DNA of 64,000 bases. It comes from Anaerolineae bacterium. GTDB taxonomy: Bacteria; Chloroflexota; Anaerolineae; Caldilineales; Caldilineaceae. The notes beneath the pieces were generated by a model. It worked only from the letters and a program-made list of their open reading frames with translations. It had not been told where the DNA came from and searched no databases. Numbering within the stretch: the first letter of the stretch is position 1; the number at the start of each line of letters is the position of its first letter. The stretch spans positions 1 through 64,000 of the forward strand of contig JAUIHI010000030.1 of assembly GCA_030432295.1 (NCBI GenBank), written 5' to 3'. Position numbers and translations under genes: made by a program. Below, one piece after another: positions 1 through 64,000 of this stretch.

Positions 1-2
1 TT

Positions 3-107
3 ACCGCAAAAGCCATGGCTTTCCTTGAACTGCGCTTCGAACGTTTCCCTGGCTTGGAAAAATACTTTGTCCTGATCCGCCCTCAGCCCCAGACTCTTTC
101 TGGGTAA
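3..107 (+). CDS. C-terminal fragment of an unidentified protein cut by the window edge
   Basis: One frame is open from the left edge to a TAA at 105-107 and gives 34 residues ending in LIRPQPQTLSG. No start is visible, so only the tail of a gene entering from the left could be present. The short basic, aromatic tail resembles the end of some transposases, but that is an impression from style and not a family match. It would run convergently into mrpG, whose stop lies 20 bases further on. The fragment is too short to prove that it is coding. Confidence 0.3.
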   Translation, partial: TAKAMAFLELRFERFPGLEKYFVLIRPQPQTLSG

Positions 108-126
108 TTATTTCTACGAAGAAGCC

Positions 127-480
127 TCACCCATCTGGCAGGCCATCCCCCATCTCATCCACAACCAGCGTAAAATCCCCCGGCTTGGCCGTGCGATAGG
201 CGGCTCGGGCCATTGTCGTTGTGGCAATCGGTGCGGTGACGAAGAAGAGGGCGATCAGGGCAATCATTCGCCAGAACTCGGAAATGTTGTCCTTGATGCC
301 AAAAAAGATACCCGCGGCCAGGAGCAGACAGCTAACGCCGAGGGTGGCCGCTTTGCCCGCTGCGTGCATCCGGGTGAAGACATCGGGCAGGCGCAGAATG
401 CCCAGCGCGCTGATGAGCATAAAAACGACGCCCACAGTGGCCAGGCCGAGGATGAGATAATCAATCAACAAGGGGTTCAT
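127..480 (-). CDS. mrpG: Na+/H+ antiporter subunit MrpG (MnhG/PhaG)
   Basis: Smallest-class subunit of the multisubunit Mrp cation/proton antiporter, 117 residues with three predicted membrane helices. The core ALGILRLPDVFTRMHAAGKA is the family hallmark. I start at the ATG at 478-480, preceded by GAGG, because the upstream ATG adds nine residues that fall inside a repeat. It is the last gene of mrpABCDEFG. Unlike its siblings it does not overlap its neighbour: a 94-base gap holding a palindromic repeat separates it from mrpF, which could change its translation or mRNA stability. Confidence 0.93.
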   Translation of the reverse strand: MNPLLIDYLILGLATVGVVFMLISALGILRLPDVFTRMHAAGKAATLGVSCLLLAAGIFFGIKDNISEFWRMIALIALFFVTAPIATTTMARAAYRTAKPGDFTLVVDEMGDGLPDG

Positions 481-502
481 AATGCCTCGCGGGAAAATTT
501 CG

Positions 503-575
503 ACCACAAAGGCACAGAGTCACAAAGGAGGAAAACCGTCGTTGCTCTTCTTGGTGTTTTTGTGTCTTTGTGGTT
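503..575. repeat. Palindromic repeat, ACCACAAAGGCAC family, inside the mrp operon
   Basis: The left arm at 503-528 and right arm at 550-575 are imperfect inverted copies of an ACCACAAAG-type unit, so a transcript would fold into a long hairpin. The right arm reaches the first base of the mrpF stop codon. Related units occur at 62741-62805 and, as one arm, near 34400-34430. It is the only sizeable non-coding gap inside the mrp operon. Confidence 0.75.
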
Positions 576-856
576 CATTTGTTTGGATTGCCCCGTTCCA
601 GAAAACGTCCCAGCATCACAGTCCCCAGAAAGCCGAGGACGGCGGTGATGATTGTCCCCTCCAACAGTACTTCCGACGAGTATTGGACAGCGAAAAGGGC
701 AAAGATACCCACCGCGTGGACAGCGATCAGATCAAAGGCGACCGTGCGGTTGGGCACATCTGGTCCCCGCAACAGGCGGAAAACGCAGATGAGCAGAGAG
801 AGCGCCAGAAGGGTCATCAGTCCATTCAACCAGAGATTAAAGAGCGCCTCATTCAT
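575..856 (-). CDS. mrpF: Na+/H+ antiporter subunit MrpF (MnhF/PhaF)
   Basis: Small membrane subunit of the Mrp antiporter, 93 residues with three helices. The segment RLLRGPDVPNRTVAFD is typical of MrpF. The chosen ATG at 854-856 gives an 8-base overlap with the end of mrpE, matching the coupling elsewhere in the operon. An upstream start would add eleven basic residues encoded inside mrpE. The stop codon lies at the edge of a palindromic repeat, so the last residues (NPNK) may have been altered when the repeat arrived. Confidence 0.93.
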   Translation of the reverse strand: MNEALFNLWLNGLMTLLALSLLICVFRLLRGPDVPNRTVAFDLIAVHAVGIFALFAVQYSSEVLLEGTIITAVLGFLGTVMLGRFLERGNPNK

Positions 857-1388
857 TGGCCGCCTCCGGGGTGTTTTGCAGCAGAGCACCTTCGTTCAGG
901 TCAATCTGAAGCTGACGCAGATAGAGGATTCGATCCTCGAAATTCACTTTGATATCCCGGCGGAATGCCTCTACATCGTGCAGGTCAATCGAGTGAACAT
1001 AGAGGACGTCCTGCCCATCCCGGTAGTGCAGATCCATGCTCAGCGTGCCCGGTGTCAGGGTGATTATCGATGCCAGCAGGGTGCGCTCGAATGGGTCCGT
1101 GATTGTCAACGGCACAGCCACAATTCCTGGGCGCAAGGTTTTTCTGGGGCTGAAAATTGTGCCCAGCACCAGCCCAGCCAGTTTCAGATTGCTCTGCAAA
1201 ATGGCAAAGAGCACATAGAGCAGAAAACCCGTCGCATAGAAAAAGAACTTGCCATAGCTGCGCCGGACAATTGCCAGCACCACAAAGCCGAGCAGAAAGC
1301 CTGTGAAAAGCGCGCCCAGACTGTAGTCCCCGTTGAGTGTGGGCCAGAGCAGGGAGATGAAAAGATTGATGATCAAAAGTCGGGTCAT
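849..1388 (-). CDS. mrpE: Na+/H+ antiporter subunit MrpE (MnhE/PhaE)
   Basis: Membrane subunit of the Mrp antiporter, 179 residues. N-terminal hydrophobic helices are followed by a cytoplasmic part carrying ITLTPGTLSMDL, the recognisable MrpE signature. The start overlaps the mrpD stop by 4 bases and the end overlaps mrpF by 8, implying translational coupling. MrpE is needed for complex assembly and full activity in studied bacteria. Nothing unusual was seen apart from an acidic C-terminal tail of about twenty residues. Confidence 0.95.
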   Translation of the reverse strand: MTRLLIINLFISLLWPTLNGDYSLGALFTGFLLGFVVLAIVRRSYGKFFFYATGFLLYVLFAILQSNLKLAGLVLGTIFSPRKTLRPGIVAVPLTITDPFERTLLASIITLTPGTLSMDLHYRDGQDVLYVHSIDLHDVEAFRRDIKVNFEDRILYLRQLQIDLNEGALLQNTPEAANE

Positions 1389-2992
1389 TCGTCGTGCCCC
1401 CCTTTGTCCGTGGGGCTTTCAGCCGGATAGTCAGCCGGACCAGCCACACTCTCCGGTTCCACCGGGCGGACCGCGGCGATATAGCCCGCCTGATCCAGGG
1501 CCTGCTGAGCCGCCGTGTTCGTCATCTGAAAGAAGCGCTCCCCGAACAGTCCCAAGCCTAAACTGAGGACCAGCAAGCCCGCGATAGGGCCTAGCACCAG
1601 CCAGCGTCGCAGCGGGGCATCCAGCAGCCAGGGAGTCAAACGGCCTGGGTGTTCGTACTCACCCCAGAAGGTCTCTCGCCACAGGGCTGTCATACTGTTC
1701 AGTGTCAACAGACTGACGACCACACTGATGCCAGCCACCAGCCAATGGCCGCTATCCATCGTAATCTGCAAGAGACTTAGCTTGCTGACGAAACCGCTAA
1801 AAGGGGGAATCCCTGCCAATGCAATCGCTGCCAGGAAGAAAAGGATCGCTAGCAGAGGACGTTTGCTGACCAGGCCGCCGATCCGCGCAAGCTCATCGCT
1901 GCCCATCTCGATCTGTATGGCTCCGCCAGCCAGAATCAACGTGCTCTTTACGATGATATGATGGATCATATAGAGAATCGCCGCGGCCAGGCCAAAGCCC
2001 ATCGCCAGGTTCTGCCCATCCACAGCCACGCCTAACCCCATTATCATATACCCCACCTGGCTGATAATGTGGAAACTGAGTACCCGCCGCACTGTGGGCT
2101 GGGACATCGCGCCCAGCACGCCGATCAGCATTGTGGCCCCGGCCACACCCAGGATGAGTGGCTGCCAGGCAACCAGCAGATCGGGGAAGAAGAGGGTGAA
2201 ACTGCGGAAGAGTGTGTAGACACCGACTTTTGTCAGTAGCCCGCCAAAGAGCGCCATTACTGCCGGGGGGGGCGTGTGATAGCTGCTGGGTAACCAGAAA
2301 AAGAGTGGAAAGAGACCGGCTTTGCTGCCAAAACTGACGAAGAGCAAGCCGGCCAGCAGAGTCTTGACCGCGGGAGCGGCTGTTTGCAGCCGTTCGGCCA
2401 TATGGGCCATATTGAGCGTGCCCAGGGTTCCGTAGGCTATCCCCGCCGCGGCCAGAAAGACGAGAGAGGCAATCAGATTCAGCACCACATAGCGGATGCC
2501 GCTGTGGGTCTGGGCCGGTTGGCCGCCGACAGTGAGCAGTACAAAGCTCGCCATCAACATCACTTCAAAGAAGACATAAAGATTGAAAAGATCGCCAGCC
2601 AGAAAGGCCCCGTTGATCCCCATCAGCAGGAAAAGGGTGAGGGGATAGTATCCCATCCGTTCCCGATGAAAATCGATTGTACCAATGGCGAAGGGCAAAA
2701 CGGCCAGGAAAATAATGGCGGCCATTGTCAGCAGAATCGAGGTCAACCCGTCGGCCACGAGGGTAATCCCAAAGGGGGCCTGCCAGCCACCCATCTGCAG
2801 AACCAGCCGATGACCACTCAGCGTATAGTTGGCCAACGCCAGCGCCACCCCGAGATTGACCAGCAGCGCTATCGCAGTCAGCCCGCGCTGCAAATCGATA
2901 AGCTGGCGGCCACCCCAGCGGGAGACGGCCAGCAACAGGGCTGCTGTAAAGAGAGGGAGCGCAATGGGCACAGCCAGAAGATTGGGATTCAC
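1385..2992 (-). CDS. mrpD: Na+/H+ antiporter subunit MrpD (NuoN/NuoM-like)
   Basis: Large proton-channel subunit of 535 residues, homologous to antiporter-like subunits of complex I (Proton_antipo_M family), with about 14 helices. Visible family features include GDLFNLYVFFEVMLMASFVLL with its conserved Glu, KAGLFPLFFWLPSSYHTPPP with the conserved Lys, and HHIIVKSTLIL. It acts with MrpA as the ion-translocating core in the cytoplasmic membrane. Four-base overlaps on both sides place it in the middle of the coupled operon. Length and motifs look intact. Confidence 0.96.
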   Translation of the reverse strand: MNPNLLAVPIALPLFTAALLLAVSRWGGRQLIDLQRGLTAIALLVNLGVALALANYTLSGHRLVLQMGGWQAPFGITLVADGLTSILLTMAAIIFLAVLPFAIGTIDFHRERMGYYPLTLFLLMGINGAFLAGDLFNLYVFFEVMLMASFVLLTVGGQPAQTHSGIRYVVLNLIASLVFLAAAGIAYGTLGTLNMAHMAERLQTAAPAVKTLLAGLLFVSFGSKAGLFPLFFWLPSSYHTPPPAVMALFGGLLTKVGVYTLFRSFTLFFPDLLVAWQPLILGVAGATMLIGVLGAMSQPTVRRVLSFHIISQVGYMIMGLGVAVDGQNLAMGFGLAAAILYMIHHIIVKSTLILAGGAIQIEMGSDELARIGGLVSKRPLLAILFFLAAIALAGIPPFSGFVSKLSLLQITMDSGHWLVAGISVVVSLLTLNSMTALWRETFWGEYEHPGRLTPWLLDAPLRRWLVLGPIAGLLVLSLGLGLFGERFFQMTNTAAQQALDQAGYIAAVRPVEPESVAGPADYPAESPTDKGGHDE

Positions 2993-3453
2993 AGAGGTTC
3001 GCCCCCGGAGATTTTAGACGAGCCGTTGCCTTTGCTCTCTGCCTGCTTCTGCCTCTGCTCCTCCAAATCATCATCTGTGTAGACCAGCCAATCGTAGCCT
3101 GGGGCCAGTTCGTTTTCCATTATTTCAGAGCCGAGCAGTGTATCCCGGCGGTTGAGCAGCACAATCATAAAGGCTGTAATGCCGAAACTGATGACAATGG
3201 CCGTCAGAATCAGCGCCTGGGGCAGTGGGTCTGCAAAGCTCCGGGTTGCCAGTTCGCCCAGAAAATTCGCTTTGTCGTTAAAGATCGCCGGCTTCCCCAA
3301 AATCATTTCGCCAGAACCAAAGAGCAGTAGATTGACCCCGTGGCTGAATAAGCCCAGGCCGAGGATCAGTTTGATTTTCCCCCGGCGCATGACCAGATAG
3401 GCCCCACACGCAAAGAGAATGCCGACTGTCAAGGCGAGAATCAGTTGGGTCAC
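2989..3453 (-). CDS. mrpC: Na+/H+ antiporter subunit MrpC (NuoK-like)
   Basis: NuoK-like subunit of 154 residues with three helices. GLGLFSHGVNLLLFGSGE and ADPLPQALILTAIVISFGITAF are characteristic of MrpC/MnhC. The C-terminal 45 residues are a charged cytoplasmic extension (acidic, then EEQRQKQAES), longer than in many homologues. It overlaps mrpB and mrpD by 4 bases each. Confidence 0.95.
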   Translation of the reverse strand: MTQLILALTVGILFACGAYLVMRRGKIKLILGLGLFSHGVNLLLFGSGEMILGKPAIFNDKANFLGELATRSFADPLPQALILTAIVISFGITAFMIVLLNRRDTLLGSEIMENELAPGYDWLVYTDDDLEEQRQKQAESKGNGSSKISGGEPL

Positions 3454-3881
3454 GCGTCCACCCCTTCTGCTACACGATTCAGCCCCAGCAAATAGGAGGT
3501 GACTACACTGACCACAACCGCAAACACGCCGAAGTCGAAGATGACCGGCGTGCCGATTTCCAGGTATCCCAGGGGGCCGAGGGAAATATCGAACCAGATG
3601 CCTTTGAAGAAGCCTGTGCTGCCCAGGACACCGGCGATTCCGGCTCCCACTGCCACCAATAGCCCAATGCCGATGCCGGGCTGGATATATTGCCCGACCT
3701 GTTTGCGCACTACTTCTTCGCCCCGGCTGAGAATCTGCAATTGGAAGGCCGCCGCGGCCATTAACCCGGCAATGAAGCCGCCGCCGGGCAGGTTGTGGCC
3801 CCGCAGCAGCAGGAAAAAGGTGAGGATGAGCAGCACCGGTGTCAGAATCCGGTCCAGCATACGCAGATATAGCTCAGGCAC
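3450..3881 (-). CDS. mrpB: Na+/H+ antiporter subunit MrpB (MnhB)
   Basis: Membrane subunit of 143 residues with four helices. The stretch LRGHNLPGGGFIAGLMAAAA is the MnhB signature. The start overlaps the end of mrpA by 8 bases and the end overlaps mrpC by 4. Together with the separate full-length mrpA, this shows a seven-subunit (group 1) Mrp complex, not the fused A/B form. Confidence 0.96.
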   Translation of the reverse strand: MPELYLRMLDRILTPVLLILTFFLLLRGHNLPGGGFIAGLMAAAAFQLQILSRGEEVVRKQVGQYIQPGIGIGLLVAVGAGIAGVLGSTGFFKGIWFDISLGPLGYLEIGTPVIFDFGVFAVVVSVVTSYLLGLNRVAEGVDA

Positions 3882-6264
3882 GATCCGTCTCCTCCATCTC
3901 TTCCGCTTCTGTCGTATTGGCTTCGTTCAGTAGAGGGCTTAGCAGCCGCGCCGCTGGCGCACGCAGCAGGGCATAGCCGCCCAGCGCGGCCACGGCCAGC
4001 ACTGTAATCTCGCCCATTGTGTCGAAGGCCCGGAAGTCCACCAGAATCACATTGACAATATTGGCCCCGTGGCCCAAGGGCACAGAATTGTCCGTAAAAT
4101 AGCCACTGATGGCTGTGCCTGCGTTCATCGCTTCGCTGCTGTTGAAGAGCACCAGCACAAAGCCCACCACCCCTGCGCAAAAGGAAACAAAGACAATCCC
4201 TGCCTGGCGCAGCCGTCCCTGGGGCGGTCGCTTGTCATCGGGCAGTTTGTAGAAGACCAGAACCAACAGCACCAACGTCAATACTTCGATAAGCAGTTGG
4301 GTCAAGGCCAGGTCCGGCGCGCTGAAAAAGACATAGAAAAGGGTGACAGTGACCCCCACCACGCCCAGGCTGATGATGGCGCTCATCCGGCTCTTGGCGC
4401 GCACAGTGGCCCAGGCCGCAATCACAAGCAGCAAGGCCATAATCATCTCTGGCCCGGTCAGCACCTCGCCGGTCAAGTCAGGGAGCAGTTCCGAGATGGA
4501 AGTGTAGGAGAGCGCGGCCACAACAGGCACAACTGCCACCAGCAACACCACCGCCGCGTGGCCGGCCAATGTGTGGTCCTGCACAAGCCGGGTTGTGCGT
4601 CTGGCCAGGGAATACAGCCCGCGCAATCCCTGCTCGAAGAGAAGATCGCCCTGCAAATTTTTGGGCAGCGAAGCGAGCAGCCGCCGGAAGTGTGCCCGGC
4701 CCAGAAAAAGTAGCGTGCCACTCCCGATGGCGATCAGACTGGTGATGAGGACAGGTGTAAAACCGTGCCACAGGGCCAGATGGCTGTGGATCGTTTCGTT
4801 GCTGATGGCTGTGGCCGCGGGGTCGATAAGCAGGGCCAGGGGTCCGAGCAGAAAGGGAGCGGCTGTGCCCAGCAGGACGAGTACCAGCGGCGCAAGCACG
4901 AAGCCAAAACTGGGCGGATGATGGACGTGTGCTGCGTCCGTCGCATCCGCTTTGCGTCGCAGAAAGACCTCCCACAGGAGGGTCAGGCTATAGGCCACAA
5001 AGAGCGCACCGGCTATGGCTCCGCCACCGAAGACCAGCCAGCCAGCCAGCGTCTCCCCGTGCCCGATCATCTCCCAGCCATTTTCCAGCAAGAGTTCCTT
5101 GGCCAGAAAGCCGAAAGTGGGGGGCAGACCTGCCATAGAGACAATTCCCAGCACCGCGGCCAGCCCGGTCAGCGGGATGGCCCGTAGCAGCCCGGCCAGG
5201 CGGCTCATATCCCGGGTGCCTGTGGCGTGGTCCACAATGCCCGCCACCAGAAAGAGCGGCCCCTTATACAGCGCGTGGGCCAGAACTCCAACCACAGCCG
5301 CCAGTACCGCATACTCGCTGCCAAAGGCCAACAGCATCGTCAAAATCCCCAACTGGCTGACAGTGGCATAGGCCAGCAGGGCTTTGATGTCATATTTGCC
5401 GATGGCGAAAAAGGCCCCAATCAGCATTGTAATGCCGCCGAAGATCAGCAGCCCCCAGAACCAGAGGGGGGTGTCGCTCAGCGCGGGATGCATCCGGGCC
5501 AGTAAAAAGATGCCCGCCTTGACCATCGTGGCTGAGTGCAGGTAGGCGCTGGCCGGGGTGGGTGCGGACATCGCACCGGGCAGCCAGAAATGGAAGGGAA
5601 ATTGGGCCGATTTGGTAAACGCCCCGACAAAAATCAGGACGACGGCGACGCTGTAATAGGCGCTCTCCCGCAGCCCGTCGGCCGCGACAATCTGGGAGAT
5701 GCTGTAGCTACCCGCGCTCTGGCCCAGCAGCACCAATCCAACCAGCATCGCCAGCCCGCCCGCGCCAGTGACAAGCAGCGCATTGCGCGCACCGGTTCTG
5801 GCCTGGGCTTTTTCGTGGTCGAAGCCAATCAGCAGATAACTGGTGATGCTGGTCCCTTCCCAGAAGACAAAAAGGGTGAGCAGATTGTCCGCCCAGACCA
5901 ACCCCAGCATCGAGGCCATAAAGGAAAAGAGGGCCAGATAGAAGTAGCCCTGGCTGGGTTTCTTTTCTAAATAGTAATGGGTGTAGAGCGCGACTCCTGC
6001 GCCGACTCCAGCCACAATCAGCCCAAAGAGCACCGCCAGCCCATCCAGCCGGAAGCTGACATCCAACCCCAGGCTGGGCATCCATTCCCAGCGCTCAGTG
6101 TAGAAATTGCCAGCGGCAATCTCCGGGATGCGCAGCACCTGCCAGACTGTGATGAGTCCCGGCGGAAGGACGGACAGCCAGCCGATAATCGGTTTGTTGT
6201 GGGGGCGGCTCCACCAGAGGAGGATGCCGGATATAAAAAGAGAGGCAAGAAAGCCGAGAAGCAT
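3874..6264 (-). CDS. mrpA: Na+/H+ antiporter subunit MrpA (NuoL-like)
   Basis: Largest Mrp subunit, 796 residues from the ATG at 6262-6264. It combines a NuoL-like antiporter core (WEGTSITSYLLIGFDHEKAQARTGA, HFWLPGAMSAPTPASAYLHSATMVKAG) with the MrpA-specific C-terminal domain of further helices (PDLALTQLLIEVLTLVLLVLVF, FDTMGEITVLAVAALGGYAL). An in-frame GTG at 6304-6306 would add 14 residues; I prefer the ATG because MLLGFLASLF matches the usual hydrophobic start, although no clean ribosome site precedes either. It opens the operon behind the promoter at 6357-6385. The complex expels Na+ in exchange for H+ and supports pH and salt homeostasis. Confidence 0.93.
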   Translation of the reverse strand: MLLGFLASLFISGILLWWSRPHNKPIIGWLSVLPPGLITVWQVLRIPEIAAGNFYTERWEWMPSLGLDVSFRLDGLAVLFGLIVAGVGAGVALYTHYYLEKKPSQGYFYLALFSFMASMLGLVWADNLLTLFVFWEGTSITSYLLIGFDHEKAQARTGARNALLVTGAGGLAMLVGLVLLGQSAGSYSISQIVAADGLRESAYYSVAVVLIFVGAFTKSAQFPFHFWLPGAMSAPTPASAYLHSATMVKAGIFLLARMHPALSDTPLWFWGLLIFGGITMLIGAFFAIGKYDIKALLAYATVSQLGILTMLLAFGSEYAVLAAVVGVLAHALYKGPLFLVAGIVDHATGTRDMSRLAGLLRAIPLTGLAAVLGIVSMAGLPPTFGFLAKELLLENGWEMIGHGETLAGWLVFGGGAIAGALFVAYSLTLLWEVFLRRKADATDAAHVHHPPSFGFVLAPLVLVLLGTAAPFLLGPLALLIDPAATAISNETIHSHLALWHGFTPVLITSLIAIGSGTLLFLGRAHFRRLLASLPKNLQGDLLFEQGLRGLYSLARRTTRLVQDHTLAGHAAVVLLVAVVPVVAALSYTSISELLPDLTGEVLTGPEMIMALLLVIAAWATVRAKSRMSAIISLGVVGVTVTLFYVFFSAPDLALTQLLIEVLTLVLLVLVFYKLPDDKRPPQGRLRQAGIVFVSFCAGVVGFVLVLFNSSEAMNAGTAISGYFTDNSVPLGHGANIVNVILVDFRAFDTMGEITVLAVAALGGYALLRAPAARLLSPLLNEANTTEAEEMEETDRA

Positions 6265-6356
6265 AGACGGACTATAGTTTCCTGAGCGTTTCAGGCTAGA
6301 TTGCACAATTCAAGCCAGCACGCTACCATTGAAATATGATTCAATTAAGCCGTCGA

Positions 6357-6385
6357 ATTATACTGCATTTTGGGAGAGGGTCCAA
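6357..6385 (-). promoter_or_regulatory. Promoter of the mrp operon
   Basis: Reading the minus strand, TTGGAC (6380-6385) and a perfect TATAAT (6357-6362) are separated by 17 bases, a near-consensus housekeeping promoter. Transcription would begin near 6350, leaving about 85 bases of leader before the mrpA ATG. It overlaps the leader of the divergent EamA gene. Confidence 0.75.
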
Positions 6386-6433
6386 CTTTTCCCATATTCC
6401 CGGAATCTTCCCCTATTCACAGGAGAATCCTCT

Positions 6434-7366
6434 TTGAATTTGCGCCGCTCGGCTGTTCCCTATGTGCTCTTTATCGGCCTGCTCTTTGGCTCGTCCCTCG
6501 TCGTCTCCCGTTTCAGTGTGGGCCAATTTGACCCACGGGTCTACACTTCCCTGCGGCTGGCCATCGCCGCGTTGCTGCATCTCTCGGCCTATCTTTTTAT
6601 CGGCTCGCGAGCCTGGCCCCGCAGCCTTTACCTGTGGAAGCACGCGGCTGTCCTGGGCGTCATTGGCACAGCCATCCCGATGACATCTGTGATTCTGGGG
6701 CTGCAATATCAGTCCAGCGGTGTCACTTCTTTGCTGCTGACCCTGAACCCCGCGGTGACGATTATTCTGGCCGAAATCTTCTTGCAGGACGAAAACCTGA
6801 CCCGGATGAAAGTCGTGGGGGTGCTGGTGGCTTTCGCCGGCGCGGGGCTGCTGTTGATGCGGGGAGAGACGGGGCTGGCCTCCTTTGCCCAGGCCGATTG
6901 GCGGGGCTACGCCTGGACGGGTGTGGGGATTCTGGCCTCGGCCGCGGGGAGTGTCTATGCCAAGCGTTTTCTGGGCGATGCTGACGGTTTCGACGTGGCC
7001 AGTGTGCGGATGTTCGCCGCGGCTTTGGCGGTCAATCTGGTGACAATCGCCACCGTCGGCTACGATCTTAGCCGGGTGGTCAACAGCGGCTATGTGGCTC
7101 TGGCCTATGCCACTTTCTCCACTTTCTTCGGCTTTATCGTCAGCTTCCGCATCATCCAGCGCTTCGGCGCGACGGTCTCCTCCCAGACTTCTTACATTAT
7201 TCCCATCGTCGCCACCACCTGCGGCGCGCTCTTTCTGGGCGAGCGGGTCAGTTGGCTGATGGTGGCCGGGATGGGTGTGATTTTCCTGGGGCTGGGGCTG
7301 CTCAACTGGAAGGGGGGCGCGGAACGGTTGCGGGGTCTCTACGGCATTCGCCGCTATCCGGGGTAG
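6434..7366 (+). CDS. EamA/DMT-family permease
   Basis: Drug/metabolite transporter superfamily protein of 310 residues with ten predicted helices in two EamA repeats. Recognisable are AVPYVLFIGLLFGSSLVVSR at the start, TLNPAVTIILAEIFL at the end of the first repeat, and SYIIPIVATTCGALFLGERV in the second. I start at TTG 6434-6436 because AGGAG lies 8 bases upstream at 6421-6425; an ATG at 6329 would add 35 poorly conserved residues without a ribosome site. The substrate cannot be told from sequence. The gene is divergent from the mrp operon. Confidence 0.9.
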   Translation: MNLRRSAVPYVLFIGLLFGSSLVVSRFSVGQFDPRVYTSLRLAIAALLHLSAYLFIGSRAWPRSLYLWKHAAVLGVIGTAIPMTSVILGLQYQSSGVTSLLLTLNPAVTIILAEIFLQDENLTRMKVVGVLVAFAGAGLLLMRGETGLASFAQADWRGYAWTGVGILASAAGSVYAKRFLGDADGFDVASVRMFAAALAVNLVTIATVGYDLSRVVNSGYVALAYATFSTFFGFIVSFRIIQRFGATVSSQTSYIIPIVATTCGALFLGERVSWLMVAGMGVIFLGLGLLNWKGGAERLRGLYGIRRYPG

Positions 7367-7370
7367 GCAG

Positions 7371-7625
7371 GAGGTATTGGATATTGGGTATTTGGCAGTG
7401 GTATTTGAGGGGCATAAGTTGAGTCTACTGCAAAACCGAGTTTTTTGTGCAGATCGCCCGGGTTTCCAGGAGTGGTTCGATCTCAAAAACTCGGTTTTTA
7501 GCCTCTTTGCAGTGGAGTCATAAGTGAAAAGTGAGCAGTGACCAGTTATCAGTTGCGGTTGCGAGACCCACTGATAACTGGTCACTGCTCACTTTCGATC
7601 TGCAAATATCCAATACCCAATATCT
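7371..7625. repeat. Compound palindromic intergenic region
   Basis: The gap between two convergent genes is almost entirely repeat. The outer arms (7374-7396 and 7602-7623) are related TATTGGGTATT-type units in opposite orientation. Inside lies an ACTGCAAA...CCGAG element (7419-7524), listed separately. Next to it is a perfect 26-bp inverted repeat, 7528-7553 with 7570-7595 and a 16-base loop. The region could act as a bidirectional terminator, but it has no T-run. Confidence 0.8.
7419..7524. mobile_element. Dispersed ACTGCAAA repeat, uninterrupted copy
   Basis: An element of about 105 bp with imperfect terminal inverted repeats: TTGAGTCTACTGCAAA on the left, its near-complement TTTGCAGTGGAGTCATAA on the right. 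It also has inner arms CCGAGTTTTTTG and CAAAAACTCGG. A second copy at 22191-22477 matches it almost base for base but is interrupted by a 172-bp insertion. There is no coding capacity, so it is MITE-like. Confidence 0.75.
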
Positions 7626-7631
7626 TCTTTG

Positions 7632-8000
7632 TTACCGCAACTCCCGCCCGAAGGGGAAGAGGGCCAGGGGCACGAGTTTGATGTGCTGCTTGCCAAAGGG
7701 GATGCCGATGATTGTGATAAAGAGCACCAGAGCCGAGAGCAGGTGGGCGATGGCGATCTCCCAGCCGAAGAGCACCAGCCAGACGATATTGAAGATCACC
7801 CGCAGTGTGCTGTTGGCGTTGTCAACTTCCACCACTTCTTTGCCAAAGGGCGTCAGAGAGGCCACGCCGATTTTGATCGACTGCATCCCAAAGGGAATGC
7901 CGACGATCGTCACGCAGAGCAGCAGCCCCGCGATGATATAGCCCAGGGCCGCGATCAGCCCGCCGAAAATAAGCCAAATGAGATTGCCAAGAGTGGACAT
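7632..8000 (-). CDS. yccF: YccF family inner-membrane protein
   Basis: Small membrane protein of 122 residues made of two homologous halves, each a hydrophobic hairpin ending in an IGIPFG-type motif (VTIVGIPFGMQSIKI, then ITIIGIPFGKQHIKL). This duplicated motif defines the YccF (DUF307) family. Its biochemical role is not established, so I assign only the family and a membrane location. It is monocistronic, convergent with the EamA gene, with a repeat-filled gap on either side. Confidence 0.88.
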   Translation of the reverse strand: MSTLGNLIWLIFGGLIAALGYIIAGLLLCVTIVGIPFGMQSIKIGVASLTPFGKEVVEVDNANSTLRVIFNIVWLVLFGWEIAIAHLLSALVLFITIIGIPFGKQHIKLVPLALFPFGRELR

Positions 8001-8148
8001 GCGTTTTGTTTCCTTCTGCCCCAGTGGGGCCTGGCTGTCAGTTTTAGGGCAGGGCGAACCCCGCTGTCACACTCTACGCACGGGGGGCGGAAATGTTGCG
8101 GTGTGTTTTGACCGCTGATGATGGCAGCAAATAAACTACAAGTCCAGT

Positions 8149-8299
8149 GAGCGCTGGTTGAGTAGCTGAGTCTTCGAGGCGTATCGAAACCAAGCGAACG
8201 GGTGTCATGTGTTAACGAGCCAGCCCATTTTGTGGGCCACCCGCTTGGTTTCGATACGGCGGGAAAAAGCCCCCGCCTACTCAACCGGCGCTGGTCTTG
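8149..8299. repeat. CGTATCGAAACC-type long palindrome, copy 1
   Basis: A composite inverted repeat of about 150 bp. Outer arms are GCGCTGGTTGAGTAG (8151-8165) and CTACTCAACCGGCGCTGG (8277-8294). Inner arms are CGTATCGAAACCAAGCG (8180-8196) and CGCTTGGTTTCGATACG (8242-8258). Related copies lie at 55166-55336 and 58183-58322. Similar TTTCGATACG...CTACTCAACC repeats are common in Actinobacteria genomes from my general knowledge. It sits between yccF and the dehydrogenase and fills most of a 324-base gap. Confidence 0.8.
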
Positions 8300-8324
8300 C
8301 AATCATCCGGTTCGCGGTCACACC

Positions 8325-9755
8325 CTACGGATAAATCCCCCGCAGTTTGGTCGCTTCCACAATGCGCTGGATGGCGATGGTATAGGCCGCCGAGCGCAGA
8401 TCCACGCCCTTGCGCACGGCCACGCCCGTCAGCTCGTCCAGATTTGTCAGCAACTTGCGCTCCATCTGGCGGCGGATTTCGCTCTCGTCCCAGAAGAAGG
8501 CCTGCAAATCCTGCACCCACTCAAAGTAGCTGACCACCACACCGCCCGCGTTGCAGAGGATGTCGGGGATGACCATCACGCCCTTTTCGTCGAGAATGCG
8601 GTCAGCCTCTGGCGAGGTGGGGCCGTTGGCTCCCTCTGCGATCACCCGGGCCTGGATTTTGTCTGCGTTCTGGGCGGTGATCTGCCCTTCCATCGCGGCG
8701 GGGACCAGTACATCCACATTCAGTTCCAGCAACTCCTCATTCGTTAGCGTGTCCGAGCCGGGATAGCCCACGACTGTGCCATTTTCCGCAGCAAAAGCCT
8801 TCAGGTGGCGGGGGTCAAAGCCTCTGGATCTGTAGATGCCGCCCATCACATCGCTGACCGCCACGACGGTCGCGCCCCGCTCGTGCATTGTGCGGGCTGT
8901 CCAACTGCCCACATTGCCAAAGCCCTGGATAGCGACTGTCACATCTTCGATATTCTGGCCTAGTTTGCGCTTGAGCAGGGCACGGGTTGTATAGGTAACG
9001 CCCAGGCCAGTGGCGTACTCCCGCCCGACTGTGCCGCCCACGCCGATGGGCTTGCCTGTGACCACCGCGGGCACAGAATAGCCTTTGTGCATGGAATAGG
9101 TGTCCATCATCCAGGCCATTATCTGGGCATTCGTGCCCACATCCGGCGCGGGGATGTCCTTTTCCGGGCCGATGAAGGGGCCAATCTCCGTGGCATAGCG
9201 TCGGGTCATGCCCCGCAGTTCCCGTTGGGAGAGCAGTTTGGGGTCCACAATCACCCCGCCTTTGGCCCCGCCGTAGGGCAGATTCATCAGCGCGCACTTC
9301 CACGTCATCCACATAGCCAGTGCCCGACATTCGTCCAGTGTCACGTCCTGGTGATAGCGGATACCACCTTTGGTGGGGCCGAGTGTGGTGTTGTGCTGGA
9401 CACGAAAACCGGTAAACATACGGATGCTTTCGTCGTCCATCATCACCGGAAAGTGGACGATCAACTCCCGCTGGGGAACCCGCAACAGTTCCAGCATATC
9501 GTTTTCCAGGTGCATAGATTCGGCCACCCGGTCCAACTGGGCCTGGGCCACCGCATAGGCGCTGACACTGGGGACCGAGGTTTCCCGCTGGCTGGTGGCA
9601 TTGGCGGAAGCACGGGGCGGCTGTGCGCCCGATGGGAGGCTGGGGTTTTGGTCGCGTTCGTTCTCTTCCACCGCGGGCAGGGATGCACCATTCGGTGGGG
9701 ATGCGGACACGCTTGCCAGCGCGGCGTCTTTGGCTGCTGTCTGGTTTTTCGCCAT
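8325..9755 (-). CDS. Glu/Leu/Phe/Val dehydrogenase (glutamate dehydrogenase type)
   Basis: NAD(P)-dependent amino-acid dehydrogenase of 476 residues catalysing reversible oxidative deamination, most likely glutamate to 2-oxoglutarate. The active-site motif PYGGAKGGV carries the catalytic lysine near residue 165. Substrate-loop motifs [10 protein letters not shown] and FTGFRVQHN and the nucleotide-binding [11 protein letters not shown] are intact. I start at ATG 9753-9755, with AGGAG 8 bases upstream, not 14 codons earlier. The first 65 residues are Ala/Ser/Pro-rich and not part of the usual fold, an uncommon N-terminal extension. It is monocistronic with its own promoter. Confidence 0.93.
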
Positions 9756-9813
9756 TGAAAAACTCCTGATGGTATTTGGATTGCACGGTGCCGACACGAA
9801 TGTGGCTGTACAC

Positions 9814-9842
9814 AGTGTAGCCTATTTTTCGGGCGTTGGCAA
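9814..9842 (-). promoter_or_regulatory. Promoter of the dehydrogenase gene
   Basis: On the minus strand TTGCCA (9837-9842) and TACACT (9814-9819) are spaced by 17 bases. The predicted start near 9807 leaves about 50 bases of leader. Confidence 0.65.
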
Positions 9843-9878
9843 CGAAAACAGATGGCTTTCTTAATCTCCCTGGGGCCA

Positions 9879-9912
9879 AGAAGTTCGACTTTTTCCGAAA
9901 AGTCGAACTTCT
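9879..9912. repeat. 34-bp palindrome AGAAGTTCGACTTTT, copy 1
   Basis: A perfect 15-bp inverted repeat (9879-9893, 9898-9912) with loop TCCG. An identical 34-base copy lies at 34232-34265. It lies in the divergent region between the dehydrogenase and the small acidic gene, upstream of both promoters, so it is not an obvious terminator here. Confidence 0.85.
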
Positions 9913-9940
9913 CAGGTTGCACGAAAATTCCGCAAAACGG

Positions 9941-9968
9941 TTGACCTGAAGCGGATATATGATATACT
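9941..9968 (+). promoter_or_regulatory. Promoter of the small acidic Cys4 protein gene
   Basis: TTGACC (9941-9946) and TATACT (9963-9968) are spaced by 16 bases. The predicted transcript start near 9975 leaves about 110 bases of leader before the ATG at 10085. I saw no convincing riboswitch fold in that leader. Confidence 0.7.
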
Positions 9969-10084
9969 TTCGGTTGTGTCTTCATACCGACTGTTGATTC
10001 GGTGAGAGACAGTTGCTCTGCCTGGTTTTCTCAGTACAGGCAATCTGCCGTCACCAATCAGCCCAGGCAAAATAGGAGAGTTGC

Positions 10085-10372
10085 ATGACGCGGGTGCGTT
10101 GTCCTCAAGACCGTTGTATCTTTTGGATGAATGGGTGGTGCGACATCGACGAGATTGAGCTGGCGCCAGTGACGCTGGCCTGTATCACCTTTGAGGAGAT
10201 GGATACGGAAGTCGCGCCGGTAGTCGGCGAAAATGATCTGGAGTGGGACGATGACGAGTCCCTGTTTGAAGAGGATTTAGACGAGAGCCTTTACGGCTAC
10301 GACGATGGCGACGACGAGGATGAGGACGACGAACTCCTCGCCGACGACGAAGACGACGACTGGTCCAGCTAA
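10085..10372 (+). CDS. Small protein with four cysteines and a long acidic tail
   Basis: A 95-residue protein I do not recognise. The first 33 residues hold four cysteines in the pattern CX4CX7CX13C (C6, C11, C19, C33), which could bind zinc or an iron-sulfur cluster. From about residue 39 it becomes extremely acidic, finishing in runs of Asp and Glu. A ribosome site (AGGAGA) lies just before the ATG, a near-consensus promoter upstream, and a hairpin terminator at 10387-10433, so it is probably a real, well-expressed single gene. The acidic tail could mimic nucleic acid or bind cations; this is speculation. Confidence 0.75.
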   Translation: MTRVRCPQDRCIFWMNGWCDIDEIELAPVTLACITFEEMDTEVAPVVGENDLEWDDDESLFEEDLDESLYGYDDGDDEDEDDELLADDEDDDWSS

Positions 10373-10386
10373 ACAGCCGAATAGAC

Positions 10387-10434
10387 GAGCGCCGTTAACA
10401 GGCTGCGGCCTGTGACGGCGCTCTTTTCTTTTTT
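10387..10434 (+). terminator. Intrinsic terminator after the acidic protein gene
   Basis: GAGCGCCGT (10387-10395) pairs with ACGGCGCTC (10415-10423), with an inner AACAGG/CCTGT pairing, followed by a T-rich tract with TTTT and TTTTTT runs. Confidence 0.85.
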
Positions 10435-10460
10435 ATGATTAATTTTGGGGGCGCAACGCA

Positions 10461-12317
10461 ATGGGGCAAATGCTGACACCAGCGGACAGCAGCGGGAATC
10501 ACACAGGGGTCAATTCCGGGGCCGACTCCGGACCAATACCTGAATGGATTGCCAATGATCCGCTTCACAACGGATGGGTGGACGAAAAGGTGGACGATTC
10601 CCCCGCTGTGGCGGGCCAGAAGCGGGAGACCGTCCAGGTGCGCTTCGGCGAACGCTACTACGCGGCTCCCCTGGGTACACCCATTCTGGAGTTTGTCTGG
10701 GCCGCGGTGGTGGACGATCCCCCCGGCTCCCCGCCGATGGCTGTGCTGCTGGACAACCGGCTGCGGGAACTCTCGACGCCGGTCTGGGAAGATGCTAGCG
10801 CGGAGATCGTGCCGATGAGCGACCCGGACGGCGGGCGTATCTACCGCCGTTCCCTGACGCTGCTGCTTCTGGCCGCGGCCAAGCGCATCTTTCCTCAGAT
10901 GGCGATTGCCATCGAACACAGCCTCCCCTTTGGCGCATACTACTGCACTGTTGTTGGGCGGGACCCCCTCAGCCTGGCCGAGTTGGACCTGTTGGAGGCG
11001 GAGATGGAAAAGCTGGTGGAGGCCGATATGCCCATCACCTGTCGCCGGGCCTCGGTGGATGAGATGGTCGCCTTTTTTGCAGCCAGCGGCGACGAGTCGA
11101 AAGTCTCCCTGCTTGCCCACCGCACCTCCGAGGACCTGGCCGTCTACACCCTGGACCAACTGCAAAACTACTTTCACGGCTATATGGTCCCCAGCACGGG
11201 CTATCTGCGCTGGTTTGGCCTGGCCGTCTATGGCAAGGGCTTTCTGTTGCGCTTTCCCCGTCGCCAGCAGCCCAACGAACTCCAGCCGATTCTGCCCAGC
11301 ACTGCGTTGGAACATGTATTTCAGGAATACGGCGAGTGGATGGGCCGGATGGGGTTGCAGAATCTCGGTTCCCTCAACGATGCGATTGTGCGGGGCAATA
11401 TCTCCGAAGTAATTCTGATCAGCGAAGCCCTGCACGAGCGGCGCATCGCCCACATTTCTGGGCTGGTTGCCAAAACCTGGGAAGACACCAACGCGGCCTA
11501 TCGGCGCATCCGGGTGGTGCTGATTGCGGGTCCCAGCAGCAGCGGCAAGACGACCTTTGCCAAGCGGCTGGGCGTTCAACTGCTCTCCCACGGCATCCGC
11601 CCCTATGCCCTCTCCCTGGACAACTACTTTGTCAATCGCGCCCAGACCCCGCTGGACGAGGTGGGCAACTACGACTTCGAGTCCATCGCCGCGCTCAATT
11701 TGCCCCTGCTCAACGAACATTTGGCTCGCCTGTTGGCCGGGGAAGAAGTCACAATGCCCCACTTTAACTTTGTGACAGGGGAGAGTGAAGTGGGCGAAAC
11801 CGTGCGCCTGGAGCCAAATCAGGTGTTGATTCTGGAAGGCATTCACGGGCTGAACCCGGCATTGACGACGGCTATTCCGCCGGAGTCTACCCTGCGGGTC
11901 TACGTCAGCGTCCTCACCCATCTGAATATGGACCGGCACAACCGCATCTCCACCGCGGATGTGCGGCTGTTGCGGCGGATCGCCCGGGATTTCAGCACGC
12001 GTGGCTACAGCGCCGCCGATACGATTGGTCGATGGGCCAGTGTGCGCCGGGGCGAAGAGCAGTACATTTTCCCCTTTCAGGACAACGCGGATGTGATGTT
12101 CAATTCGGCGCTTCTCTACGAACTCTCGGTCCTGCGCGATCTGGTGGAGCCGCTGCTTCTGCGCATCGAGTGGGACACGCCTGCCTATGTGGAGGCCCGC
12201 CGTCTGCTGGCCTTTCTGCGCTGGGTGCGCACAGCCGATGCCGATCTGGTCCCCGACAATTCCCTCATCCGGGAGTTTATCGGCAATTCAATTCTGCGCA
12301 CATTCAGTCTGGTGTGA
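10461..12317 (+). CDS. Uridine kinase-like nucleoside kinase with N-terminal TGS/ThrRS-editing-like region
   Basis: A 618-residue cytoplasmic kinase of the phosphoribulokinase/uridine kinase family. The kinase domain fills roughly residues 350-560, with Walker A AGPSSSGKTT near residue 355, SLDNYFVNR with the catalytic-type Asp, and LEGIHGLNP. The N-terminal 300 residues resemble the TGS and second additional domains of threonyl-tRNA synthetase, with the fold around EHSLPFGAYYC where the synthetase has its metal-binding HH motif. This architecture is known in large 'nucleoside kinase' proteins of several phyla. The expected reaction is ATP-dependent phosphorylation of a nucleoside; the substrate is not proven. 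The ribosome site before ATG 10461 is weak. Confidence 0.85.
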   Translation: MGQMLTPADSSGNHTGVNSGADSGPIPEWIANDPLHNGWVDEKVDDSPAVAGQKRETVQVRFGERYYAAPLGTPILEFVWAAVVDDPPGSPPMAVLLDNRLRELSTPVWEDASAEIVPMSDPDGGRIYRRSLTLLLLAAAKRIFPQMAIAIEHSLPFGAYYCTVVGRDPLSLAELDLLEAEMEKLVEADMPITCRRASVDEMVAFFAASGDESKVSLLAHRTSEDLAVYTLDQLQNYFHGYMVPSTGYLRWFGLAVYGKGFLLRFPRRQQPNELQPILPSTALEHVFQEYGEWMGRMGLQNLGSLNDAIVRGNISEVILISEALHERRIAHISGLVAKTWEDTNAAYRRIRVVLIAGPSSSGKTTFAKRLGVQLLSHGIRPYALSLDNYFVNRAQTPLDEVGNYDFESIAALNLPLLNEHLARLLAGEEVTMPHFNFVTGESEVGETVRLEPNQVLILEGIHGLNPALTTAIPPESTLRVYVSVLTHLNMDRHNRISTADVRLLRRIARDFSTRGYSAADTIGRWASVRRGEEQYIFPFQDNADVMFNSALLYELSVLRDLVEPLLLRIEWDTPAYVEARRLLAFLRWVRTADADLVPDNSLIREFIGNSILRTFSLV

Positions 12318-12347
12318 GCCAGAAGGCATTGAGGGTATTGGTTCTAA

Positions 12348-12383
12348 GTATTGATGTGGCGAGAACCCTCGCCGCATCAATAC
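12348..12383 (+). terminator. Hairpin after the nucleoside kinase gene
   Basis: A 16-bp inverted repeat with a single mismatch (12348-12363 with 12368-12383, loop AACC) lies 30 bases after the kinase stop. There is no T-run, so it may stabilise the mRNA end rather than terminate alone. Confidence 0.5.
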
Positions 12384-12448
12384 GTATCTGCTCTGTGTGG
12401 CCTCTGAAAATGCGAATATCTCCCGGTCGGTCGCACCCCATCTGCCAA

Positions 12449-13819
12449 TTACTTGATAACCAACGGCAAGAACACGGATTTAAGAGCGGTCGTGGCTGGA
12501 TCCAAATGTCCCCAGGTGGCACCGTTGACGATGACGTTTTCGAGCAGCATCACGGCAGCGGTTGGATCCAGGCTGCCGTCCGGGTTAACCGGTAGTTTGC
12601 CCAGTGTGCCGTTGGATGCGTCGTTCAGCCAGGCGGAGTAGAGGAGCCAACTGCCGTCCGGGCTCCAGCCGTGCAGCCCGACATTGTAGATGGTGTATGT
12701 CTGTGGGAAGTAGACCCCGCCGAGAATGGAACCGTTGGTAGCATCGATCACCACCAGGTATGTGAGCCACGCCCCGTCCTGCGCGTAGCACGCTTTGGCT
12801 GCCAACCTGCTCTCGTCCGCTGACCAGAAAATCTCATTGACCCCACACCAGTTTTGATCCGCCATCATATCCACCAGCAGACGCTTGTCGTTGCCATCTT
12901 TGTCCGCCAGATAGATTCCCTGATGCTCGGTGTCGTCAATTCCACATCCCGTCTGATAATCGGCGATGGCCAATCTGCCGCTGGTCGGGGCCACGTCAAA
13001 GCCGTCGATATCCGGGATGCCCGTACAACTGCCCGTGGTCCGGTGGACTTCCACCGGCGATGTGAACTGGACGCCGGACCACTGAAGGATATGGGGAGGG
13101 AGAATGTGGTAAACCCGATCGTCAAAGCGGACTGGACGGCTGAATTCCATGCGGTAGCTGGTGTCGGGTGAGAGCGTCACGTCTGACGTAAGGCTATCCT
13201 GGACTGAAACTGACTGGGCATCGAAGACATCCTCGCCCAATCCTTTGTATGCCACAATCCACCTTACGCCTGTAGGCACATTGTCAAAGCGGAAGCGCCC
13301 ATTTGCGTCAGTCTGGGCCATCGCCTTGCCCTCCAGATAGACACTGCGATTCGCCCAGGGATCGCCAGAACCATCCCGTACAATCCCCGTGACTACCCCG
13401 CAGGGACACGGCTGGTCCCAACGACCGGAGTTGGGACCAGGGGTGATCTGCGTCCACCAACTGCCGTCCGTGCCCAGACGGAAGAGGTTGCGGCTGGCCG
13501 GGGTGAACAGATAGGCGCTGTCCGAGGAGAAGGTGATGGCGCTGCCGCCCGGCTCGATGCGTGGATGCCAGATGCCGCCGCTGGTGTCAAAGGGATGGTT
13601 GTGGAAATCGAAAAGGGGGGTCTTGCTGCTGCCGTCGGGGTTCAATGTGTAGAGCGTGCTATCTGGCAGACTGTCGCCTGTTCCCAGCGAGACGAGGATT
13701 GTCTCTTGGGTTTCAACTGTGGCAGAACTGTTTGCGCTCCCTTCCTTGGGCAGACCCCAGGGAAGAATCAGCCCTGCCAGAACTATCAGTGTAGTGAGAA
13801 AAAGATGAGGGGTTTCCAT
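12449..13819 (-). CDS. Secreted beta-propeller protein with a carboxypeptidase-regulatory-like domain
   Basis: A 456-residue exported protein. A signal peptide covers about residues 1-30. Propeller-like WD40/TolB segments follow (TLYTLNPDGSSKTPLFDF, DGSWWTQITPGPNS, WSPDGSWLLYSAWLND). A carboxypeptidase-regulatory-like insertion lies near residues 145-190 (GIVRDGSGDPWANRSVYLEG, DANGRFRFDNVPTG). The protein ends in VFLPLVIK, a hydrophobic tail I associate with secreted proteins of Chloroflexota. A strong ribosome site (GGAGGTG) supports the ATG at 13817-13819. No catalytic residues are evident, so binding or scaffolding is likely. It is divergent from the next gene, another exported propeller protein. 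Confidence 0.8.
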   Translation of the reverse strand: METPHLFLTTLIVLAGLILPWGLPKEGSANSSATVETQETILVSLGTGDSLPDSTLYTLNPDGSSKTPLFDFHNHPFDTSGGIWHPRIEPGGSAITFSSDSAYLFTPASRNLFRLGTDGSWWTQITPGPNSGRWDQPCPCGVVTGIVRDGSGDPWANRSVYLEGKAMAQTDANGRFRFDNVPTGVRWIVAYKGLGEDVFDAQSVSVQDSLTSDVTLSPDTSYRMEFSRPVRFDDRVYHILPPHILQWSGVQFTSPVEVHRTTGSCTGIPDIDGFDVAPTSGRLAIADYQTGCGIDDTEHQGIYLADKDGNDKRLLVDMMADQNWCGVNEIFWSADESRLAAKACYAQDGAWLTYLVVIDATNGSILGGVYFPQTYTIYNVGLHGWSPDGSWLLYSAWLNDASNGTLGKLPVNPDGSLDPTAAVMLLENVIVNGATWGHLDPATTALKSVFLPLVIK

Positions 13820-14081
13820 TGGATGTTCACCTCCCTTGGATGTTACCTCCGTAGTCTGTAGAGGCTGGAGTCAGCTATCGATGATTTGACCGTTGAACAC
13901 GCCATCTACCTGAAGATTATAGCACGGATTCTATGGGCTGGTGTGGTTAATTTGGCGGTCAGGTCTGGGGAATGACACAAAATTGGGACGACGCTACGGG
14001 AAAACCGTGCTACACTGGACGACAAATCTGACCTGATGCGTGAGATTGCCTATCGAATACTTTCAATCAGGAGGTGCACAG

Positions 14082-17000
14082 ATGTCTGCATTTTTCCGTC
14101 GCTGTTTCGCTTGCAGTAGATGGCGACTTGCTCCGTTGGTGTTGGTCCTTTTTCTAACCGCTTGCACTTCCCCCGCTGCTCCATCCCATTCTGCGCCTAC
14201 CCCAACCCATAGCGATTCCATCCGTATTTGGCACGGACCGCCTATTGCGCCCCCTGCTGTGTCGGCTGGCATGGACATCGGAGAGATACAGCCCCTGGCG
14301 GTGGACGCCCTACCCTGGGATCCCCAGGCCGCCGACTTTCCGACTGTGCATGCGGGCAAACCCAAAGACCCACTGCTGGCCGCCGCGCCGCCGGAAACTA
14401 TCTTTGAAGGGTTGGGCAGTGGCCCACTGAAGCGATCCAACTTTTTTGTGGCACAGCGGGCCTATCCTTTGGAAACCCTGCCCGATGGCGGCTTTGTGGC
14501 CGCGCTGGAAGCCACAATGGCAATGCTGCCCATCGAGGCCGCCGAAACCCTGCCCCAATGGCAAAATATCGGCCCTGCGCCGATGGTCAGTTCCAAAGTG
14601 GGACAGCAGAAAATCAATGTAAGTGGCCGGGTACGCGCCCTGGCCATTCATCCCACGGATCCAAATATTGTCTATCTCGGCGCGGCCCAGGGCGGTGTCT
14701 GGAAGACTGTCAATGGCGGGGATAGCTGGATGCCTCTGACCGACAATCAGGCGTCCCTCTCTATGGGCGCATTGGCGCTGGACCCGCAAAACCCTGATGT
14801 GATCTACGCAGGCACAGGCGAACCAACACAGGGCCTGGACAACTACTACGGCGCGGGCATCCTGAAATCCACCGACGGCGGCGTCACCTGGAGCCGGATT
14901 GGGGTGGATGTCTTCAACGGTCTGGGTGTAGCCCGTATCCTCGTCCACCCGACCAATTCCAATATCGTCTACGCTGCTTCGTCCAAGGCCGGCCAGGCCG
15001 GACCGGTGACACCCATCCGGGGCCTCTTCCGCTCCCAGGACGGCGGCCTGACCTGGAAGGGGCTGCTCACCTGCTCCGACTGTTTTGGGGCGTCGGATAT
15101 GGAGATCGATGGCAGCAATCCCAATGTGCTCTATGCTGCGTTTCAGGGATACGGGGTTTTCAAAAGTACAGATGGAGGCAACAACTGGGCACAACTTACG
15201 AACAATCTGCCCAGTCCTCAGCAGGTGAATGTGGGGCGGGTAATTCTTACCGTCAGTCGCAGCAACCCTTCTGTCGTCTATGCCAGCTATCAGATCATCA
15301 CCAATACGTTTGACGGGGCGCTGGTTTTTGTAACGGCAGACAGCGGCGCCAACTGGACACAGATTGACACAGGTGGCTATAATTTTTGTGGCAGCCAGTG
15401 CTGGTATTCCCACGTGGTGGAAGTGGACCCAGCCAATCAGAATGTGCTCTACGCGGGTGGCACGGCCAACTATTCGGGCAATTCCGAGGCCGATTTTACT
15501 GTGCGCCAGGTGGTGATCAAAACGACCGACGGAGGCACAAACTGGCTTGACCTCTCGGACAACAGCGCGCCCAACAAGTCCCTGCACCCGGATATGCACG
15601 TCATCGCCTTTGCTCCGTCCAACAGCCAGACCGTATGGGTGGGCAACGACGGCGGCGTCTGGCGCTCCACAGACGGGGGGGCAACGTGGACCAACCGCAA
15701 CACGAACCTGGCAACGCTCCAGTTCACTGGCATCGCAGTGGACCCCACCAATCCCGCGATTATTCAGGGCGGGATGCAGGACAACAACAAAGCATTTACA
15801 CTGGATGGGGGGAGTACGCCGGGCTGGACAGCCGTGGATGTAGGAGACGGGGGTGCGGCGGCCATCGATCCCTTCAACCCAACTATCTGGTATGGAACCC
15901 GCTTTCGCATTTCGTTCCAGCGCAACGATCAGGGCAGCGGACTGACTGGTTTCTGGCCTTTTAAGACGAATGGCCTGGACAGTGAGGACCGGTCGCTCTT
16001 CTATGTGCCCATTGCGGCGGACTCTTCGACCCAGGGCGTGCTCTATCTGGGGACGTTTCGGGTCTACAAGACGACCAATCGGGGGGACAGTTGGACGGCC
16101 ATCAGCCCGGACTTGAGCAACGGACAGGGCTACGTTTCGGCAGTCGCACCGGCCCCGTCGGACGCGACGACTGTCTGGGCGGGCACGTCTGACGGCAATG
16201 TGCAGGTGACGACGAACAGCGGCGGCAATTGGTCCAACACCGCCAAAGCACCCCTGCCAGGTCGCTATGTCTCGCGCATCGCTGTGTCGCCGACCAATGC
16301 CCAGATAGCTTATGTCGTTTTCAGCGGTTTCAACACCCATACGCCCGGCCAGGAAGGCCACGTATTCAAGACATCCAACGGGGGGGCAAGCTGGCAGAAT
16401 ATCAGCGGCAACCTGCCCGATGTACCTGTCCAGACGATTGCGCTGGATGCCAGCCGACCCGGCACAGTTTACATCGGCACCGATACGGGTGTCTTCCGTA
16501 CCACCAACGACGGCGCTAGCTGGATTCCCTTTAACAATGGAATGGCGAATGTGGCTGTGGTGGACCTGATTTTGACCGGCAACAACAATACGCTCATCGC
16601 CGCAACCCACGGACGCAGCGTCTATCGGGTGGATCTGGCGGGTCAGCCTGCGCCCCAGAACAAGAAGGTTTTTATCCCTTCTATCCAACGGGGTGGTCCA
16701 CCGCTTGCCACCAGCACGCCCACCGCTACCCCAACGGCAACCCAGCCGCCGGTGGCTGGGACATCCCTGCCCACTTCTACACCGACAGCTACGCCGACCC
16801 GCACATCCACGCCCACCCGGACACCCACTGCCACGGCGACCAATACGCCAGGCACACCCGGCGTACCCACGCCCACTGTAACGCATACACCCACCATTAC
16901 ACCTACGCCGACCCGCACGCCCATACCCACTACGGGTGTCTATGCGGATGATTTCGAGAATTCGGGGAGTGGCTGGCAAAGCGCAGTCGTTGGCATTTGC

Positions 17001-18167
17001 AGCTTTGACTACATAAATGGTGCTTACGGCATCCAGTCATCCGCGGCGAATCAGGTCTGCCTTGCGGGCGCACCAGCCGCAGCTCAGGTAGACGGTGTCT
17101 ACGCTGTGACAGCTTTCAAGAATGGGGTCGGCGATGGCAGTGTCTATGGGCTGGCCTTTGGCATGGATTCATCCGACCCGGCCAATGTAACCCAATTCTA
17201 TGTACTGTGGATCGATCCCCTGGGCCAAAGATATTTGGTGCAGAAATACGACGCTGGCTGGACTGTTCTCAATGCAGCAATGGACTGGCAGACGAGCAGC
17301 GCCATTGCCACCAGCGGACTGGAAAATCATCTGCGTGTGCGTCGGGAGGGCAGCGAAATTCTGCTCTTTGTCAATGACAAATTTCTGGAGCGGGTAGTGG
17401 ACAACAGCCTGGCCGCCAACGGATTTGTGGGATTGGTCAACTGGTCTCTCTACACTGCACCGGCACTGGCCGGGTTTGACAACATGCGTATCAATCAGGT
17501 CCGCACGGTCTATGCCGATGACTTTGGCCAGGTAGGCAGCGGCTGGTACAGCGGCCAGGAGAGTGTCTGTCAGGCCAGCTATGGAAACGACGAATATCGC
17601 ACAGCCACCGGGCCAGGCTATCGCTGCTCTTTCGGCGCACCGCTGAGAGGTCAACAGAACGGTCGTTTCAGCACTGATGCCCGCAGCGAGGAGAGCTTCT
17701 ACCAGACATCCTACGGCCTGTTCTGGCGCAGCAATGCGAACTCCACATCCTTCTACGCCCTTCTGGTCGTTTCAGACGCCCAGAAGTACGCGCTTGCGCG
17801 TTATGTAGAAGGTGTGGGCTGGAAGTATTTCACTTGGGATCCAGTAGTCCAATCTGGCTGGCTGTTCAGCGATGCAATCGGCTCCGGCACTTCGCTGAAC
17901 AACCTGACGGCGGAAATGGATGGGAATCTGTTGCGTATTTCTATCAATGGGACACCTCTGGGGACTTTCACAGATAGTGCGCCACTGAGCGGCGATCGGT
18001 TTGGGGTGATCAATTGGGCTTCTCAGTTCGACACGTCCATCATCAGCTTCGACAGCATATCCACCGCGGCCTGGGACAGCAATCCGACGATCATCAGCGC
18101 GGCAGATGGCGCGCCCGCCGCGGGTAGCCTGCCTCTTCTGCTGGAAGAGGAACTGCCGTCCCGGTAG
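14082..18167 (+). CDS. Large lipoprotein with sortilin/BNR beta-propeller and two C-terminal lectin-like domains
   Basis: A 1361-residue surface lipoprotein with lipobox LTAC, the modified Cys being C28. Residues about 160-860 carry many BNR/Asp-box-like units ([48 protein letters not shown]) typical of VPS10/sortilin or exo-sialidase-like propellers. A VFIPSIQ segment precedes a Thr-Pro-rich linker (about 873-952). Two similar modules follow ([12 protein letters not shown] and [12 protein letters not shown]), like concanavalin-type carbohydrate-binding domains. The start at ATG 14082 is set by AGGAGGT at 14069-14075. No sialidase catalytic set is obvious, so a polysaccharide- or protein-binding role is as likely as hydrolysis. 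Confidence 0.85.
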
Positions 18168-18198
18168 GCTTGACCGACAATCCATTCAACAATTCATT

Positions 18199-18246
18199 CA
18201 AGAAGAGAGAAGACCCCGCCATCCAGCGGGGTCTTCTCTCTTCTTG
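18199..18246. terminator. Terminator hairpin between lipoprotein and protease genes
   Basis: A perfect 21-bp inverted repeat (18199-18219 and 18226-18246) with a 6-base loop, 31 bases after the lipoprotein stop. It lacks a long T-run but its stem ends in TCTTCTTG. Confidence 0.75.
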
Positions 18247-18416
18247 GGCCAGTAGACGGCAACACTACCAGACATATCTGTTTCCCTGTCTCCATAATGG
18301 AAAGTTAATCTCCCCATTAACCGTTGTAAAGGTCTGGGCTGGTCTTACCCCTTATACTCACTGTTGCAGCTACGACTTCTGTAGTCTATTTTCAACGTGA
18401 AAGGTGTACAAGACCT

Positions 18417-19859
18417 ATGAAAGATCGAAAAATTTCCCTCCTTTTGGCCACAGTGGCCCTGGTTGTTATCCTTGCGGTCGGCGTCGGTGCAGGCGCATTC
18501 CACTTTCTGGGCAATAGTTCGCCCCTGCTGGCTTCCCCCGCGACAGCAGCGGGACTGCTGACCAGCAGCGGTTCGTCCCAGGCCCAGACCGCGACCGTCG
18601 ACAGCCCGGACCTGCCCACCCAGCAACTGCTGGCTGACCTGTATGACACAGTTTCGCCTTCGGTCGTCAACATTCAAGTGACGACACAGGTGCAGGCCCA
18701 GGCCCAGCTTCCCGACGGGTTTCCCTTTGGCTTGCCCAGCACGCCCCAGGAGGACCAATCTGCCCAATCCGAGGGCACGGGTTTTATCTATGACAACAAC
18801 GGCCATATCGTCACCAACAATCACGTGGTCGCCGATGCCACGGACATTCTGGTCAACTTCTCCGACGGCCATTGGGCCAAGGCCGAACTGGTGGCCCGTG
18901 ACCCCCAGGCGGACCTGGCTGTGATCAAAGTGACGATTCCCGACGGTGTGACCGCCACACCCCTGGTCTTGGACAGCCAGAAGGACCTGAACGAGGGCCA
19001 TTACGTCGTCGCCATCGGCAGCCCCTTTGGCCTGGACGAGACGATGACGCTGGGTGTGGTCAGCGCGCTGGGCCGCAGCTTCCCCGCCGGTGACACTGGC
19101 GACGGTCAGCCCAGCTACTCCCTGCCCGACGTAATCCAGACCGACGCGGCCATCAATCCCGGCAACTCCGGCGGCCCGCTGCTCAACCTGCGGGGCGAAG
19201 TGGTCGGCGTGAACTTCGCTATCAATTCGCCTGTGCGTGCCAATTCCGGTGTGGGCTTTACGATTCCCGTGTCGGTAGTCGAGAAGATTGTGCCTGCCCT
19301 GATCAACGAGGGGGCCTATCGCTACTCCTTCGTGGGTATCTCGGGCCAGACCATCGACGCTTCTCTGGCCGCGGACCGAAAGATTGCCGATAATACCTTG
19401 GGCATCTACGTCGCCCAGGTGGTTTCTGGCGGCCCGGCAGACAGTGCGGGTGTGCAGGCCGACGATATTGTCGTCGGGATCGACGAGCAAAATATCGTGC
19501 GCTTCGAGGACCTGCTGAGCTATCTCTTCAACAATACAGTTCCAGGCCAGGACGTGACACTCCACATCCTGCGCAACGGCGAAGCCATGGACCTGAACCT
19601 GACCCTGGCGGAACGACCTGCTACCGCAACCGCATCCCAGTCCACAGGCGGCCCGGTGAGTGTGGGCCAGGCCGTGGAGATTGCCAAAGAGGCCGCGGTG
19701 AGCGCCGGATTTGACGGCAATGTGGATTCGGTGCGGGCAGGCCAGGGCCGAGTCAACGGTCAGTCTGCCTGGATCATCGAACTGGCGAGTGGCGACAAGA
19801 CAGCCACTGTGGCGGTCGATCCCCAGACGGGCGAAGTGCTTGACGTGAAAGTCGAGTAG
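18417..19859 (+). CDS. HtrA/DegP-type serine protease with PDZ and PepSY-like C-terminus
   Basis: A 480-residue envelope protease (S1C family). An N-terminal helix at residues 6-30 acts as signal anchor. The trypsin-like domain has the triad H136 (VTNNHVVADA), D166 (DPQADLAVIKV) and S251 (NPGNSGGPLL). One PDZ domain spans about 300-400 (GIYVAQVVSGGPADSAGVQ, IVVGIDEQNI). The final 65 residues (AVEIAKEAAVSAGFDG to TGEVLDVKVE) look like a PepSY-type fold, which is unusual for this family. It should degrade or refold damaged exported proteins. A TATACT lies at 18353-18358, but no good -35 sits at the right distance. Confidence 0.9.
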   Translation: MKDRKISLLLATVALVVILAVGVGAGAFHFLGNSSPLLASPATAAGLLTSSGSSQAQTATVDSPDLPTQQLLADLYDTVSPSVVNIQVTTQVQAQAQLPDGFPFGLPSTPQEDQSAQSEGTGFIYDNNGHIVTNNHVVADATDILVNFSDGHWAKAELVARDPQADLAVIKVTIPDGVTATPLVLDSQKDLNEGHYVVAIGSPFGLDETMTLGVVSALGRSFPAGDTGDGQPSYSLPDVIQTDAAINPGNSGGPLLNLRGEVVGVNFAINSPVRANSGVGFTIPVSVVEKIVPALINEGAYRYSFVGISGQTIDASLAADRKIADNTLGIYVAQVVSGGPADSAGVQADDIVVGIDEQNIVRFEDLLSYLFNNTVPGQDVTLHILRNGEAMDLNLTLAERPATATASQSTGGPVSVGQAVEIAKEAAVSAGFDGNVDSVRAGQGRVNGQSAWIIELASGDKTATVAVDPQTGEVLDVKVE

Positions 19860-19916
19860 TATTCCACAGCCTATACCCCCGCGGGTGATGAGCCTGCGGT
19901 TCGTTTCCTCCTGAGC

Positions 19917-19958
19917 ACAGGCCCGGCGTCCCATCAGACGCCGGGCCTGTGTTGTTTT
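19917..19958 (+). terminator. Intrinsic terminator of the HtrA-type protease gene
   Basis: A perfect 14-bp stem (19917-19930 and 19937-19950, loop CCATCA) followed by GTTGTTTTT, 57 bases downstream of the stop. Confidence 0.85.
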
Positions 19959-20033
19959 TGTGGCGGGTTGCGGGTAAAATGGGGGCCTGCTTGGCCTTTG
20001 CGGAAATCGTACACAAGGCGCTGAATGGATAGC

Positions 20034-20114
20034 AGATATTGGGTATTGGGTATTCCGAGGGGGATGTCTGGCACGCGTGGGATGTCCCCGACGAAATACC
20101 CAATAGCTAATATC
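20034..20114. repeat. TATTGGGTATT-family hairpin before the sulfatase gene
   Basis: GATATTGGGTATTGGGTATT (20035-20054) pairs imperfectly with AATACCCAATAGCTAATATC (20095-20114). A smaller GGGGATGTC/GATGTCCCC pair lies inside. Same family as 26341-26417 and 51913-51981. Confidence 0.7.
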
Positions 20115-20149
20115 CTACCGTCCACCCATCATCCACAGGTCTAAAATCC

Positions 20150-21541
20150 ATGCCCACCCAACCCAATATTCTCATCCTTTTCACCGACGACCAGCGCTTT
20201 GACACCGTCCGCGCTCTGGGCAACGACGCCATCCACACACCCAATATGGACCGGCTGGTCGCCCGCGGCACGACCTTCCGCAAGGGCTACATCCCCGGCG
20301 GCAGCAGCGGCGCGGTCTGTATGCCCAGCCGGGCCATGCTGATGACAGGGCGCTATCTCTACCGGCTGGAAGGGGAGGGCCAGGGGATTGCCGCCGAGCA
20401 TACGATGCTGCCCGAATATCTGCGCGGCCAGGGCTACACGACCTTTGGCACGGGCAAATGGCACAACGGACCCGCAGCCTTTGCCCGCTGCTTCTCGGAT
20501 GGGGGCGAAATCTTCTTCGGCGGGATGGACGACCACTGGAATGTGCCCGCCTGCAACTTTGAGCCCACGGGCCGCTACCCGGACGCCCGTCCCCAGCGCA
20601 TCGACTTCGGACCGACCCAGCCGATCATCCAAAAGCGCTGGGATCACATCACACCGGGCAAGCACTCGTCGGAACTCTTTGCTGAGACGGCCATCGACTT
20701 TCTGGCTGAACATAAAAGCGACGACCCCTTCCTGCTCTACGTGGCCTTTATGGCTCCCCACGACCCCCGCACAATGCCCAAAGAGTATCAGGAGATGTAC
20801 GACCCGGACGCCATCGACCTGCCGGAAAACTTTCTGGCCGTCCACCCCTTCGACAACGGGGAGATGGATGTGCGGGACGAACTGCTGGCTGCCAAACCCC
20901 GTGACCCCGTGGAGATTCGCCGCCATCTGGCCGACTACTACGGGATGATCAGCCATCTGGACGCGCAGATCGGGCGTATTCTGGACGCGCTGGATGAGAG
21001 CGGCCACGGCGAGGATACGCTGATTGTCTTTGCCGGGGACAACGGGCTGGCCCTGGGCCGTCACGGGTTGATGGGCAAGCAGAGCCTCTACGATCATAGC
21101 GTCCACGTGCCGCTGATCTTCGCGGGGCCGGGTGTGCTAGCCGGTCAACAGACCGACGCTCGCGCCTACCTCCTCGACATCTACCCGACCCTCTGCGATC
21201 TGATGGGGCTGCCCACGCCGCCGTCAGTGGACGGCCAGAGCCTGCGCCCGGCCATTCAGGAGGGCGCGCCGGGCCGGGAGACCCTCTACTTCGCCTATCA
21301 GGACATCCAGCGGGCCGTGTTGGGGGAGCGCTACAAACTCATCGAATACTGTGTGGATGGGACGCGCCACACCCAGCTTTTCGATATGCAGACCGATCCC
21401 CTGGAAATGAATGACCTGTCCGCGCTGCCCGAATACGCCCCCGAAATTGCTGCCCTGCGCCAGGAAATGCAGCAGGCGCGGGTGGAATACAATGACGTGC
21501 AGGCGCAGGGGCAACGCTTCTGGGAGCAGTACAAAGTCTAA
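20150..21541 (+). CDS. Sulfatase (alkaline-phosphatase superfamily, Cys type)
   Basis: A 463-residue sulfatase hydrolysing an unknown sulfate ester. The maturation motif CMPSR at residues 57-61 supplies the cysteine (C57) that is converted to formylglycine. The metal-binding FTDDQ is at residues 11-15, GDNG supplies the second metal site, and LFDMQTDPLEMNDL is typical of the C-terminus. No signal peptide is seen, so it is probably cytoplasmic. No formylglycine-generating enzyme is present in the window. A second, distinct sulfatase lies at 26422-27954. The neighbouring SlyD-like gene follows on the same strand after a repeat. Confidence 0.92.
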   Translation: MPTQPNILILFTDDQRFDTVRALGNDAIHTPNMDRLVARGTTFRKGYIPGGSSGAVCMPSRAMLMTGRYLYRLEGEGQGIAAEHTMLPEYLRGQGYTTFGTGKWHNGPAAFARCFSDGGEIFFGGMDDHWNVPACNFEPTGRYPDARPQRIDFGPTQPIIQKRWDHITPGKHSSELFAETAIDFLAEHKSDDPFLLYVAFMAPHDPRTMPKEYQEMYDPDAIDLPENFLAVHPFDNGEMDVRDELLAAKPRDPVEIRRHLADYYGMISHLDAQIGRILDALDESGHGEDTLIVFAGDNGLALGRHGLMGKQSLYDHSVHVPLIFAGPGVLAGQQTDARAYLLDIYPTLCDLMGLPTPPSVDGQSLRPAIQEGAPGRETLYFAYQDIQRAVLGERYKLIEYCVDGTRHTQLFDMQTDPLEMNDLSALPEYAPEIAALRQEMQQARVEYNDVQAQGQRFWEQYKV

Positions 21542-21544
21542 AAC

Positions 21545-21640
21545 AGGGACACGGATTGACACGAACGAGACAGATTCATACAGGTTCAATCTGCGCAATC
21601 TGTGTCATCTGTGAAATCTGCGTCCCCATCTTTCCCGCAA
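21545..21640. repeat. CACGGATTGACACG / CTGTGTCATCTGTG short repeats
   Basis: The 140-base gap between sulfatase and SlyD genes holds tandem short units of the CACGGATT and AATCTGTGTCATCTGTG type. Similar units recur at 22485-22515, 22630-22662, 51150-51180 and 58078-58098. I have seen such units in many unrelated environmental genomes; their function is unknown. Confidence 0.6.
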
Positions 21641-21680
21641 CGCACAATTCATAACTCTCACCTCAAAAGGAGAAAACCTC

Positions 21681-22160
21681 TTGCCTATCACCAAAAATAG
21701 CGTCGTCGCCTTTGCCTACACCCTCACCGACGACGAGGGCGAAGTCATCGACAGCGCCGACACCCAGAACCCCCTGGCCTATCTCCACGGCCACAGCCAA
21801 CTGATCCCTGGGATGGAAAATGCCCTGTCCGGTCGGGAAGTGGGGGACAGCTTCAGTATCGTCCTGCCCCCGGCAGAAGCCTATGGCGTCTACGACGAGA
21901 ATCTGGCCGGAGCGGTGCCCCGCTCGGCTTTTGAGGGTGTGGATACAGTGGAAGTGGGGATGCAGTTCCAGATGGAATTTCCAGGTGGACTGCGCGTAGT
22001 CACAGTGAGCAATGTGGATGACCAGCACGTGACGGTGGACGGCAATCATCCCCTGGCCGGGGAGACCCTGCATTTCGACATCGAAGTCGTCTCTATTCGG
22101 CCTGCCACGAAGGACGAGATCGAGCACCAACACGCCCACGGGCCGGGCGGCCACCACTGA
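21681..22160 (+). CDS. slyD: FKBP-type peptidyl-prolyl isomerase, SlyD-like
   Basis: Cytoplasmic folding catalyst of 159 residues. The FKBP part starts VVAFAYTLTDDEGEVIDSA and contains LIPGMENALSGREVGD. The insert-in-flap chaperone domain follows (PAEAYGVYDE to VDGNHPLAGETL). A short His-rich tail (EHQHAHGPGGHH) resembles the metal-binding tail of SlyD, suggesting nickel or other metal binding. The start is TTG at 21681, fixed by AAAGGAG 8 bases upstream; there is no ATG before residue 50. Monocistronic, ending just before a large repeat region. Confidence 0.93.
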   Translation: MPITKNSVVAFAYTLTDDEGEVIDSADTQNPLAYLHGHSQLIPGMENALSGREVGDSFSIVLPPAEAYGVYDENLAGAVPRSAFEGVDTVEVGMQFQMEFPGGLRVVTVSNVDDQHVTVDGNHPLAGETLHFDIEVVSIRPATKDEIEHQHAHGPGGHH

Positions 22161-22190
22161 TGTGTCAATCGAGTTGTACAGACGGAAAAG

Positions 22191-22477
22191 ATGAGTTTAC
22201 TGCAAAAACCGAGTTTTTTGTGCAGATCGCCCGGATTTCCAGGAGTGATTCGGTCTCAAAAACTCGGTTTTTAGCCTTTTTGGGCGTGGTTCATTTTGCC
22301 GTCAAACGATCTTTACAAATAGTGAGGAGTAAGCACACCGAGAGGAGTGCCGCACGCCCACGTGCGGCGATGACTCGACCACGCCCGGCACGTGGGCGTG
22401 CCTACTCCTCGTCTCGAATTGGTAAGATGCCGAACCCTTCCAATGAACCACGCCCCTTTTTGCAGTGGAGCCATAAG
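22191..22477. mobile_element. Dispersed ACTGCAAA repeat, copy interrupted by a 172-bp element
   Basis: Bases 22192-22282 match 7419-7509 of the intact copy almost exactly, and 22463-22477 resume with CAGTGGAGCCATAAG as in the intact copy. The intervening 172 bp plus one copy of the duplicated octamer are absent from copy 1. This is direct evidence of a later insertion. Confidence 0.8.
22283..22454. mobile_element. 172-bp MITE-like element with 13-bp TIRs and an 8-bp target duplication
   Basis: Terminal inverted repeats GGCGTGGTTCATT (22283-22295) and AATGAACCACGCC (22442-22454) are exact complements. CCTTTTTG flanks the element on both sides (22275-22282, 22455-22462). Inside are two nested inverted repeats: GAGGAGTAAGCAC (22324-22336) with GTGCCTACTCCTC (22398-22410), and GCACGCCCACGTGC (22352-22365) with 22388-22401. 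There is no ORF of useful size. It must have been moved by a transposase encoded elsewhere; the 8-bp duplication fits several DDE families and does not identify one. Confidence 0.85.
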
Positions 22478-22550
22478 ATGGAACACCGATTCAATCTGTG
22501 AAAATCTGTATTGGTCAAGATGAGGATGGAATAAGCTGGACGCAGATAAA

Positions 22551-22596
22551 CGCAGATAGACGCTGATTTTTGACTCTGAATCAGCGTCTATCTGCG
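22551..22596. repeat. CGCAGATAGACGCTGATT hairpin
   Basis: A perfect 18-bp inverted repeat (22551-22568 and 22579-22596, loop 10). It is preceded by a second, partial unit (GACGCAGATAAA). The rest of 22463-22749 holds short CTGTGAAAATCTGTG-type units and no gene that I can see. Confidence 0.75.
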
Positions 22597-22749
22597 TCCC
22601 CTTCCTTTTCCAGCATCCTCCTGACCATTGCACAATCTGTGAAAATCTGTGTCATCTGTTGATGATTTTCGCCGTTATCGGTGTCAGCCGGTTGTGTTGC
22701 CTAAACTGCGGGTCACGTGGCCGGGGCGTAGGGGCGATTCCGTCGTATT

Positions 22750-24042
22750 CTACTTGGCCGGTGGCTGCAGCAGTTCTGCTGGCACATTGGGTTGCCCATT
22801 TAGGGTGAGCAAAAATGCTTTCAGCGCGCCAAGCTGCTCTGCTGTAAAGTCCAGCGGGAGTAGATCCGAGTGGCCGGGGAAGGCGGGCGGCGCGGCATTG
22901 TAGTGGACCAGCACAGCGTCCAGATCAGCCAGACTCCCGTTGTGCATATAGGGGGCCGTTTGGCCTACATTGCGCAGGCTGGGGGTTTTGAACGCGCCTC
23001 TCAATTCAATACCTTCCAGTTTGATAAAGCGCAATTCCTGGCAGGAGGGAGCAGGGGCATCGCTGAAGTCCCCCAGACAATTGAAGGGATCGTCCCTGGC
23101 CTGGCTCGCTCCGTCAATTCGACCGCTGTCCAGAACTTCGTCGGGAGTCCCTGTCAGCCCGATATTGTGAAATGTCCCATTGGAAAAGAGCGGCCCATTG
23201 TGACAATCGGTGCAGTTGGCCTCGCCGATAAAAAGACGCAGGCCGGTCGCCTCCTCTCGGGTGAAAAGAGAATTCATCTGCTCGGTGTCGTTAGCAGCCA
23301 CAGCTTGCGCATAGTCGTCGAAGCGACTGCGGCCCGGCAGGATACGCCGCTCGTAGGCGGCAAGGGCTTTGCCGATATTGGCATAGACCACATCGATCTG
23401 TGTCTGGTCTGCCTGGGACATACCCGCCCAGGCAGACTGTTCTTCGTCGTTGCCAAAGGGTCCAGCCGTCGGGGGGAAGGCGCTGGGATCAGAAATGTCT
23501 GGCAGGGGGCCAAAAATGGCTTCGTAGGGCTGGCGATAAAACGCCGCCACTCTCTGGGCATATTGGGCACGGGTCCCGCTGTGCTCCACAGCCGCCTCCA
23601 GGGGTGTCAGCGCCTGTGCCCATTGGCTGTCCCGCCGACCATCCCAGTAGAACCAGGCGTTATAGGCCGTGCCCACAATTGTCGGCGTATGTCGTTTGGT
23701 TGTGCCCCGGCCCACATCTGCGCGTACCAGCCCATCGGTGAAGTAGCGATCGGGCTGGTGGCAACTGGCACAGGCAACCGCGTCGTCGCCGCTGAATCGT
23801 GCATCGAAAAAGAGCGCGTGGCCCAGTTCTGCGGCCCGAGAATCGTCGCCCACCCTATTGGATGGGTCGGGTGGCAGGGGGGGCAAGGTGTCAATAGATA
23901 GGGAAGCGATGATGGCGCGCTGCTCATCGCTCCAGGCGTGGGGCGCAGATGCCCCCGGTAGCCATCCACTGAGCGCGGCCACTCCCAGGCCTGTCAGGGA
24001 GACAAGCAAAAGCGCGACAGTAAGAAGACTTGATTTTTTCAT
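22750..24042 (-). CDS. Di-heme cytochrome c peroxidase / MauG-family protein
   Basis: An exported 430-residue protein with a signal peptide (residues 1-25). Two c-type haem motifs are clear: C91-A-S-C94-H95 (CASCHQPDRYFTDG) and C277-T-D-C280-H281 (CTDCHNGPLFSNG). This spacing and the GTLHN-like FHNIGLTG segment match bacterial di-haem peroxidases and their MauG relatives. It would reduce peroxide, or oxidise a protein or organic partner, outside the membrane. It begins 2 bases after the stop of the YtkA-like lipoprotein gene, so both are one operon. No dedicated electron donor is encoded beside it. Confidence 0.9.
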   Translation of the reverse strand: MKKSSLLTVALLLVSLTGLGVAALSGWLPGASAPHAWSDEQRAIIASLSIDTLPPLPPDPSNRVGDDSRAAELGHALFFDARFSGDDAVACASCHQPDRYFTDGLVRADVGRGTTKRHTPTIVGTAYNAWFYWDGRRDSQWAQALTPLEAAVEHSGTRAQYAQRVAAFYRQPYEAIFGPLPDISDPSAFPPTAGPFGNDEEQSAWAGMSQADQTQIDVVYANIGKALAAYERRILPGRSRFDDYAQAVAANDTEQMNSLFTREEATGLRLFIGEANCTDCHNGPLFSNGTFHNIGLTGTPDEVLDSGRIDGASQARDDPFNCLGDFSDAPAPSCQELRFIKLEGIELRGAFKTPSLRNVGQTAPYMHNGSLADLDAVLVHYNAAPPAFPGHSDLLPLDFTAEQLGALKAFLLTLNGQPNVPAELLQPPAK

Positions 24043-24044
24043 AG

Positions 24045-24524
24045 CTATTTCAATTGCAGATCAAATACGGCTGTGTCGCTTTGACCACCAGCAGTGATGG
24101 TAGCGGTGATCACCCAGGAACCAGCCATATTGAACTTCATGCCTTCCAGCAGATAATTGCCATTGCCCCGGTTTTCGGTTATTTGGGGTGTGGTGGGCAG
24201 GCCGTGGCTGTGTGCGGGCATCGAGCCTTCCACATCAATTCGGGCGTCTGTGACATCCACGCCATCACCGGTCTGCACGTGGAGAAGCCAGGAGTGAATT
24301 GTGTTGATCGTCACAGGGTCCATCTGGCTAGTGGCAGTCACTGTAAAGAGGCCATCGGTGCTTGTGGCCGGTGGCAGTGCATCCGCGGCCATAGAGCCAC
24401 CGCCGGGCATAGACATCCCATCCATCCCTGTATCAGCAGCGGGTGATGCGGTTGGGGAGGTACAAGCGGCGAAAAAGAAGAGCGCGCAAGAAAGTGTAAA
24501 GAGAGAGATTGTGTGACGAAACAT
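24045..24524 (-). CDS. YtkA-like lipoprotein with Met-rich N-terminal segment
   Basis: A 159-residue lipoprotein with lipobox FAAC (C21). A short Met/Gly-rich stretch (GMDGMSMPGGGSM) follows and could bind copper. A beta-sandwich of the YtkA/FixH-like type fills the rest (LLHVQTGDGVDVTDARIDVE, MPAHSHGLPTTP, LEGMKFNMAGSWVITATI); the MPAHxHG segment is the recurring mark of this fold. It precedes a di-haem peroxidase gene in the same transcript. Such pairs occur in other bacteria, which suggests metal or redox-partner delivery, but this is inference. A TATAAT lies upstream without a convincing -35. Confidence 0.8.
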   Translation of the reverse strand: MFRHTISLFTLSCALFFFAACTSPTASPAADTGMDGMSMPGGGSMAADALPPATSTDGLFTVTATSQMDPVTINTIHSWLLHVQTGDGVDVTDARIDVEGSMPAHSHGLPTTPQITENRGNGNYLLEGMKFNMAGSWVITATITAGGQSDTAVFDLQLK

Positions 24525-24760
24525 GAAACTTCTCCTCTACTTGTGTGGGGGATTTAACAAATAGGGTACACAGCTACTAGCCGCGATACTGCAAGCGCTA
24601 CGCTCCTTCCATTATAAACAGTAATTGCCATTCTTTGCTATTATGGCGGCTGGCTGACTCTTGCCCCTGGGGCCAATAGCGCATAGCATTTTCTTCCCTT
24701 ATCAGTGTTCATCAGCGGCTATTTACAGACGGTTATGTATAATCCGGAAAGGCAGAGCAA

Positions 24761-25204
24761 ATGAGAGAAGCGCTTGCGCAATTGTGGAGCGGATACCCCG
24801 TTCTTCTCGACATCCCCGTGGCCTGGGGCGATATGGACGCCTTCCAGCACGTGAACAACACCGTCTACTTTCGCTGGATGGAGAGCGGTCGTATCGCCTA
24901 CTTCACCCGGATGGATGTGCCCGGCTTCCGGGATATGTCCGGCGTGGGGCCGATTCTGGCCTCCACCCAATGCCGCTACCGCATCCCCCTCACCTTCCCC
25001 GACACTGTGACCGTCGCCAGCCGCATCGTCTCGGTGGAGGAAGACCGCATGACAATGGAGCAGATCGTCGTCAGCCACCAGCACGCCAAAATCGCGGCCA
25101 TCGGCAGCGGGGTGATTGTCACCTTCGATTATGTGGCAGGTCGCAAAGCCCCGGTCCCGGATTTGGTGCGGGCGCGGGTGGCGGAGATTGAAGGGGGAAA
25201 ATAG
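24761..25204 (+). CDS. Acyl-CoA thioesterase, 4HBT hotdog family
   Basis: A 147-residue cytoplasmic thioesterase. The 4-hydroxybenzoyl-CoA thioesterase signature WGDMDAFQHVNNTVYFRW spans residues 22-39, with the catalytic acidic residues D24/D26. Hotdog strands follow (VTVASRIVSVEEDRMTMEQIV, GSGVIVTFDYVAGRKAPVPD). The acyl-CoA substrate cannot be told. TATAAT at 24738-24743 lies 18 bases before the start, so the leader would be very short. It converges on the DUF6958-like gene with a shared hairpin between them. Confidence 0.88.
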   Translation: MREALAQLWSGYPVLLDIPVAWGDMDAFQHVNNTVYFRWMESGRIAYFTRMDVPGFRDMSGVGPILASTQCRYRIPLTFPDTVTVASRIVSVEEDRMTMEQIVVSHQHAKIAAIGSGVIVTFDYVAGRKAPVPDLVRARVAEIEGGK

Positions 25205-25205
25205 A

Positions 25206-25268
25206 CGAGGGAAAATAGATGAGGGAAAATAGATGAGGGACGGCGAATCACTTCGCCGTCCCTCGTCG
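25206..25268. terminator. Tandem GAGGGAAAATAGAT units and bidirectional hairpin
   Basis: Copies of a GA(T/C)GAGGGAAAATAGA unit lead into a perfect 13-bp stem (25235-25247 with 25252-25264, loop TCAC). It sits between two convergent genes and probably ends both transcripts. Confidence 0.65.
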
Positions 25269-25272
25269 GCTG

Positions 25273-25584
25273 TCATCCGTCTGCGGTCGTTTTCTTTCTC
25301 ACCCGCTGCTTCCCCTTGCCCGGAACCCGCTCGATCACCCCCCGGGCTTCCAAGTCCAGCTTGACAGTCATCATCCACCAGCCGGGGGAGGTGCTTTCCC
25401 GTAGTTCCGCTGGCAGAAGGGCAACGATGCCGTCTATCAATGGCTGCAACTCGATGCCGGTCTCGTCGTTGGGGATCACCTGCATAGCAGCGTCCCGGTA
25501 GGCGTCGTAGGTGGCTTTGGTCACACGGCCACCCTTTTTGGTCGGGTCGGGGTGCAGGGCTTCGTACATTTCTGTGTCGCTCAC
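25273..25584 (-). CDS. DUF6958-like small protein
   Basis: A 103-residue soluble protein. EALHPDPTKKGGRVTKATYD at the start and PGWWMMTVKLDLEARGVIER in the middle resemble DUF6958 family proteins from my memory. The C-terminus is strongly basic (GKGKQRVRKKTT), and a winged-helix-like fold is possible. The start is GTG at 25582-25584 with AAAGGAG 7 bases upstream. It is divergent from the zinc-finger-like protein gene. No function is known to me. Confidence 0.75.
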   Translation of the reverse strand: MSDTEMYEALHPDPTKKGGRVTKATYDAYRDAAMQVIPNDETGIELQPLIDGIVALLPAELRESTSPGWWMMTVKLDLEARGVIERVPGKGKQRVRKKTTADG

Positions 25585-25595
25585 TGGGCTTCTCC

Positions 25596-25626
25596 TTTAC
25601 AATTGATGGTGGGTTTCGCCTATAAT
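25596..25626 (+). promoter_or_regulatory. Promoter of the DUF5763-like gene
   Basis: TTTACA (25596-25601) and a perfect TATAAT (25621-25626) are spaced by 19 bases, slightly long. The start codon at 25689 would follow a leader of about 55 bases. Confidence 0.5.
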
Positions 25627-25688
25627 AGAGAAGAGTGTAGCAATCCGTCAAGTCTGGCGATTTGAACGAAAGATACAAGGAGAACCAA

Positions 25689-26342
25689 ATGAGCGACCAA
25701 ACCCGGCCCTGTGGGGCGCTGACAAAGGCGGGCGATCCCTGCAAAAATAACGCACAGGACGGCTCGGACTACTGCTATATCCACCGCAACTACCAACCGG
25801 ACGTTGTGCCAGTTGCTGCCAAGACGCCCCAGCCCACCGCCCCGGCTGCGGGGATGGACCGGGAGGAGTTTCGCCAATTGGTAGCCGAACTCAACGCGCT
25901 GGCGGAACAGTTGCGCGGGATTGATGCCCGTTTCACCCCGCCGCCGCTGACGCTGGAAGGGCTGGGCGCGCTCCTGCAAGAGAATATCTACCGCTTCACC
26001 CCCCAGGCCCAGCGGGAGATTATTGACACCCTGCGTTCCAGTTTCGCAGGCACAACCAAAGAGGATTTAGTCAACCCCGAGACGTGGAAGGGTTTCTGGT
26101 TTGTGCTCAATTATATGGCCCAGAACCAGCGTCAGGAAGCACAGGCCAAACTCAACCGGCAATTGGAGCGCATCCCTGGCTTTGCGTTGCTGGGCGATCT
26201 GGCCGCTGGGCTGAAGGACGCCAAGCCCAGCGATTTCCTGGAGCCGGACACGTGGAAGGGGCTGTACTACATTCTCGACTATTCGGCCAAGACGCAGATT
26301 GAGCAGATGAAACAGCGCATTCTGGGGCAGGACGAAGAGTAG
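25689..26342 (+). CDS. Protein with N-terminal DUF5763-like zinc motif
   Basis: A 217-residue protein. Residues 8-32 (C8, C18, C29, H32) form the CX9CX10CX2H pattern seen in DUF5763-like proteins and probably bind zinc. The rest is helical and amphipathic, with two related repeats around DLVNPETWKGFWFVLNYMAQ (about 120) and DFLEPDTWKGLYYILDYSAK (about 187), so it arose by internal duplication. ATG 25689 has AAGGAGAA upstream; an earlier ATG at 25662 lacks one. The cellular role is unknown. The gene ends at a perfect palindrome that separates it from the convergent sulfatase gene. Confidence 0.8.
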   Translation: MSDQTRPCGALTKAGDPCKNNAQDGSDYCYIHRNYQPDVVPVAAKTPQPTAPAAGMDREEFRQLVAELNALAEQLRGIDARFTPPPLTLEGLGALLQENIYRFTPQAQREIIDTLRSSFAGTTKEDLVNPETWKGFWFVLNYMAQNQRQEAQAKLNRQLERIPGFALLGDLAAGLKDAKPSDFLEPDTWKGLYYILDYSAKTQIEQMKQRILGQDEE

Positions 26343-26417
26343 GTATTGGTATTGGGTATTCGATATTGGGTTGTGATGATTTGTCGCATCACAACCCAAT
26401 ATCGAATACCCAATACC
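26341..26417. repeat. TATTGGGTATT-family palindrome with perfect 28-bp stem
   Basis: Arms 26351-26378 and 26387-26414 are perfect complements with an 8-base loop. The left arm touches the stop codon of the upstream gene, and the right end meets the convergent sulfatase stop. It is the only sequence between the two genes and may serve as a bidirectional terminator. Confidence 0.85.
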
Positions 26418-26421
26418 TGTT

Positions 26422-27954
26422 TTACGCACCTGCGATCCGGGCCATCCGCGTCCCCTCCCGCTGGATTTCGGCCTGGACGAATTGTAGCAGCAGATCGCTC
26501 TTGACCGCCCCATAGGCCGGGTCGTCCCAGCGGTTGTGTAGTTCGCCCGGATCGGCCTGCAAATCGAAGAGTTCGCCGTAGGCAGCGTCCCGATAGACGG
26601 TGACTTTGTAGCGCTCGGTGATGAGGGTGCGCAGGTCAACGGTTGTGGGGTTGTGACGGTTCTCCACCAGCGCCCAGGACCGGGCCGATTCGCTTTCGCC
26701 TGTCCACACGGGCAACTGATTCACCCCCTGCATTGCGCCCGGTGCGTCGATGCCCGCCGCGGCCAGAAAAGTCTGCGGATAGTCCACCAGACTTTGCAGC
26801 GCGCTGGAAACCTTCCCAGCAGGCACGTGACCTGGCCAACGCGCAATCATCGGCACGCGGATCACATCCTCGTAGTGGAACGGCCCTTTGGCGATCAGCC
26901 CGTGCTGGCCCAGAAAATGGCCGTGATCCGTCGTGAAGACGACCAGCGTATTCCCGGCCAGCCCGCTCTCCTCCAGATAGTCCAGCATCTTTCCAATTTC
27001 GTGATCGATGAAGCTGATCATCCCGTAGTAGCAGGCCAGACTGCGCCGCATCTCCTCCTCTGTGTGCAGGTGGGAGTGAAAGCCGTGAACCTCGTGGCCG
27101 CCCGGCTCCCGATAGTCGGAGAAGTCCGGGTTTTCTTCCTGTGTGCGGGCGAAGTGGGGCGGCATATCGTCGAACTCGCCCGGTGTGTAGCTGGGCAGGT
27201 CCAGTGTCGCCGGGTCGTACATCGACGCCCACGGCTCTGGCAGCACATAGGGCGGGTGGGGATCGAAGAAGCTGGCCCACTGGAAGAAGGGCGTGCCCTC
27301 CTCCACGCAGCGCTGCATATTGGCGATGGAGCGCTCGGCTACCCAGCGGGTGTGGTGGAATTCCTCCGGCAAATCCCAGGTCAGGGCATCCCGCATATAC
27401 CAGGGACCCGCGTATTTGTCGTTTGGGTTCTTCGGCCATTCCTGAAAATAGTCCTGCCAGTTCGCCAGCCCCTTCTCCTCCATCCACAGTGCGTAGTGCT
27501 GCCCCGCGTGGGATTCATTGGCGTGCATCCGTCCGGTTTCGATGTGATTGAAGCCGTACCACGGCCCCTGAAAATCCCGCCAGAAGTCCAAATCCCGCAG
27601 GATCGGCTGGCGCTCAATGGATTCGCTGCCCGGCGCGCTGGCCAGGGGCTGGAAGTGGGCCTTGCCGATGAGGGTGGCGTCGTAGCCGTTGGCCTGGAAG
27701 ACATCGCCCACAGTAGGCACGTCCTCCGCCAGCTTCACGCCGATGGCCCAGCAGCCGTGGCTGGACGGATAGAGGCCGGTGATGAGGCTGGCCCGGGTGG
27801 GGGAGCAGGTGGGGTTGGGGCAATAGGCCCGGTCGAAGCGGGTTCCTGCCGCGGCCAGACGGTCCAGATTGGGCGTCTTTACCTGGGGATTGACGACGCC
27901 CAGGCCGGTGTAGTGGTGCTGGTCGGTGGAAATGAAAAGAATGTTGGGTTTCAC
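26422..27954 (-). CDS. Sulfatase (Cys type)
   Basis: A 510-residue sulfatase of the alkaline-phosphatase superfamily. The maturation motif CSPTR is at residues 50-54 with C50 as formylglycine precursor. Metal ligands include D11 in STDQ and TDHGH later (VVFTTDHGHFLGQHG). GELFDLQADPGELHNRWDDP closes the core. There is no signal peptide. It shares little beyond motifs with the sulfatase at 20150-21541, so the two likely act on different substrates. Its promoter lies at 27993-28021, divergent from the peptide ABC operon. Confidence 0.92.
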   Translation of the reverse strand: MKPNILFISTDQHHYTGLGVVNPQVKTPNLDRLAAAGTRFDRAYCPNPTCSPTRASLITGLYPSSHGCWAIGVKLAEDVPTVGDVFQANGYDATLIGKAHFQPLASAPGSESIERQPILRDLDFWRDFQGPWYGFNHIETGRMHANESHAGQHYALWMEEKGLANWQDYFQEWPKNPNDKYAGPWYMRDALTWDLPEEFHHTRWVAERSIANMQRCVEEGTPFFQWASFFDPHPPYVLPEPWASMYDPATLDLPSYTPGEFDDMPPHFARTQEENPDFSDYREPGGHEVHGFHSHLHTEEEMRRSLACYYGMISFIDHEIGKMLDYLEESGLAGNTLVVFTTDHGHFLGQHGLIAKGPFHYEDVIRVPMIARWPGHVPAGKVSSALQSLVDYPQTFLAAAGIDAPGAMQGVNQLPVWTGESESARSWALVENRHNPTTVDLRTLITERYKVTVYRDAAYGELFDLQADPGELHNRWDDPAYGAVKSDLLLQFVQAEIQREGTRMARIAGA

Positions 27955-27992
27955 AATCTTATCCTGTGGCGTGGGTGGATCGATGCAAAAAT

Positions 27993-28021
27993 AGTGTAGC
28001 AGAAAAGGTTCTCCCTGTCAG
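27993..28021 (-). promoter_or_regulatory. Promoter of the second sulfatase gene
   Basis: On the minus strand CTGACA (28016-28021) and TACACT (27993-27998) are 17 bases apart. The leader would be about 30 bases. Confidence 0.6.
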
Positions 28022-28062
28022 GTATCTCCAAAACTGGAATGTGTTCGTCACAGAAATGCCAT

Positions 28063-28091
28063 TTGACATTTCAAAAAATCCGCTGTATGGT
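28063..28091 (+). promoter_or_regulatory. Promoter of the peptide-type ABC operon
   Basis: A perfect -35 TTGACA (28063-28068) and a -10 TATGGT (28086-28091) are spaced by 17 bases. The leader to ATG 28201 is about 100 bases, without a clear regulatory fold. Confidence 0.65.
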
Positions 28092-28200
28092 ATCGTTGTC
28101 ATCCCACAAGTTCGACACCCTGTACCACTACAACCCATATTTTCATTTGTATTCCCGTCCATCGGAACCGTTTCCATCTACCCCACGGAGGAAAGACAGT

Positions 28201-30009
28201 ATGAACAGACTGAAAGTGATGTTGGCTTGTCTGGTGTTTGGCGCGCTTGCGATCAGCGCCTGCGCCTCGACACCTGCGGCCGCACCGGCCGCGTCAGAAC
28301 CAGCGGCCCAACCAGCCGCGGCCGAGCCGGCAGCCGCACCCGCGGAAGCAGCCGCGCCCGCGGCCGCAGACGGTGAAATTCCCCGCAACCGTACAATGGT
28401 TGTGGCCGACTTTGGCCCGACCTATGGTTCGCCAGAGATGTGGAGTCCCTATAACCTGGGCGGAACCCATCAGAATGGCGTGGCCCTCTTCCACGAGCCG
28501 CTGGTCTTTGCGGATATGCTCGACGGTCACCAGTATCCCTGGCTGGCGACGAGCTGGGAGTACAATGAGGACGCCACCGAGCTGGTCTACAATCTGCGTG
28601 ATGGCGTGACCTGGGGTGATGGTGAGTCGTTCACGGCGGAGGATGTGGCCTACACCCTCAATACCCTGCGCGATCTGGGCAATGACGTTCTTTTGGGCGG
28701 CATCTACCAGACCTACATCAAAGAGGCTGTGGCTGTCGACGATCTGACTGTCAAAATCAGCTTCAATGCCCCCTCCCCTCGTTTCCACGATGAGGTTGTG
28801 GTGGCCAAGGGCGATTCGGCCTTTTTCATCGTCCCCAAGCACATTTGGGATGGCCAGAATTGGTCCGAGTACACTGCCTTCAACGACGGTGCAGGCCCTG
28901 TGACCACCAGCCCCTGGCGTTATTCCTTCGCTGACGACACCCGCCGCATCATCGACCGGGTGAAGACTTGCGACGATTGGTGGGCCTGCCGCACCGGTTT
29001 CGCACCCCTGCCCGAAGTCGAACGCTTTACACAGATCGTCATTGCTGATCAGCAGGCCCAGGCCACCGCGTTGATCCGCAATGAGATCGACCAGACCCAC
29101 GACCTGCGCGTCGATCTGATTGAGAAAATCTTGCAGGACAATCCGGATGCGACCACCTGGACCGGTCGTGAAGGTCCCTACGGTATGGTATCCTGGTGGC
29201 CTACCGCGCTGCATCTGAGCAATACCGACAAGCATTTCAGTAAGTCGGAAGTGCGCTGGGCCGTCAACCGTTACATCGACCGAGACAAACTGATCGACTT
29301 CGCCTTTGCAGGCAACGGTCAGAAATCGGTCTGGCCCTTCCCGCCATTCAAGGGTCTCCAGGCCTCCATCGACAACCTGGCCGACCTGGAAGCCGAGTAT
29401 CAGCCGGACCTGTACGATCCCGCGGATGGCGACGCCCGCCTGACCGCGGCTGGCTACACCAAAAATTCTGATGGCATCTGGGCCGACGCTGACGGCGATA
29501 CCATCAAGTGCTACATCCAAAGCCTGCCCCACTTCTCGGACCTGGGACCGGTGTTGGTCGAGATGCTCAAACAAGGCGGCATTGATACGACCTTCTCCGT
29601 ACCGCCGGATACGGGCGCGATTCTGGCGTCGGGCGACTACACCTGCGGTATGTGGGGTCATAACGGCGCGATGTCGGGCAATATCTACCGCACATTGCGA
29701 CTCTACACCACCGGCGATCCGGGCAACTGGTTCCAGTACTCCAATCCGGAGTTCGACGCTATCGTGGAAGAGTTGGCTGTGACAGCCGACGAGGCCAAAG
29801 TGCGCGAACTGGAACATGCGGCTATGGATATCTGGCTGCGCGACCTGCCCGATGTCAATCTGGCCCAGTTCTACAACCGGACCGCCAACAACGGTCACTA
29901 CTGGACCAATTGGCCTTCCACAGCCAGCGATGCTTATATGAACGGCATTCACATGCACACGGGTTTCCCGTATACGATGATGCAACTGAAGGCCACCAAC
30001 GCCCCGTAA
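28201..30009 (+). CDS. Solute-binding lipoprotein of a Dpp/Opp-type ABC transporter
   Basis: A 602-residue extracytoplasmic binding protein (SBP_bac_5 family). It begins MNRLKVMLACLVFGALAISA with lipobox ISAC and lipid-modified C21, then about 40 Ala/Pro/Glu-rich residues. The core shows ATSWEYNEDATELVYNLRDGVTW and YTLNTLRDLG, typical of the family. ATG 28201 has GGAGGAAAG in front; the open frame extends upstream but without a ribosome site. It delivers peptides or similar solutes to the permeases encoded next. A stable hairpin after the stop probably raises its expression over the other genes. Confidence 0.93.
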   Translation: MNRLKVMLACLVFGALAISACASTPAAAPAASEPAAQPAAAEPAAAPAEAAAPAAADGEIPRNRTMVVADFGPTYGSPEMWSPYNLGGTHQNGVALFHEPLVFADMLDGHQYPWLATSWEYNEDATELVYNLRDGVTWGDGESFTAEDVAYTLNTLRDLGNDVLLGGIYQTYIKEAVAVDDLTVKISFNAPSPRFHDEVVVAKGDSAFFIVPKHIWDGQNWSEYTAFNDGAGPVTTSPWRYSFADDTRRIIDRVKTCDDWWACRTGFAPLPEVERFTQIVIADQQAQATALIRNEIDQTHDLRVDLIEKILQDNPDATTWTGREGPYGMVSWWPTALHLSNTDKHFSKSEVRWAVNRYIDRDKLIDFAFAGNGQKSVWPFPPFKGLQASIDNLADLEAEYQPDLYDPADGDARLTAAGYTKNSDGIWADADGDTIKCYIQSLPHFSDLGPVLVEMLKQGGIDTTFSVPPDTGAILASGDYTCGMWGHNGAMSGNIYRTLRLYTTGDPGNWFQYSNPEFDAIVEELAVTADEAKVRELEHAAMDIWLRDLPDVNLAQFYNRTANNGHYWTNWPSTASDAYMNGIHMHTGFPYTMMQLKATNAP

Positions 30010-30024
30010 GGGATATGTGAAAAC

Positions 30025-30058
30025 AGACCTGCCAGGTTTCCGAAAACCTGGCAGGTCT
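30025..30058 (+). promoter_or_regulatory. Intra-operon stem-loop after the binding protein gene
   Basis: A perfect 15-bp inverted repeat (30025-30039 and 30044-30058, loop CCGA) without a T-run lies between the binding-protein stop and the first permease. Such stem-loops often protect the upstream mRNA and attenuate downstream genes. Confidence 0.65.
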
Positions 30059-30104
30059 TCCTTACGCATCCAACCCCGCGTGACCCCAGGACCGTTGCCA
30101 AATT

Positions 30105-31112
30105 ATGACTCTCGACTACTTATTGAAACGAATCTTCCAGTTTATCCTCATCGCGTTTCTGGCGGCGACCATCAACTTCTTCTTCCCGCGTATGTCCGGC
30201 CAGGACCCCATCCAGCAGAAGCTGATGCTGCTGCAAAGCCAGGGTGTCAACGTGTCCAGCGAGGAAGTGGCTGGCCTGATCGAAACTTATAACGCCAAGT
30301 TTGGTCTCGATCAACCCCTCTGGCGTCAATACATAAACTATCTGGGCAATATGGCGCGCTTCGACTTCGGCGTTTCCATCTCCAATTATCCCACCACCGT
30401 TGCCACTATGCTGAAACGGGCGATCCCCTGGACAGTAGGCCTTCTGCTGACGGCTACGCTGATCAGTTTTGCCATCGGCACAATTGTGGGCGCGCTGATG
30501 GCTTGGGGCAAGGCGCCTTTCTGGGTGCGCACGATCTTCCCGGCCTTCTTCACTTTCTCGGCTGTGCCCTTCTATCTGATGGGCATTATCCTGCTCTATA
30601 TTTTTGCCTTCCAGTGGCCTATATTTCCTCTCTTTGGTGGCTATAGCACCCAGCGTATTCCAGAAGTAAGCTGGGGTTTTGCCATGGACGTGTTGCGCCA
30701 TACGATTTTGCCCGCTTTTTCGATTGTGCTGGCTCAAATCGGTTTTTGGGCGTTGGGTATGCGTTCAATGATGGTGACTGTGCAGGGCGAAGATTATATA
30801 TTGCAGGCCGAGGCCAAAGGCCTGAAGGATTCCCGCATCTTCTATCGCTATGCTATGCGCAACGCCATCCTGCCCCAGATCACCGGGCTGGCCCTCTCCT
30901 TGGGTACGACGATCTCCGGCGCGATTCTGGTGGAGATCGTCTTTAGCTATCCTGGCGTAGGCTCTGTGCTGCTGCAAGCCGTGCGTGGTTTTGACTGGTT
31001 TGTGATCCAGGGCGTCGTCTTCCTGGTCATTCTCTCTGTCGCTTTTACAATGCTGGTCATCGATCTGATCTACCCACTGCTGGATCCGCGTATCCACTAT
31101 CGAACCGAGTAA
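30105..31112 (+). CDS. ABC transporter permease, DppB/OppB type
   Basis: Inner-membrane permease of 335 residues with an N-terminal helix typical of DppB (LLKRIFQFILIAFLAATINF), a periplasmic segment and five core helices. The cytoplasmic coupling motif is EAKGLKDSRIFYRYAMRNAILPQ. It pairs with the DppC-type permease to form the channel. The gap to the next gene is 108 bases, long for an operon, but there is no promoter-like sequence of quality in it. Confidence 0.93.
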   Translation: MTLDYLLKRIFQFILIAFLAATINFFFPRMSGQDPIQQKLMLLQSQGVNVSSEEVAGLIETYNAKFGLDQPLWRQYINYLGNMARFDFGVSISNYPTTVATMLKRAIPWTVGLLLTATLISFAIGTIVGALMAWGKAPFWVRTIFPAFFTFSAVPFYLMGIILLYIFAFQWPIFPLFGGYSTQRIPEVSWGFAMDVLRHTILPAFSIVLAQIGFWALGMRSMMVTVQGEDYILQAEAKGLKDSRIFYRYAMRNAILPQITGLALSLGTTISGAILVEIVFSYPGVGSVLLQAVRGFDWFVIQGVVFLVILSVAFTMLVIDLIYPLLDPRIHYRTE

Positions 31113-31220
31113 AGTGTCGGTTGCAAAAGATTAGCAAGACGCGCGGCCAGGAAAATGACCACTTCCTGCAGGCTTGAAATCATCAACTTTTCTCATTGTC
31201 AGTTCTAAGGCAGATTCTCT

Positions 31221-32123
31221 ATGGCAATACAATCGACAGCTATACTCGAAGCGCCGCCCCCATCGGCCAACCGGTTGCGGGATACCCTTCTCTATTTTCG
31301 GCGCAACCACGCGTTGATCGCAGGCTGCGCACTGCTCCTGCTCATCGTACTCTTTGTGGTGGTTGGATCGATTGTCACAGACCCGGACGATGCCCGCCCC
31401 CTTGCCTTTAGGCCCAGCCAACCGCCTTCCGCGGAGCATTGGCTGGGCACAGACCGGCTGGGCAAAGACATTCTGGCTGTGATGACCGAGGGTACGCCCC
31501 AGACCATTCGCATCGGTGTGACGGCTGGCACAATAGGCGTTCTCATCGGCACAATCCTCGCCTTTTTCAGCGGCTATTACGGCGGTATATTTGATACCAT
31601 CACCCGATCAGCCGTGGACATTTTGCGTACTGTGCCCGCGTTGCTTGTGCTGATTATCATTGCCATTTCGGTTCCCGGTGATATGTCCGTGCTGGAGATG
31701 TCGCTGATTGTGGCCGCGCTGGCCTGGCTTGGCCCCACCCGCGTATTGCGTGCCCAAGTGCTGGTCATTCGCCAGCAACCCTATGTGGAGATGGCCCGGT
31801 TCAGCGGTCTGAGCGGCCCGGAGATTATCATCCGGGAGATGATCCCCAATCTGATGCCCTTTATTGTGGCGGTATACATCACTTCCATTTCCGGTGCTGT
31901 GCTCGCCTCTCTTGGCCTGGAAGCCATCGGACTCGGCCCCTTCGAGGCCAACACCCTGGGCATGACCATCTACTGGAATATCTGGTATGCCTCTCTAATC
32001 AACGGTTGGTGGTGGTGGTGGTCGCCGCCTATCGCTGTGATTGTCCTCCTTTTTGTTGGCCTTTTCCTCATCTCCCAGGGACTGGACGAATGGGCCAATC
32101 CACGCCTGAGAAAGCGCGTCTAA
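31221..32123 (+). CDS. ABC transporter permease, DppC/OppC type
   Basis: Inner-membrane permease of 300 residues. The HWLGTDRLGKDILA segment marks the OppC family, and the coupling helix is MARFSGLSGPEIIIREMIPNLMP. Six helices are predicted. Its TAA shares one base with the ATG of the following ATPase (TAATG), so translation is coupled. Confidence 0.93.
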   Translation: MAIQSTAILEAPPPSANRLRDTLLYFRRNHALIAGCALLLLIVLFVVVGSIVTDPDDARPLAFRPSQPPSAEHWLGTDRLGKDILAVMTEGTPQTIRIGVTAGTIGVLIGTILAFFSGYYGGIFDTITRSAVDILRTVPALLVLIIIAISVPGDMSVLEMSLIVAALAWLGPTRVLRAQVLVIRQQPYVEMARFSGLSGPEIIIREMIPNLMPFIVAVYITSISGAVLASLGLEAIGLGPFEANTLGMTIYWNIWYASLINGWWWWWSPPIAVIVLLFVGLFLISQGLDEWANPRLRKRV

Positions 32124-33181
32124 TGGCACATTCATTGTCACAATCAAAATCCAACCGGTTTCAATCGAGCAACGCCGAACCCCTGCTCGAAATCAGAGAT
32201 TTGCACGTCCACTACGAGACCGCGGATGGCGCGGTCAAAGCGGTAAGTGGTGTCAACCTGGCTCTGTACGAAGGGGAACGGCTGGCCCTGGTGGGCGAGT
32301 CCGGCTGCGGCAAGACGACCCTGGCCCTGGCGATTATGCGCCTGCTCAAGCCACCTGCGCGCATTGTGCAGGGGGAAATACTCCTGGCAGGGCGGGATCT
32401 GCTCAAACTGAACGAAGAAGAGATGCGTCTGGCCCGGCTGCAAGATGTGGCCCTCGTCACCCAGTCCGCTATGAACGCGCTCAACCCGGTTATGCGCATC
32501 GAAGACCAGATCATCGACGGCCTGGAAGATCACGGCTACGAAGAGACAAAAACAACCTTTCGCAAGCGCATCCAGTCCCTGTTGGAACACGTGGGGCTGA
32601 AAGCCAATGTGGCGCGTATGTTCCCCCACGAACTGAGCGGCGGGATGAAACAGCGCGTCGGTATGGCCACCGCTACGGCCTTGAATCCCAAGCTGATTGT
32701 CGCGGACGAGCCGACCAGTGCGCTGGATGTGGTGGTGCAGCGCCAGGTGATGACCACCCTGGGTCGTCTGCAGAAGGAGACCGGCGCGTCGGTTATCCTC
32801 GTCGGCCACGATATGGGGCTGATTGCTCAGTTTGCCGACAAAGTTGGGGTGATGTACGCTGGCAAGTTGGTCGAGCTTTCGCCCATCGAGCGCATTGTGG
32901 AGAAGCCACTCCACCCCTACGCCGATCTGCTTCTCCAGAGCGTGCCTACCCTGGATGGCAAACGGGACCGGCTGGTCAGCATCCCCGGCATGCCGCCCCG
33001 GTTGATCGATCTGCCCACGGGCTGCTACTTTGCGCCCCGTTGCCCCTCGGCCATGTCCCACTGTACGAATGTGACGCCCACTCTGCAACCCCACGATGGG
33101 CGCTATGTGGCCTGTCATCTCTACCACGACATCAATACAGGTGAACCCAGCACTACAGCCACGGCGGAGGTGAAGGCGTGA
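32123..33181 (+). CDS. ABC transporter ATPase, DppD/OppD type
   Basis: A 352-residue ATPase. Walker A GESGCGKTT, signature LSGGMKQR, Walker B LIVADEPTSAL and the C-terminal OppD/DppD extension with four cysteines (CYFAPRCPSAMSHC plus a later C), which in this family can hold an iron-sulfur cluster, are all visible. I use ATG 32123, overlapping the permease stop by one base; the longer open frame upstream lies within that permease gene. It works as a heterodimer with the next protein. Confidence 0.93.
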   Translation: MAHSLSQSKSNRFQSSNAEPLLEIRDLHVHYETADGAVKAVSGVNLALYEGERLALVGESGCGKTTLALAIMRLLKPPARIVQGEILLAGRDLLKLNEEEMRLARLQDVALVTQSAMNALNPVMRIEDQIIDGLEDHGYEETKTTFRKRIQSLLEHVGLKANVARMFPHELSGGMKQRVGMATATALNPKLIVADEPTSALDVVVQRQVMTTLGRLQKETGASVILVGHDMGLIAQFADKVGVMYAGKLVELSPIERIVEKPLHPYADLLLQSVPTLDGKRDRLVSIPGMPPRLIDLPTGCYFAPRCPSAMSHCTNVTPTLQPHDGRYVACHLYHDINTGEPSTTATAEVKA

Positions 33182-34200
33182 GCGCGATTTTGGAACTTCG
33201 CAACGTCTCGAAGGTATTCGGCGGCAGTTTTTTCGACAAGAATCGCACTGTTGCTGTGGAAGATGTCAGCTTCTCCATTCCTTCCGAAAGCCCCACAATG
33301 ATTGCTGTGGCGGGCGAGAGCGGCAGTGGCAAGACAACCCTCTCCCGTCTGCTTCTCGGCGTTTCCCGGCCCAGCAGCGGAGAGGTGCTCTACAACGGCG
33401 CGGACCTCTCCTCCCTTTCCAAAGCGGGACGCAAGCAATTTCTGCTCGATGTCCAGCCCATCTATCAGGACCCCTTCGGCGTCTACAACCCCTTCTACAA
33501 AGCGGATCACCTGCTCTACGTCGCCATCAAAAAGTTCAAACTGGCGAACTCGGCCAAAGAGGCCCAGCAGATGATTGTCGATGCCCTGGAAACGGTGGGG
33601 ATGCGCGCCGATGAGGTGTTAGGCCGTTTTCCCCACCAGTTGAGCGGTGGCCAGCGCCAGCGCATGATGGTGGCCCGTGCTCTGCTCCTGCGCCCCAAAG
33701 TGATCCTGGCCGACGAGCCGGTCTCGATGGTGGACGCTTCCCTGCGCGCCACCATTTTGGAAAGTCTGCGCTCCCTGAACCGGGACTTCGACATCTCGAT
33801 TCTCTACGTCACCCACGACCTGACCACCGCCTATCAGATTTGTGATAGCATTCTGATTATGTATCGGGGCGCGGTGGTGGAGGCCGGTTCGGTGGAAGAA
33901 GTGATCCGCAAGCCCAAGCACCCCTACACCCAACTGCTGGTGGAGTCCATCCCCCAAATGAGCGCGGTGCGCAACTGGGAGCAGGACGAGGAGGGCGAAA
34001 CAATGCTCTCCCTGGACGAATCCCGTCCCTCGGCTGGCTGCAAATTCGCCGACCGCTGCCCGCAAGTGATGGACAAGTGCTGGACCGATAAGCCGCCACT
34101 CTATCAGACGGATGACAGCCGGGTGGCCCGCTGCTTCCTCTACGAAGACGCGCCCAAACTGGAAGGTTCGGATGTGACGCCGATGCTGATAAGAGTGTAG
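33178..34200 (+). CDS. ABC transporter ATPase, DppF/OppF type
   Basis: Second ATPase of the heterodimer, 340 residues. Walker A GESGSGKTT, signature LSGGQRQR and Walker B VILADEPVSMVD are intact, and the C-terminal oligopeptide motif retains CKFADRCPQVMDKC. It starts at GTG 33178-33180, overlapping the previous stop by 4 bases. This completes a full five-gene uptake system, and a palindrome 31 bases after its stop probably ends the transcript. Confidence 0.93.
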   Translation: MSAILELRNVSKVFGGSFFDKNRTVAVEDVSFSIPSESPTMIAVAGESGSGKTTLSRLLLGVSRPSSGEVLYNGADLSSLSKAGRKQFLLDVQPIYQDPFGVYNPFYKADHLLYVAIKKFKLANSAKEAQQMIVDALETVGMRADEVLGRFPHQLSGGQRQRMMVARALLLRPKVILADEPVSMVDASLRATILESLRSLNRDFDISILYVTHDLTTAYQICDSILIMYRGAVVEAGSVEEVIRKPKHPYTQLLVESIPQMSAVRNWEQDEEGETMLSLDESRPSAGCKFADRCPQVMDKCWTDKPPLYQTDDSRVARCFLYEDAPKLEGSDVTPMLIRV

Positions 34201-34231
34201 CACTGCCCGCAACTCTCACACCGGTCTGCCA

Positions 34232-34265
34232 AGAAGTTCGACTTTTTCCGAAAAGTCGAACTTCT
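34232..34265. repeat. 34-bp palindrome AGAAGTTCGACTTTT, copy 2
   Basis: Identical over 34 bases to 9879-9912. Here it is followed by TTTTGTTT and lies just after the ABC operon, so in this place it can work as an intrinsic terminator. Confidence 0.85.
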
Positions 34266-34468
34266 TTTGTTTCTCGAAATCGGTGGCAGCGAGAATGGAA
34301 ATGATGTGATTTTCCGTCCGTTTCGTGCTACAATAGCCCAGTTGTTAACTGTCCAATCAATAACAGTACCCTCACAGATCACATAGACGAAGAAAAATTG
34401 CTTTTCTTTGTGTCTTCGTGCCTTTGTGGTTGCCTTGTGGTGGCTGTTCTGACAAGCGAAAGAGTCTT

Positions 34469-36154
34469 ATGAGCGATACCCGAATTATTTACTCGATGCA
34501 CAAAGTGGGCAAGACCTACCCGCCCCAAAACAAAGTCCTGCGCGACATCAGCCTCTCCTTCTACTACGGCGCCAAAATCGGCGTGCTGGGACTGAACGGC
34601 GCGGGCAAATCGACCCTCCTCAAAATTATGGCGGGTCTGATGGACGACGAGCACGAGGGCGAGACAAACCTCCTCGAAGGCTTCAGCCGGGGTTATCTGC
34701 CCCAGGAACCGGCGTTGGACGACTCCAAAACCGTGCGCCAGATTGTGGAAGAGGGTGCACAGGAGACCGTCGATGCCCTGCGCGAGTTCGACGAAATCAA
34801 TATGCGCTTTGGCGAGGATTTGTCGCCCGAGGAGATGGGCGAACTGATCGAGCGCCAGGGCAAAGTGCAGGACAAACTGGACGCACTCAACGCCTGGGAC
34901 CTGGACAGCCGTCTGGAACTGGCGATGGACGCGCTGCGTTGCCCGCCCCCGGATACCTCCGTGGCGATCCTCTCCGGCGGTGAGCGGCGTCGCGTCGCCC
35001 TGACCCGGCTGCTGTTGCAAAAGCCCGATATTCTGCTCCTGGACGAGCCGACCAACCATCTGGACGCGGAGTCTGTCGCCTGGCTGGAGCGCCATTTGCA
35101 GGAGTACGAGGGCACAGTCATCGCCATCACCCACGACCGCTACTTTTTGGACAATGTGGCTGGCTGGATTCTGGAACTGGACCGGGGCTACGGCATCCCC
35201 TGGAAGGGCAACTACACCTCCTGGCTGGACCAGAAGCAGCAGCGGCTGGCCCAGGAGGAGAAGGCCGAGAGCGCCCGCCAGAAGACCCTGCAACGGGAGT
35301 TGGCCTGGACAAAAATGTCCCAGCAGGCCCAGCAGACCAAACGCAAATCCCGCATCACCGCTTACAACGACCTGCTCTCTCAAGAGGTGGAGCGGGCGCG
35401 GGAAGAGCGGGAAATCTACATTCCACCCGGCCCCCGGCTGGGCGATGTGGTCATCCACGCCGAAGGGCTGGCCAAAGGCTACGGCGACCGGCTGCTCTAC
35501 GAAAACGTGACCTTCGACGTGCCTGCTGGCGCAATTATCGGTATCATCGGCCCCAATGGCGCGGGCAAGACAACCCTCTTCCGAATGATCACCGGCGACG
35601 AGCAGCCCGACAGGGGCACAATGACCGTCGGTTCAACTGTGCAACTGGCCCACGTGGACCAGAGCCGGGACGATCTCGACCCGGACAAGACCGTCTGGCA
35701 GGAGATTTCTGAGGGCAACGAGCAGATGAAACTGGGCGATCGGATGGTGAACAGCCGGGCCTACGTCTCTCGTTTCACCTTCGGCGGCACAGATCAGCAG
35801 AAGAAAGTCGGCACACTCTCCGGCGGCGAGCGCAACCGGGTCCATCTGGCCAAGCTGCTCAAGAGCGGGGCAAACGTCATTCTATTGGATGAGCCGAGCA
35901 ACGATCTGGACGTGAACACCCTGCGCGCGTTGGAAGATGCCCTGGAAACCTTTGCGGGCACCGCGCTGGTCATCTCCCATGACCGCTGGTTCCTGGACCG
36001 CATCGCCACCCACATCATCGCCTTTGAGGGGGAGAGCGAAGTGCGCTGGTTCCCTGGCAATTACAGCGAATACGAAGAAGACCGCCGCAAGCGTCTGGGG
36101 CCGGCCGCGGATCGACCGCATCGGTTGACCTATCGCAAGTTGAATCGAGCATAA
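34469..36154 (+). CDS. ettA: Energy-dependent translational throttle protein EttA (ABC-F)
   Basis: A 561-residue soluble ABC-F protein with two nucleotide-binding domains. Domain 1 has GLNGAGKST and LSGGERRRVALTRLL; domain 2 has GPNGAGKTT and LSGGERNRVHLAKLL. The linker of about 80 residues and the arm insertion fit EttA, which binds the ribosomal E site and gates the first elongation steps according to the ATP/ADP ratio. I start at the ATG at 34469 (MSDTRIIYSMHKVGKTYPP), the usual EttA N-terminus; 17 extra codons upstream lie in a CTTCGTGCCTTTGTGG-type repeat. A second ABC-F gene follows on the same strand. Confidence 0.94.
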   Translation: MSDTRIIYSMHKVGKTYPPQNKVLRDISLSFYYGAKIGVLGLNGAGKSTLLKIMAGLMDDEHEGETNLLEGFSRGYLPQEPALDDSKTVRQIVEEGAQETVDALREFDEINMRFGEDLSPEEMGELIERQGKVQDKLDALNAWDLDSRLELAMDALRCPPPDTSVAILSGGERRRVALTRLLLQKPDILLLDEPTNHLDAESVAWLERHLQEYEGTVIAITHDRYFLDNVAGWILELDRGYGIPWKGNYTSWLDQKQQRLAQEEKAESARQKTLQRELAWTKMSQQAQQTKRKSRITAYNDLLSQEVERAREEREIYIPPGPRLGDVVIHAEGLAKGYGDRLLYENVTFDVPAGAIIGIIGPNGAGKTTLFRMITGDEQPDRGTMTVGSTVQLAHVDQSRDDLDPDKTVWQEISEGNEQMKLGDRMVNSRAYVSRFTFGGTDQQKKVGTLSGGERNRVHLAKLLKSGANVILLDEPSNDLDVNTLRALEDALETFAGTALVISHDRWFLDRIATHIIAFEGESEVRWFPGNYSEYEEDRRKRLGPAADRPHRLTYRKLNRA

Positions 36155-36159
36155 GGACA

Positions 36160-36225
36160 GACGAAAGACGATGGACGGAGGACGAACTATCACGAAAGTT
36201 CGTCCTCCGTCCATCGTCTTTCGTC
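36160..36225. repeat. Perfect 29-bp palindrome between two ABC-F genes
   Basis: Arms 36160-36188 and 36197-36225 are exact complements with an 8-base loop, starting 5 bases after the ettA stop and ending 10 bases before the next ATG. The ribosome site of the downstream gene is therefore next to, or within, the hairpin, which could limit its translation or terminate ettA. Confidence 0.85.
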
Positions 36226-36235
36226 AACCAAAATA

Positions 36236-37882
36236 ATGATCGCTCTCCACCTCGACAACGTATCCGTCACTTATATCGCCGTTCCCATCTTCACCGGCCT
36301 CTCCTGGGAAGTTCACGACGACCGCTGCGTGGGGTTGGTGGGGCCGAACGGCGCGGGCAAAAGTACCCTCCTGCGCCTGATGGCCGGGCGGCTGACCAGT
36401 GACAGCGGCTACATCAATCGCAAGAGCGGGCTGACCGTCGGCTATCTGCGCCAGGAGCCGGACTTTGCGGGCGGGCGCACCCTCTGGGAAGAGGCGATGA
36501 CCGCTTCGGCAGAACTGGCCGGGGTGGAGGCCAAGCTGGACGCCTGCGAGAAACGGCTGGGCGACCCGGACGTCTACGGCGACGAGAAGAAGCTGGCGGC
36601 TGTGCTGGCCGACCAGGAGAAGCTGTTGGCCCACTACGCGGAACTGGGCGGCCCGGCCTACGAAGGCAAAGTCCGCTCTGTCCTGGCGAAACTGGGCTTT
36701 GGTGACGAGGCCAGCCTCTCCCTTCCCACCGATGTGCTGAGCGGCGGCCAGAAGAAGCTGCTGGGACTGGCAAAGCTGCTGATTGTGGAGCCGGACCTGC
36801 TCCTCCTCGACGAGCCAGACAATCATTTGGACCTGGCGGGCAAGACTTTTCTGGAAGAGCTGATTCGGGGCTACAAAGGGGGCGTCGTCATCGTCTCCCA
36901 CGACCGCTATCTGCTCGATGTGGTGGCCGACGAAATCGCCGATTTGGAGGACGGGCGCATCAGCGTCTATCCCGGCAACTACTCGGAATTTGCCTTCGAG
37001 AAGAAGACCCGTCTCCTGCGCCAGCAGCAGATGTTCCAGATTCAGCAGCGGGAGATCAGCCGTCTGGAAGAGGCGGCCAAGCGGCTGCTGATTTGGGGGC
37101 GAACCTATGACAATCCTAAACTGATCATCCGGGGCAAGGCCATCCAGAAACGGATCGAGCGCATCGACCGCATTGACAAACCGGTGTTGGAACGGCGGCG
37201 CATGGGGCTGGACCTGGAAGGCTGGCGGGGCAGCAATAAAGTCTTAGAGATTCGGGATTTGGACAAAGTATTTCCCGCGTCCGACGGGATGGACGAGAAG
37301 ATTGTCCTGGCCGGTCTGGAACTGCTCATCTGGCACGGGGAGCGGGTGGGGCTGGTCGGTCCCAACGGCGCGGGCAAGTCCGTACTCTTCCGCCTGCTGC
37401 TGGGCCAGGACGCACCCACCGGCGGCCAGATTGTCATCGGTCCCAGCGTGCGCACAGGCCACTACGCCCAGGAGCACGAAACTCTCGACTACAACGCCAC
37501 ACTCCTGGACAGTGTGCGCCGGGCCGCGCCCCTCACCGAATCGACAGCCGTGGCCCTGCTCACAAAATTCCTCTTCACCTACGTGCAGATTCGCTCCAAA
37601 GTCTCCACCCTTTCCGGCGGCGAGCGCAGCCGTCTGCAAATGGCCCTCCTCACCCTGACCGGGGCCAACTTCCTGCTCCTGGACGAACCGACCAATAATC
37701 TGGACATCGCCGCTGCGGAGGTGCTGGAAGAATCCCTCTCTGAATTCGAGGGAACGGTCTTTGTCATCTCCCACGACCGCTACTTCCTGGACCGGGTGGT
37801 CAGCCGCATCGTCGAACTGGACGACGGCGCACTGACCGACTATCCGGGGAATTATAGTGACTATCAGGCTGCAAAATCGTAG
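36236..37882 (+). CDS. ABC-F family ATPase, Uup-like
   Basis: A 548-residue soluble protein with two ATPase domains. Domain 1 has GPNGAGKST, LSGGQKKLLGLAKLL and LLLLDEPDNHLD; domain 2 has GPNGAGKSV, LSGGERSRLQMAL and FLLLDEPTNNLD. Note Ser-Val in place of Ser-Thr after the second Walker lysine. A basic linker of about 70 residues joins them. It resembles Uup/YheS-like or antibiotic-resistance ABC-F proteins, and which class is not decidable by eye. Likely it acts on stalled ribosomes. No clean ribosome site precedes the ATG, because a palindrome ends 10 bases upstream. Confidence 0.88.
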   Translation: MIALHLDNVSVTYIAVPIFTGLSWEVHDDRCVGLVGPNGAGKSTLLRLMAGRLTSDSGYINRKSGLTVGYLRQEPDFAGGRTLWEEAMTASAELAGVEAKLDACEKRLGDPDVYGDEKKLAAVLADQEKLLAHYAELGGPAYEGKVRSVLAKLGFGDEASLSLPTDVLSGGQKKLLGLAKLLIVEPDLLLLDEPDNHLDLAGKTFLEELIRGYKGGVVIVSHDRYLLDVVADEIADLEDGRISVYPGNYSEFAFEKKTRLLRQQQMFQIQQREISRLEEAAKRLLIWGRTYDNPKLIIRGKAIQKRIERIDRIDKPVLERRRMGLDLEGWRGSNKVLEIRDLDKVFPASDGMDEKIVLAGLELLIWHGERVGLVGPNGAGKSVLFRLLLGQDAPTGGQIVIGPSVRTGHYAQEHETLDYNATLLDSVRRAAPLTESTAVALLTKFLFTYVQIRSKVSTLSGGERSRLQMALLTLTGANFLLLDEPTNNLDIAAAEVLEESLSEFEGTVFVISHDRYFLDRVVSRIVELDDGALTDYPGNYSDYQAAKS

Positions 37883-38040
37883 GTTGGGTTCTCCCGGCAG
37901 AGATTTTTTCTCAACGATTCCAATGTCCGCCGGGAGAACCCAACGGTTTTTCGAGTGTTCCGTCAACGCGGTCGAGTTGGGTTCTCCCGGCGGACACTAA
38001 TTTGTAAATGATGTCGCCTTGCCGGGAGAACCCAACCTAC
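37879..38040. repeat. Two tandem hairpins built from four GTTGGGTTCTCCCGGC units
   Basis: The 16-base unit occurs at 37883-37898 and 37976-37991, and inverted at 37929-37944 and 38021-38036. The arrangement is plus, minus, plus, minus. The first arm starts at the stop of the ABC-F gene and the last ends 41 bases before the next start. Confidence 0.85.
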
Positions 38041-38081
38041 AGCAGTTATCTCCAATCCCCAACCCCACCGGAGGACCCCCA

Positions 38082-39437
38082 ATGTTCATCTACCCACTTC
38101 TCGCCCAGCGGGCCGCACAGAATAAACCGATCCGCGTCGGCATTATCGGCACAGGCAAATTCGGCGCGGGGCTGGTCGCTCAGATTTCCCAGATGCGGGG
38201 GATGGAAGTTTCCGTCATCGCCGACATCAATCTGGCCCACGCCCGCCACGCCTACACCAGCAGCCGGGTCCCCGCGGACGAAATCCGCGCCGTGGAAACT
38301 GTGGACGAAATGGAAGACGCCATCCGGGCCGGCAAGCCGACAGTCGTCGAAGACGGCCTGCTTCTGGCCGCGTCCGAATCGGTGGATGTGATTGTGGAGG
38401 CCACCGGCATCCCGGATGTGGGTGCAAAGATGGCCTGGCACGCACTCTCGGCCCGCAAGCACGTGGTTATGGTCAATGTGGAGGCGGATGTGACCGTCGG
38501 CGGGATTCTGCGCCGCCAGGCCGACGCCGCGGGTGTCGTCTATTCGATGGTGGACGGAGACCAGCCCGCCTGCACAATGCATATGATCGATTGGGCGCGC
38601 AGCCTGGGCTTCGAGATCGTGGCCGCGGGTCGGGGTACGATCCTCTACGCCGACGACCCGGACGGCACGCCGGATACAGTGCCCCAACGCTTCGGATTCA
38701 GCGAGGAGGTGCTGGAACGGCGTACCATCAACTTGAAAATGTTCAACTCTTTCCGGGACGGCACGAAGGCCCAGGTGGAGATGACGGCCCTGGCCAACGC
38801 GGCCGGTCTTGTCCCCGATGTGCGGGGAATGCACGAGCCGTCGGTCAATCTGGCCGAGATTCCCCAGCGCTTCAGCCTGCGGGGCGAGGGCGGGCTGCTT
38901 TCCCAGCGCGGGGTGGTGGAGCTTGCCAACAGCATCGCCGTCGATGGCAAAACGATGCTGCCCGACCCGTTGAAGATGGGTGTCTTTGCGGTCATCCGCA
39001 CGGAGCATCCCTTCACCGCCGAGGACCTGACCGGCTATATTGGCAAAGTGGGGGGCGACGGCCACAACTTCCTGCTCCATCGCCCCTATCATCTGGTGGC
39101 GGTGGAAGCGCCCATCTCGATTGCCGCGGCGGTGCTGCTGGGCCAGCCCACCGGCTCCTGTGCGCCCACGCCCACAGCCGAGTGCATCACCGCGGCCAAG
39201 CGGGATTTGAAGGCCGGGGAAGTGCTGGACGGGGGCGGTGGCTATACGGTCAGCGGCCTGTGCGAGAAGGCGACGGTGGCCCGGGCCGAGAATCTGCTGC
39301 CCCTGGGCCTGTCCGGTGGCGCAGTGCTGAAACAGGACGTGGTAAAGGGCCAGGCCATCACCTATGGAATGGTGGAGATGAAGTCCGACTCCTTTGTTGC
39401 CAAGCTGCGGCGGATGCAGGACGAACTGGTTGGATAG
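38082..39437 (+). CDS. NAD(P)-dependent oxidoreductase with C-terminal SAF domain (COG4091-like)
   Basis: A 451-residue cytoplasmic protein. A Rossmann fold opens with RVGIIGTGKFGAG, followed by a homoserine-dehydrogenase-like middle (IVEATGIPDVGAKMAWHALS, HVVMVNVEADVTVG, VYSMVDGDQPACTMHMIDWA). The end is a SAF-type region (RDLKAGEVLDGGGGYTVSG, ENLLPLGLSGGAVLKQDV). This architecture belongs to predicted dehydrogenases of COG4091 whose substrates are mostly unassigned. ATG 38082 is chosen because GGAGGA lies 7 bases upstream. It is a single gene ending at a long-loop hairpin. Confidence 0.85.
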   Translation: MFIYPLLAQRAAQNKPIRVGIIGTGKFGAGLVAQISQMRGMEVSVIADINLAHARHAYTSSRVPADEIRAVETVDEMEDAIRAGKPTVVEDGLLLAASESVDVIVEATGIPDVGAKMAWHALSARKHVVMVNVEADVTVGGILRRQADAAGVVYSMVDGDQPACTMHMIDWARSLGFEIVAAGRGTILYADDPDGTPDTVPQRFGFSEEVLERRTINLKMFNSFRDGTKAQVEMTALANAAGLVPDVRGMHEPSVNLAEIPQRFSLRGEGGLLSQRGVVELANSIAVDGKTMLPDPLKMGVFAVIRTEHPFTAEDLTGYIGKVGGDGHNFLLHRPYHLVAVEAPISIAAAVLLGQPTGSCAPTPTAECITAAKRDLKAGEVLDGGGGYTVSGLCEKATVARAENLLPLGLSGGAVLKQDVVKGQAITYGMVEMKSDSFVAKLRRMQDELVG

Positions 39438-39463
39438 GGGGTTGCGAAGAATAAAGTCTGGAC

Positions 39464-39543
39464 AAAGTCCCCGGCACTTTCTGGCCGTTCGAGCGAGCAA
39501 TCCGACTCTTTGCCTCGCCTGGAGGGGAAGTGCCGGGGACTTT
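39464..39543. terminator. Bidirectional hairpin between convergent genes
   Basis: Perfect 16-bp arms (39464-39479 and 39528-39543) flank a 48-base loop, with T or A runs at both ends. It separates the SAF-domain oxidoreductase and MFS genes. Confidence 0.7.
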
Positions 39544-39556
39544 TGGTGTCATCCCA

Positions 39557-41080
39557 TCAGCCAGCGACTGCCCTTTGTGGCTCGCGCAGATTGAAGGCTG
39601 CAAAGAGGCCAACGGCAGAGAATCCGGCGATGCACAGGAAGACGATCTGATAGGCGTTGATGGTGAGCAATCCCCGGTCGAGGAAAATCTGAAGCAACAC
39701 ACCTGCCAGCGCGGTGCCAACTACCGCACCCGCAAAGCGGATCATACTATACAGGCCCGCGGCCACGCCCATCTGTTCTTCGGGAATCTGCTGCATGGCC
39801 GCGCTGTGCAGAGCAGCCAACATCAATCCCACGGCCAGCCCGTGTATAGTGAGCAGCGCGATAATCGGCCAAAGAGAGACTGTTTCGGGCAGACGGGCAA
39901 AAAGCGCGGCCACCACAATTTGGCCGATCAGTCCAGAGACGACAGGCCACCGGCTGCCCCATCGATCCGAAATCACCCCGCCAAAACGGACCATCAGCGC
40001 CATGCAGCCAGGATTGATCACCAGCATAAAACCCAGGGCTGAAGCGCTTAAGTTGTGGATGTCTACCAGATAGAGGGGGATCAGAAAGCTGATGCCTGAC
40101 ATCGCGAACATCCGGGCCGACGCGCTGATCGAGGCCAGTGTGAATATGCGGTTGCGAAAGACCGAGAGTGCTACGAATGGGTCTTTGCGACGGGTCTCCC
40201 AAACCACAAATGCGCTGGCCGCCACAAGGGTGGCGAGCAGCAGTCGCCAGTCTTGCAGGGACGGAACTCCGGTGATGGGGCGGCTGGAGAGATAAAAGAG
40301 AAGAGCGGTAGAGGCCAGCGCCAACAGGCAGACGCCTGTCCAGTCGAAGCTTCGGATAAAGCCCTTGCGCACGGTACTCAGACCCGCAGGCACGATTTTG
40401 TAAACGACCACAAATGCGATTGCACTCATGATAAGCGGTGGCGCAAAGGCCCCGCGCCAGCCCCACCCTGTCACCAGAAAGCCTGCCAGGAGCGGTCCAA
40501 TGACGCCCGTCACCGGCCCCACCGAACTCCACGTGCCCATAGCCTTGCCCCGTTCGTCCGGGCTGAAAATGGTGGATATCAGCGCCATTCCCAGGGGCAT
40601 TATGCCCGCGGTGCCAATGCCCTGCACCATTCGCCCGATCATCAGCCCGGCCAGCCCTGTGGCTGTGACGGTCATGGCTGTGCCGACCGCGAAGATGACA
40701 ATCCCGGCCAGAAGCAGACGCCGCCGCCCGACCCCATCGCTGAGTCGCCCGTAGACCGGCATCAGAATCATAAAGGGCAGGGTAAAGGCCGTGGCGATCC
40801 AGGCGGTTGTATCTGCGGGAATCTGGAAGTCGTCGCGAATGATGGGCAGTGCGACCCGGCTCATGGAAGAGGCCATAGGCATAATGATATTGGGGATCAT
40901 CAGGCCGATCAGAATGCGGCGGGCGGCTTCGGCGCTGATGCCCGTGCCGCTGCTGGCCGGGGTTTCAGCCCTTTTCGCAATTTCCGTCACATCAGTTGTT
41001 TTTCCCCGCAATCCGTTTCTGTTGCGATTCGTTGCAGTTGGGGAATGTGTCTTTGCCAGCGAAGTGGTGGATGCTTTCAT
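39557..41080 (-). CDS. MFS drug:H+ antiporter, DHA2 (14-helix) family
   Basis: A 507-residue inner-membrane exporter. Motif A variant GRLSDGVGRRRLLLAG follows helix 2, and the motif C-like GPVTGVIGPLLAGFL lies in helix 5. About 14 helices fit the EmrB/QacA family. The first 50 residues are hydrophilic and Thr/Ser-rich, longer than usual. It probably expels toxic compounds using the proton gradient. It is monocistronic with a promoter at 41148-41176, back to back with the sugar ABC operon. Confidence 0.9.
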   Translation of the reverse strand: MKASTTSLAKTHSPTATNRNRNGLRGKTTDVTEIAKRAETPASSGTGISAEAARRILIGLMIPNIIMPMASSMSRVALPIIRDDFQIPADTTAWIATAFTLPFMILMPVYGRLSDGVGRRRLLLAGIVIFAVGTAMTVTATGLAGLMIGRMVQGIGTAGIMPLGMALISTIFSPDERGKAMGTWSSVGPVTGVIGPLLAGFLVTGWGWRGAFAPPLIMSAIAFVVVYKIVPAGLSTVRKGFIRSFDWTGVCLLALASTALLFYLSSRPITGVPSLQDWRLLLATLVAASAFVVWETRRKDPFVALSVFRNRIFTLASISASARMFAMSGISFLIPLYLVDIHNLSASALGFMLVINPGCMALMVRFGGVISDRWGSRWPVVSGLIGQIVVAALFARLPETVSLWPIIALLTIHGLAVGLMLAALHSAAMQQIPEEQMGVAAGLYSMIRFAGAVVGTALAGVLLQIFLDRGLLTINAYQIVFLCIAGFSAVGLFAAFNLREPQRAVAG

Positions 41081-41147
41081 CGAGGGTAGTGTCCTTGGCG
41101 GTTTGGCAGGCAGTTCGACGGTTCGCCGAATGTGCCCAAATTCCCTT

Positions 41148-41176
41148 ATGATACTTGCATTTCTTCAAATAATCAA
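41148..41176 (-). promoter_or_regulatory. Promoter of the MFS exporter gene
   Basis: On the minus strand TTGATT (41171-41176) and TATCAT (41148-41153) are 17 bases apart. The leader is about 60 bases. Confidence 0.55.
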
Positions 41177-41197
41177 TCGACAGTGGAAAATTGCCCC

Positions 41198-41226
41198 TTG
41201 CCAATGCTCGATGAACGATCTATAAT
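41198..41226 (+). promoter_or_regulatory. Promoter of the sugar ABC operon
   Basis: TTGCCA (41198-41203) and a perfect TATAAT (41221-41226) are spaced by 17 bases. The leader to ATG 41413 is about 180 bases, and I see no known riboswitch in it. A run of nine C lies at 41246-41254. Confidence 0.75.
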
Positions 41227-41412
41227 TGGTTTGTAGGTTGCGTTCCCCCCCCCGGCGTTGCCTGCCACCTGATTGCCAGTATGGATTGATATTTCTGGCT
41301 TGGTGTCTTCTGTTCCACCTCTGTTGTCCATATGAATCCCCACCAGTGCGTGGCGCTTTTCAGCGTCCGCCAATCTTGTTGTATCACCACCAGTTAAGGG
41401 AGCGTAACCAAA

Positions 41413-42747
41413 ATGAATGGTACTGAAGGAATTTCCCGTCGTTCGTTTTTGCGGTTGATGGGTGTGGGCGCTACGATGAGCGTTCTGGCCGCGTGTGCTG
41501 CGCCTGCGGCCCCCAGTGCGGCCCCGGCTGCCGGTGGCGAGGCCGCACCAGCCGCGGCTGTTGATGGAGGCAAGCTGGAGGTCTTCTCGTGGTGGACTGC
41601 CGGCGGTGAGGTTGAAGGTCTGAACAATATGTTCGCCATCTACGAGCGGGAACATCCCGATGTCGAGATCATCAATGCGGCCCTGGCAGCCCAAGGCGCG
41701 GGTCAGGGTGGCGAGATGAAGGCACTGCTCGAAACTCGCATGATTGGCGGCGACCCGCCTGAGACCTTCCAGGTCCATCTGGGCCGCGAGTTGATCGACA
41801 GCCATGTGGTCGCAGGTCGCATGGAACCACTGGACGACCTGTACGCCGAGGAAGGCTACGCCGATGTCTTCCCTGCTGACCTGATGAACGTCATCCTCTA
41901 CGACGGCCATCCCTGGTCCGTGCCGGTCAACATTCACCGCTCGAACCTAATGTGGTACCGCCCGGCCAAGCTTGAGGCCATCGGTGCCAGCGCGCCGCCC
42001 GCCAGTTGGGATGAGTTCTTTGAGATGGCGGAAGCCCTAAAAGAACAGGGCATCCCGGGAATTTCGCTTTCCGGCTCCAACGGCAATGGACACACTATGG
42101 AATCCATCCTGCTGGCAGTCTATGGCGCGGATGGATGGCCCGGTCTGTTCGACGGTACCATTAGCTGGGCTGATGAGGGCGTCACCAGGGCCCTGGAGAT
42201 CATGAACCGGCTCTACGATTACGCTCAGCCAGACTTCCTGAGCCAATCCGGCGTGGACGTGAATGATAATATGATCAACGACGACGGTCCGCTGCTGATG
42301 ATCAGCGGCGACTGGTTGCACGGCTACTTCAAATCCAAAGAATTCACAGATTACAAGTGGGCGGCCAGCCCCGGCACGGACGGCATCTATCTGTTGTTGT
42401 CCGACTCCTTCGGCCTGCCTAAGGGTGTGAAGTACCGAGACAACGCGATCAACTGGCTGAAGGTTTGTGGTTCGAGAGAAGGTCAGGACGCGTTCAACCC
42501 GATCAAGGGTTCTATCCCAGCGCGCACGGATCTTGATCCGAGCTTGTACGACGAATATCAACTGTCGGCCGTCGAAGACTGGAAGACCAACATCCTGGTC
42601 GGCAGCCTCCAGCACGGCGCCGCGGCCAAGCAGAGCTTCCTGCTGGACTATAATCTGGCTCTCAACGATATGGTCGCTACCAGGGATGTGGCCTCGACCC
42701 AGGCGGCATTGGTGGTAGCTGCGGAGGAAGCAGCTTTTGGCCAATAG
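41413..42747 (+). CDS. Sugar ABC transporter binding lipoprotein with Tat-type signal
   Basis: A 444-residue extracytoplasmic binding protein (SBP_bac_1 family). The N-terminus has a twin-arginine motif (SRRSFLRLMG, residues 8-17) followed by lipobox LAAC with C28, so it appears exported folded and then lipidated. An Ala/Pro-rich linker follows. The core includes LEVFSWWTAGGEVEGLNNMF and ETRMIGGDPPETFQVHLGREL, typical of glucose/maltose-type binding proteins. It is the first gene of an operon with two permeases; no ATPase gene follows, so a shared MsiK-like ATPase encoded elsewhere is probably used. Confidence 0.92.
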   Translation: MNGTEGISRRSFLRLMGVGATMSVLAACAAPAAPSAAPAAGGEAAPAAAVDGGKLEVFSWWTAGGEVEGLNNMFAIYEREHPDVEIINAALAAQGAGQGGEMKALLETRMIGGDPPETFQVHLGRELIDSHVVAGRMEPLDDLYAEEGYADVFPADLMNVILYDGHPWSVPVNIHRSNLMWYRPAKLEAIGASAPPASWDEFFEMAEALKEQGIPGISLSGSNGNGHTMESILLAVYGADGWPGLFDGTISWADEGVTRALEIMNRLYDYAQPDFLSQSGVDVNDNMINDDGPLLMISGDWLHGYFKSKEFTDYKWAASPGTDGIYLLLSDSFGLPKGVKYRDNAINWLKVCGSREGQDAFNPIKGSIPARTDLDPSLYDEYQLSAVEDWKTNILVGSLQHGAAAKQSFLLDYNLALNDMVATRDVASTQAALVVAAEEAAFGQ

Positions 42748-43693
42748 AACCGTTTCCGTTTCGGGGGAGCGCGGCCTGGCCGCCTCCCCCGCCCCTATTA
42801 CCCGTAAGCGATGGCGGCGCTGGCTGCGCGGCGATATGGTGCTGGCCGTTTTGGTCCTGTTGCCCTCGATCATCGCGGTCGGCATCTTCATCTACGGGTT
42901 CATCGGCTGGACGTTCTACATCTCGGTGTCAGATTGGAAGACTTCGACACCCGACTTTACCTTTGTCGGGTTGAAGAACTGGACACGGCTGGTCAACGAT
43001 TTCCGTTTCCAGATGGACCTGCGTAATCATCTCTACTATGCGATTGGCTTCATCAGCCAATGCATTGTCATTGGGTTTACGCTTGCCGTCCTTCTGGATC
43101 AGAAGATCAAGGGGGAGGCATTGTTCCGTACAATGTTTATCTTTCCCTTTGCCGTCAGTGGGATTGTCACCGGTGTGACCTGGCAGTGGCTGATGCAACC
43201 AGCGACCGGAATCAATCTGCTATTTGCCAAGATTGGCATGGGCTGGTTCCGGCCTACCTGGCATGCCAATATCGAATACGGCATCTGGGCGGTGTCGATC
43301 GCCGCTGCCTGGCAGTTCTCTGGCTATGTGATGGCTCTCTATCTGGCTGGGCTGCGGGGTATCCCTGCTGAACTGCGTGAGGCAGCCGCCATCGATGGGG
43401 CCGGAACCTGGGCCACCTATCGCTATATCATCATCCCACTGCTGATGCCGGTGACCTTCACTGTCTTTGTCCTGACTGGCATGAACTCGATCCGTATCTT
43501 CGATGTGGTGGCTGCTTTGGGCGGCCCTGGGCCGGGCAATTCCATCGACTCTCTGGCTCTCAATATGTTTCAGACCACATTCGGCGCCTACCGCTTCTCC
43601 TTGGGCGCGGCGATTGGCTCTGTGATGATGTTCCTGGCCATCTTCTTGGTGGTCCCATACCTGATGAGTATGTCACGGGAGACTGAGCGATGA
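42737..43693 (+). CDS. Sugar ABC transporter permease, MalF/UgpA type
   Basis: A 318-residue inner-membrane permease with six helices. The coupling motif is EAAAIDGAGTWATYRYIIIPLLMP. The start is TTG at 42737-42739, which overlaps the end of the binding-protein gene by 11 bases. An internal ATG would remove 33 residues, including the basic segment that usually precedes helix 1. It forms the channel with the next gene's product. Confidence 0.9.
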   Translation: MANRTVSVSGERGLAASPAPITRKRWRRWLRGDMVLAVLVLLPSIIAVGIFIYGFIGWTFYISVSDWKTSTPDFTFVGLKNWTRLVNDFRFQMDLRNHLYYAIGFISQCIVIGFTLAVLLDQKIKGEALFRTMFIFPFAVSGIVTGVTWQWLMQPATGINLLFAKIGMGWFRPTWHANIEYGIWAVSIAAAWQFSGYVMALYLAGLRGIPAELREAAAIDGAGTWATYRYIIIPLLMPVTFTVFVLTGMNSIRIFDVVAALGGPGPGNSIDSLALNMFQTTFGAYRFSLGAAIGSVMMFLAIFLVVPYLMSMSRETER

Positions 43694-44517
43694 ACCTTCA
43701 ACGGATCTGGACCCGTGGCGCCATCTATCTGGTGTTGGCGGCCTTCGCTCTCTACTATGCCATGCCCATCTATGTTCTGATCATCACCGGGTTGAAGCCC
43801 TTCAAGGATGTCAGCATGATGCGGATGTGGGAACTGCCGAAAGGTATCTACTTCGACAGTTTTACTACGGCTTGGGGGTTGGTCTCGCCCAACTTCCGAA
43901 CCAGTGTGATGATCACCATTCCCGCCGCCCTCATCTCGTCGATGATCGGCTCTATCAACGGCTATGTCTTTGCCAAATGGCGTTTCAAGGGCGCGGACAC
44001 CCTCTTCATCCTGTTTCTGGTGGGAATGTTCCTGCCCTATCAGGGCATCCTCATTCCCCTCGTGCTGACCCTGCAAAAACTGGGTTTGTATGGAACCCTT
44101 GCCGGGTTGATTATGACTCACGTCATCTTCGGTATCCCGATCACGGCCCTGCTCTTCCGTGGGTACTATTCCGGGATCCCCAATGAGCTAATGGACGCTG
44201 GCAAGATCGACGGCTGCGGCTTCTTCGGTCTCTACCGCTATATTCTGCTGCCCATCTCCATGCCGGCCTTTGCTGTGGTGCTGCTTTGGCAGTTCACTAC
44301 TATCTGGAATGACTACCTGATCGGTCTCGTCGTGCTTAGCAACCCGGTGCGGGCACCGGTGATGGTGGCGGTGAAGAACACAGCAGGCAGTTTTTCGGTG
44401 GACTGGAATGTGCAGATGGCAGCCGCGCTCATCGCTGCGGCACCGACTGTCATCGTCTATCTGGCGCTGGGCAAGCTCTTCATGCGCGGTCTGCTGGCCG
44501 GCGCGTTGAAGGGATAA
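43690..44517 (+). CDS. Sugar ABC transporter permease, MalG/UgpE type
   Basis: A 275-residue inner-membrane permease with six helices. The coupling motif is MDAGKIDGCGFFGLYRYILLPISMP. The ATG overlaps the previous TGA by 4 bases. With the binding protein and first permease it makes an uptake system for a sugar or sugar derivative; the substrate is not evident. The transcript ends at a hairpin 44563-44614. Confidence 0.92.
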   Translation: MNLQRIWTRGAIYLVLAAFALYYAMPIYVLIITGLKPFKDVSMMRMWELPKGIYFDSFTTAWGLVSPNFRTSVMITIPAALISSMIGSINGYVFAKWRFKGADTLFILFLVGMFLPYQGILIPLVLTLQKLGLYGTLAGLIMTHVIFGIPITALLFRGYYSGIPNELMDAGKIDGCGFFGLYRYILLPISMPAFAVVLLWQFTTIWNDYLIGLVVLSNPVRAPVMVAVKNTAGSFSVDWNVQMAAALIAAAPTVIVYLALGKLFMRGLLAGALKG

Positions 44518-44562
44518 ACGGGCGGGGATTGTTTTCTGCCGATCGAAGACTTCTGTTAGAAA

Positions 44563-44622
44563 AGTGAAGCGTAAACCGTGAGAGTACCGATCTTTTTCAC
44601 GTTTTACGCTTCACATTTTTAA
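44563..44622 (+). terminator. Terminator-like GTGAAGCGTAAA palindrome
   Basis: GTGAAGCGTAAACCGTGA (44563-44580) pairs with TCACGTTTTACGCTTCAC (44597-44614) with one bulge, followed by ATTTTTAA. The sequence is related to the perfect palindrome at 48950-48999. Confidence 0.7.
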
Positions 44623-44680
44623 GGGTACGATAGATAAAGCTACATACTGATATCCCATTACTTCAGAAAGGACACCCCCA

Positions 44681-45694
44681 ATGAACTATCGACGCATGGG
44701 CCGCACGGGCCTGAAAGTTTCCGAAATCTGCCTGGGCACAATGACCTTCGGCCACGGCACAGATGAAGCCGAATCCAAACGGATGGTCGATTTGGCCTTT
44801 GACGCGGGCGTCAATTTCTTCGACACAGCAGACGGCTACGGAGACGGTCAATCCGAGGTTCTGCTGGGTAAGGCACTGAAGGGACGGCGTCGGGATGCAG
44901 TCGTTGCCACCAAATTCTTCAACCCAATGGGCACAGGCGTCAACGACTCCGGGATGAGCCGGGCGCGCATCTTCAATGCCATCGACGACAGTCTGCGTCG
45001 TCTGGATATGGATCACGTGGACATCTACTACATCCACCACGTGGACACCCAGACACCCCTGGACGAGATGCTGCGCGCCCTGGACGATCTGGTCCGAATG
45101 GGCAAAGTGCGCTATCTGGCCTGTAGCAACTACGAAGCCTGGCGGCTGATGGAGGCAATGTGGATCAGCGACAGCCACGACTGGGCGCGCTTTGAATGTT
45201 ACCAGCCCCAGTACAGCCTCGTCGTGCGGGACATCGAGGAGGAGATTATCCCCGTCTGCCAGTTGAAGGGATTGGGCGTCTGCATCTGGTCACCCCTGGC
45301 TGGTGGCTTTCTGACGGGCAAGTATCAGCCCGGCCAGCGCAGTGTGGCCGGGAGCCGTTCCGACGAGGGATGGGCCTATCCCGAACGCTACTTTGCGGAA
45401 AGTGCCGATGACTCCCTGGCTGTGCTGCTGGATGTTGCGAAGGAACTGGGCCGCAGTCCCGCCCAGGTGGCCCTCCGTTGGAGTCTGGAGCAGCCTGCCA
45501 TCACCAGCGCCATCATCGGCGCACGCACAGTGGAGCAGGCCCGGGACAACTTCTTGGCTGGGGGCTGGCAGCTTCCCGCCGACGCGCTGGCCCGGCTCAA
45601 CGAAGTCTCCCAACAGCCTGCCCGCTATCCCAGAGCGATGGAAGCCAATATGCACGAGCGGCGTAACAGCGCTGTGAGGATGCCAAAGTTGTAG
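44681..45694 (+). CDS. Aldo/keto reductase
   Basis: A 337-residue NADPH-dependent oxidoreductase with a TIM-barrel fold. The catalytic tetrad is visible: D48 and Y53 in FFDTADGYGDG, K78 in VVATKFF and H119 in IYYIHHVD. The C-terminal cofactor-binding part contains ITSAIIGARTVEQARDN. The family reduces aldehydes or ketones, including sugar-derived ones, which fits its position after a sugar uptake operon, but it has its own start region and no visible coupling. Confidence 0.92.
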   Translation: MNYRRMGRTGLKVSEICLGTMTFGHGTDEAESKRMVDLAFDAGVNFFDTADGYGDGQSEVLLGKALKGRRRDAVVATKFFNPMGTGVNDSGMSRARIFNAIDDSLRRLDMDHVDIYYIHHVDTQTPLDEMLRALDDLVRMGKVRYLACSNYEAWRLMEAMWISDSHDWARFECYQPQYSLVVRDIEEEIIPVCQLKGLGVCIWSPLAGGFLTGKYQPGQRSVAGSRSDEGWAYPERYFAESADDSLAVLLDVAKELGRSPAQVALRWSLEQPAITSAIIGARTVEQARDNFLAGGWQLPADALARLNEVSQQPARYPRAMEANMHERRNSAVRMPKL

Positions 45695-45852
45695 GAAATG
45701 GCAGGCAGCAACAGGCAATGGGATGATGAGAAAATGGGGCAGATACGGCCCTCCCTCGTCATTCCATCATCCTTTTCTTCAATCGCATTTCACTTGCATC
45801 TGTGCTATACTTTCTCCAACGACCCATTTCCCCAATTTAGCAGGAGACATCA

Positions 45853-48114
45853 ATGGCCGTTCAGACCAAAACCCCCAACTACAAAGTGATCGGAACCCGT
45901 CCCATCCGCCACGACGGGACGGACAAAGTGACCGGTGCGGCCCGCTACGGCGCGGATACCCAACTGCCCGGCCTGCTCTATGGCAAGATTTTGCGCAGCC
46001 CCCACGCCCATGCCCGCATTCTCTCTATCGATACCAGCAAAGCCGAAGCACTCCCCGGCGTCACTGCTGTTGTCACCAGCAAAGACCTGGCCCCTGCCGA
46101 GGACAAAGTGCAGGAGATGGGCGAGGATGTGACCAATCTGATGTATCTGAGCGCCAATATTCTGGCCCAGGACAAAGTCCTCTACCACGGACACGCCGTC
46201 GCTGCGGTGGCGGCCCACAGTGTCCACGTAGCCGAAGAGGCCCTCAAACTTATCGAAGTTGAATACGAACTGCTGCCCCCGGTGCTGGATGCCTACGAAG
46301 CTGCCCAGCCCGGCGCACCGATCCTCTTGCCCGGTCTGCGCACCACTTCTCTGGGCGAAAAGGGCGACAAACAAACAAATGTGGCTTCCCTGCTCCGCCA
46401 CGAACGGGGCGATTTGGAAGCTGGCTTTGCTGCCGCCGATGCAATTGTCGAGCGGGAATTCCGCACTGCGATGGTCCACCAGGGCTACATCGAACCCCAG
46501 GCATCCACAGCCATCTGGAAGACCGACGACCACATCGACATCTGGACCAGCACCCAGGGCGCATTTCAGATTCGGGATTCAGTGGTCGAGCTTTTGCACG
46601 TGCCCATCTCCCAGGTCCGGGTGACGCCTACAGAAATTGGTGGCGGTTTCGGTGGCAAATTCACGCCCTACACCGACATTCCCGCCGCGCTGCTCTCCCG
46701 CAAGAGCCGGCACCGCCCGGTCAAAATTGTGATGACCCGCACGGAGGTGTTGCAGGCTACCGGTCCCACCTCCGGCTCCTTCATCCGGGTCAAAATGGGT
46801 GCGAAAAAGGATGGCACAATCACCGCAGCCCAGGCCGAGCTTTACTACGAGGCCGGGGCCTATCCTGGCTCGCCCGTGGGCGCGGGTGCAGGTGTGATTC
46901 TCTCTCCCTATAAGCTGGACAACCTGCGCATCGACGGCTACGACGTAGTGGTCAACCGTCCCCAGACCGGTGCCTATCGTGCGCCGGGTGGCACAAACGC
47001 CGCCTTTGCCTCCGAGACAGTTATCGACGAACTGGCCGAGAAGTTGGGCCTGGACCCGCTGGAGTTCCGCCACAAGAACGCGGCCAAAGAAGGCGACCGC
47101 CGACCCGATGGCCCTATCTTCCAGCGCATTGGCTATGCCGAGACGGTGGAAGCTGCCATCGACCACCCCCACTATTCGGCTGTCAAAGGCAAGAAGCATG
47201 GGCGGGGTGTGGCCTCCGGTTTCTGGTTCAACGGGGCTGGCCCCAGCAGTGTGTCCGCCAATGTGAATTCCGACGGCACGGTCAATCTGATCGAAGGCTC
47301 AACGGACATCGGCGGCAGCCGTGCCAGCGCCTCGATGATGCTGGCCGAAACTCTGGGCATCCCCGCCGAGGATGTGCATCCTCAGGTGGTGGATACGGAT
47401 TCCATCGGCTACACCGGCGGAACCGGCGGCAGCAGCGTCACCCACAAAATCGGCATCACCACCCACCAGTTGGGGCTGGAATTGCGGGCCAAAATGGCCG
47501 AGCAACTGGCCGGTCTGTGGGAAGTGGATACAGAATCCATCAGCTTTGATAGCGGCGTTTTCAGTTCCAACGGCCACAGCTTGGGCTTCAAGGAAGCGGC
47601 AGGGAAGCTGGCTGCTTCTAACCCGCCTCCGTCGGCTTTTGTATCTATGCGCACCACCGGCGCTGGGCCGGGCTTTGCCACCCACATTGTGGACGTGGAA
47701 GTGGACGAGGAGACGGGCAAAGTGCAGATTCTGCGCTATACCGCCATTCAGGATGTGGGCAATGCCATCCACCCCAGCTATGTGGAAGGACAGATTCAGG
47801 GCGGCGCGGTCCAGGGCATCGGCTGGGCGCTGAATGAGGAATACATCTACGACAAGGACGGCCATCTGCTCAATTCCAGCCTGCTGGACTATCGGATGCC
47901 CACCGCGCTGGACCTGCCGATGATTGAGACTGTGATGGTCAAAGTTCCGAATCCCAACCATCCCTTTGGCGTGCGCGGTGTGGGCGAAGTGCCGATTGTC
48001 CCGCCTGCCGCGGCCATCGCCAACGCCATCTACGACGCCACGGGCGTGCGTATGACCGAACTGCCTATGTCACCGGCTCGCTTGCTGGAGAAGTTGTGGG
48101 AGAAGCAGGCATAA
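45853..48114 (+). CDS. Molybdenum hydroxylase large subunit (xanthine dehydrogenase/CoxL family)
   Basis: A 753-residue molybdopterin-binding catalytic subunit. Family motifs are TQGAFQIRD, GGGFGGKF, GAYRAPGGTNAAFA, HKIGITTHQLG and GVGEVPIVPP, where E712 matches the active-site glutamate. ATG 45853 has AGGAGA upstream, and TATACT lies at 45806-45811. Normally this subunit works with an FAD subunit and a 2Fe-2S subunit. Neither is in the window, so partners must be encoded elsewhere or the reaction partner differs. The substrate (purine, aldehyde, nicotinate, CO) cannot be assigned from what I can see. Confidence 0.9.
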   Translation: MAVQTKTPNYKVIGTRPIRHDGTDKVTGAARYGADTQLPGLLYGKILRSPHAHARILSIDTSKAEALPGVTAVVTSKDLAPAEDKVQEMGEDVTNLMYLSANILAQDKVLYHGHAVAAVAAHSVHVAEEALKLIEVEYELLPPVLDAYEAAQPGAPILLPGLRTTSLGEKGDKQTNVASLLRHERGDLEAGFAAADAIVEREFRTAMVHQGYIEPQASTAIWKTDDHIDIWTSTQGAFQIRDSVVELLHVPISQVRVTPTEIGGGFGGKFTPYTDIPAALLSRKSRHRPVKIVMTRTEVLQATGPTSGSFIRVKMGAKKDGTITAAQAELYYEAGAYPGSPVGAGAGVILSPYKLDNLRIDGYDVVVNRPQTGAYRAPGGTNAAFASETVIDELAEKLGLDPLEFRHKNAAKEGDRRPDGPIFQRIGYAETVEAAIDHPHYSAVKGKKHGRGVASGFWFNGAGPSSVSANVNSDGTVNLIEGSTDIGGSRASASMMLAETLGIPAEDVHPQVVDTDSIGYTGGTGGSSVTHKIGITTHQLGLELRAKMAEQLAGLWEVDTESISFDSGVFSSNGHSLGFKEAAGKLAASNPPPSAFVSMRTTGAGPGFATHIVDVEVDEETGKVQILRYTAIQDVGNAIHPSYVEGQIQGGAVQGIGWALNEEYIYDKDGHLLNSSLLDYRMPTALDLPMIETVMVKVPNPNHPFGVRGVGEVPIVPPAAAIANAIYDATGVRMTELPMSPARLLEKLWEKQA

Positions 48115-48131
48115 GGTCTCTCGTCGGTATC

Positions 48132-48181
48132 AGAGAAAGGGCCGGGTGATGAATTTCATCACCCGGCCCTTTCTCTTTTTA
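48132..48181. terminator. Strong bidirectional terminator
   Basis: A perfect 22-bp stem with a single central base (48132-48153 and 48155-48176) followed by TTTTT. It lies between the convergent molybdenum hydroxylase and sulfotransferase genes. Confidence 0.9.
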
Positions 48182-48904
48182 TGCGGGTATTTCATATCCG
48201 TGTCTGCCCATCGCCTCGGCCAGAAAGTCGAAGTAGTGTTGTCCTTCGTCGTCGCGCCAGCGGCCCACTGCATCAGCGCGCACGGGGATACGGGCCAATG
48301 GGTAACCCAGAAATGCTTCCAGCCGGGCAAGTGTGCCCGCTTGGTCCAGCACAAAATCTTCCATACGAACTTCCAACCAGTGGGCCGGTTTGGGTGTGGC
48401 CTGCACCAGCTTGTCCTGATAGAGCCATGAAATCGCGCGCCGCTCCCGCTCGTTATCCGTGGCTGGATATTCAATGCCAAAGTCGGCCAGGTCATCGGTC
48501 TTGTGTCGGGCCAGGATGCTGTCACATGGATTGCGTACCCAGAAAATGTAGCGAATGTCCGGGAACATCCGCACAATCCAGGGGAAGGCGAGGGTCGTTT
48601 CGGGGATTTTCCAGCCTTTGCGGGGTGCAGACGCGGCCAAGACGCTGTGCAGATAGCCGTGGATCAGCTCCGTAAATTCATCGGGAATCGGCATTGTGTG
48701 CAGCGCGGAGAAGTCCCACTCCAGCCCGCCCAGCCACTTTACGTGCCGGGCCAACACCCGGCAGGCGTCGTACATCTGCCCCGGCGGGATCAGATCGCTG
48801 GAACGGTTGATGGGCGTGCCCATAAAGACGCCACTGGCCAGCAGGGTTTGGGACATGGCCCGGGTCGCGCCGTGGCCGCGACCGATGATTGTGACGTGAG
48901 GCAT
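48179..48904 (-). CDS. Sulfotransferase family protein
   Basis: A 241-residue enzyme of the PAPS-dependent sulfotransferase superfamily. GRGHGATRAMSQTLL near the start replaces the usual 5'-phosphosulfate loop, and YIFWVRNPCDSIL (about residue 125) matches the 3'-phosphate-binding motif RxPxxxxxS in part. W and H residues of the acceptor site cannot be placed with certainty. It should transfer sulfate from PAPS to a carbohydrate, lipid or small molecule. Two sulfatases elsewhere in the window perform the reverse type of chemistry, but no physical link exists. Confidence 0.82.
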   Translation of the reverse strand: MPHVTIIGRGHGATRAMSQTLLASGVFMGTPINRSSDLIPPGQMYDACRVLARHVKWLGGLEWDFSALHTMPIPDEFTELIHGYLHSVLAASAPRKGWKIPETTLAFPWIVRMFPDIRYIFWVRNPCDSILARHKTDDLADFGIEYPATDNERERRAISWLYQDKLVQATPKPAHWLEVRMEDFVLDQAGTLARLEAFLGYPLARIPVRADAVGRWRDDEGQHYFDFLAEAMGRHGYEIPA

Positions 48905-48949
48905 GGGCGGGATGATCCTTTGCAGATGGGAAGGATGGCAGCCGAAATG

Positions 48950-48999
48950 TGAAACGTAAAACGTGAGATCGTTCGAACGATCTCACGTTTTACGTTTCA
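48950..48999. repeat. Perfect 50-bp palindrome without loop
   Basis: Both 25-base halves (48950-48974, 48975-48999) are exact reverse complements meeting at TTCGAA. It lies between the sulfotransferase start and the end of the upstream oxidoreductase gene, both on the minus strand, where it may end the oxidoreductase transcript. Related to 44563-44614. Confidence 0.9.
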
Positions 49000-49026
49000 T
49001 ACTTTTATGGCGAGATGTGGCTCGCG

Positions 49027-50022
49027 TTAGCTGGGCACGCTCTCTACCGACCCGCCTTCATACGAGCGAATCGCGGCTTCGATAATTTCCTGCACGGCCA
49101 GCCCCTCTTTGCCCGATGCTTCGATTTCGTCCGGAGCCACGCCCGCGTCCACCTGTTCGATCCAGCGGTTGATGCGGTTGGTGAAGGTTGCGCCAAAGCC
49201 GCTCAGCCCGCCCATAATGCTGTTGCGGATGACAGTCAGTTCGTCGCTGCGCCGGGGGTAGAGGGTCAATTCCTCGTAGAGATTGTCCAGCACAAAGCGG
49301 CCTTCGGTCCCCATCACTTCGCAGCGTTCCAGGTTGTGGCGGGGATTGGTGTCATAGCTGCCGGTCAGGTGGCCGACGACGCCGTTGACAAATTCCAGAT
49401 TGACCTGCACATTCGAGTAGCAGACCCGGCCCGGCGCGCGATTGAAAAAGGCGTGGACCCGTTTCACGTCACCGCAGAAGAAGCGCATAATGTCCAGGCT
49501 GTGGGGATGCAGGGCGCGGATGTGAAACCAGGGCGAGGATTCGTTGGGGTTGCCAATCCACATTGTCATATTAATGAGTAGGGGATCGCCCAGCTTGCCC
49601 TCGTCCATCCACTCTTTGGCTTTGGCAGCCGGGGGAACGAAGCGGTGGTTCAGGTTGACGCCGAAGGAGAGGCCCTTTTCCGCGGCCTTCGCCACCATCT
49701 GGCGCGCCTTCACAATATCGTTGGAGATGGGCTTCTCGCAGAGGACGTGCAGCCCGGCCTCGAAGGCTTCCATCACCGGGTCGAAGTGGTGGCCGCCGTT
49801 CTCCGGCCCGGCGGTGGTGACGCTCACCGCGTCCAGTTCCACATTTTTCACCAGATCTGCCACGCTGTAGAAAGCGGGCACGCCGTATTGGGCCGCGGCT
49901 TTGTCGGCTCGGGCCTTGTCCATATCACAGACCGCGGCCAGTGTGGCCTTATCGCTGGCTTTGTAGACGCCCGCGTGGGTGTTGCCGATGCCGCCCAGAC
50001 CGATAATCGCAACGTTTAGCAT
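49027..50022 (-). CDS. Gfo/Idh/MocA family oxidoreductase
   Basis: A 331-residue NAD(P)-dependent sugar oxidoreductase. The Rossmann motif is AIIGLGGIGNTHAG, and the EKPISNDIVKAR motif contains the conserved EKP lysine. The C-terminal alpha/beta domain is complete (NLEFVNGVVGHLTGSYDTNP). The start at ATG 50020-50022 has GAGGA 8 bases upstream; 26 earlier codons lack support. It likely acts on a sugar, inositol or sugar acid. It has its own promoter. Confidence 0.9.
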   Translation of the reverse strand: MLNVAIIGLGGIGNTHAGVYKASDKATLAAVCDMDKARADKAAAQYGVPAFYSVADLVKNVELDAVSVTTAGPENGGHHFDPVMEAFEAGLHVLCEKPISNDIVKARQMVAKAAEKGLSFGVNLNHRFVPPAAKAKEWMDEGKLGDPLLINMTMWIGNPNESSPWFHIRALHPHSLDIMRFFCGDVKRVHAFFNRAPGRVCYSNVQVNLEFVNGVVGHLTGSYDTNPRHNLERCEVMGTEGRFVLDNLYEELTLYPRRSDELTVIRNSIMGGLSGFGATFTNRINRWIEQVDAGVAPDEIEASGKEGLAVQEIIEAAIRSYEGGSVESVPS

Positions 50023-50071
50023 TTGGGATTCCTCGAAGGAGAGTTTGATAGGGGTAGATACCTGTGAAGTG

Positions 50072-50100
50072 ATTGTACAACTCCCCTGCGATTTCAACAA
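50072..50100 (-). promoter_or_regulatory. Promoter of the Gfo/Idh/MocA gene
   Basis: On the minus strand TTGTTG (50095-50100) and TACAAT (50072-50077) are 17 bases apart. The leader is about 40 bases. Confidence 0.5.
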
Positions 50101-50143
50101 TCTCCTTTTGAGGTAGCAGCCAAACTTTTTCTACGAATTGGCT

Positions 50144-50217
50144 AACCACGGAACACACGGAATACACGGAAAGGAAGTCAAGAGGAAGTTTTCCGTGTTT
50201 TCCATGTGTTCTGTGGT
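50144..50217. repeat. ACCACGGAACACACGG-type inverted repeat
   Basis: Left arm 50144-50172 and right arm 50189-50217 are imperfect complements made of CACGGAA-like units. It fills the gap between the redoxin gene's 3' end and the Gfo/Idh/MocA promoter. Confidence 0.7.
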
Positions 50218-50272
50218 GATTTTCTTTACCGTAGGGTTATCGAAGATTCACAGGCTCTGAAAATTTCTCGGA

Positions 50273-50989
50273 TCAAAATTCCTCGGCCAACAACGCCTGA
50301 ATAATCGCTTCGGTTTCGGCGTAGCGTCCTTCGCCGATCTTCAGGTGGCGAATCTGACCGCTTTTGTCGATCAGGTACATAGCAGGCCAATAGCGGTTGT
50401 GATAGGCGCGCCAGGTGGCCCAGTCGTTGTCAATCGCTACGGGATAGGGCACATCCAGCCGTCGGATGGCCGCCTGCACGTTGTCCAGATTGTGTTCGCT
50501 CTGAAATTCCGGGGTGTGGACGCCGATGACAACCAGCCCGTCCTCGCTGTACTTACGATACCATTCCCTCACCGAGGGAATCACGTGGATGCAGTTGATT
50601 CAGCCGTAGGTCCAGAACTCGACGATCACCACCTGCCCCCGCAGATCGGCCAGCTTTAGCGGCTCGGAATTGAGCCAGGTTTCGTTGAATAGCTCCGGTG
50701 CTTCGCCCTGGGGCCGCAGCTTTGCCAGTAGTGCGGCCTGCTCCGGCGTGGCTGCACTGCTGCTGCTATTTTCGATTTCCGGGGCTGGCGCTGGCACTGT
50801 CGGCGTAATTGTCTGCCCGGCGCTTTGGGTAGCCCTGATTTCCACCACACGAGTTTGGATGGCCTCTACTGTAGCTGCCCGTTCTGCTTCGTCCTGTGCT
50901 GGTGCGGGTGCGGGTGCTACGCAGCCAGACAGAGCGAGTGCGTTGAGGACAAGCAGCAGAATGAGCGGAATGGATTGGTGAGTTTGCAC
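50273..50989 (-). CDS. Probable selenoprotein: TlpA/AhpC-like redoxin lipoprotein with a UxxC active site (in-frame UGA)
   Basis: Read through one UGA at 50600-50602, the frame gives a 238-residue lipoprotein. It starts at GTG 50987-50989 with AGGAG 8 bases upstream; the lipobox is LSGC (C23). A low-complexity spacer precedes a thioredoxin-fold redoxin domain from about residue 95. The UGA codon is residue 130, in VEFWTYG-U-INC, exactly where homologues of this family carry the first Cys of CxxC; C133 is present. Downstream the fold continues without damage (VREWYRKYSEDGLVVIGVHTPEF, YWPAMYLIDKSG). A hairpin with loop GGU begins 18 bases after the UGA. I read this as selenocysteine; a recent nonsense mutation or sequencing error is the alternative. 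Confidence 0.75.
50563..50581 (-). promoter_or_regulatory. Candidate bacterial SECIS element
   Basis: On the minus strand ATTCCCTC, loop GGT, GAGGGAAT forms a perfect 8-bp stem. The loop starts 26 bases after the UGA, and its first base is G. As I recall the bacterial SECIS model, a G in the first two loop positions and a UGA-to-loop distance of about 16-37 bases are required, and both hold. Confidence 0.65.
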
Positions 50990-51213
50990 AGGGATACTCC
51001 TTTGCCATTGAAAGTTGCCTGTCTTGAACTCTAGCCGGAGTGGGTTACAATGGCAGAACAAAACTATTACCGAAATCTTATCCGTAGCCCCACCCCAACG
51101 CGTGTAATGATTCGGCAAGATTTATGTGATAACCTGTGGTTTGTATCCGTGCAAATCCGTACATCCGTGACAATCCGTGTCCTTTTGTTTCCGGACACCA
51201 GAAGGAAGATTCA

Positions 51214-51906
51214 ATGAGCAAAGCCAAAATTCTCGTCGTGGACGACGAACCCAGCATCGGCGAAGTCGTCAGCCTCTATCTGGCCCAGGAAGGCTACGAC
51301 GTGAAAGTCGTGCGCGACGGCCAGTCTGCGCTGGATGCCATCGCCGCCTCCCCGCCGGACCTGCTGGTGCTGGACCTGATGCTGCCCAAAATCGACGGGC
51401 TGGAGATCACCCGCCGGGTGCGCGCCCACAGCAGCACGCCGATTATTATGCTCACCGCCCGCAAGGAAGAGACCGACCGCATCGTCGGCCTGGAGATGGG
51501 TGCGGACGATTACGTCGTCAAGCCTTTCAGCCCCCGGGAACTGGTGAGCCGGGTGAAGGCTGTCCTGCGGCGCACCCAAAACACCGGCCCGGTGGACGGC
51601 AGCAACCAACCCATCAGCTTCGGCGCGATTACCATCGATCCCCGCACCCGCCAGGTGATGGTCAACGGAGAGGAAGCAGCCCTGACTGTCAAGGAGTTCG
51701 ACCTGCTCTGGGCCTTCGCCACCCACCCCCGTCAGGTCTTCAATCGGGACCAGTTGTTGGATCGGGTCTGGGGCATCACCGAATATGTGGACCCCAGCAC
51801 CGTCACCGTCCACGTGCGCCGCCTGCGCGAGAAAATTGAGGCCGACCCCTCCAATCCGAAGCACATTCTGACGGTCTGGGGTGTGGGCTATCGTTTTGAG
51901 ATGTGA
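51214..51906 (+). CDS. OmpR/PhoB-family response regulator
   Basis: A 230-residue two-component regulator. The receiver domain (residues 1-120) has the acidic pair D10/D11, phospho-acceptor D54 in LVLDLMLP, Thr in MLTARKEE and Lys in VVKPFSP. A winged-helix DNA-binding domain of Trans_reg_C type follows (ALTVKEFDLLWAFATHPRQVFNRDQLLDRVWG, STVTVHVRRLREKIE). ATG 51214 is fixed by AGGAAG upstream. The cognate histidine kinase follows on the same strand after a TATTGGGTATT-type palindrome. Confidence 0.95.
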   Translation: MSKAKILVVDDEPSIGEVVSLYLAQEGYDVKVVRDGQSALDAIAASPPDLLVLDLMLPKIDGLEITRRVRAHSSTPIIMLTARKEETDRIVGLEMGADDYVVKPFSPRELVSRVKAVLRRTQNTGPVDGSNQPISFGAITIDPRTRQVMVNGEEAALTVKEFDLLWAFATHPRQVFNRDQLLDRVWGITEYVDPSTVTVHVRRLREKIEADPSNPKHILTVWGVGYRFEM

Positions 51907-51912
51907 AAAAGA

Positions 51913-51981
51913 GTATTGGGTATTAGATATTGGGTAGTGGTTGGCCGTATTCTCCACTACCCAATATCTAATACCCAATAC
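51913..51981. repeat. TATTGGGTATT-family palindrome between response regulator and kinase
   Basis: Perfect 28-bp arms (51913-51940 and 51954-51981) with a 13-base loop. It starts 7 bases after the regulator stop and ends 22 bases before the kinase start, so it probably lowers kinase expression relative to the regulator. Confidence 0.85.
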
Positions 51982-52003
51982 CAAACCTTGCGAGACTGTT
52001 TCC

Positions 52004-53245
52004 ATGCGTACAGCTTCTTTCCCTATCTCCCTCCCCCTCCGTTTTTTCCTCGGCGTTGTCGCCGCTGTGCTGATGGGGCTGGCCCTCTTCTTCGCAGTGA
52101 TGAACCCGCCTATGGGCGAGATGCGGGCGATGGGCTGGTTTCTCTCTGTCACCGCGCTGATCTCCGTCGTCGCCGGCTACCTGCTCTATCGCCTGGGCTG
52201 GATCGACCGCGCGCCCCGGCTAAGCTGGATGCTGGCCGGCTCCTATGCTCTGGCCAGCGCGCTGACCTTCCTGAACGTCTATGTCACTGCCCGACTGATG
52301 TTCGCCAGCCAGCACGACCTGCAACTGGCGACGGTTCTGCTCATCTTTGCCGGTGTGATCGCAATGGCTCTGGGCTATTTCTTTTCCAGCGCGCTGACCG
52401 ACCGCATCCAGGCCCTGAACCGGGCCGCGCATTCCATCGCCGCCGGAGAGTTGGATGTACAGGTGTCGGTGAATGGGCGTCACGAAGTGGCCCAACTGGC
52501 CGAGACCTTCAACGGAATGGCCGCCCGTTTATCTCAGGCCGCGGCCGCCCAGCGGGAAGCCGAACAACTGCGCCAGGAATTGCTGGCCTGGGTGGGCCAC
52601 GACCTGCGCACGCCCCTTGCCTCCATCCGGGCGATTGTGGAAGCCCTGGCCGACGGCGTAGTCACCGACCCGGAGACCCAGCAGCGCTATCTCCTCACTG
52701 CCCAGCGGGACATCCAATCCCTCTCCGCCCTCATCGACGACCTCTTCGAGATGTCCCAGATCGGCGCGGGGGGGCTGCAATTGGACCGCCAGCCCGCCTC
52801 GCTGGCCGATCTGCTCTCGGATACGCTGGAAAGTTTCACAGCGCTGGCGTCGGCCAAAGGGGTGGCGCTGACCGGCAGCGCAGGCCCGGGGGTGGACCCG
52901 GTTTCGATGGATGTGCAGAAGATCGGGCGGGTGTTGGGCAATCTGATCGGCAACGGCATCCGCTACACACCCGCGGGCGGGTTGGTGCGGGTACAGGCCC
53001 AGCGGGTGGGCGAAAGTGTGTTGGTGGAGGTCATCGACAGCGGCGAGGGCATCCCCGCTGCCAGTCTGGGCCGGGTCTTCGATCAGTTCTACCGGGCCGA
53101 AGAGTCCCGCAACCGGGAGACCGGCGGTGCGGGGTTAGGGCTGGCAATTGCGAAGGGAATTGTAGCCGCCCACCGCGGGGAGATCGGCGTGGAGAGCGAA
53201 CCGGGCGCGGGCGCGCGTTTCTGGTTTGTGTTGCCGCGGGGATAA
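52004..53245 (+). CDS. Sensor histidine kinase with four membrane helices and HAMP domain
   Basis: A 413-residue membrane kinase. Four hydrophobic helices occupy residues 10-125 with only short loops, so there is no large extracytoplasmic sensor domain. A HAMP linker follows (about 125-180). The HisKA box WVGHDLRTPLASIR has phospho-acceptor H199. The ATPase domain has the N box (NLIGNGIRYTP), G1 (DSGEGIP), the F box around FDQFYRAE and G2 (GGAGLGLAIAKGIV). ATG 52004 lacks a strong ribosome site. It signals to the regulator encoded upstream; the stimulus is probably within or close to the membrane. Confidence 0.93.
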   Translation: MRTASFPISLPLRFFLGVVAAVLMGLALFFAVMNPPMGEMRAMGWFLSVTALISVVAGYLLYRLGWIDRAPRLSWMLAGSYALASALTFLNVYVTARLMFASQHDLQLATVLLIFAGVIAMALGYFFSSALTDRIQALNRAAHSIAAGELDVQVSVNGRHEVAQLAETFNGMAARLSQAAAAQREAEQLRQELLAWVGHDLRTPLASIRAIVEALADGVVTDPETQQRYLLTAQRDIQSLSALIDDLFEMSQIGAGGLQLDRQPASLADLLSDTLESFTALASAKGVALTGSAGPGVDPVSMDVQKIGRVLGNLIGNGIRYTPAGGLVRVQAQRVGESVLVEVIDSGEGIPAASLGRVFDQFYRAEESRNRETGGAGLGLAIAKGIVAAHRGEIGVESEPGAGARFWFVLPRG

Positions 53246-53247
53246 AC

Positions 53248-53277
53248 GTACATTGCGCGTTTTGTCTTGCAATGTAC
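53248..53277 (+). terminator. Short hairpin after the kinase gene
   Basis: GTACATTGC (53248-53256) pairs with GCAATGTAC (53269-53277), and TTTTG lies in the loop. It is a weak terminator candidate. Confidence 0.45.
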
Positions 53278-53339
53278 ACCGATTGGCGCTATTCTGGATG
53301 GGCACAACGAATTCTTGTGGGAGTGTTCAGGAGATTGCT

Positions 53340-53570
53340 ATGCAAGTCGAACGTCAATTCGTGGATGTGAAAGAGCGACAAATCCTCATTCAATTGCCCG
53401 CTTCTTTTCTCAACCGCCGGGTGGAGGTGATTGCCATCGCCCTGGATGAGGAACTGAGCAAACCCGCCAAGCGCCGCCGTCCTCACCCGGAGCTTGCAGG
53501 TAAAGGCCGCACACTGGGCGATCTGATCAGCCCGATTGTTGATGAGGCGGATTGGGAATGTCTGCAATGA
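53340..53570 (+). CDS. Putative antitoxin of a VapBC-like pair
   Basis: A 76-residue protein starting at ATG 53340 after an AGGAGA site. Residues 5-45 form an acidic/hydrophobic N-terminus (VKERQILIQLPASFLNRRVEVIAIAL) like DUF2281-type antitoxins, followed by a basic proline-rich stretch (KPAKRRRPHPELAGKG) and a short acidic tail that may occupy the toxin active site. Its stop overlaps the likely start of the PIN-domain gene. The pairing is the main evidence for an antitoxin role. Confidence 0.7.
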   Translation: MQVERQFVDVKERQILIQLPASFLNRRVEVIAIALDEELSKPAKRRRPHPELAGKGRTLGDLISPIVDEADWECLQ

Positions 53571-53962
53571 TTGTGCTGGACAGCCACATCTGGTTCTGGT
53601 GGGTCAATGGGGAGAATCGGCGACTGCCATCATTTATTCTGGCAGAGATTGAAGCCGCGCCTCGTGTGGGCGTCTCGCCGGTTTCCTGCTTTGAATTGGC
53701 CTTGGCACACCAGCGTGGCCGTCTTGAACTTTCATTGCCCATTCGGGATTGGTTTGCCTTGGCGTTGGCCGGTTCTGATGTGGAATTGTTGCCCCTGACA
53801 CCGCTGATTTCCGCCCGCGCCGTTGAATTGCCAGATATTCACCGGGATCCTTTTGACCGTATCATTATTGCCACCGCGATTGAAATGGAGGCTCGTATTG
53901 CCAGCGTTGATGGATACTTTCCCCGGTATCCCGAATTGGACGGACGTTTGATTACTTCGTAA
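53567..53962 (+). CDS. PIN-domain ribonuclease toxin, VapC-like
   Basis: A 131-residue protein starting MIVLDSHIWFWWVNG, with the first metal-binding acid at D5. SCFELALAHQRGRLEL supplies the conserved Glu, and DPFDRIIIATAIEMEARIASVDG holds the remaining acids. The family cleaves RNA with Mg2+. The ATG at 53567 overlaps the antitoxin TGA by three bases; ATG 53558 would add MSA. The 3' end overlaps the convergent pentapeptide-TIR gene by 11 bases. Confidence 0.85.
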   Translation: MIVLDSHIWFWWVNGENRRLPSFILAEIEAAPRVGVSPVSCFELALAHQRGRLELSLPIRDWFALALAGSDVELLPLTPLISARAVELPDIHRDPFDRIIIATAIEMEARIASVDGYFPRYPELDGRLITS

Positions 53963-55040
53963 CACTCCCCTCACTCTCAATCCGAATCGCCTGCATCACC
54001 CGCGCAATCTGCCGGTCGAATTTGTCGCTGTCCGTCTTCCAGCCGGTGAAGTCCCCGGCCAGCCGGTTTTTGATACGCAGCCCTTCCCCGCTGTATGCCG
54101 AACTGAACAGATGACCGTCCAGGTCCAGGGGGATGATGCGCCACACCTCCCCACCTTCCTTGCGCAGTTCCGTTTCCCGATGCAGGGCCAGATCGATCTC
54201 AAAGTTGACCCAATTGCTGCCCAGAGATTCCTTCGAGCAGCAGAGCAGGAATTTGTCGGTCAGACGGATGCCACTCTCGATATTGTGAGTGATGGGCACG
54301 CCCAGGCGAGCGTCTTTTTCATCCAGCCAGCAGCGCACACCCTTGCCCTGCAAAGTGTCGTGGAGACGCTGGGCAAAGGCCGCGTCCGCGTGGCTGTAGC
54401 TGATGAAGCAGGAGTAGAACTCGAAGGGTTTGGTTGTGAGCGCGTGCATATACTCAATGAAAATCTCCGGCACGCCGCAGCCGCGTAGGAAGATTTCTGG
54501 TATTTGGCCTTTGGATTTGTAGATTGTGTCGATGCCGATACTGGAAGGGCCGCGGTGGTGAACTGTTTCGAGCCGTCTGACTGCACTTAAGTCTGCATCG
54601 ATAAAAGTTGTATTTGAGACAATTGCATCATCAAATATTGCGTTGTCAATTTCTACATTCCTGAAATTTGTACCATTCAGTACAGTACCGCTAAAGTCTG
54701 CACCTGATAGATTCGTTCGATAGAAACTTGCGAAGCTAATATCGGCATCAGTGAGATTCGTTCCGTGTAGATTCGCACGTTCGAAGCTCACCCCGCCAAG
54801 ATCGGTGTCACTCATATCCGCATTTTGCAGATCGGAACTATTGAAATTGGCCCCCCAAAGGTCAGTGTGGTGTAGTGCTGTGTTTCTAGTATCAGCGTTG
54901 CGCAAGTCAATGTAACGAAGATAAATATGGCTGAGATCCGAATCGCTTAGATCAGGTCGTATCCCTGGGTTTTTCTTCCGCCACTGATTCCAAACCTCTA
55001 CCCCTTGCTGTAGAATAGCCAAATGTTCTTCGTTTGCCAT
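53952..55040 (-). CDS. Pentapeptide-repeat protein with C-terminal TIR domain
   Basis: A 362-residue protein. Residues about 30-160 form a pentapeptide beta-helix (LWGANF, LGGVSFERANLHGTNLTDAD, LSGADF). After a linker with GCGVPEIFIEY, a TIR domain fills about 208-340 (FYSCFISYSHADAAFAQRLH, GVRCWLDEKDARLG). The W277-x3-E281 element in SNWVNFEI aligns with the catalytic Glu region of NAD-cleaving TIRs such as SARM1. ATG 55038-55040 has GGAAG upstream. The pentapeptide half is clearly AT-rich while the TIR half matches the genome, suggesting a mosaic origin. A defence or self-recognition role is inference; no partner is adjacent. Confidence 0.88.
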   Translation of the reverse strand: MANEEHLAILQQGVEVWNQWRKKNPGIRPDLSDSDLSHIYLRYIDLRNADTRNTALHHTDLWGANFNSSDLQNADMSDTDLGGVSFERANLHGTNLTDADISFASFYRTNLSGADFSGTVLNGTNFRNVEIDNAIFDDAIVSNTTFIDADLSAVRRLETVHHRGPSSIGIDTIYKSKGQIPEIFLRGCGVPEIFIEYMHALTTKPFEFYSCFISYSHADAAFAQRLHDTLQGKGVRCWLDEKDARLGVPITHNIESGIRLTDKFLLCCSKESLGSNWVNFEIDLALHRETELRKEGGEVWRIIPLDLDGHLFSSAYSGEGLRIKNRLAGDFTGWKTDSDKFDRQIARVMQAIRIESEGSVTK

Positions 55041-55075
55041 GCCATCTTCCTTTGCACTTACACGGGCACACTCCC

Positions 55076-55138
55076 GATTCCGGGAATCGACCACTACCAA
55101 ACGCCAAGCCGCAGATCGCCCGGTCGATTCCCGGAATC
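55076..55138. repeat. GATTCCGGGAATCGACC inverted repeat upstream of the TIR gene
   Basis: Perfect 17-bp arms (55076-55092 and 55122-55138) lie 36 bases upstream of the TIR gene start. Each arm is itself largely palindromic (GATTCCGGGAATC). It could be an operator or a repeat; no promoter was identified beside it. Confidence 0.7.
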
Positions 55139-55165
55139 AGCACCCCACAACGCGCTCAATCCAGC

Positions 55166-55336
55166 CGTCGCTGGTTGAGTAGCCGCCGCCGATAACTTCC
55201 ACTCTGGCAGTCAGGTGATGGCGGCGTATCGAAACCAAGACGGCGGGTCTACGCTGGATGTGCTGTTTTCGCGTAGACCCGCTTTGGTTTCGATACGCCG
55301 GGATACAGCCCCCGGCTACTCAACCGGCGCTGGTCT
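55166..55336. repeat. CGTATCGAAACC-type long palindrome, copy 2
   Basis: Outer arms CGCTGGTTGAGTAG (55169-55182) and CTACTCAACCGGCGCTGG (55316-55333), inner arms CGTATCGAAACCAAG and CTTTGGTTTCGATACG, and a central GCGGGTCTACG...CGTAGACCCGC pairing. It abuts the valS stop codon directly. Confidence 0.8.
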
Positions 55337-58054
<2,718 letters not shown>

Positions 58055-58107
58055 CTCTTTTACCTTTCAGAAAAAACGGACACGGATTTGCACGGATAAA
58101 AAGGCAC

Positions 58108-58500
58108 AAAAAAAGTCGCTTCATCTCAAAGGACGAAGCGACTCCGCGGTGCCACCTTTGTTAGTGAACGGTTGTCATAGGTGACTAGCGCCGGTTGAGT
58201 AGGCTGCGGCAGTATGCAGCCGTATCGAAACCAAGCGGGTCAAACTGACATTAACTCGTAGACCCGCTCGCTTGATTTCGATACGCCTCAAAGACTCGGC
58301 ACTCAATCAGCGCTCACTGATCTATCGGACCCATTCACTCTCTCAACGCGCTAACGGGCGGACCCGGACGGAAGCTACTCACTGTTCACTCCGCCAACCT
58401 TCCCGGCGACTTCTCCCCTGCGCCTGCGAACGCTTCTTTCAGCCGTGAAAGCGTCTCTCTGCCGCCCGCTGGGGGATACTGCTCCGGTGCATTGTCATTC
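58108..58500 (-). ncRNA. T-box riboswitch leader of valS, carrying an inserted palindromic repeat
   Basis: Minus strand. Stem I begins near 58480 (GGGCGGCAGAGAGACGC) and closes with GTCCGCCCGTTAGCG; TGAACAGTGAGTAG lies between. GAGAGAGTGAATGGG follows. The T-box sequence GGTGGCACCGCGG is at 58144-58156, directly before a terminator stem (58136-58143 with 58114-58120) and a run of seven T. Uncharged tRNA should favour the antiterminator. A GTG followed by A at 58380-58382 is one possible valine specifier, not proven. About 140 bases of repeat (58183-58322) separate the stem I/III part from the antiterminator. Confidence 0.88.
58183..58322. repeat. CGTATCGAAACC-type long palindrome, copy 3, inside the T-box leader
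   Basis: Outer arms AGCGCCGGTTGAGTAG (58187-58202) and CACTCAATCAGCGCT (58300-58314) are degenerate, while inner arms CGTATCGAAACCAAGCG and CGCTTGATTTCGATACG pair closely. Central arms GCGGGTC and GACCCGC flank the loop. It folds on itself, so the T-box halves could still meet. Confidence 0.8.
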
Positions 58501-58540
58501 GTTGCAAAGTCGTTGACTCTGCGTATGGAATTGGTCTAAA

Positions 58541-58570
58541 AGTATAGCGGGGAGGGTGGGGGGATGTCAA
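58541..58570 (-). promoter_or_regulatory. Promoter of valS
   Basis: A perfect -35 TTGACA (58565-58570) and a -10 TATACT (58541-58546) are spaced by 18 bases, with transcription expected near 58534, just upstream of the T-box leader. Confidence 0.8.
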
Positions 58571-58575
58571 TTTTG

Positions 58576-58603
58576 TACGGGCACGATATATCGTGCCCGT
58601 ACA
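58576..58603. terminator. Perfect 28-bp palindrome after the exchanger gene
   Basis: GTACGGGCACGATA and its exact complement meet at 58589/58590. It ends the exchanger transcript (minus strand) 12 bases after its stop and lies 6 bases upstream of the valS -35 box. Confidence 0.75.
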
Positions 58604-58614
58604 AAGTACAAAGA

Positions 58615-59703
58615 TCAGCCCACCGTCGCTCGCTGTCGCAGGGACCGCACAACCGTCACCGCTACCGCCAGCAGTGTGGCTGGAATGACGACATAGAGCA
58701 TTGCGTCGGCAAAGACGGATAGACGCACGTTGCGGGTAGCAGCCAGAATCAGATAGGCCGTGTAGGCGATGTAGTAGCCCAGGAGCAGCACGCCTTCCCA
58801 GCGGGAGATGCGGCTGCCCGTGAAAAAGAGGGGCAGGCAGATAGCCGCTACCGCCAGCATCACCGGAATGTCGATGGCGATGGATGATTCCGAGACAGCG
58901 ATGCCACCGGCTGTAAAGAGACCACCGATACCCAGCACGCCCAGAATGTTGAAGATATTGCTGCCCACCACATTGCCGATGGCGATGTCTCGTTCACCCC
59001 GGATGCTGGCGATGACGGAGGTTGCGACTTCGGGCAGGGATGTGCCCGCGGCGACAATTGTCAGCCCAATCACCAGTTCGCTCACCCCCAGGCTCTCGGC
59101 AAAGGCGATTGCACCCTCCACCAGCCAACGGGAACCGATCGCCAGTGCGCCGAGTCCACCCGCGATCAGCAGCAGGTCGATGGGCCAGGTGCGCTTCTTG
59201 GCGGGCGAGCCACCAAAGGCTTCCCTATACTCGGCCTGCACCGCTTTGCTTTCCCGTCGGCTCTGGAAGATGGCAAACAGCACATAGGCGACCAAGCCCA
59301 ACACGAGAATCAGACATTCTGCCAGGCTGAGGTTGGCGTCCTGGGCAAAGATCAGCACCAGGACGGAAAGCCCGATCATCAGCGGCACATCCCAGCGGAT
59401 TAGCTGTTGTGCCACAACCAGAGGCGTAATCAGCGCAGAGACACCCAAAATGAAAAGCACATTGAAAATGTTGCTGCCCACCACATTCCCCACCATCAAT
59501 TCGGGCTGATTGGCGAGGGCTGTCTGAATGCTCACCATCAACTCAGGCGAGCTGGTCCCAAAGGCGACGATCGTCAAGCCAACCACCAGGGGCGAAATGC
59601 CCGCGGCCACAGCCAATCGGGATGCGCCCCGCACTAAAAGCTCAGCGCCGCCGATCAATAGCAATAAACCCAGGACAAAATAGACAACGGTTGCCAATGG
59701 CAT
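58615..59703 (-). CDS. Cation/Ca2+ exchanger (CaCA family), paralogue 1
   Basis: A 362-residue membrane exchanger with about ten helices and two inverted alpha repeats: VAFGTSSPELMVSIQTAL in the first, VAAGTSLPEVATSVIASIRG in the second. These GTSxPE motifs hold the ion-binding acids. It most likely exchanges Ca2+ for Na+ or H+ across the cytoplasmic membrane. It is a near-duplicate of the gene 18 bases upstream and probably shares its transcript. Start ATG at 59701-59703. Confidence 0.92.
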   Translation of the reverse strand: MPLATVVYFVLGLLLLIGGAELLVRGASRLAVAAGISPLVVGLTIVAFGTSSPELMVSIQTALANQPELMVGNVVGSNIFNVLFILGVSALITPLVVAQQLIRWDVPLMIGLSVLVLIFAQDANLSLAECLILVLGLVAYVLFAIFQSRRESKAVQAEYREAFGGSPAKKRTWPIDLLLIAGGLGALAIGSRWLVEGAIAFAESLGVSELVIGLTIVAAGTSLPEVATSVIASIRGERDIAIGNVVGSNIFNILGVLGIGGLFTAGGIAVSESSIAIDIPVMLAVAAICLPLFFTGSRISRWEGVLLLGYYIAYTAYLILAATRNVRLSVFADAMLYVVIPATLLAVAVTVVRSLRQRATVG

Positions 59704-59721
59704 AAAGAGCGACTCTCCAGG

Positions 59722-60819
59722 TCAGGATGATTTGGATAAAACCGGGGCTTTACGCAAAGAACGCACAACAGTAACACCCACTGCCAGCAGGGTGAGGGGA
59801 ATGACCACATAGAGCATTGCGTCGGCAAAGACGGAGAGGCGCACATTGCGGGTGGCGGAGAGAATCAGATAGGCTGTGTAGGCCACGTAATATCCCAGAA
59901 GCAGCAGCCCTTCCCAGCGGGAGAGACGGCTGCCCGTGAAAAAGAGGGGCAGACAGATGGCCGCCACAGCCACCATCACCGGAATGTCAACGGCCACGGC
60001 TGTCTCGGAGACGGCGATGCCGTTTTGGGTGAACAGCCCGCCGATGCCCAGCACCGCCAAAATGTTGAAGATATTGCTGCCCACCACATTGCCCACCGCG
60101 ATATCCCGTTCGCCCCGGATGCTGGCGATGACGGAGGTGGCGACTTCGGGCAGGGATGTACCCGCGGCCACAATCGTCAGACCGATGACCATCTCACTCA
60201 CCCCCAGGGCCTCGGCAAAGGCCACCGCGCCGTCCACCAGCCAGCGGGAACCCAGGGCCAGCCCGCCCAGTCCACCGGCCACCAGCAGCAGGTCTACGGG
60301 CCAGGTACGCTTGGCAGATTCGGGCGCACCGAAGGCTTTCTCATACTCGGCCTGCACAGCTTGGCTCTCCCGGCGGCTTTGGATGACTGTAAATGTCACA
60401 TAAGTTATCAGCCCCAGGGCCAGAACCGTACATTCGCCCCGGCTGATGGACGAATCCTGCACGAAGACGAGGACGAGCAGAGAGAGGCCGATCATCAGCG
60501 GCACATCCCAGCGGATGAGCTGCTGGGCCACAATCAGCGGCGTCACCAATGCGGAGATGCCTAGAATGAGGAGCACATTGAAAATGTTGCTCCCCACGAC
60601 ATTGCCCACCATCAGCCCGGCTTGGCCGGAGAGCGCGGTCTGGATGCCCACCATCAGCTCCGGCGAACTGGTCCCAAACGCCACGACCGTCAGCCCAACC
60701 ACCAGCGGGGAGATGCCCGCGGCCACCGCCAGCCGGGAAGCACCCCGCACCAGAATCTCTGCACCGCCGATCAACAGCACTAATCCCAGCACAAAATAGA
60801 CAGTTGTTGCCAATTCCAT
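59722..60819 (-). CDS. Cation/Ca2+ exchanger (CaCA family), paralogue 2
   Basis: A 365-residue exchanger with the same two motifs (VAFGTSSPELMVGIQTAL and VAAGTSLPEVATSVIASIRG). Most positions are identical to paralogue 1, so this is a recent tandem duplication. The open frame extends 102 codons upstream, but that part is low-complexity and overlaps the preceding gene in another frame. I start at ATG 60817-60819 (MELATTVYFVLGLVLL), matching paralogue 1. The central cytoplasmic loop is where the two differ most. Confidence 0.92.
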   Translation of the reverse strand: MELATTVYFVLGLVLLIGGAEILVRGASRLAVAAGISPLVVGLTVVAFGTSSPELMVGIQTALSGQAGLMVGNVVGSNIFNVLLILGISALVTPLIVAQQLIRWDVPLMIGLSLLVLVFVQDSSISRGECTVLALGLITYVTFTVIQSRRESQAVQAEYEKAFGAPESAKRTWPVDLLLVAGGLGGLALGSRWLVDGAVAFAEALGVSEMVIGLTIVAAGTSLPEVATSVIASIRGERDIAVGNVVGSNIFNILAVLGIGGLFTQNGIAVSETAVAVDIPVMVAVAAICLPLFFTGSRLSRWEGLLLLGYYVAYTAYLILSATRNVRLSVFADAMLYVVIPLTLLAVGVTVVRSLRKAPVLSKSS

Positions 60820-60851
60820 CGGACCTGTAGCCTTTTCAGAAAATGCTGATT

Positions 60852-61322
60852 TTATCTTTCCGGGAGGAAGCCTGCCGCCGCGGTCAGTTCGTCTTCTTTG
60901 CGGCGGCGCCCCAGTACCCGCATCCGAATGCGGGTGGGATTGCCTGCGCCGTCCAGATCGATCTCGGCCTTGCGGGGCAGATAGACCGCTTCGCCCTCGC
61001 CTGAACTGAGCCGGGGCCAGAGGGAAAAGAAGACGACCTGCGCGGCTTCGTCGTAGACTGCTTCGCCAGAGGGCGTAATCTCCCCCGGTGTGTGGGGTTT
61101 GCCCTCGTAGTTTTTGCGCAGCCAACGGCCAATCCCCAGCCGCTTGTTATCGACGATCTGCACGCCCAGCAGCCGGTAGTTCTCCACAATCGCATCCACT
61201 TCCAACTTAATGCGTTCATCCGACGGGCTGGCCGGGCGAAAGCGGATTTCGATATTGTCCTTTTGCTGGAGCCAGACAGCCCGGAAGGGGACTGTGTAGG
61301 AGAGAATGTGTGTATCGCTCAA
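60852..61322 (-). CDS. Protein of unknown function upstream of the exchangers
   Basis: A 156-residue soluble protein I do not recognise. It begins SDTHILSYTVPFRAVWLQQKD and is rich in beta strands and charged residues, ending in GRRRKEDELTAAAGFLPER. There is no signal peptide, helix bundle or metal motif. The start is TTG at 61320-61322 with AAGGAG 8 bases upstream; no ATG lies in a useful place. It is probably the first gene of an operon with the two exchangers (33-base gap). Confidence 0.75.
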   Translation of the reverse strand: MSDTHILSYTVPFRAVWLQQKDNIEIRFRPASPSDERIKLEVDAIVENYRLLGVQIVDNKRLGIGRWLRKNYEGKPHTPGEITPSGEAVYDEAAQVVFFSLWPRLSSGEGEAVYLPRKAEIDLDGAGNPTRIRMRVLGRRRKEDELTAAAGFLPER

Positions 61323-61509
61323 AAAGGAACTCCTTAATTCTGTGTGACTGCCAACGGGCGGATGCCCGGAAAAGTTGATGTGCTGGGGAAAATCGGTGTC
61401 CCCGTAAATATGACAGCGAATGATAGGATTGCGCGAATGGCTGTTTCGTCAGGGGTGTTTGGGGACATCCCATTATTGCCTCTACCGGCCAACTATTCGC
61501 GTACTCCTC

Positions 61510-62250
61510 CTATTCGTTGTCACTCTTCGTCGGCCAAACCGCCCAACGCAATACCCAATAGCCAATACCGATTTCCCCTGCCCCCATCACCCACGGCCCC
61601 CATCCCGGAACCAGCGGCTGGTTGTAGAGATTGGCCAGCGCGGGCAGAATCCACTGGAACTGGGCAAGCGGGAAATAGAGCGCGGCAACCGTCAACCCAA
61701 GCACAATCGCGCCAGCCACGCGGGTGGGCAACAGTGCGGCAATCGGCATCAGCAGCGCCAGAGCCAGACAGCCCGCCATCGCCCCAGTCTGCAAACGAAA
61801 CTCCGGCGTCAGCAGCAGCCCTGGCGTCCACGCGGGGGGCAGCAGATTGAGCGTTGCCACCGTCGCCACCCCAAACATTCCCAGCCGCGCCACCAGCGGG
61901 TAGCCCACCTCTCGCCGCCAGGCGAACAGACTCAGGGCCACACTCACCGCCACCAGTGGCAGATAGAAGCCCTCCCGCCACAGCCCAATATCCCCCTGCT
62001 GCACCGGATAGAGAAACTTCACCAGCTCACCCAAATCCAGCCCAATCACCACCAGCCCCGCAGCCCGGTGGGGAATCCACGGCCCGAAATAGCCGACGAG
62101 GGCGAGGAGTGCAGAGAATGGGAGGAGGAAAATAGTGAATAGCGAATGGCGAATAGCGAATAGTGAAGTGTCGTCAGTGCCAGCGGTCGCACCGTCCACG
62201 TCGTCGGGTAGCGATACGCGATTCCGCATTCCCCATTCCGCATTCCCCAT
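61510..62250 (-). CDS. Multi-helix membrane protein of unknown function
   Basis: A 246-residue protein with about seven hydrophobic helices from residue 35 on (LLPFSALLALVGYFGPW, GAMAGCLALALLMPIAALL). I do not recognise it. The first 35 residues are encoded by GGAATGCGGAAT and CGAATAGCGAATGG repeats, and the last 20 include TATTGGGTATT repeat sequence, so both ends may have been extended by repeats. The true start is therefore uncertain and could lie inside, near residue 35. It follows the thioesterase gene after 2 bases. Confidence 0.65.
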   Translation of the reverse strand: MGNAEWGMRNRVSLPDDVDGATAGTDDTSLFAIRHSLFTIFLLPFSALLALVGYFGPWIPHRAAGLVVIGLDLGELVKFLYPVQQGDIGLWREGFYLPLVAVSVALSLFAWRREVGYPLVARLGMFGVATVATLNLLPPAWTPGLLLTPEFRLQTGAMAGCLALALLMPIAALLPTRVAGAIVLGLTVAALYFPLAQFQWILPALANLYNQPLVPGWGPWVMGAGEIGIGYWVLRWAVWPTKSDNE

Positions 62251-62256
62251 TCCTAA
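62145..62256. repeat. Short tandem repeats overlapping a gene start
   Basis: Units of TAGCGAATGGCGAATAGCGA type (62137-62166) and ATTCCGCATTCCCCATTCC type (62221-62253) lie in the 5' part of the membrane protein frame and run into the end of the thioesterase gene. Confidence 0.6.
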
Positions 62257-62732
62257 CCCCTCCCCGCCCGTTCCAGGCGCAACCGCTGCCGTTCCTCGCC
62301 TTCGGCAAAGCGGCGGCGCTCCGCGTCGGTCTGCAATTCCAGACGGGGCACTTCCGTGGGGTGGCCGTTCTCATCCAGAGCCACATAAATAAAGTAGGCG
62401 CTGTTGGTATGGGTAATCTCGCCGGTGAGCAGATTCTCCGCCTCCACCCGCACTTGCACCTCCATCGACGTGCGCCCCACATACGTAATCCGTCCGCGCA
62501 GATTGAGCAGTTGGCCCAGGCGCACCGGCTCGTGAAAAGTCATACTGTCGATGGCGACGGTCACACTGGGCCGCCGCGCGTGACGGGCGGCCACAATCCC
62601 GCTGCACTCGTCGCACAGTTTCAGAATCACCCCGCCATGCACATTGCCCAGGCTGTTGGCGTGTTCCGGATTCATAAATTGGTTCAAAGAGGTCTCAGAC
62701 TCACTGATCGGCTTGGCTGTCATTCTTCCCAT
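62253..62732 (-). CDS. Acyl-CoA thioesterase, hotdog family (YciA-like)
   Basis: A 159-residue cytoplasmic hydrolase. LNQFMNPEHANSLGNVHGGVILKLCDECSG carries the family's Asn/Asp-type active-site region, and VTVAIDSMTFHEPVRLGQLLNLRGRI the second hotdog strand set. It hydrolyses acyl-CoA thioesters; chain preference is unknown. M1 at 62732 and M4 at 62723 are both possible starts. The last residues (LERAGRG) run into repeat sequence. Confidence 0.88.
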   Translation of the reverse strand: MGRMTAKPISESETSLNQFMNPEHANSLGNVHGGVILKLCDECSGIVAARHARRPSVTVAIDSMTFHEPVRLGQLLNLRGRITYVGRTSMEVQVRVEAENLLTGEITHTNSAYFIYVALDENGHPTEVPRLELQTDAERRRFAEGEERQRLRLERAGRG

Positions 62733-62740
62733 CCCTGTTC

Positions 62741-62805
62741 AACCACAAAGGCACAAAGACACGAAGGAAAAGCGCTCTTCTTTGTGCCTTCGTGTCTTTG
62801 TGGTT
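62741..62805. repeat. ACCACAAAGGCAC-family inverted repeat
   Basis: The left arm 62741-62767 and right arm 62780-62805 are made of the same CACAAAG/CACGAAGG units in opposite orientation, partly shuffled. It lies between two minus-strand genes and touches the stop codon of the acetyltransferase gene. Confidence 0.75.
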
Positions 62806-63424
62806 AAGGTCCGTCCAAAGAGAGTATCATATCACAGCATTCCTGCCCATCCCCATTGACAAAGCGCCCCACGTGACGAAAGCCGTTCTTCTCATAGAAG
62901 CGGATGGCTCGGCGATTATCCGCCAGCACCCCGCCCCACAAAATCACCCGGCTGCGCCCAAAGCGGCGGGCAATCTCCCAAATCGCAGGCAGCAGTCGTG
63001 ACCCCAGGCCCCGGTTCTGCCAGCCGTCCGCCAGCGTCGGCCCAAAGCGGCAGTCGGTTGCTGGGTCCAATGGGTAGTCGGTTTTCGCATAGCGAAGAAT
63101 ATCCCCACCCGTCAAATCAAAACTGAATTCCATCAGCCCCACAATCGATTCCTCTCCTTCGCCCAACGCCACCACCGCCAGCCGCAGCTTGTCAAAGCGG
63201 GCAATCGCATGGCACATTTCCAGCGCAGTGGCCCGGTCATAGCCCGAAAAAGTACTCAGGCGGCGGCTCTCGGCAGACAGCCCAGCCAGAAAGCGCGCCA
63301 ACATCTCCACATCGCTGGGAATCAGTGGGCGCAAAATGATCTGTTCGCCCGTCGCCATCCAAAGTCGTGTGGCGAAATCCGCCGGATTCTGGGCCACCTC
63401 CGCTAGTGTAAGAGGGGGGTTCAT
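62804..63424 (-). CDS. GNAT family N-acetyltransferase
   Basis: A 206-residue acetyl-CoA-dependent transferase. ILRPLIPSDVEMLARFLAGL is the usual N-terminal strand-helix, and the acetyl-CoA motif is WQNRGLGSRLLPAIWEIARRFG (Q/RxxGxG/A form). NRRAIRFYEKNGFRHVG is the typical C-terminal motif. The substrate is unknown. ATG 63422-63424 has GAGGA upstream. A repeat cluster separates it from the glycosyltransferase gene. Confidence 0.88.
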   Translation of the reverse strand: MNPPLTLAEVAQNPADFATRLWMATGEQIILRPLIPSDVEMLARFLAGLSAESRRLSTFSGYDRATALEMCHAIARFDKLRLAVVALGEGEESIVGLMEFSFDLTGGDILRYAKTDYPLDPATDCRFGPTLADGWQNRGLGSRLLPAIWEIARRFGRSRVILWGGVLADNRRAIRFYEKNGFRHVGRFVNGDGQECCDMILSLDGP

Positions 63425-63442
63425 TCTCGCTTCCTCATCTCG

Positions 63443-63562
63443 TGCCCATCGCTCCGCGTGGGCACACGCTTTGGACGCTCTGCGTCCCCCGCAGCACCCG
63501 CACGCCGAGCAGCGGACGCTGAGCGTCCCCCGAACGTTTCCACGCGGAGCGATGGGAACGAG
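63443..63562. repeat. CCCATCGCTCCGCGTGG repeat cluster
   Basis: CCCATCGCTCCGCGTGG (63446-63462) is inverted as CCACGCGGAGCGATGGG (63540-63556). GGACGCTCTGCGTCC and GGACGCTGAGCGTCC, both palindromic, lie inside. Similar units occur in many unrelated bacterial genomes from general knowledge. Confidence 0.75.
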
Positions 63563-63568
63563 TGAAAG

Positions 63569-64000
63569 CTACTCCATCGCCTTCGTGTAGGCAGCGATCA
63601 ACTGCTGCGCGCTGCGCTCCCACGTGAATTTCCGCGCATTGACACTGCCCGCCTCCGCCAGCGCCTGCCGGTAGGCCCCATCCGTCGCCAGCCGGACAAT
63701 CCCCGCTGCGATGCTCTCCACCGACTCTGCGTCCACATACAGCGCGCCGTCCCCGCCTGCTTCGGGCAGACAGGAGTTGTCCCCGGTCAGCACCGCCGCG
63801 CCGCAAGCCTGCGCTTCCAGAATCGGCAGACCAAACCCTTCGTATAGCGAAGGATAGGCGAAAAATTCCGCGGCGGAAAAGAGCGCGGGCAGGTCAGCGT
63901 CATCCACAAAGCCGGGGAAGACCACATCTGCTTCCAGGCCCAATTCCTGCACAGTCGCAAAAATCTCGTCGAAGAGCCAGCCTTTGCTGCCCCCGATCAC
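63569..64000 (-). CDS. Glycosyltransferase family 4, C-terminal part (cut by window edge)
   Basis: 143 codons of the C-terminal Rossmann domain of a GT4-type glycosyltransferase. The donor-binding motif SLYEGFGLPILEA, with its E-x7-E pair, is intact, followed by AVLTGDNSCLPEAGGDGALYVD. The start is beyond position 64000, so the N-terminal acceptor domain is not visible. It transfers a sugar from a nucleotide-sugar, probably in envelope polysaccharide synthesis. Confidence 0.9.
   Translation of the reverse strand: MIGGSKGWLFDEIFATVQELGLEADVVFPGFVDDADLPALFSAAEFFAYPSLYEGFGLPILEAQACGAAVLTGDNSCLPEAGGDGALYVDAESVESIAAGIVRLATDGAYRQALAEAGSVNARKFTWERSAQQLIAAYTKAME

What the first reader, a model, noticed from the sequence alone, without database searches (positions are those of the whole stretch)
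10085..10372. Small Cys4 protein with very acidic tail under a strong promoter
A compact CX4CX7CX13C head and an Asp/Glu-rich tail are an unusual pairing. The gene has a clear promoter, ribosome site and terminator, so it should be abundant. It might be a metal-binding adaptor or a nucleic-acid mimic.
Basis: partly seen in the sequence, partly recalled or inferred. Interest (0 to 1): 0.5.

Follow-up and report, generated by a model that had tools for sequence, protein, structure and literature searches.

The report
Anaerolineae cysteine protein with acidic tail
A small bacterial protein with four fixed cysteines and a long, negatively charged tail dotted with tryptophans is a real, conserved, single-copy gene found in many lineages of the class Anaerolineae, driven here by an unusually well-kept promoter, and its function is not known.

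Summary
In detail: a 95-aa gene at 10085-10372 with CX4CX7CX13C, 32 Asp/Glu and no Lys/Arg in the 62 residues after C33, promoter, ribosome site and terminator. It is no orphan. One copy is found in 117 of 298 genomes of the class (one hit weak); of 400 genomes across the phylum 36 hit, all of this class. Cys spacing is fixed (4, 7, 11-13) in 129 of 131 distinct proteins; all 129 tails carry Trp, none Cys, and 102 have an aromatic in the last five residues (50 expected). Promoter hexamers, TGn and 16-nt spacer match in 25 of 25 Caldilineaceae copies. The head is DUF1540-like: the window protein scores below Pfam's cut-off, one relative above. Elsewhere in the class the gene lies beside at least one of MoeA, MobB, VKOR, DsbA, RelA or an amidohydrolase in 84 of 111 loci, yet depends on neither MoeA nor VKOR. 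Best reading: a metal-knuckle head with a disordered acidic-aromatic docking tail, possibly a nucleic-acid mimic working like YacG. Metal, partner and expression are untested.

The parts
9941..9968 (+). sigma-70-type promoter TTGACC-16 nt-TATACT with TG one base before the -10
   Evidence: same hexamers (last base of the -35 C or G), TG and spacer in 25 of 25 Caldilineaceae copies; 5 exact pattern matches in the own genome, 0 for the reversed control
9975..10084 (+). 5' untranslated leader, about 110 nt (start of transcription inferred from the -10)
   Evidence: sequence; poorly conserved within the genus apart from the ribosome site and a few columns
10074..10078 (+). ribosome-binding site AGGAG, 6 nt before ATG
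   Evidence: identical in 6 of 6 genus members
10085..10372 (+). 95-aa protein gene (stop codon included): Cys4 head plus acidic tail
   Evidence: single-copy family of the class
10085..10195 (+). Cys4 head, residues 1-37 (CX4CX7CX13C followed by ITFE)
   Evidence: C6, C11, C19, C33 invariant in 38 of 38 aligned members; DUF1540-like
10196..10369 (+). acidic tail, residues 38-95 (the counts take the tail from residue 34); W54 conserved class-wide, D66-E67 and W93 in the closer relatives
10387..10434 (+). intrinsic terminator: hairpin 10387-10423 and T-rich run
   Evidence: z -6.2; hairpins at the same place in 5 of 5 genus relatives, with weaker or no T run

Best explanation
The gene encodes a small cytosolic protein of a family spread through the class Anaerolineae. 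The N-terminal ~36 residues form a compact knuckle around one metal ion (most likely Zn2+) held by the four invariant cysteines. The remaining 28-81 residues are a disordered polyanion punctuated by Trp/Phe/Leu/Tyr and usually with an aromatic near its end, which docks on a basic, hydrophobic-pocketed surface of a conserved partner. The head gives specificity and the tail competes with nucleic acid or another anionic ligand, in the way YacG uses a zinc finger plus C-terminal tail on gyrase. SHOWN here: family, fixed Cys spacing, tail pattern, purifying selection, promoter conservation, gene neighbours. INFERRED: metal binding, cytosolic place, disorder, docking, nucleic-acid competition. The partner is unknown.
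For: C6, C11, C19, C33 are the only residues invariant in 38 diverse members. Spacing 4/7/11-13 in 129 of 131 distinct proteins and no Cys in any of 129 tails, so the four Cys act as one set. Tails: median 57% Asp/Glu, at least one Trp in 129 of 129, aromatic in the last five residues in 102 of 129 (shuffled mean 50, max 65 in 500 shuffles); one member per family 20 of 29 (shuffled mean 11.2, sd 2.5, max 20 in 2000) and Trp flanked by acids in 27 of 29. One match per genome in all positives. No signal peptide is apparent by eye: most of the 38 starts read M-x-[RK]-[IV]-x-C. The protein is kept by selection behind a strictly conserved promoter. YacG as mechanistic precedent: PMC10886550, passages on YacG.
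Against: No partner, no structure, no metal data. AlphaFold2 gives no confident fold for the whole protein (pLDDT 60.5, pTM 0.25) or for the head alone without alignment (61.0). No PDB sequence matches the profile at E up to 10. Neighbours are cofactor, disulfide and stringent-response enzymes, not topoisomerases or polymerases, which gives no support to a nucleic-acid target. Related sequences are not independent; with one member per family the aromatic-tip excess equals the highest of 2000 shuffles. Extreme acidity alone could serve solubility or metal buffering.
Confidence: 0.4

Rival explanations
1. A thiol-redox protein: the four Cys are a redox switch or disulfide relay substrate linked to VKOR/DsbA oxidative folding, and the acidic tail keeps it soluble or docks it to a partner.
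For: VKOR lies on the same strand upstream in 40 of 111 non-Caldilineaceae loci (39 within 400 nt), DsbA-like thioredoxin in 25; VKOR in 10 and DsbA in 7 of 29 families. In the 38-locus set the gap from VKOR to the gene is -11 to 22 nt in 8 of the 9 loci with VKOR as called neighbour, 76 nt in the ninth. VKOR matches (E up to 0.001) occur in 81 of 117 positive and 83 of 181 negative genomes; all four matches below Pfam's cut-off appear to fall among the positives, leaving 77 of 117.
Against: 36 of 117 positive genomes have no VKOR match, among them 10 of the 13 positive Caldilineaceae of the draw (only the own genome, G017 and, weakly, G013 match). No signal peptide is apparent, whereas VKOR/DsbA act outside the cytosol (recalled). 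The VKOR excess is not corrected for relatedness.
Confidence: 0.17
2. A metal or cofactor delivery protein for molybdenum cofactor maturation: the Cys4 head carries a metal or sulfur, the tail docks on MoeA/MobB.
For: MoeA upstream on the same strand in 54 and MobB in 17 of 111 loci (62 with either); 16 and 7 of 29 families; MobB ends 18-33 nt before the gene in 5 of 6 loci of the first set, 90 nt in the sixth.
Against: No co-dependence: MoeA_N is found in 105 of 117 positive and 161 of 181 negative genomes (read from the tables), and six positive genomes at 95% completeness or more show none (G028, G194, G255, G266, G284, G308; drafts, so a gap is possible). In the 31 Caldilineaceae loci none of MoeA, MobB, VKOR or DsbA is near.
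Confidence: 0.1
3. A plain DUF1540-type protein whose tail is only a solubility or metal-buffering appendage without a specific partner.
For: DUF1540-like head (24 of 24 members at E up to 10; 26 of 38 at E up to 0.01); tail length varies 28-81 aa.
Against: Tail has conserved W54, D66-E67, W93 in the closer relatives, tail dN 0.07-0.17 against much higher dS and an aromatic tip above shuffled tails.
Confidence: 0.2
4. Spurious or decaying ORF with accidental features.
For: None beyond its small size.
Against: 117 of 298 genomes, dN/dS 0.03-0.09, promoter conservation.
Confidence: 0.01

Closest known systems
DUF1540 (Pfam PF07561), e.g. Clostridioides difficile CdeA
   Same: Four conserved Cys as signature. 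All 24 members of A1 match at E up to 10, best 2.3e-6; 26 of 38 of A2 at E up to 0.01, best 3e-7; of 10 relatives scanned, L116 is over the curated cut-off (23.7 vs 22.1 bits). No function assigned to the domain (PMC7677010, one passage read).
   Different: The window protein itself scores 13.4 bits, below the cut-off, and the profile does not list this gene in the own genome at E up to 10 (the same search rings in 7 of 14 control genomes, over the cut-off in 2, so weak hits alone say little). Here the domain is N-terminal and followed by an acidic-aromatic tail, in Chloroflexota; CdeA is an exosporium Cys-rich protein (PMC7677010, passage).
YacG (PF03884), endogenous gyrase inhibitor of Proteobacteria
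   Same: Works-like candidate: small zinc finger that inserts a Trp into GyrB plus a C-terminal region that leads to blocking of the DNA site (PMC10886550, passages).
   Different: No YacG match in 60 genomes of the class including the own genome; different Cys spacing (YacG motif recalled, not from a call).
SSB-type acidic C-terminal tips, RNA polymerase delta subunit, acidic-aromatic activation domains (all recalled, no call)
   Same: Disordered polyanion with aromatic or hydrophobic residues that docks on basic or hydrophobic pockets and can compete with nucleic acid.
   Different: The head here is a Cys4 knuckle; resemblance of composition only, not tested.

Membership tests
DUF1540 (PF07561) | Four conserved Cys | tested here: met
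   Invariant in 38 of 38; the weak Pfam match of the window protein covers profile positions 1-24 of 40 only
DUF1540 (PF07561) | Score over Pfam's curated cut-off (22.1 bits), window protein | tested here: not met
   13.4 bits, E 0.083; no place in the own genome over the cut-off
DUF1540 (PF07561) | Score over the cut-off, relatives of the same family | tested here: inconclusive
   of 10 relatives scanned 1 is over it (L116, 23.7), 3 just below (20.8-21.5), 6 show no match at E up to 0.001
YacG (PF03884) | Match to the YacG profile | tested here: not met
   0 of 60 genomes of the class incl. own; the control rings in E. coli and Caulobacter
YacG (works-like) | Binds GyrB and blocks DNA binding | not testable with these tools
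   needs protein
Zinc-binding Cys4 protein | Binds one Zn2+ through four Cys | not testable with these tools
   Cys conservation only; AlphaFold2 poor
Moco-pathway protein | Co-occurs with MoeA | tested here: not met
   105/117 positives vs 161/181 negatives have MoeA_N (tables)
VKOR-system protein | Co-occurs with VKOR | tested here: inconclusive
   81/117 positives vs 83/181 negatives, not corrected for relatedness; 36 positives lack a VKOR match

The most novel reading that the evidence does not exclude
Anaerolineae evolved their own class-specific nucleic-acid-mimic regulator, convergent with YacG: a Cys4 knuckle that carries a polyanionic, Trp-studded tail into the DNA or RNA channel of an essential machine (gyrase or RNA polymerase), kept single-copy and, in Caldilineaceae, under an invariant strong promoter.
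Probability: 0.14. Interest if true: 0.75.

Novelty: new variant of a known kind. Interest (0 to 1): 0.45.

Why it matters
A conserved, single-copy protein of a large environmental class, often linked to the same few enzymes, has no assigned function, and the only related domain found (DUF1540) is itself uncharacterised (PMC7677010, one passage). If the tail docks on a core machine, this would be a new house regulator of Chloroflexota and a handle on DUF1540 in general. The recurrent neighbours (MoeA, MobB, VKOR, DsbA, RelA, amidohydrolase-CYTH) and the conserved tail residues make it directly testable.

Tried and rejected
Rejected: orphan or chance ORF. Rejected as main reading: mobile or phage cargo (no plasmid match of the window protein at E up to 0.01; no relative in viral contigs by the A1 patterns; one copy per genome with recurrent neighbours). 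Rejected: membership in YacG. Rejected: obligate Moco partner. Rejected: a specific regulon promoter; the 4 other exact matches in the genome precede unrelated ORFs (by eye: a secreted-looking protein, a CcmE-like protein, an ABC permease, a P450-like protein; not searched) and no RNA gene was found in those four stretches.

Led nowhere: NCBIfam for the window protein (no family); PDB sequence search with A1 (none); AlphaFold2 on the whole protein with 26 sequences and on the head alone without alignment, both too poor for a fold search, so none was run; Rfam on the gene region gave only matches below the gathering score, at the terminator hairpin, at the palindrome and inside the gene; the single-protein scan of genome contigs found nothing, the alignment scan 25 loci. 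Comparing A1 with A2 shares sequences and proves nothing. PHROGs and PADLOC were not searched. Literature: DUF1540 is in 5 papers held (listing), passages read in two (the second describes DUF1540 in Firmicutes as having one membrane segment, cydX-like, which does not fit these proteins); five papers on CdeA or exosporium seen as listing only; 17 papers with YacG and gyrase seen as listing, passages read in one. No paper held has VKOR with Anaerolineae, acidic tail with zinc and Anaerolineae, or the four terms acidic C-terminal tail, aromatic, SSB, DNA mimic; the 8 papers shown of 1,030 with two of DUF1540, Chloroflexi, Anaerolineae, Caldilinea contain no DUF1540.

Rows dropped before counts: A1 holds 24 of the 27 hits (L019, L021 and L027 left out; L021's gene returns as L113). 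G060's hit carries stops and is not the family gene; a better place was found. Of 143 loci, 6 had no recognisable ATG start pattern and the other 137 gave 131 distinct proteins; 2 more lack the Cys pattern (L148, L212), leaving 129. Of 104 non-Caldilineaceae positives, 103 were fetched (G227, E 0.009, was not), plus 8 of the 14 further positives, giving the 111 loci; many are cut by contig ends and reach only 3.5 kb, so neighbour counts are lower bounds. The MoeA label in L170 comes from my own cluster profile while MoeA_N finds nothing in that genome.

Full report
OBSERVATION. The ORF 10085-10372 (+) is there as described: 95 aa, C6-X4-C11-X7-C19-X13-C33, then 62 residues with 32 Asp/Glu and no Lys/Arg. 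The promoter is TTGACC-16-TATACT with TG before the -10 (9941-9968), the ribosome site is AGGAG (10074-10078), and the gene ends in a strong hairpin with a T-rich run (10387-10434; z = -6.2). Neighbours in the window: glutamate dehydrogenase, divergent (8328-9797, -), and a 618-aa protein of the phosphoribulokinase/uridine kinase family downstream (10461-12317, +).

IT IS A FAMILY. The protein finds matches at E up to 0.1 in 27 of 61 genomes (own included; the weakest, in G060, is not the family gene). A profile of 24 members (A1) finds it in 116 of 298 genomes of the class at E up to 0.001 and a broader profile (A2, 38 members) in 117 of 298 at E up to 0.01 (one of them weak, E 0.009), one place per genome. 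In a draw of 400 genomes of the phylum 36 are positive, all of the same class. The 25 named relatives are MAGs, most titled Caldilineaceae or Litorilinea, one each titled Chloroflexi, Anaerolineae and plain bacterium; that the class is Anaerolineae rests on these titles and on recalled GTDB taxonomy. Other phyla were not searched with the profiles beyond the pattern scan. There is no match on plasmids and no relative in viral contigs by the patterns tried. The gene can be lost: 7 of 20 genomes of the window's family in the class draw lack it.

ANATOMY. In 38 diverse members only the four Cys are invariant. Among 131 distinct proteins 129 keep Cys spacing 4/7/12 (89), 4/7/13 (37) or 4/7/11 (3). 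The 129 tails (after the fourth Cys) are 28-81 aa long, median 57% acidic, with no Cys; every tail has at least one Trp, and 102 of 129 have an aromatic in the last five residues, against 50 (sd 5, max 65) in shuffled tails. With one member per family the numbers are 20 of 29 against 11.2 (sd 2.5; the maximum of 2000 shuffles also reached 20), and acid-flanked Trp in 27 of 29. The tail therefore has a pattern, not just charge. Within the genus both parts are under purifying selection (dN/dS 0.03-0.09 overall; head dN 0.000-0.034, tail dN 0.07-0.17); dS is near saturation in several pairs, so the ratios are rough.

REGULATION. Aligned upstream regions of six genus members diverge except for TTGAC, TATGRTATACT, AGGAG and a few scattered columns. 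A best-promoter scan of 250 nt upstream, free to choose among spacers of 16-18 nt, finds the same architecture (TTGAC[CG], 16 nt, TGn, TATACT) in all 25 Caldilineaceae copies (aligned); shuffled upstream regions reach the same score in 3 of 24, so the evidence is the identity across copies, not the single score. The exact pattern occurs 5 times in the genome and 0 times in the reversed control. The other four sites precede unrelated protein genes, and no RNA gene was found there, so it looks like a strong housekeeping promoter kept intact rather than a regulon. Expression was not measured.

CONTEXT. The 111 non-Caldilineaceae unnamed loci show, on the same strand upstream, MoeA in 54, VKOR in 40 (39 within 400 nt), DsbA-like thioredoxin in 25, RelA/SpoT in 21 and MobB in 17; downstream on the same strand, an amidohydrolase with a C-terminal CYTH-like domain in 28. 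84 of 111 have at least one of these. By family: MoeA 16, VKOR 10, amidohydrolase 8, MobB 7, DsbA 7, RelA 4 of 29. Identities were confirmed by Pfam on representatives; the labels elsewhere come from my own cluster profiles. In the 38-locus set gaps to VKOR are -11 to 22 nt in 8 of 9 and to MobB 18-33 nt in 5 of 6, so the gene is probably cotranscribed there. Two other families of the set have their own neighbours (a 7TM-HD hydrolase downstream, 11 of 11 loci of f39; a D-Ala-D-Ala-ligase-like protein upstream, 7 of 8 of f32). In Caldilineaceae the gene stands behind its own promoter, with the uridine-kinase-family gene downstream in 14 of 31 loci (11 of 26 genomes after removing doubles). None of the neighbours is required: MoeA_N is found in 105 of 117 positives and 161 of 181 negatives, and 36 of 117 positives have no VKOR match.

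RELATION TO KNOWN FAMILIES. The head resembles DUF1540: all 24 members of A1 match at E up to 10 (best 2.3e-6), 26 of 38 of A2 at E up to 0.01 (best 3e-7); of ten relatives scanned L116 is over the curated cut-off, three are just under it and six show no match at E up to 0.001, and the window protein is below it (13.4 vs 22.1). The profile run on the own genome does not list this gene and rings in 7 of 14 control genomes, over the cut-off in 2. I therefore call it DUF1540-like and do not file the window protein as a formal member. DUF1540 has no assigned function (PMC7677010, one passage). No PDB sequence matches. AlphaFold2 gave no usable model. YacG is absent from the class sample (0 of 60).

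MECHANISM. The most economical reading is a metal knuckle plus a disordered acidic-aromatic docking tail, working like YacG on gyrase (zinc finger with an inserted Trp, and a C-terminal region that leads to a blocked DNA site; PMC10886550, passages). What is shown is conservation, pattern and linkage; metal, disorder, partner and competition with nucleic acid are inferred. The thiol-redox and cofactor-delivery rivals have gene-neighbour support but fail as obligate links.

VERDICT. A real, conserved, uncharacterised family: a new variant of a known domain of unknown function. Interesting because it is widespread in its class, single-copy and testable, not because any mechanism has been demonstrated.

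Noticed in passing
window 9880-9911 and 34233-34264: A palindrome of about 32 bp (GAAGTTCGACTTTT, short variable loop, AAAAGTCGAACTTC) has 71 exact copies in the genome (0 for the reversed control) and 1-85 copies in 6 other genomes of the genus: a REP-like or bidirectional-hairpin element whose loop varies while the stem is kept. It is absent upstream of the gene in 5 relatives.
   Followed up: partly
L054, upstream of its copy of the gene: A different palindrome (GTAGGGCGGAATATCATTCCGCCCTAC) sits in the same intergenic stretch, as if the place attracts palindromic elements.
   Followed up: no
L118:6422-8401 and 27 other loci: Amidohydrolase with a C-terminal CYTH-like domain (Pfam on one representative), encoded downstream of the gene in 28 of 111 loci and 8 of 29 families; the fusion may be worth its own look.
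   Followed up: no
window 10461-12317: 618-aa protein with a PRK/uridine-kinase domain at 353-549 and about 340 N-terminal residues without a Pfam match at E up to 0.001.
   Followed up: no
L148 (G063): The copy in this single-contig genome lacks the fourth Cys and runs out of the family's frame after about residue 31: a frameshift, decay or sequencing error.
   Followed up: no
window's family f1, for example genus g16: 7 of 20 genomes of the family in the class draw lack the gene, so it can be lost.
   Followed up: no

Follow-up and report, generated by a model that had tools for sequence, protein, structure and literature searches.

That a REP can lie within a MITE is already known from QMITE2 of Coxiella burnetii (PMC5896051; reviewed in PMC10969869). 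According to the available portions of the primary paper, the QMITE2 element measures 150-190 bp, has TIRs and direct repeats of 7-11 bp, and contains a REP as its palindromic interior; its truncated copies resemble bare REPs, and the REP acts as a landing site for another element (PMC5896051). REPINs are inverted doublets of REP hairpins, and the same hairpins flank the RAYT gene (PMC3116915, PMC2817692). The foot of canonical REPs is GT[AG]G, and these REPs are mobile as bare doublets (PMC3116915, PMC2817692). In the short REPs of TnpA-REP subclass 2.5, a spacer of 1-2 nt separates the tetranucleotide from a short stem, foot and stem together measuring 10-13 nt (PMC6006769). Accessible sections of a further study describe the GTAG and CGTC REP families and TIRtrons as small tagged palindromes and some RAYT genes with unrelated flanking TIRs (PMC3733652).

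The locus described here lies in a 64,000-nucleotide stretch of an Anaerolineae genome (assembly GCA_030432295.1, contig JAUIHI010000030.1), the whole of which is referred to as the window. Its inserted element, MITE-A, resembles QMITE2 in being a MITE with TIRs, direct repeats and a REP-like interior (PMC5896051), and the core of MITE-A is similar to REPINs in consisting of tagged hairpins in an inverted doublet (PMC3116915, PMC2817692, PMC6006769). However, the REP of QMITE2 is of the GTAG type and, in the available text of that paper, is not common to several MITE families and comes with no mention of RAYT (PMC5896051), whereas the MITE-A core has a GGAG foot, occurs in several shells and has arms that match those flanking RAYT genes in two other genomes. 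Unlike canonical REPs, the MITE-A doublet is enclosed in an element with TIRs and a target site duplication (TSD), and its GGAG foot is followed by a spacer of 3-4 nt; because the foot is GGAG instead of GT[AG]G, the core was not filed as a GTAG REP. The arm, at 4+3+5 = 12 nt, falls within the size of subclass 2.5, but its foot letters differ and its spacer is 3-4 nt long (PMC6006769). The GTAG and CGTC tags are both unlike this arm, and "GGAG" has 0 occurrences in the accessible part of the paper on these families (PMC3733652). In our assessment, MITE-A is very probably a DDE-type MITE that was inserted into an older repeat (R2) and was built around a REP doublet, the matching RAYT of which is missing from this genome.

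The inserted element and its host repeat

MITE-A is a non-coding element of 172 bp at positions 22283-22454 (+ strand), delimited by direct reading together with end and element searches. Direct reading and a repeat search place its left TIR, GGCGTGGTTCATT, at 22283-22295 (+ strand) and its right TIR, the exact reverse complement of the left one, at 22442-22454 (- strand), so that the two form an exact inverted match of 13 bp. The two copies of the 8-bp TSD CCTTTTTG lie at 22275-22282 and 22455-22462 (both + strand; direct reading and TSD measurement). Inside the element are two REP-like arms in inverted orientation. Arm 1 (22344-22365, + strand) consists of the foot GGAG, the spacer TGCC, and the stem GCACG, loop CCCA and stem CGTGC, and arm 2 (22388-22408, - strand) has the same foot, stem and loop with the spacer TAG. 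Comparison of MITE-A copies also identified an extra foot-like unit, GAGGAGTAAGCACACCGA, at 22323-22341 (+ strand), one of a set of ~19-bp units. Folded as single-stranded DNA, the element reaches -50.4 kcal/mol compared with -25.4 +/- 3.0 kcal/mol for shuffled sequences (z of -8.2), and none of 200 shuffles was as good.

The locus is intergenic and flanked by convergent genes, an FKBP-type isomerase gene ending at 22160 (+ strand) and a di-haem cytochrome c peroxidase gene at 22750-24042 (- strand). No known RNA family was found at its gathering score between 22150 and 22560, where four weak matches all scored below it.

The host repeat R2 is present in two copies in the window. R2 copy 2 (locus L063, 22193-22472, + strand) is interrupted by MITE-A and measures 280 bp between its ends, corresponding to 100 + 172 + 8 bp, whereas R2 copy 1 (locus L047, 7421-7519, + strand) is an unbroken, empty site of 99 bp. 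The repeat has the ends GAGTYTACTGC...GCAGTGGAGYC, which read GAGTCTACTGC...GCAGTGGAGTC at the measured loci, and a search with it gave 43 match rows with a typical copy of 99-102 bp. Measurements were obtained for 28 of 30 fetched loci; L065 and L069 are poorly placed. Of the 28, 24 have an insert-free span of 99-112 bp, against the 280 bp of the window copy. R2 is flanked by short direct repeats that vary in length between about 5 and 8 bp, as with ATAGAAT at L048; together with the defined ends they indicate that R2 itself is MITE-like, and the arrangement in the window is a MITE nested in a MITE-like repeat. At least two further R2 copies (L067 and L068, on contigs C18 and C9 of this genome) have been split by a different repeat, the ends of which resemble TTGTACTGGTCAACGGGATGGTGGAAT; nesting thus recurs in this genome, and R2 is a repeated landing site. 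Nested insertion of this kind is ordinary MITE behaviour.

A first-pass annotation of the sequence had described a 172-bp insert with exact 13-bp TIRs and an 8-bp duplication, and direct reading and the repeat search agree with it to the base. Its interpretation as a filled and an empty site holds as well, as other dispersed MITE-A copies have 8-bp TSDs and the R2 copy lacking the insert is unbroken; the intact copy, which it had placed at 7419-7524, lies slightly inside those limits. The three layers of repeats that it had proposed can now be given as the MITE-like R2, the inserted MITE and the inner palindromes forming a REP-like doublet.

Separately, a degenerate palindromic stretch (TGTATTGGTCAAGATGAGGATGGAA ... 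TTCCAGCATCCTCCTGACCATTGCAC) adjoins the MITE-A locus at 22508-22634 of the window. It resembles the ends of the third repeat, the one splitting R2 at L067 and L068, and is likely another old MITE family.

The MITE-A family and the search for its transposase

Across the 6.72-Mb genome, the 13-bp end of MITE-A has 27 exact matches, or 47 if one mismatch is allowed, compared with 2 for the reversed control pattern, which excludes a chance repeat. A BLAST search with the whole element returned 45 match rows in the same genome. Once duplicates had been merged, both ends were present in 26 measurable copies; L037, L041, L045 and L046 gave no end pair, and a copy in another genome of the genus (L202) was not counted. 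The TSD is a perfect 8 bp in 15 of the 26 copies and matches at 7 or 8 of 8 positions in 20, while a good TSD is absent in the remaining 6; at control offsets, 0 of 162 reached 7 of 8, the best being 6 of 8. The 15 perfect TSDs resemble GAAWWTTC, four of them being GAAATATC. Copy lengths range from 149 to 191 bp with 153 bp the commonest (12 copies), and the 172- and 189/191-bp size classes represent the 153-bp class plus extra ~19-bp foot-like units. The family is thus short and non-coding, with TIRs, TSDs and dispersed copies, as is characteristic of MITEs. As MITE families go it is ordinary, and it has been active in this lineage.

When the exact 13-mer was searched across 46 genomes of the bacterial family, it was multi-copy in this genome only, so that the expansion is lineage-specific as far as tested. 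One real MITE-A copy of 153 bp, without a TSD, is present in a genome of the same genus (G002). The single 13-mer matches in G004, G006, G011, G051 and G052 are not accompanied by a MITE-A element, and ten fetched orphan near-matches to the end likewise showed no element structure in the sequence read.

Four copies in the own genome (L023, L024, L039 and L221) are inserted at the target GAAATATC within another intergenic repeat, GAAATATCCAATACCCAATA; with four copies in the same repeat target, MITE-A often lands in repeats.

The first-pass annotation had suggested a genome search with the element's termini for more copies and for a parent insertion sequence with matching TIRs. The former yielded the 26 both-ended copies; no such parent was found in this assembly by an end-pair scan and searches for four Pfam families. 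Briefly, among the matches of the 13-bp end in this genome, no two inverted A-type ends, allowing one mismatch, are separated by 0.7-3.5 kb. An origin of the MITE-A ends (shell A) from IS1, IS256-type or IS1595-type elements was rejected, as PF03400, PF00872 and PF12762 each have 0 matches in this genome, and an IS4/IS5-type origin was likewise set aside, none of the six matches of PF01609 having A-type ends. From the TIRs and the TSD, we infer that the transposase acting on MITE-A is of the DDE type.

A REP-like core within different shells

The inner palindrome of MITE-A is not confined to its own ends. At L081 and L085 of the same genome it is enclosed by a different shell, which has GGGTGTGTTC as its ends and shows duplications of 9 bp. 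If two mismatches are allowed, this genome contains the arm pattern GAGTRRGCACGCCCWCGTGC 63 times and the reversed pattern 0 times, and the core doublet occupies about 37 sites by our own count; 63 arms fall short of the more than 100 copies per genome that are usual for REPs. In the genome collection, the exact pattern was found in 46 stretches from ten MAGs, which by title are eight Chloroflexota-named MAGs (Caldilineaceae, Litorilinea, Anaerolineae, Anaerolineales, Thermoflexales and Chloroflexi), the unclassified RI_153, which alone holds 22 of the stretches, and one Armatimonadetes MAG, the single match of which looks like coding DNA. Viral contigs gave 0 matches.

An automatic end search around these cores distinguished shell A (own genome) with a TSD of 8 bp, shell B with a TSD of 9 bp (without mismatch in L045, L046 and L086), and shell C with the ends CAATGTCATTAAGTTAAG and a TSD of 10 bp (without mismatch in L088 and L095). 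Of the 46 stretches, 36 lie within shell-like sequence, compared with 20 pattern hits in 429 control regions; the loose A pattern accounts for hits in 15 of these 429 regions, and the "A+B" label of L086 was therefore not used. Shell C accompanies 17 of the 22 RI_153 stretches and shell B 13 of the 14 ACE_CHL9 stretches, whereas none of the three shells was found at 10 of the 46 stretches or at L084 of the own genome.

Across these contexts the core keeps its build of two inverted arms, each having a GGAG foot that a spacer of 3-4 nt separates from a 5-bp stem with a 4-nt CCC[A/T] loop. Among 16 representatives, chosen so that each shell and genome contributed one or two, the common letters run from the GGAG foot to the end of the hairpin, and similarity between shells ends at the foot. 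Conservation within the arm pattern is partly owed to selection by that pattern, but the G preceding it is conserved though not required, and in the partner arms, to which the selection did not apply, the two sides of the stem change together (GCACG/CGTGC, GCACC/GGTGC, GGCATC/GATGCC) with loop and foot kept. The interior of MITE-A therefore reads as a REP doublet, REPIN-like, and not as degenerate IS sequence.

MITEs usually originate by internal deletion of an insertion sequence. If MITE-A had arisen by this usual route, its palindromes would be merely decayed subterminal repeats, and the ATCTTTACAA-type subterminal sequence common to the extended left and right ends is in keeping with it. 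The same arms are nevertheless joined to unrelated ends in other genomes, and no parent was found; internal deletion, already disfavoured by the shared core, is thus a very unlikely origin for MITE-A.

RAYT genes and the origin of MITE-A

Since REPs and REPINs are likewise built from a foot and a short hairpin, arranged as inverted doublets, Y1 transposases were examined. The set comprised 7 matches in this genome, at six places, and 24 in nine core-bearing genomes, the 31 loci corresponding to 30 places because L162 and L166 overlap. In RI_153, arm doublets lie on both sides of one Y1 gene (L188), the 177-aa product of which is a REP-associated tyrosine transposase (NF047646, 115 bits against a cut-off of 80). 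Its sole close relative among the 31 loci, L187 of a Litorilinea MAG with 70% identity, lies between five copies of GGAGAAAGCATCCTCAGATGC and a single GGAGAGA version, an arrangement of the same build with a different stem. Motifs of the form GGAG-N3-stem-loop number 6 at L187 and 3 at L188, with none at the 29 remaining Y1 loci, over a background of 2 in 92.8 kb that includes L063 with the window's own core; this link concerns two loci and was tested after the motif was known, the L187 flanks not having been used in defining it. Among the seven own-genome Y1 matches (six places), no RAYT is flanked by arms, and their best identity to the L188/L187 type is 28%, so that none is a close relative. 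Hairpins flanking a RAYT gene, as expected of a REP or REPIN, are accordingly found in two other genomes and not in this one.

Beside the RAYT gene of L187 (genome G045, locus 1016-1260), five tandem units of ~52 bp with a GGAG-foot hairpin alternate with CGGAGGGAACATCC, which looks like a REP array.

These data also bear on whether the core is a REP at all. It could instead be a hairpin kept for a function, such as a bidirectional terminator, an RNA stabiliser or a site for a host protein, and acquired by unrelated MITEs because it makes their insertions tolerable. Such a role would fit the occurrence of one hairpin in several shells, the position of the window copy between convergent genes and the pairing kept through stem changes. 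A terminator, however, needs the hairpin alone, yet foot, loop and stem letters are common across genomes; moreover, no T run follows the arms in the window copy, and arms of like build flank two orthologous RAYT genes but no other Y1 gene tested. A functional hairpin that is not a REP is consequently judged unlikely.

With the core read as a REPIN, MITE-A is most likely a chimera, in which the shell of a double-strand transposon has grown around, or been invaded by, the REPIN. A cut-and-paste transposase, presumably of the DDE type, would recognise the GGCGTGGTTCATT ends and move MITE-A in trans, making an 8-bp staggered cut in GAAWWTTC-like targets; in the window, the element would have landed in the CCTTTTTG of the older MITE-like repeat R2. 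As a search of this genome revealed no matching RAYT, MITE-A would now spread by its shell.

Two routes fit the data, namely repeated capture of the REPIN by different transposon ends and exchange of shells at the core. Judged against shuffles, the C ends resemble neither those of A (562 of 1000) nor those of B (260 of 1000), which argues for more than one capture, whereas there is a weak similarity between the ends of A and those of B (9 of 1000). In a single case, L119 of a Litorilinea MAG (CAMDQF010000094.1), one core joins a B-type left end (scoring 36 against B and 24 against A) to an A-type right end (39 against A and 16 against B), each assignment having been equalled by 0 of 1000 shuffles. 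L119 lacks a TSD, as expected of a recombinant, and argues that shell exchange happens as well.

The hybrid and the weak A/B similarity would also suit descent of all shells from one MITE, the outer ends of which diverged or recombined at an identical core with no repeated capture of a REPIN. Under such descent, neither the C ends, unlike A or B and with TSDs of 10 bp instead of 8 or 9, nor the 10 of 46 stretches and L084 that show none of the three shells would be expected, and we regard it as rather doubtful. Returning to capture of the REPIN, a broader generalisation is offered tentatively: REPINs of a GGAG-foot RAYT clade might serve as a portable core on which unrelated double-strand transposon ends assemble repeatedly, giving dual-mobility chimeras (a Y1 core in a DDE shell) that could swap shells by recombination at the core and outlive the loss of the RAYT.

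A full-text search of open-licence papers returned nothing on REP-cored MITEs in Chloroflexota, no GGAG-foot REP class and no REP doublet common to several MITE families with an A/B hybrid. As far as could be found, the modular REPIN core in several shells is therefore new, while a REP-bearing MITE itself has precedent. These observations bear on two poorly known matters, the source of bacterial MITE interiors and the rise of MITE families without a visible parent, and a REP core common to several shells suggests that MITEs can be built on REPINs and not by IS deletion. They also extend RAYT-linked REPs to a GGAG-foot class, mostly in Chloroflexota, and suggest that a REP lineage may persist without its own transposase by riding a different transposition system.

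As a minor observation, the core doublet also occurs at about 249950-250070 on contig C39 of the own genome (L222), where it lies in yet another shell with the ends TGTCGTGTCA, possibly a further MITE family in the same genome.

Follow-up and report, generated by a model that had tools for sequence, protein, structure and literature searches.

The valS leader in the analysed window (the whole 64,000-nt stretch of DNA) bears a T-box riboswitch that carries a REPIN-like repeat in the loop of its stem III. We consider it quite probable that this is a working transcriptional T-box and that distal stem III is a tolerated insertion point. The parts of the T-box are in place and are conserved in related species, the insert lengthens stem III at its loop end, and congeners carry different repeats at the same position. 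Judged from the sequence, the most likely reading is that the valS T-box still works and that the repeat lengthens a hairpin tip and is tolerated there. We infer a continued response of the switch to tRNA-Val, and tolerance as opposed to benefit as the reason for the insert.

The valS leader is a complete T-box

Table 1. Features of valS and its leader, in window coordinates
Feature	Position	Strand	Basis
valS, valyl-tRNA synthetase, 905 aa	55337..58054	(-)	ORF
-35 box TTGACA	58565..58570	(-)	sequence reading; kept across all five congeners
-10 box TATACT	58541..58546	(-)	sequence reading; kept across all five congeners
valS T-box leader (RF00230), full length with insert	58126..58501	(-)	cmscan 71.9 bits, model 1-219 of 219
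Specifier codon GUC (Val)	58408..58410	(-)	GAA-GUC, specifier position in Rfam alignment
Purine string GAGAG, 5′ of stem III	58340..58344	(-)	fits 5′-RRRxG-stem III-AA-3′ (PMC7583486); same in five species
Stem III base, 5′ arm AGTGAA	58334..58339	(-)	Rfam model pairing; pair probability 0.87-0.99, element present
REPIN-like dispersed palindromic repeat in stem III loop: outer stem, two GTAG-type side hairpins, inner stem, variable centre	58183..58322	(-)	
Stem III base, 3′ arm TTCACT	58163..58168	(-)	Rfam model; computed pairing ensemble
AA 3′ of stem III	58161..58162	(-)	Rfam alignment, congener alignment, PMC7583486 motif
T-box sequence GGTGGCACCGCGG, antiterminator, bulge UGGC	58144..58156	(-)	sequence and Rfam alignment
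Intrinsic terminator hairpin and T run	58107..58143	(-)	inverted repeat, T run read, kept in congeners

The leader starts from a promoter of the form TTGACA-18 nt-TATACT and precedes valS, which has full-length relatives in four species of the genus (89–93% identity). The T-box traits found are the T-box sequence with its antiterminator/terminator alternatives, the specifier GUC, which fits both the regulated gene and the tRNA-Val(GAC) encoded in the genome, and the RRRxG-stem III-AA discriminator motif in the form GAGAG-[AGUGAA...UUCACU]-AA. The Rfam model RF00230 aligned to the leader from end to end (E=1.6e-15), and a leader alignment showed that promoter, stem I with GUC, stem II, CCGUUA motif, T-box sequence and terminator are kept in five species of the genus. 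The valS T-box claimed in the initial annotation is borne out by the T-box sequence, terminator, stem I and promoter as read, and by their conservation in four congeners; the end-to-end model alignment fits it at a score under the gathering threshold. A perfect 17-nt inverted repeat (TTTGTACGGGCACGATATATCGTGCCCGTACAAA, window 58572–58605) adjoins the promoter on its upstream side and is missing from the congeners.

The score of the leader lies below the gathering score of 93, and an Rfam scan of the whole window gave no RF00230 match at gathering threshold because the valS T-boxes of the genus score low. Orthologous valS leaders reached 63.0–87.1 bits: the leader of G001, which holds two inserts, gave 63.0 bits and the congeners without a repeat of the 58183–58322 type gave 80.1–87.1 bits. 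Since the latter also stay below the threshold, the low score is not due to the insert alone. The remaining T-boxes of the same genome scored up to 99.1 bits.

The bulge of the antiterminator reads UGGC (window 58150–58156) and mismatches A73 of tRNA-Val(GAC) (tRNA in L269), where UGGU would fit. The UGGC bulge is found in the valS leaders of all five species, whether the repeat is present or not, and UGGU is the bulge of valS T-boxes in nearly all other genera, with G015 sharing UGGC. A fit between bulge and discriminator base is a usual, not a defining, trait of T-boxes. We treat the mismatch as a tolerated deviation because it is genus-wide and because the pheS T-box shows the same combination, a UGGC bulge together with A73 in tRNA-Phe. 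It counts against the reading of a working switch, though it is shared by the whole genus. Both the mismatch and the score under the gathering threshold would fit a repeat that damages the switch and leaves a decaying or constitutively off or on T-box. However, the congeners without the repeat also score below the threshold and carry the same bulge, the functional motifs are all kept, the base of stem III is intact and the insert has been retained in two species, so that damage to the switch appears very improbable. Compared with the transcriptional, valS-type T-box described by RF00230, the leader has the same architecture, specifier, CCGUUA pseudoknot motif, stem III with purine/AA flanks, antiterminator, terminator and downstream valS; it differs in this bulge and in the ∼140 nt of dispersed repeat held by stem III.

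The insert is a copy of a dispersed REPIN-like repeat

The 140 nt at 58183–58322 are one copy of a palindromic repeat found dispersed through the genome. Its 12-mer core CGTATCGAAACC occurs in 136 exact copies in the genome of the window (G000), with 0 for the reversed control, and 40 copies can be aligned at full or near-full length with 75–88% identity. The proposal that a repeat of dispersed, mobile type interrupts the leader thus holds. Core counts range from 8 to 107 in the congeners and amount to 111 in G017 and 33 in G059, and they are near zero elsewhere in the family. The consensus of 53 distinct copies consists of an outer stem, a small hairpin beside GTAG, an inner stem around CGTATCGAAACC and a near-random centre of ∼15–20 nt, followed by the same parts in mirror order. 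Per alignment column, the entropy amounts to 0.29 bits (arms), 1.68 bits (centre) and 1.90 bits (flanks), a pattern that corresponds to the variable spacer and conserved arms of REPINs. A consensus fold of 27 copies gave a branched hairpin; in one side hairpin a G-C pair is replaced by U-A in 11 copies, and two more pairs are compensated.

These properties are shared with REPINs, which are REP doublet hairpins (PMC3116915), and with GTAG-type REP dimers (PMC3733652): an inverted doublet that is dispersed and folds into a hairpin, halves in which a GTAG tag adjoins a short hairpin (the consensus has GTTGAGTAG and a hairpin on either side), a variable spacer, compensatory changes and the lack of a target duplication, no recurrent direct repeat being found at the ends of 50 copies. 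In the valS copy the tag is lost in one half (GTGC). In contrast to these systems the repeat is larger (∼140 bp) and has an additional outermost stem beyond the GTAG units. Furthermore, none of the seven Y1_Tnp matches in the genome has a copy of the repeat within 1.5 kb; because no RAYT-type gene found adjoins the repeat, we use the label ‘REPIN-like’ only.

Two more copies of the repeat lie in the window at 55225–55297 and 8180–8258. Counterparts of the copy that follows valS exist in G001, G004 and G005, and their centre changes fast. Two orthologous pairs illustrate further differences: an intergenic copy occupies the same site in G001 (L302) and G000 (L055) in opposite orientation, by in-place inversion or independent insertion, and in the pair L300 and L039 the arms are retained with a wholly different centre, which was thus renewed in place.

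The repeat lengthens stem III at its loop end

In the covariance-model alignment the insert falls into the stem III loop and separates the two arms, GAGUGAAU and GUUCACU, by 163 nt; cmscan likewise placed the inserts of the congener leaders inside stem III. The initial annotation had located ∼140 bases of repeat after the stem III area and before the antiterminator and had described the T-box as split. The repeat itself stands, its position has to be corrected, and ‘split’ does not hold for the function of the T-box, since the insert makes stem III longer at its loop end. The accompanying suggestion that the self-folding repeat may be tolerated as a hairpin spacer comes close to our best reading, a tolerated hairpin extension.

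Stem III and its flanks (RRRxG before, AA after) belong to the aminoacylation-sensing domain; stem and loop vary in sequence and length and the flanks are indispensable (PMC7583486). Shortening stem III by 4 bp was reported to affect tRNA binding little (PMC6197855). The valS leader preserves the 6–7 bp base of stem III along with the purine/AA flanks by which tRNA charging is read. The computed pairing ensemble forms this base with high probability (Table 1), and on average 2.6 of the 140 element bases pair outside the element. In minimum-energy folds of the tRNA-free leader the antiterminator is absent with and without the element, which has no bearing on switching.

Distal stem III differs between congeners

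The valS leaders of five species (G000, G001, G004, G005 and G006), whose genus is probably Litorilinea (Chloroflexota), were aligned. They are conserved up to GAGAGAGTGA and again from TCACTAAC, and the difference lies mainly in distal stem III. G000 and G001 have the 58183–58322-type repeat in common. G004 contains an AATCTC...GAGATT palindrome with 20 matches in G004 and 21 in G006 (both strands counted), and G006 a different palindrome, CAGTTATCAGT, with 28 matches in G006 and 12 in G004. The degenerate hairpin of G005 has one weak match elsewhere; BLAST gave no clear repeat family for it and we did not count it as a repeat insertion. The leader of G001 contains an additional insert in the loop of stem II. 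We looked in these relatives for the repeat as a conserved, covarying part of the T-box: G001 has the same repeat, and G004, G005 and G006 carry unrelated hairpins at the same point, therefore the repeat is not a conserved part of the T-box. The distance from the CCGTTA motif to the T-box is 111–206 nt in the genus and 45–85 nt in almost all other relatives, G017 being an exception with 123 nt; outside the genus the arms of stem III in valS leaders are mostly short.

These comparisons suggest how the present arrangement may have arisen. An ancestor of two Litorilinea species, or a donor to them, would have acquired the repeat at the stem III tip. The repeat may have been retained, with stem I, stem II, pseudoknot, stem III base with purine/AA flanks and the antiterminator/terminator pair left untouched, because it pairs almost only with itself. 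Distal stem III would then be the insertion point at which the valS leader tolerates repeats, other species holding other palindromes there.

One result counts against mere tolerance: the element is identical at 133 of 136 positions (97.8%) between G000 and G001, centre included, compared with 89.7% in the valS coding DNA, which is more than a tolerated insert needs. The other orthologous copy pair of the same family shares 124 of 141 positions and has its centre replaced. Measured against this single, ordinary pair, the identities hint at constraint on the insert. They could reflect co-option of the repeat as a useful part of the switch, in which the longer stem III would slow or pause RNA polymerase or stabilise the antiterminator by stacking and would be kept for this reason. 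Stem III is long in all five Litorilinea species, and stem III is a reported pause site in T-boxes (PMC6197855). However, the five-species tree leaves the branching order unsettled and the same identity would result if G000 and G001 had exchanged the leader recently; moreover, the unrelated sequences in the other species indicate that no particular sequence is needed. Exaptation of the repeat is thus possible, the identities pointing to it faintly, and we regard co-option as unlikely. A single insertion followed by descent and an exchange between G000 and G001 both fit the tree. The valS stem III of the genus might also be a module built anew time after time out of mobile palindromes, with selection for a long stem III, for example for slower RNA polymerase and a longer tRNA-binding window; this, too, seems improbable to us.

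The repeat could also have reached stem III by target choice, if elements of this family prefer hairpin loops, and not by tolerance alone. REP dimers inside palindromes have been published for A. variabilis and T. roseum (PMC3733652), and over 112 copies of the repeat the complementarity of flank pairs was above that of shuffled pairs. However, the excess disappeared in the 47 copies with non-repeated flanks, where 175, 119 and 88 of 500 shuffles reached the observed value. A preference for hairpin loops is therefore quite unlikely to explain the position of the insert, and we keep to tolerance at the tip of stem III.

Inserts in other T-boxes of the genus

We compared five other T-box groups, those of trpE, the ileS/GNAT operon, pheS, serS and an M20-type peptidase. 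Length differences of at least 20 nt were found in the stem II loop (pheS of G001, ileS), in the hairpin between pseudoknot and stem III (ileS of G000) and in stem III (trpE of G000); among these five groups there were none in stem I, pseudoknot or antiterminator. The insert in the stem II loop of the G001 pheS T-box belongs to a repeat that has 40 or more further copies of 93–99% identity. Tolerance predicts that inserts survive only at hairpin tips and linkers, and this matches the positions observed. For the trpE and ileS inserts of G000 BLAST gave no clear repeat family, and they were not counted as repeat insertions; the motif ACGTTTYACGCAT in the ileS insert is common to four other loci (control 0), which is at most suggestive.

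The valS leader can be regarded as a natural insertion experiment on a riboswitch. The T-box parts that tolerate foreign DNA are the tips of stem II and stem III and the linker hairpin, the others being free of inserts in the loci compared. Repeat inserts help to explain the strong length variation among T-box leaders of this family, and the valS leader could serve to test the effect of stem III length, which is an unsettled matter. Our searches of the open-access literature, which leave out most subscription papers, turned up no account of REPIN-type repeats within T-box leaders. As in mobile attenuators (PMC2965389), mobile DNA has come to lie within a leader that regulates a host gene; in contrast to those, where it supplies the terminator, it sits here in an existing riboswitch and supplies nothing essential.

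Two further observations concern other T-boxes of the genus. The trpE T-box (L002, G000:C16:103087-103483 +) and its orthologues L151, L156, L159 and L164 contain a terminator-like hairpin, CCCTTGTGTTTCACGCAAGGGTTTTTTG, in the stem III region, which is identical in all five species, precedes the antiterminator and is possibly a second attenuation step. At L001 (G000:C13:66537-66882, (-)) a tRNA-Val(GAC) gene ends ∼43 nt before the leader of the M20-type peptidase T-box, whose specifier ACC and bulge UGGA suggest threonine.
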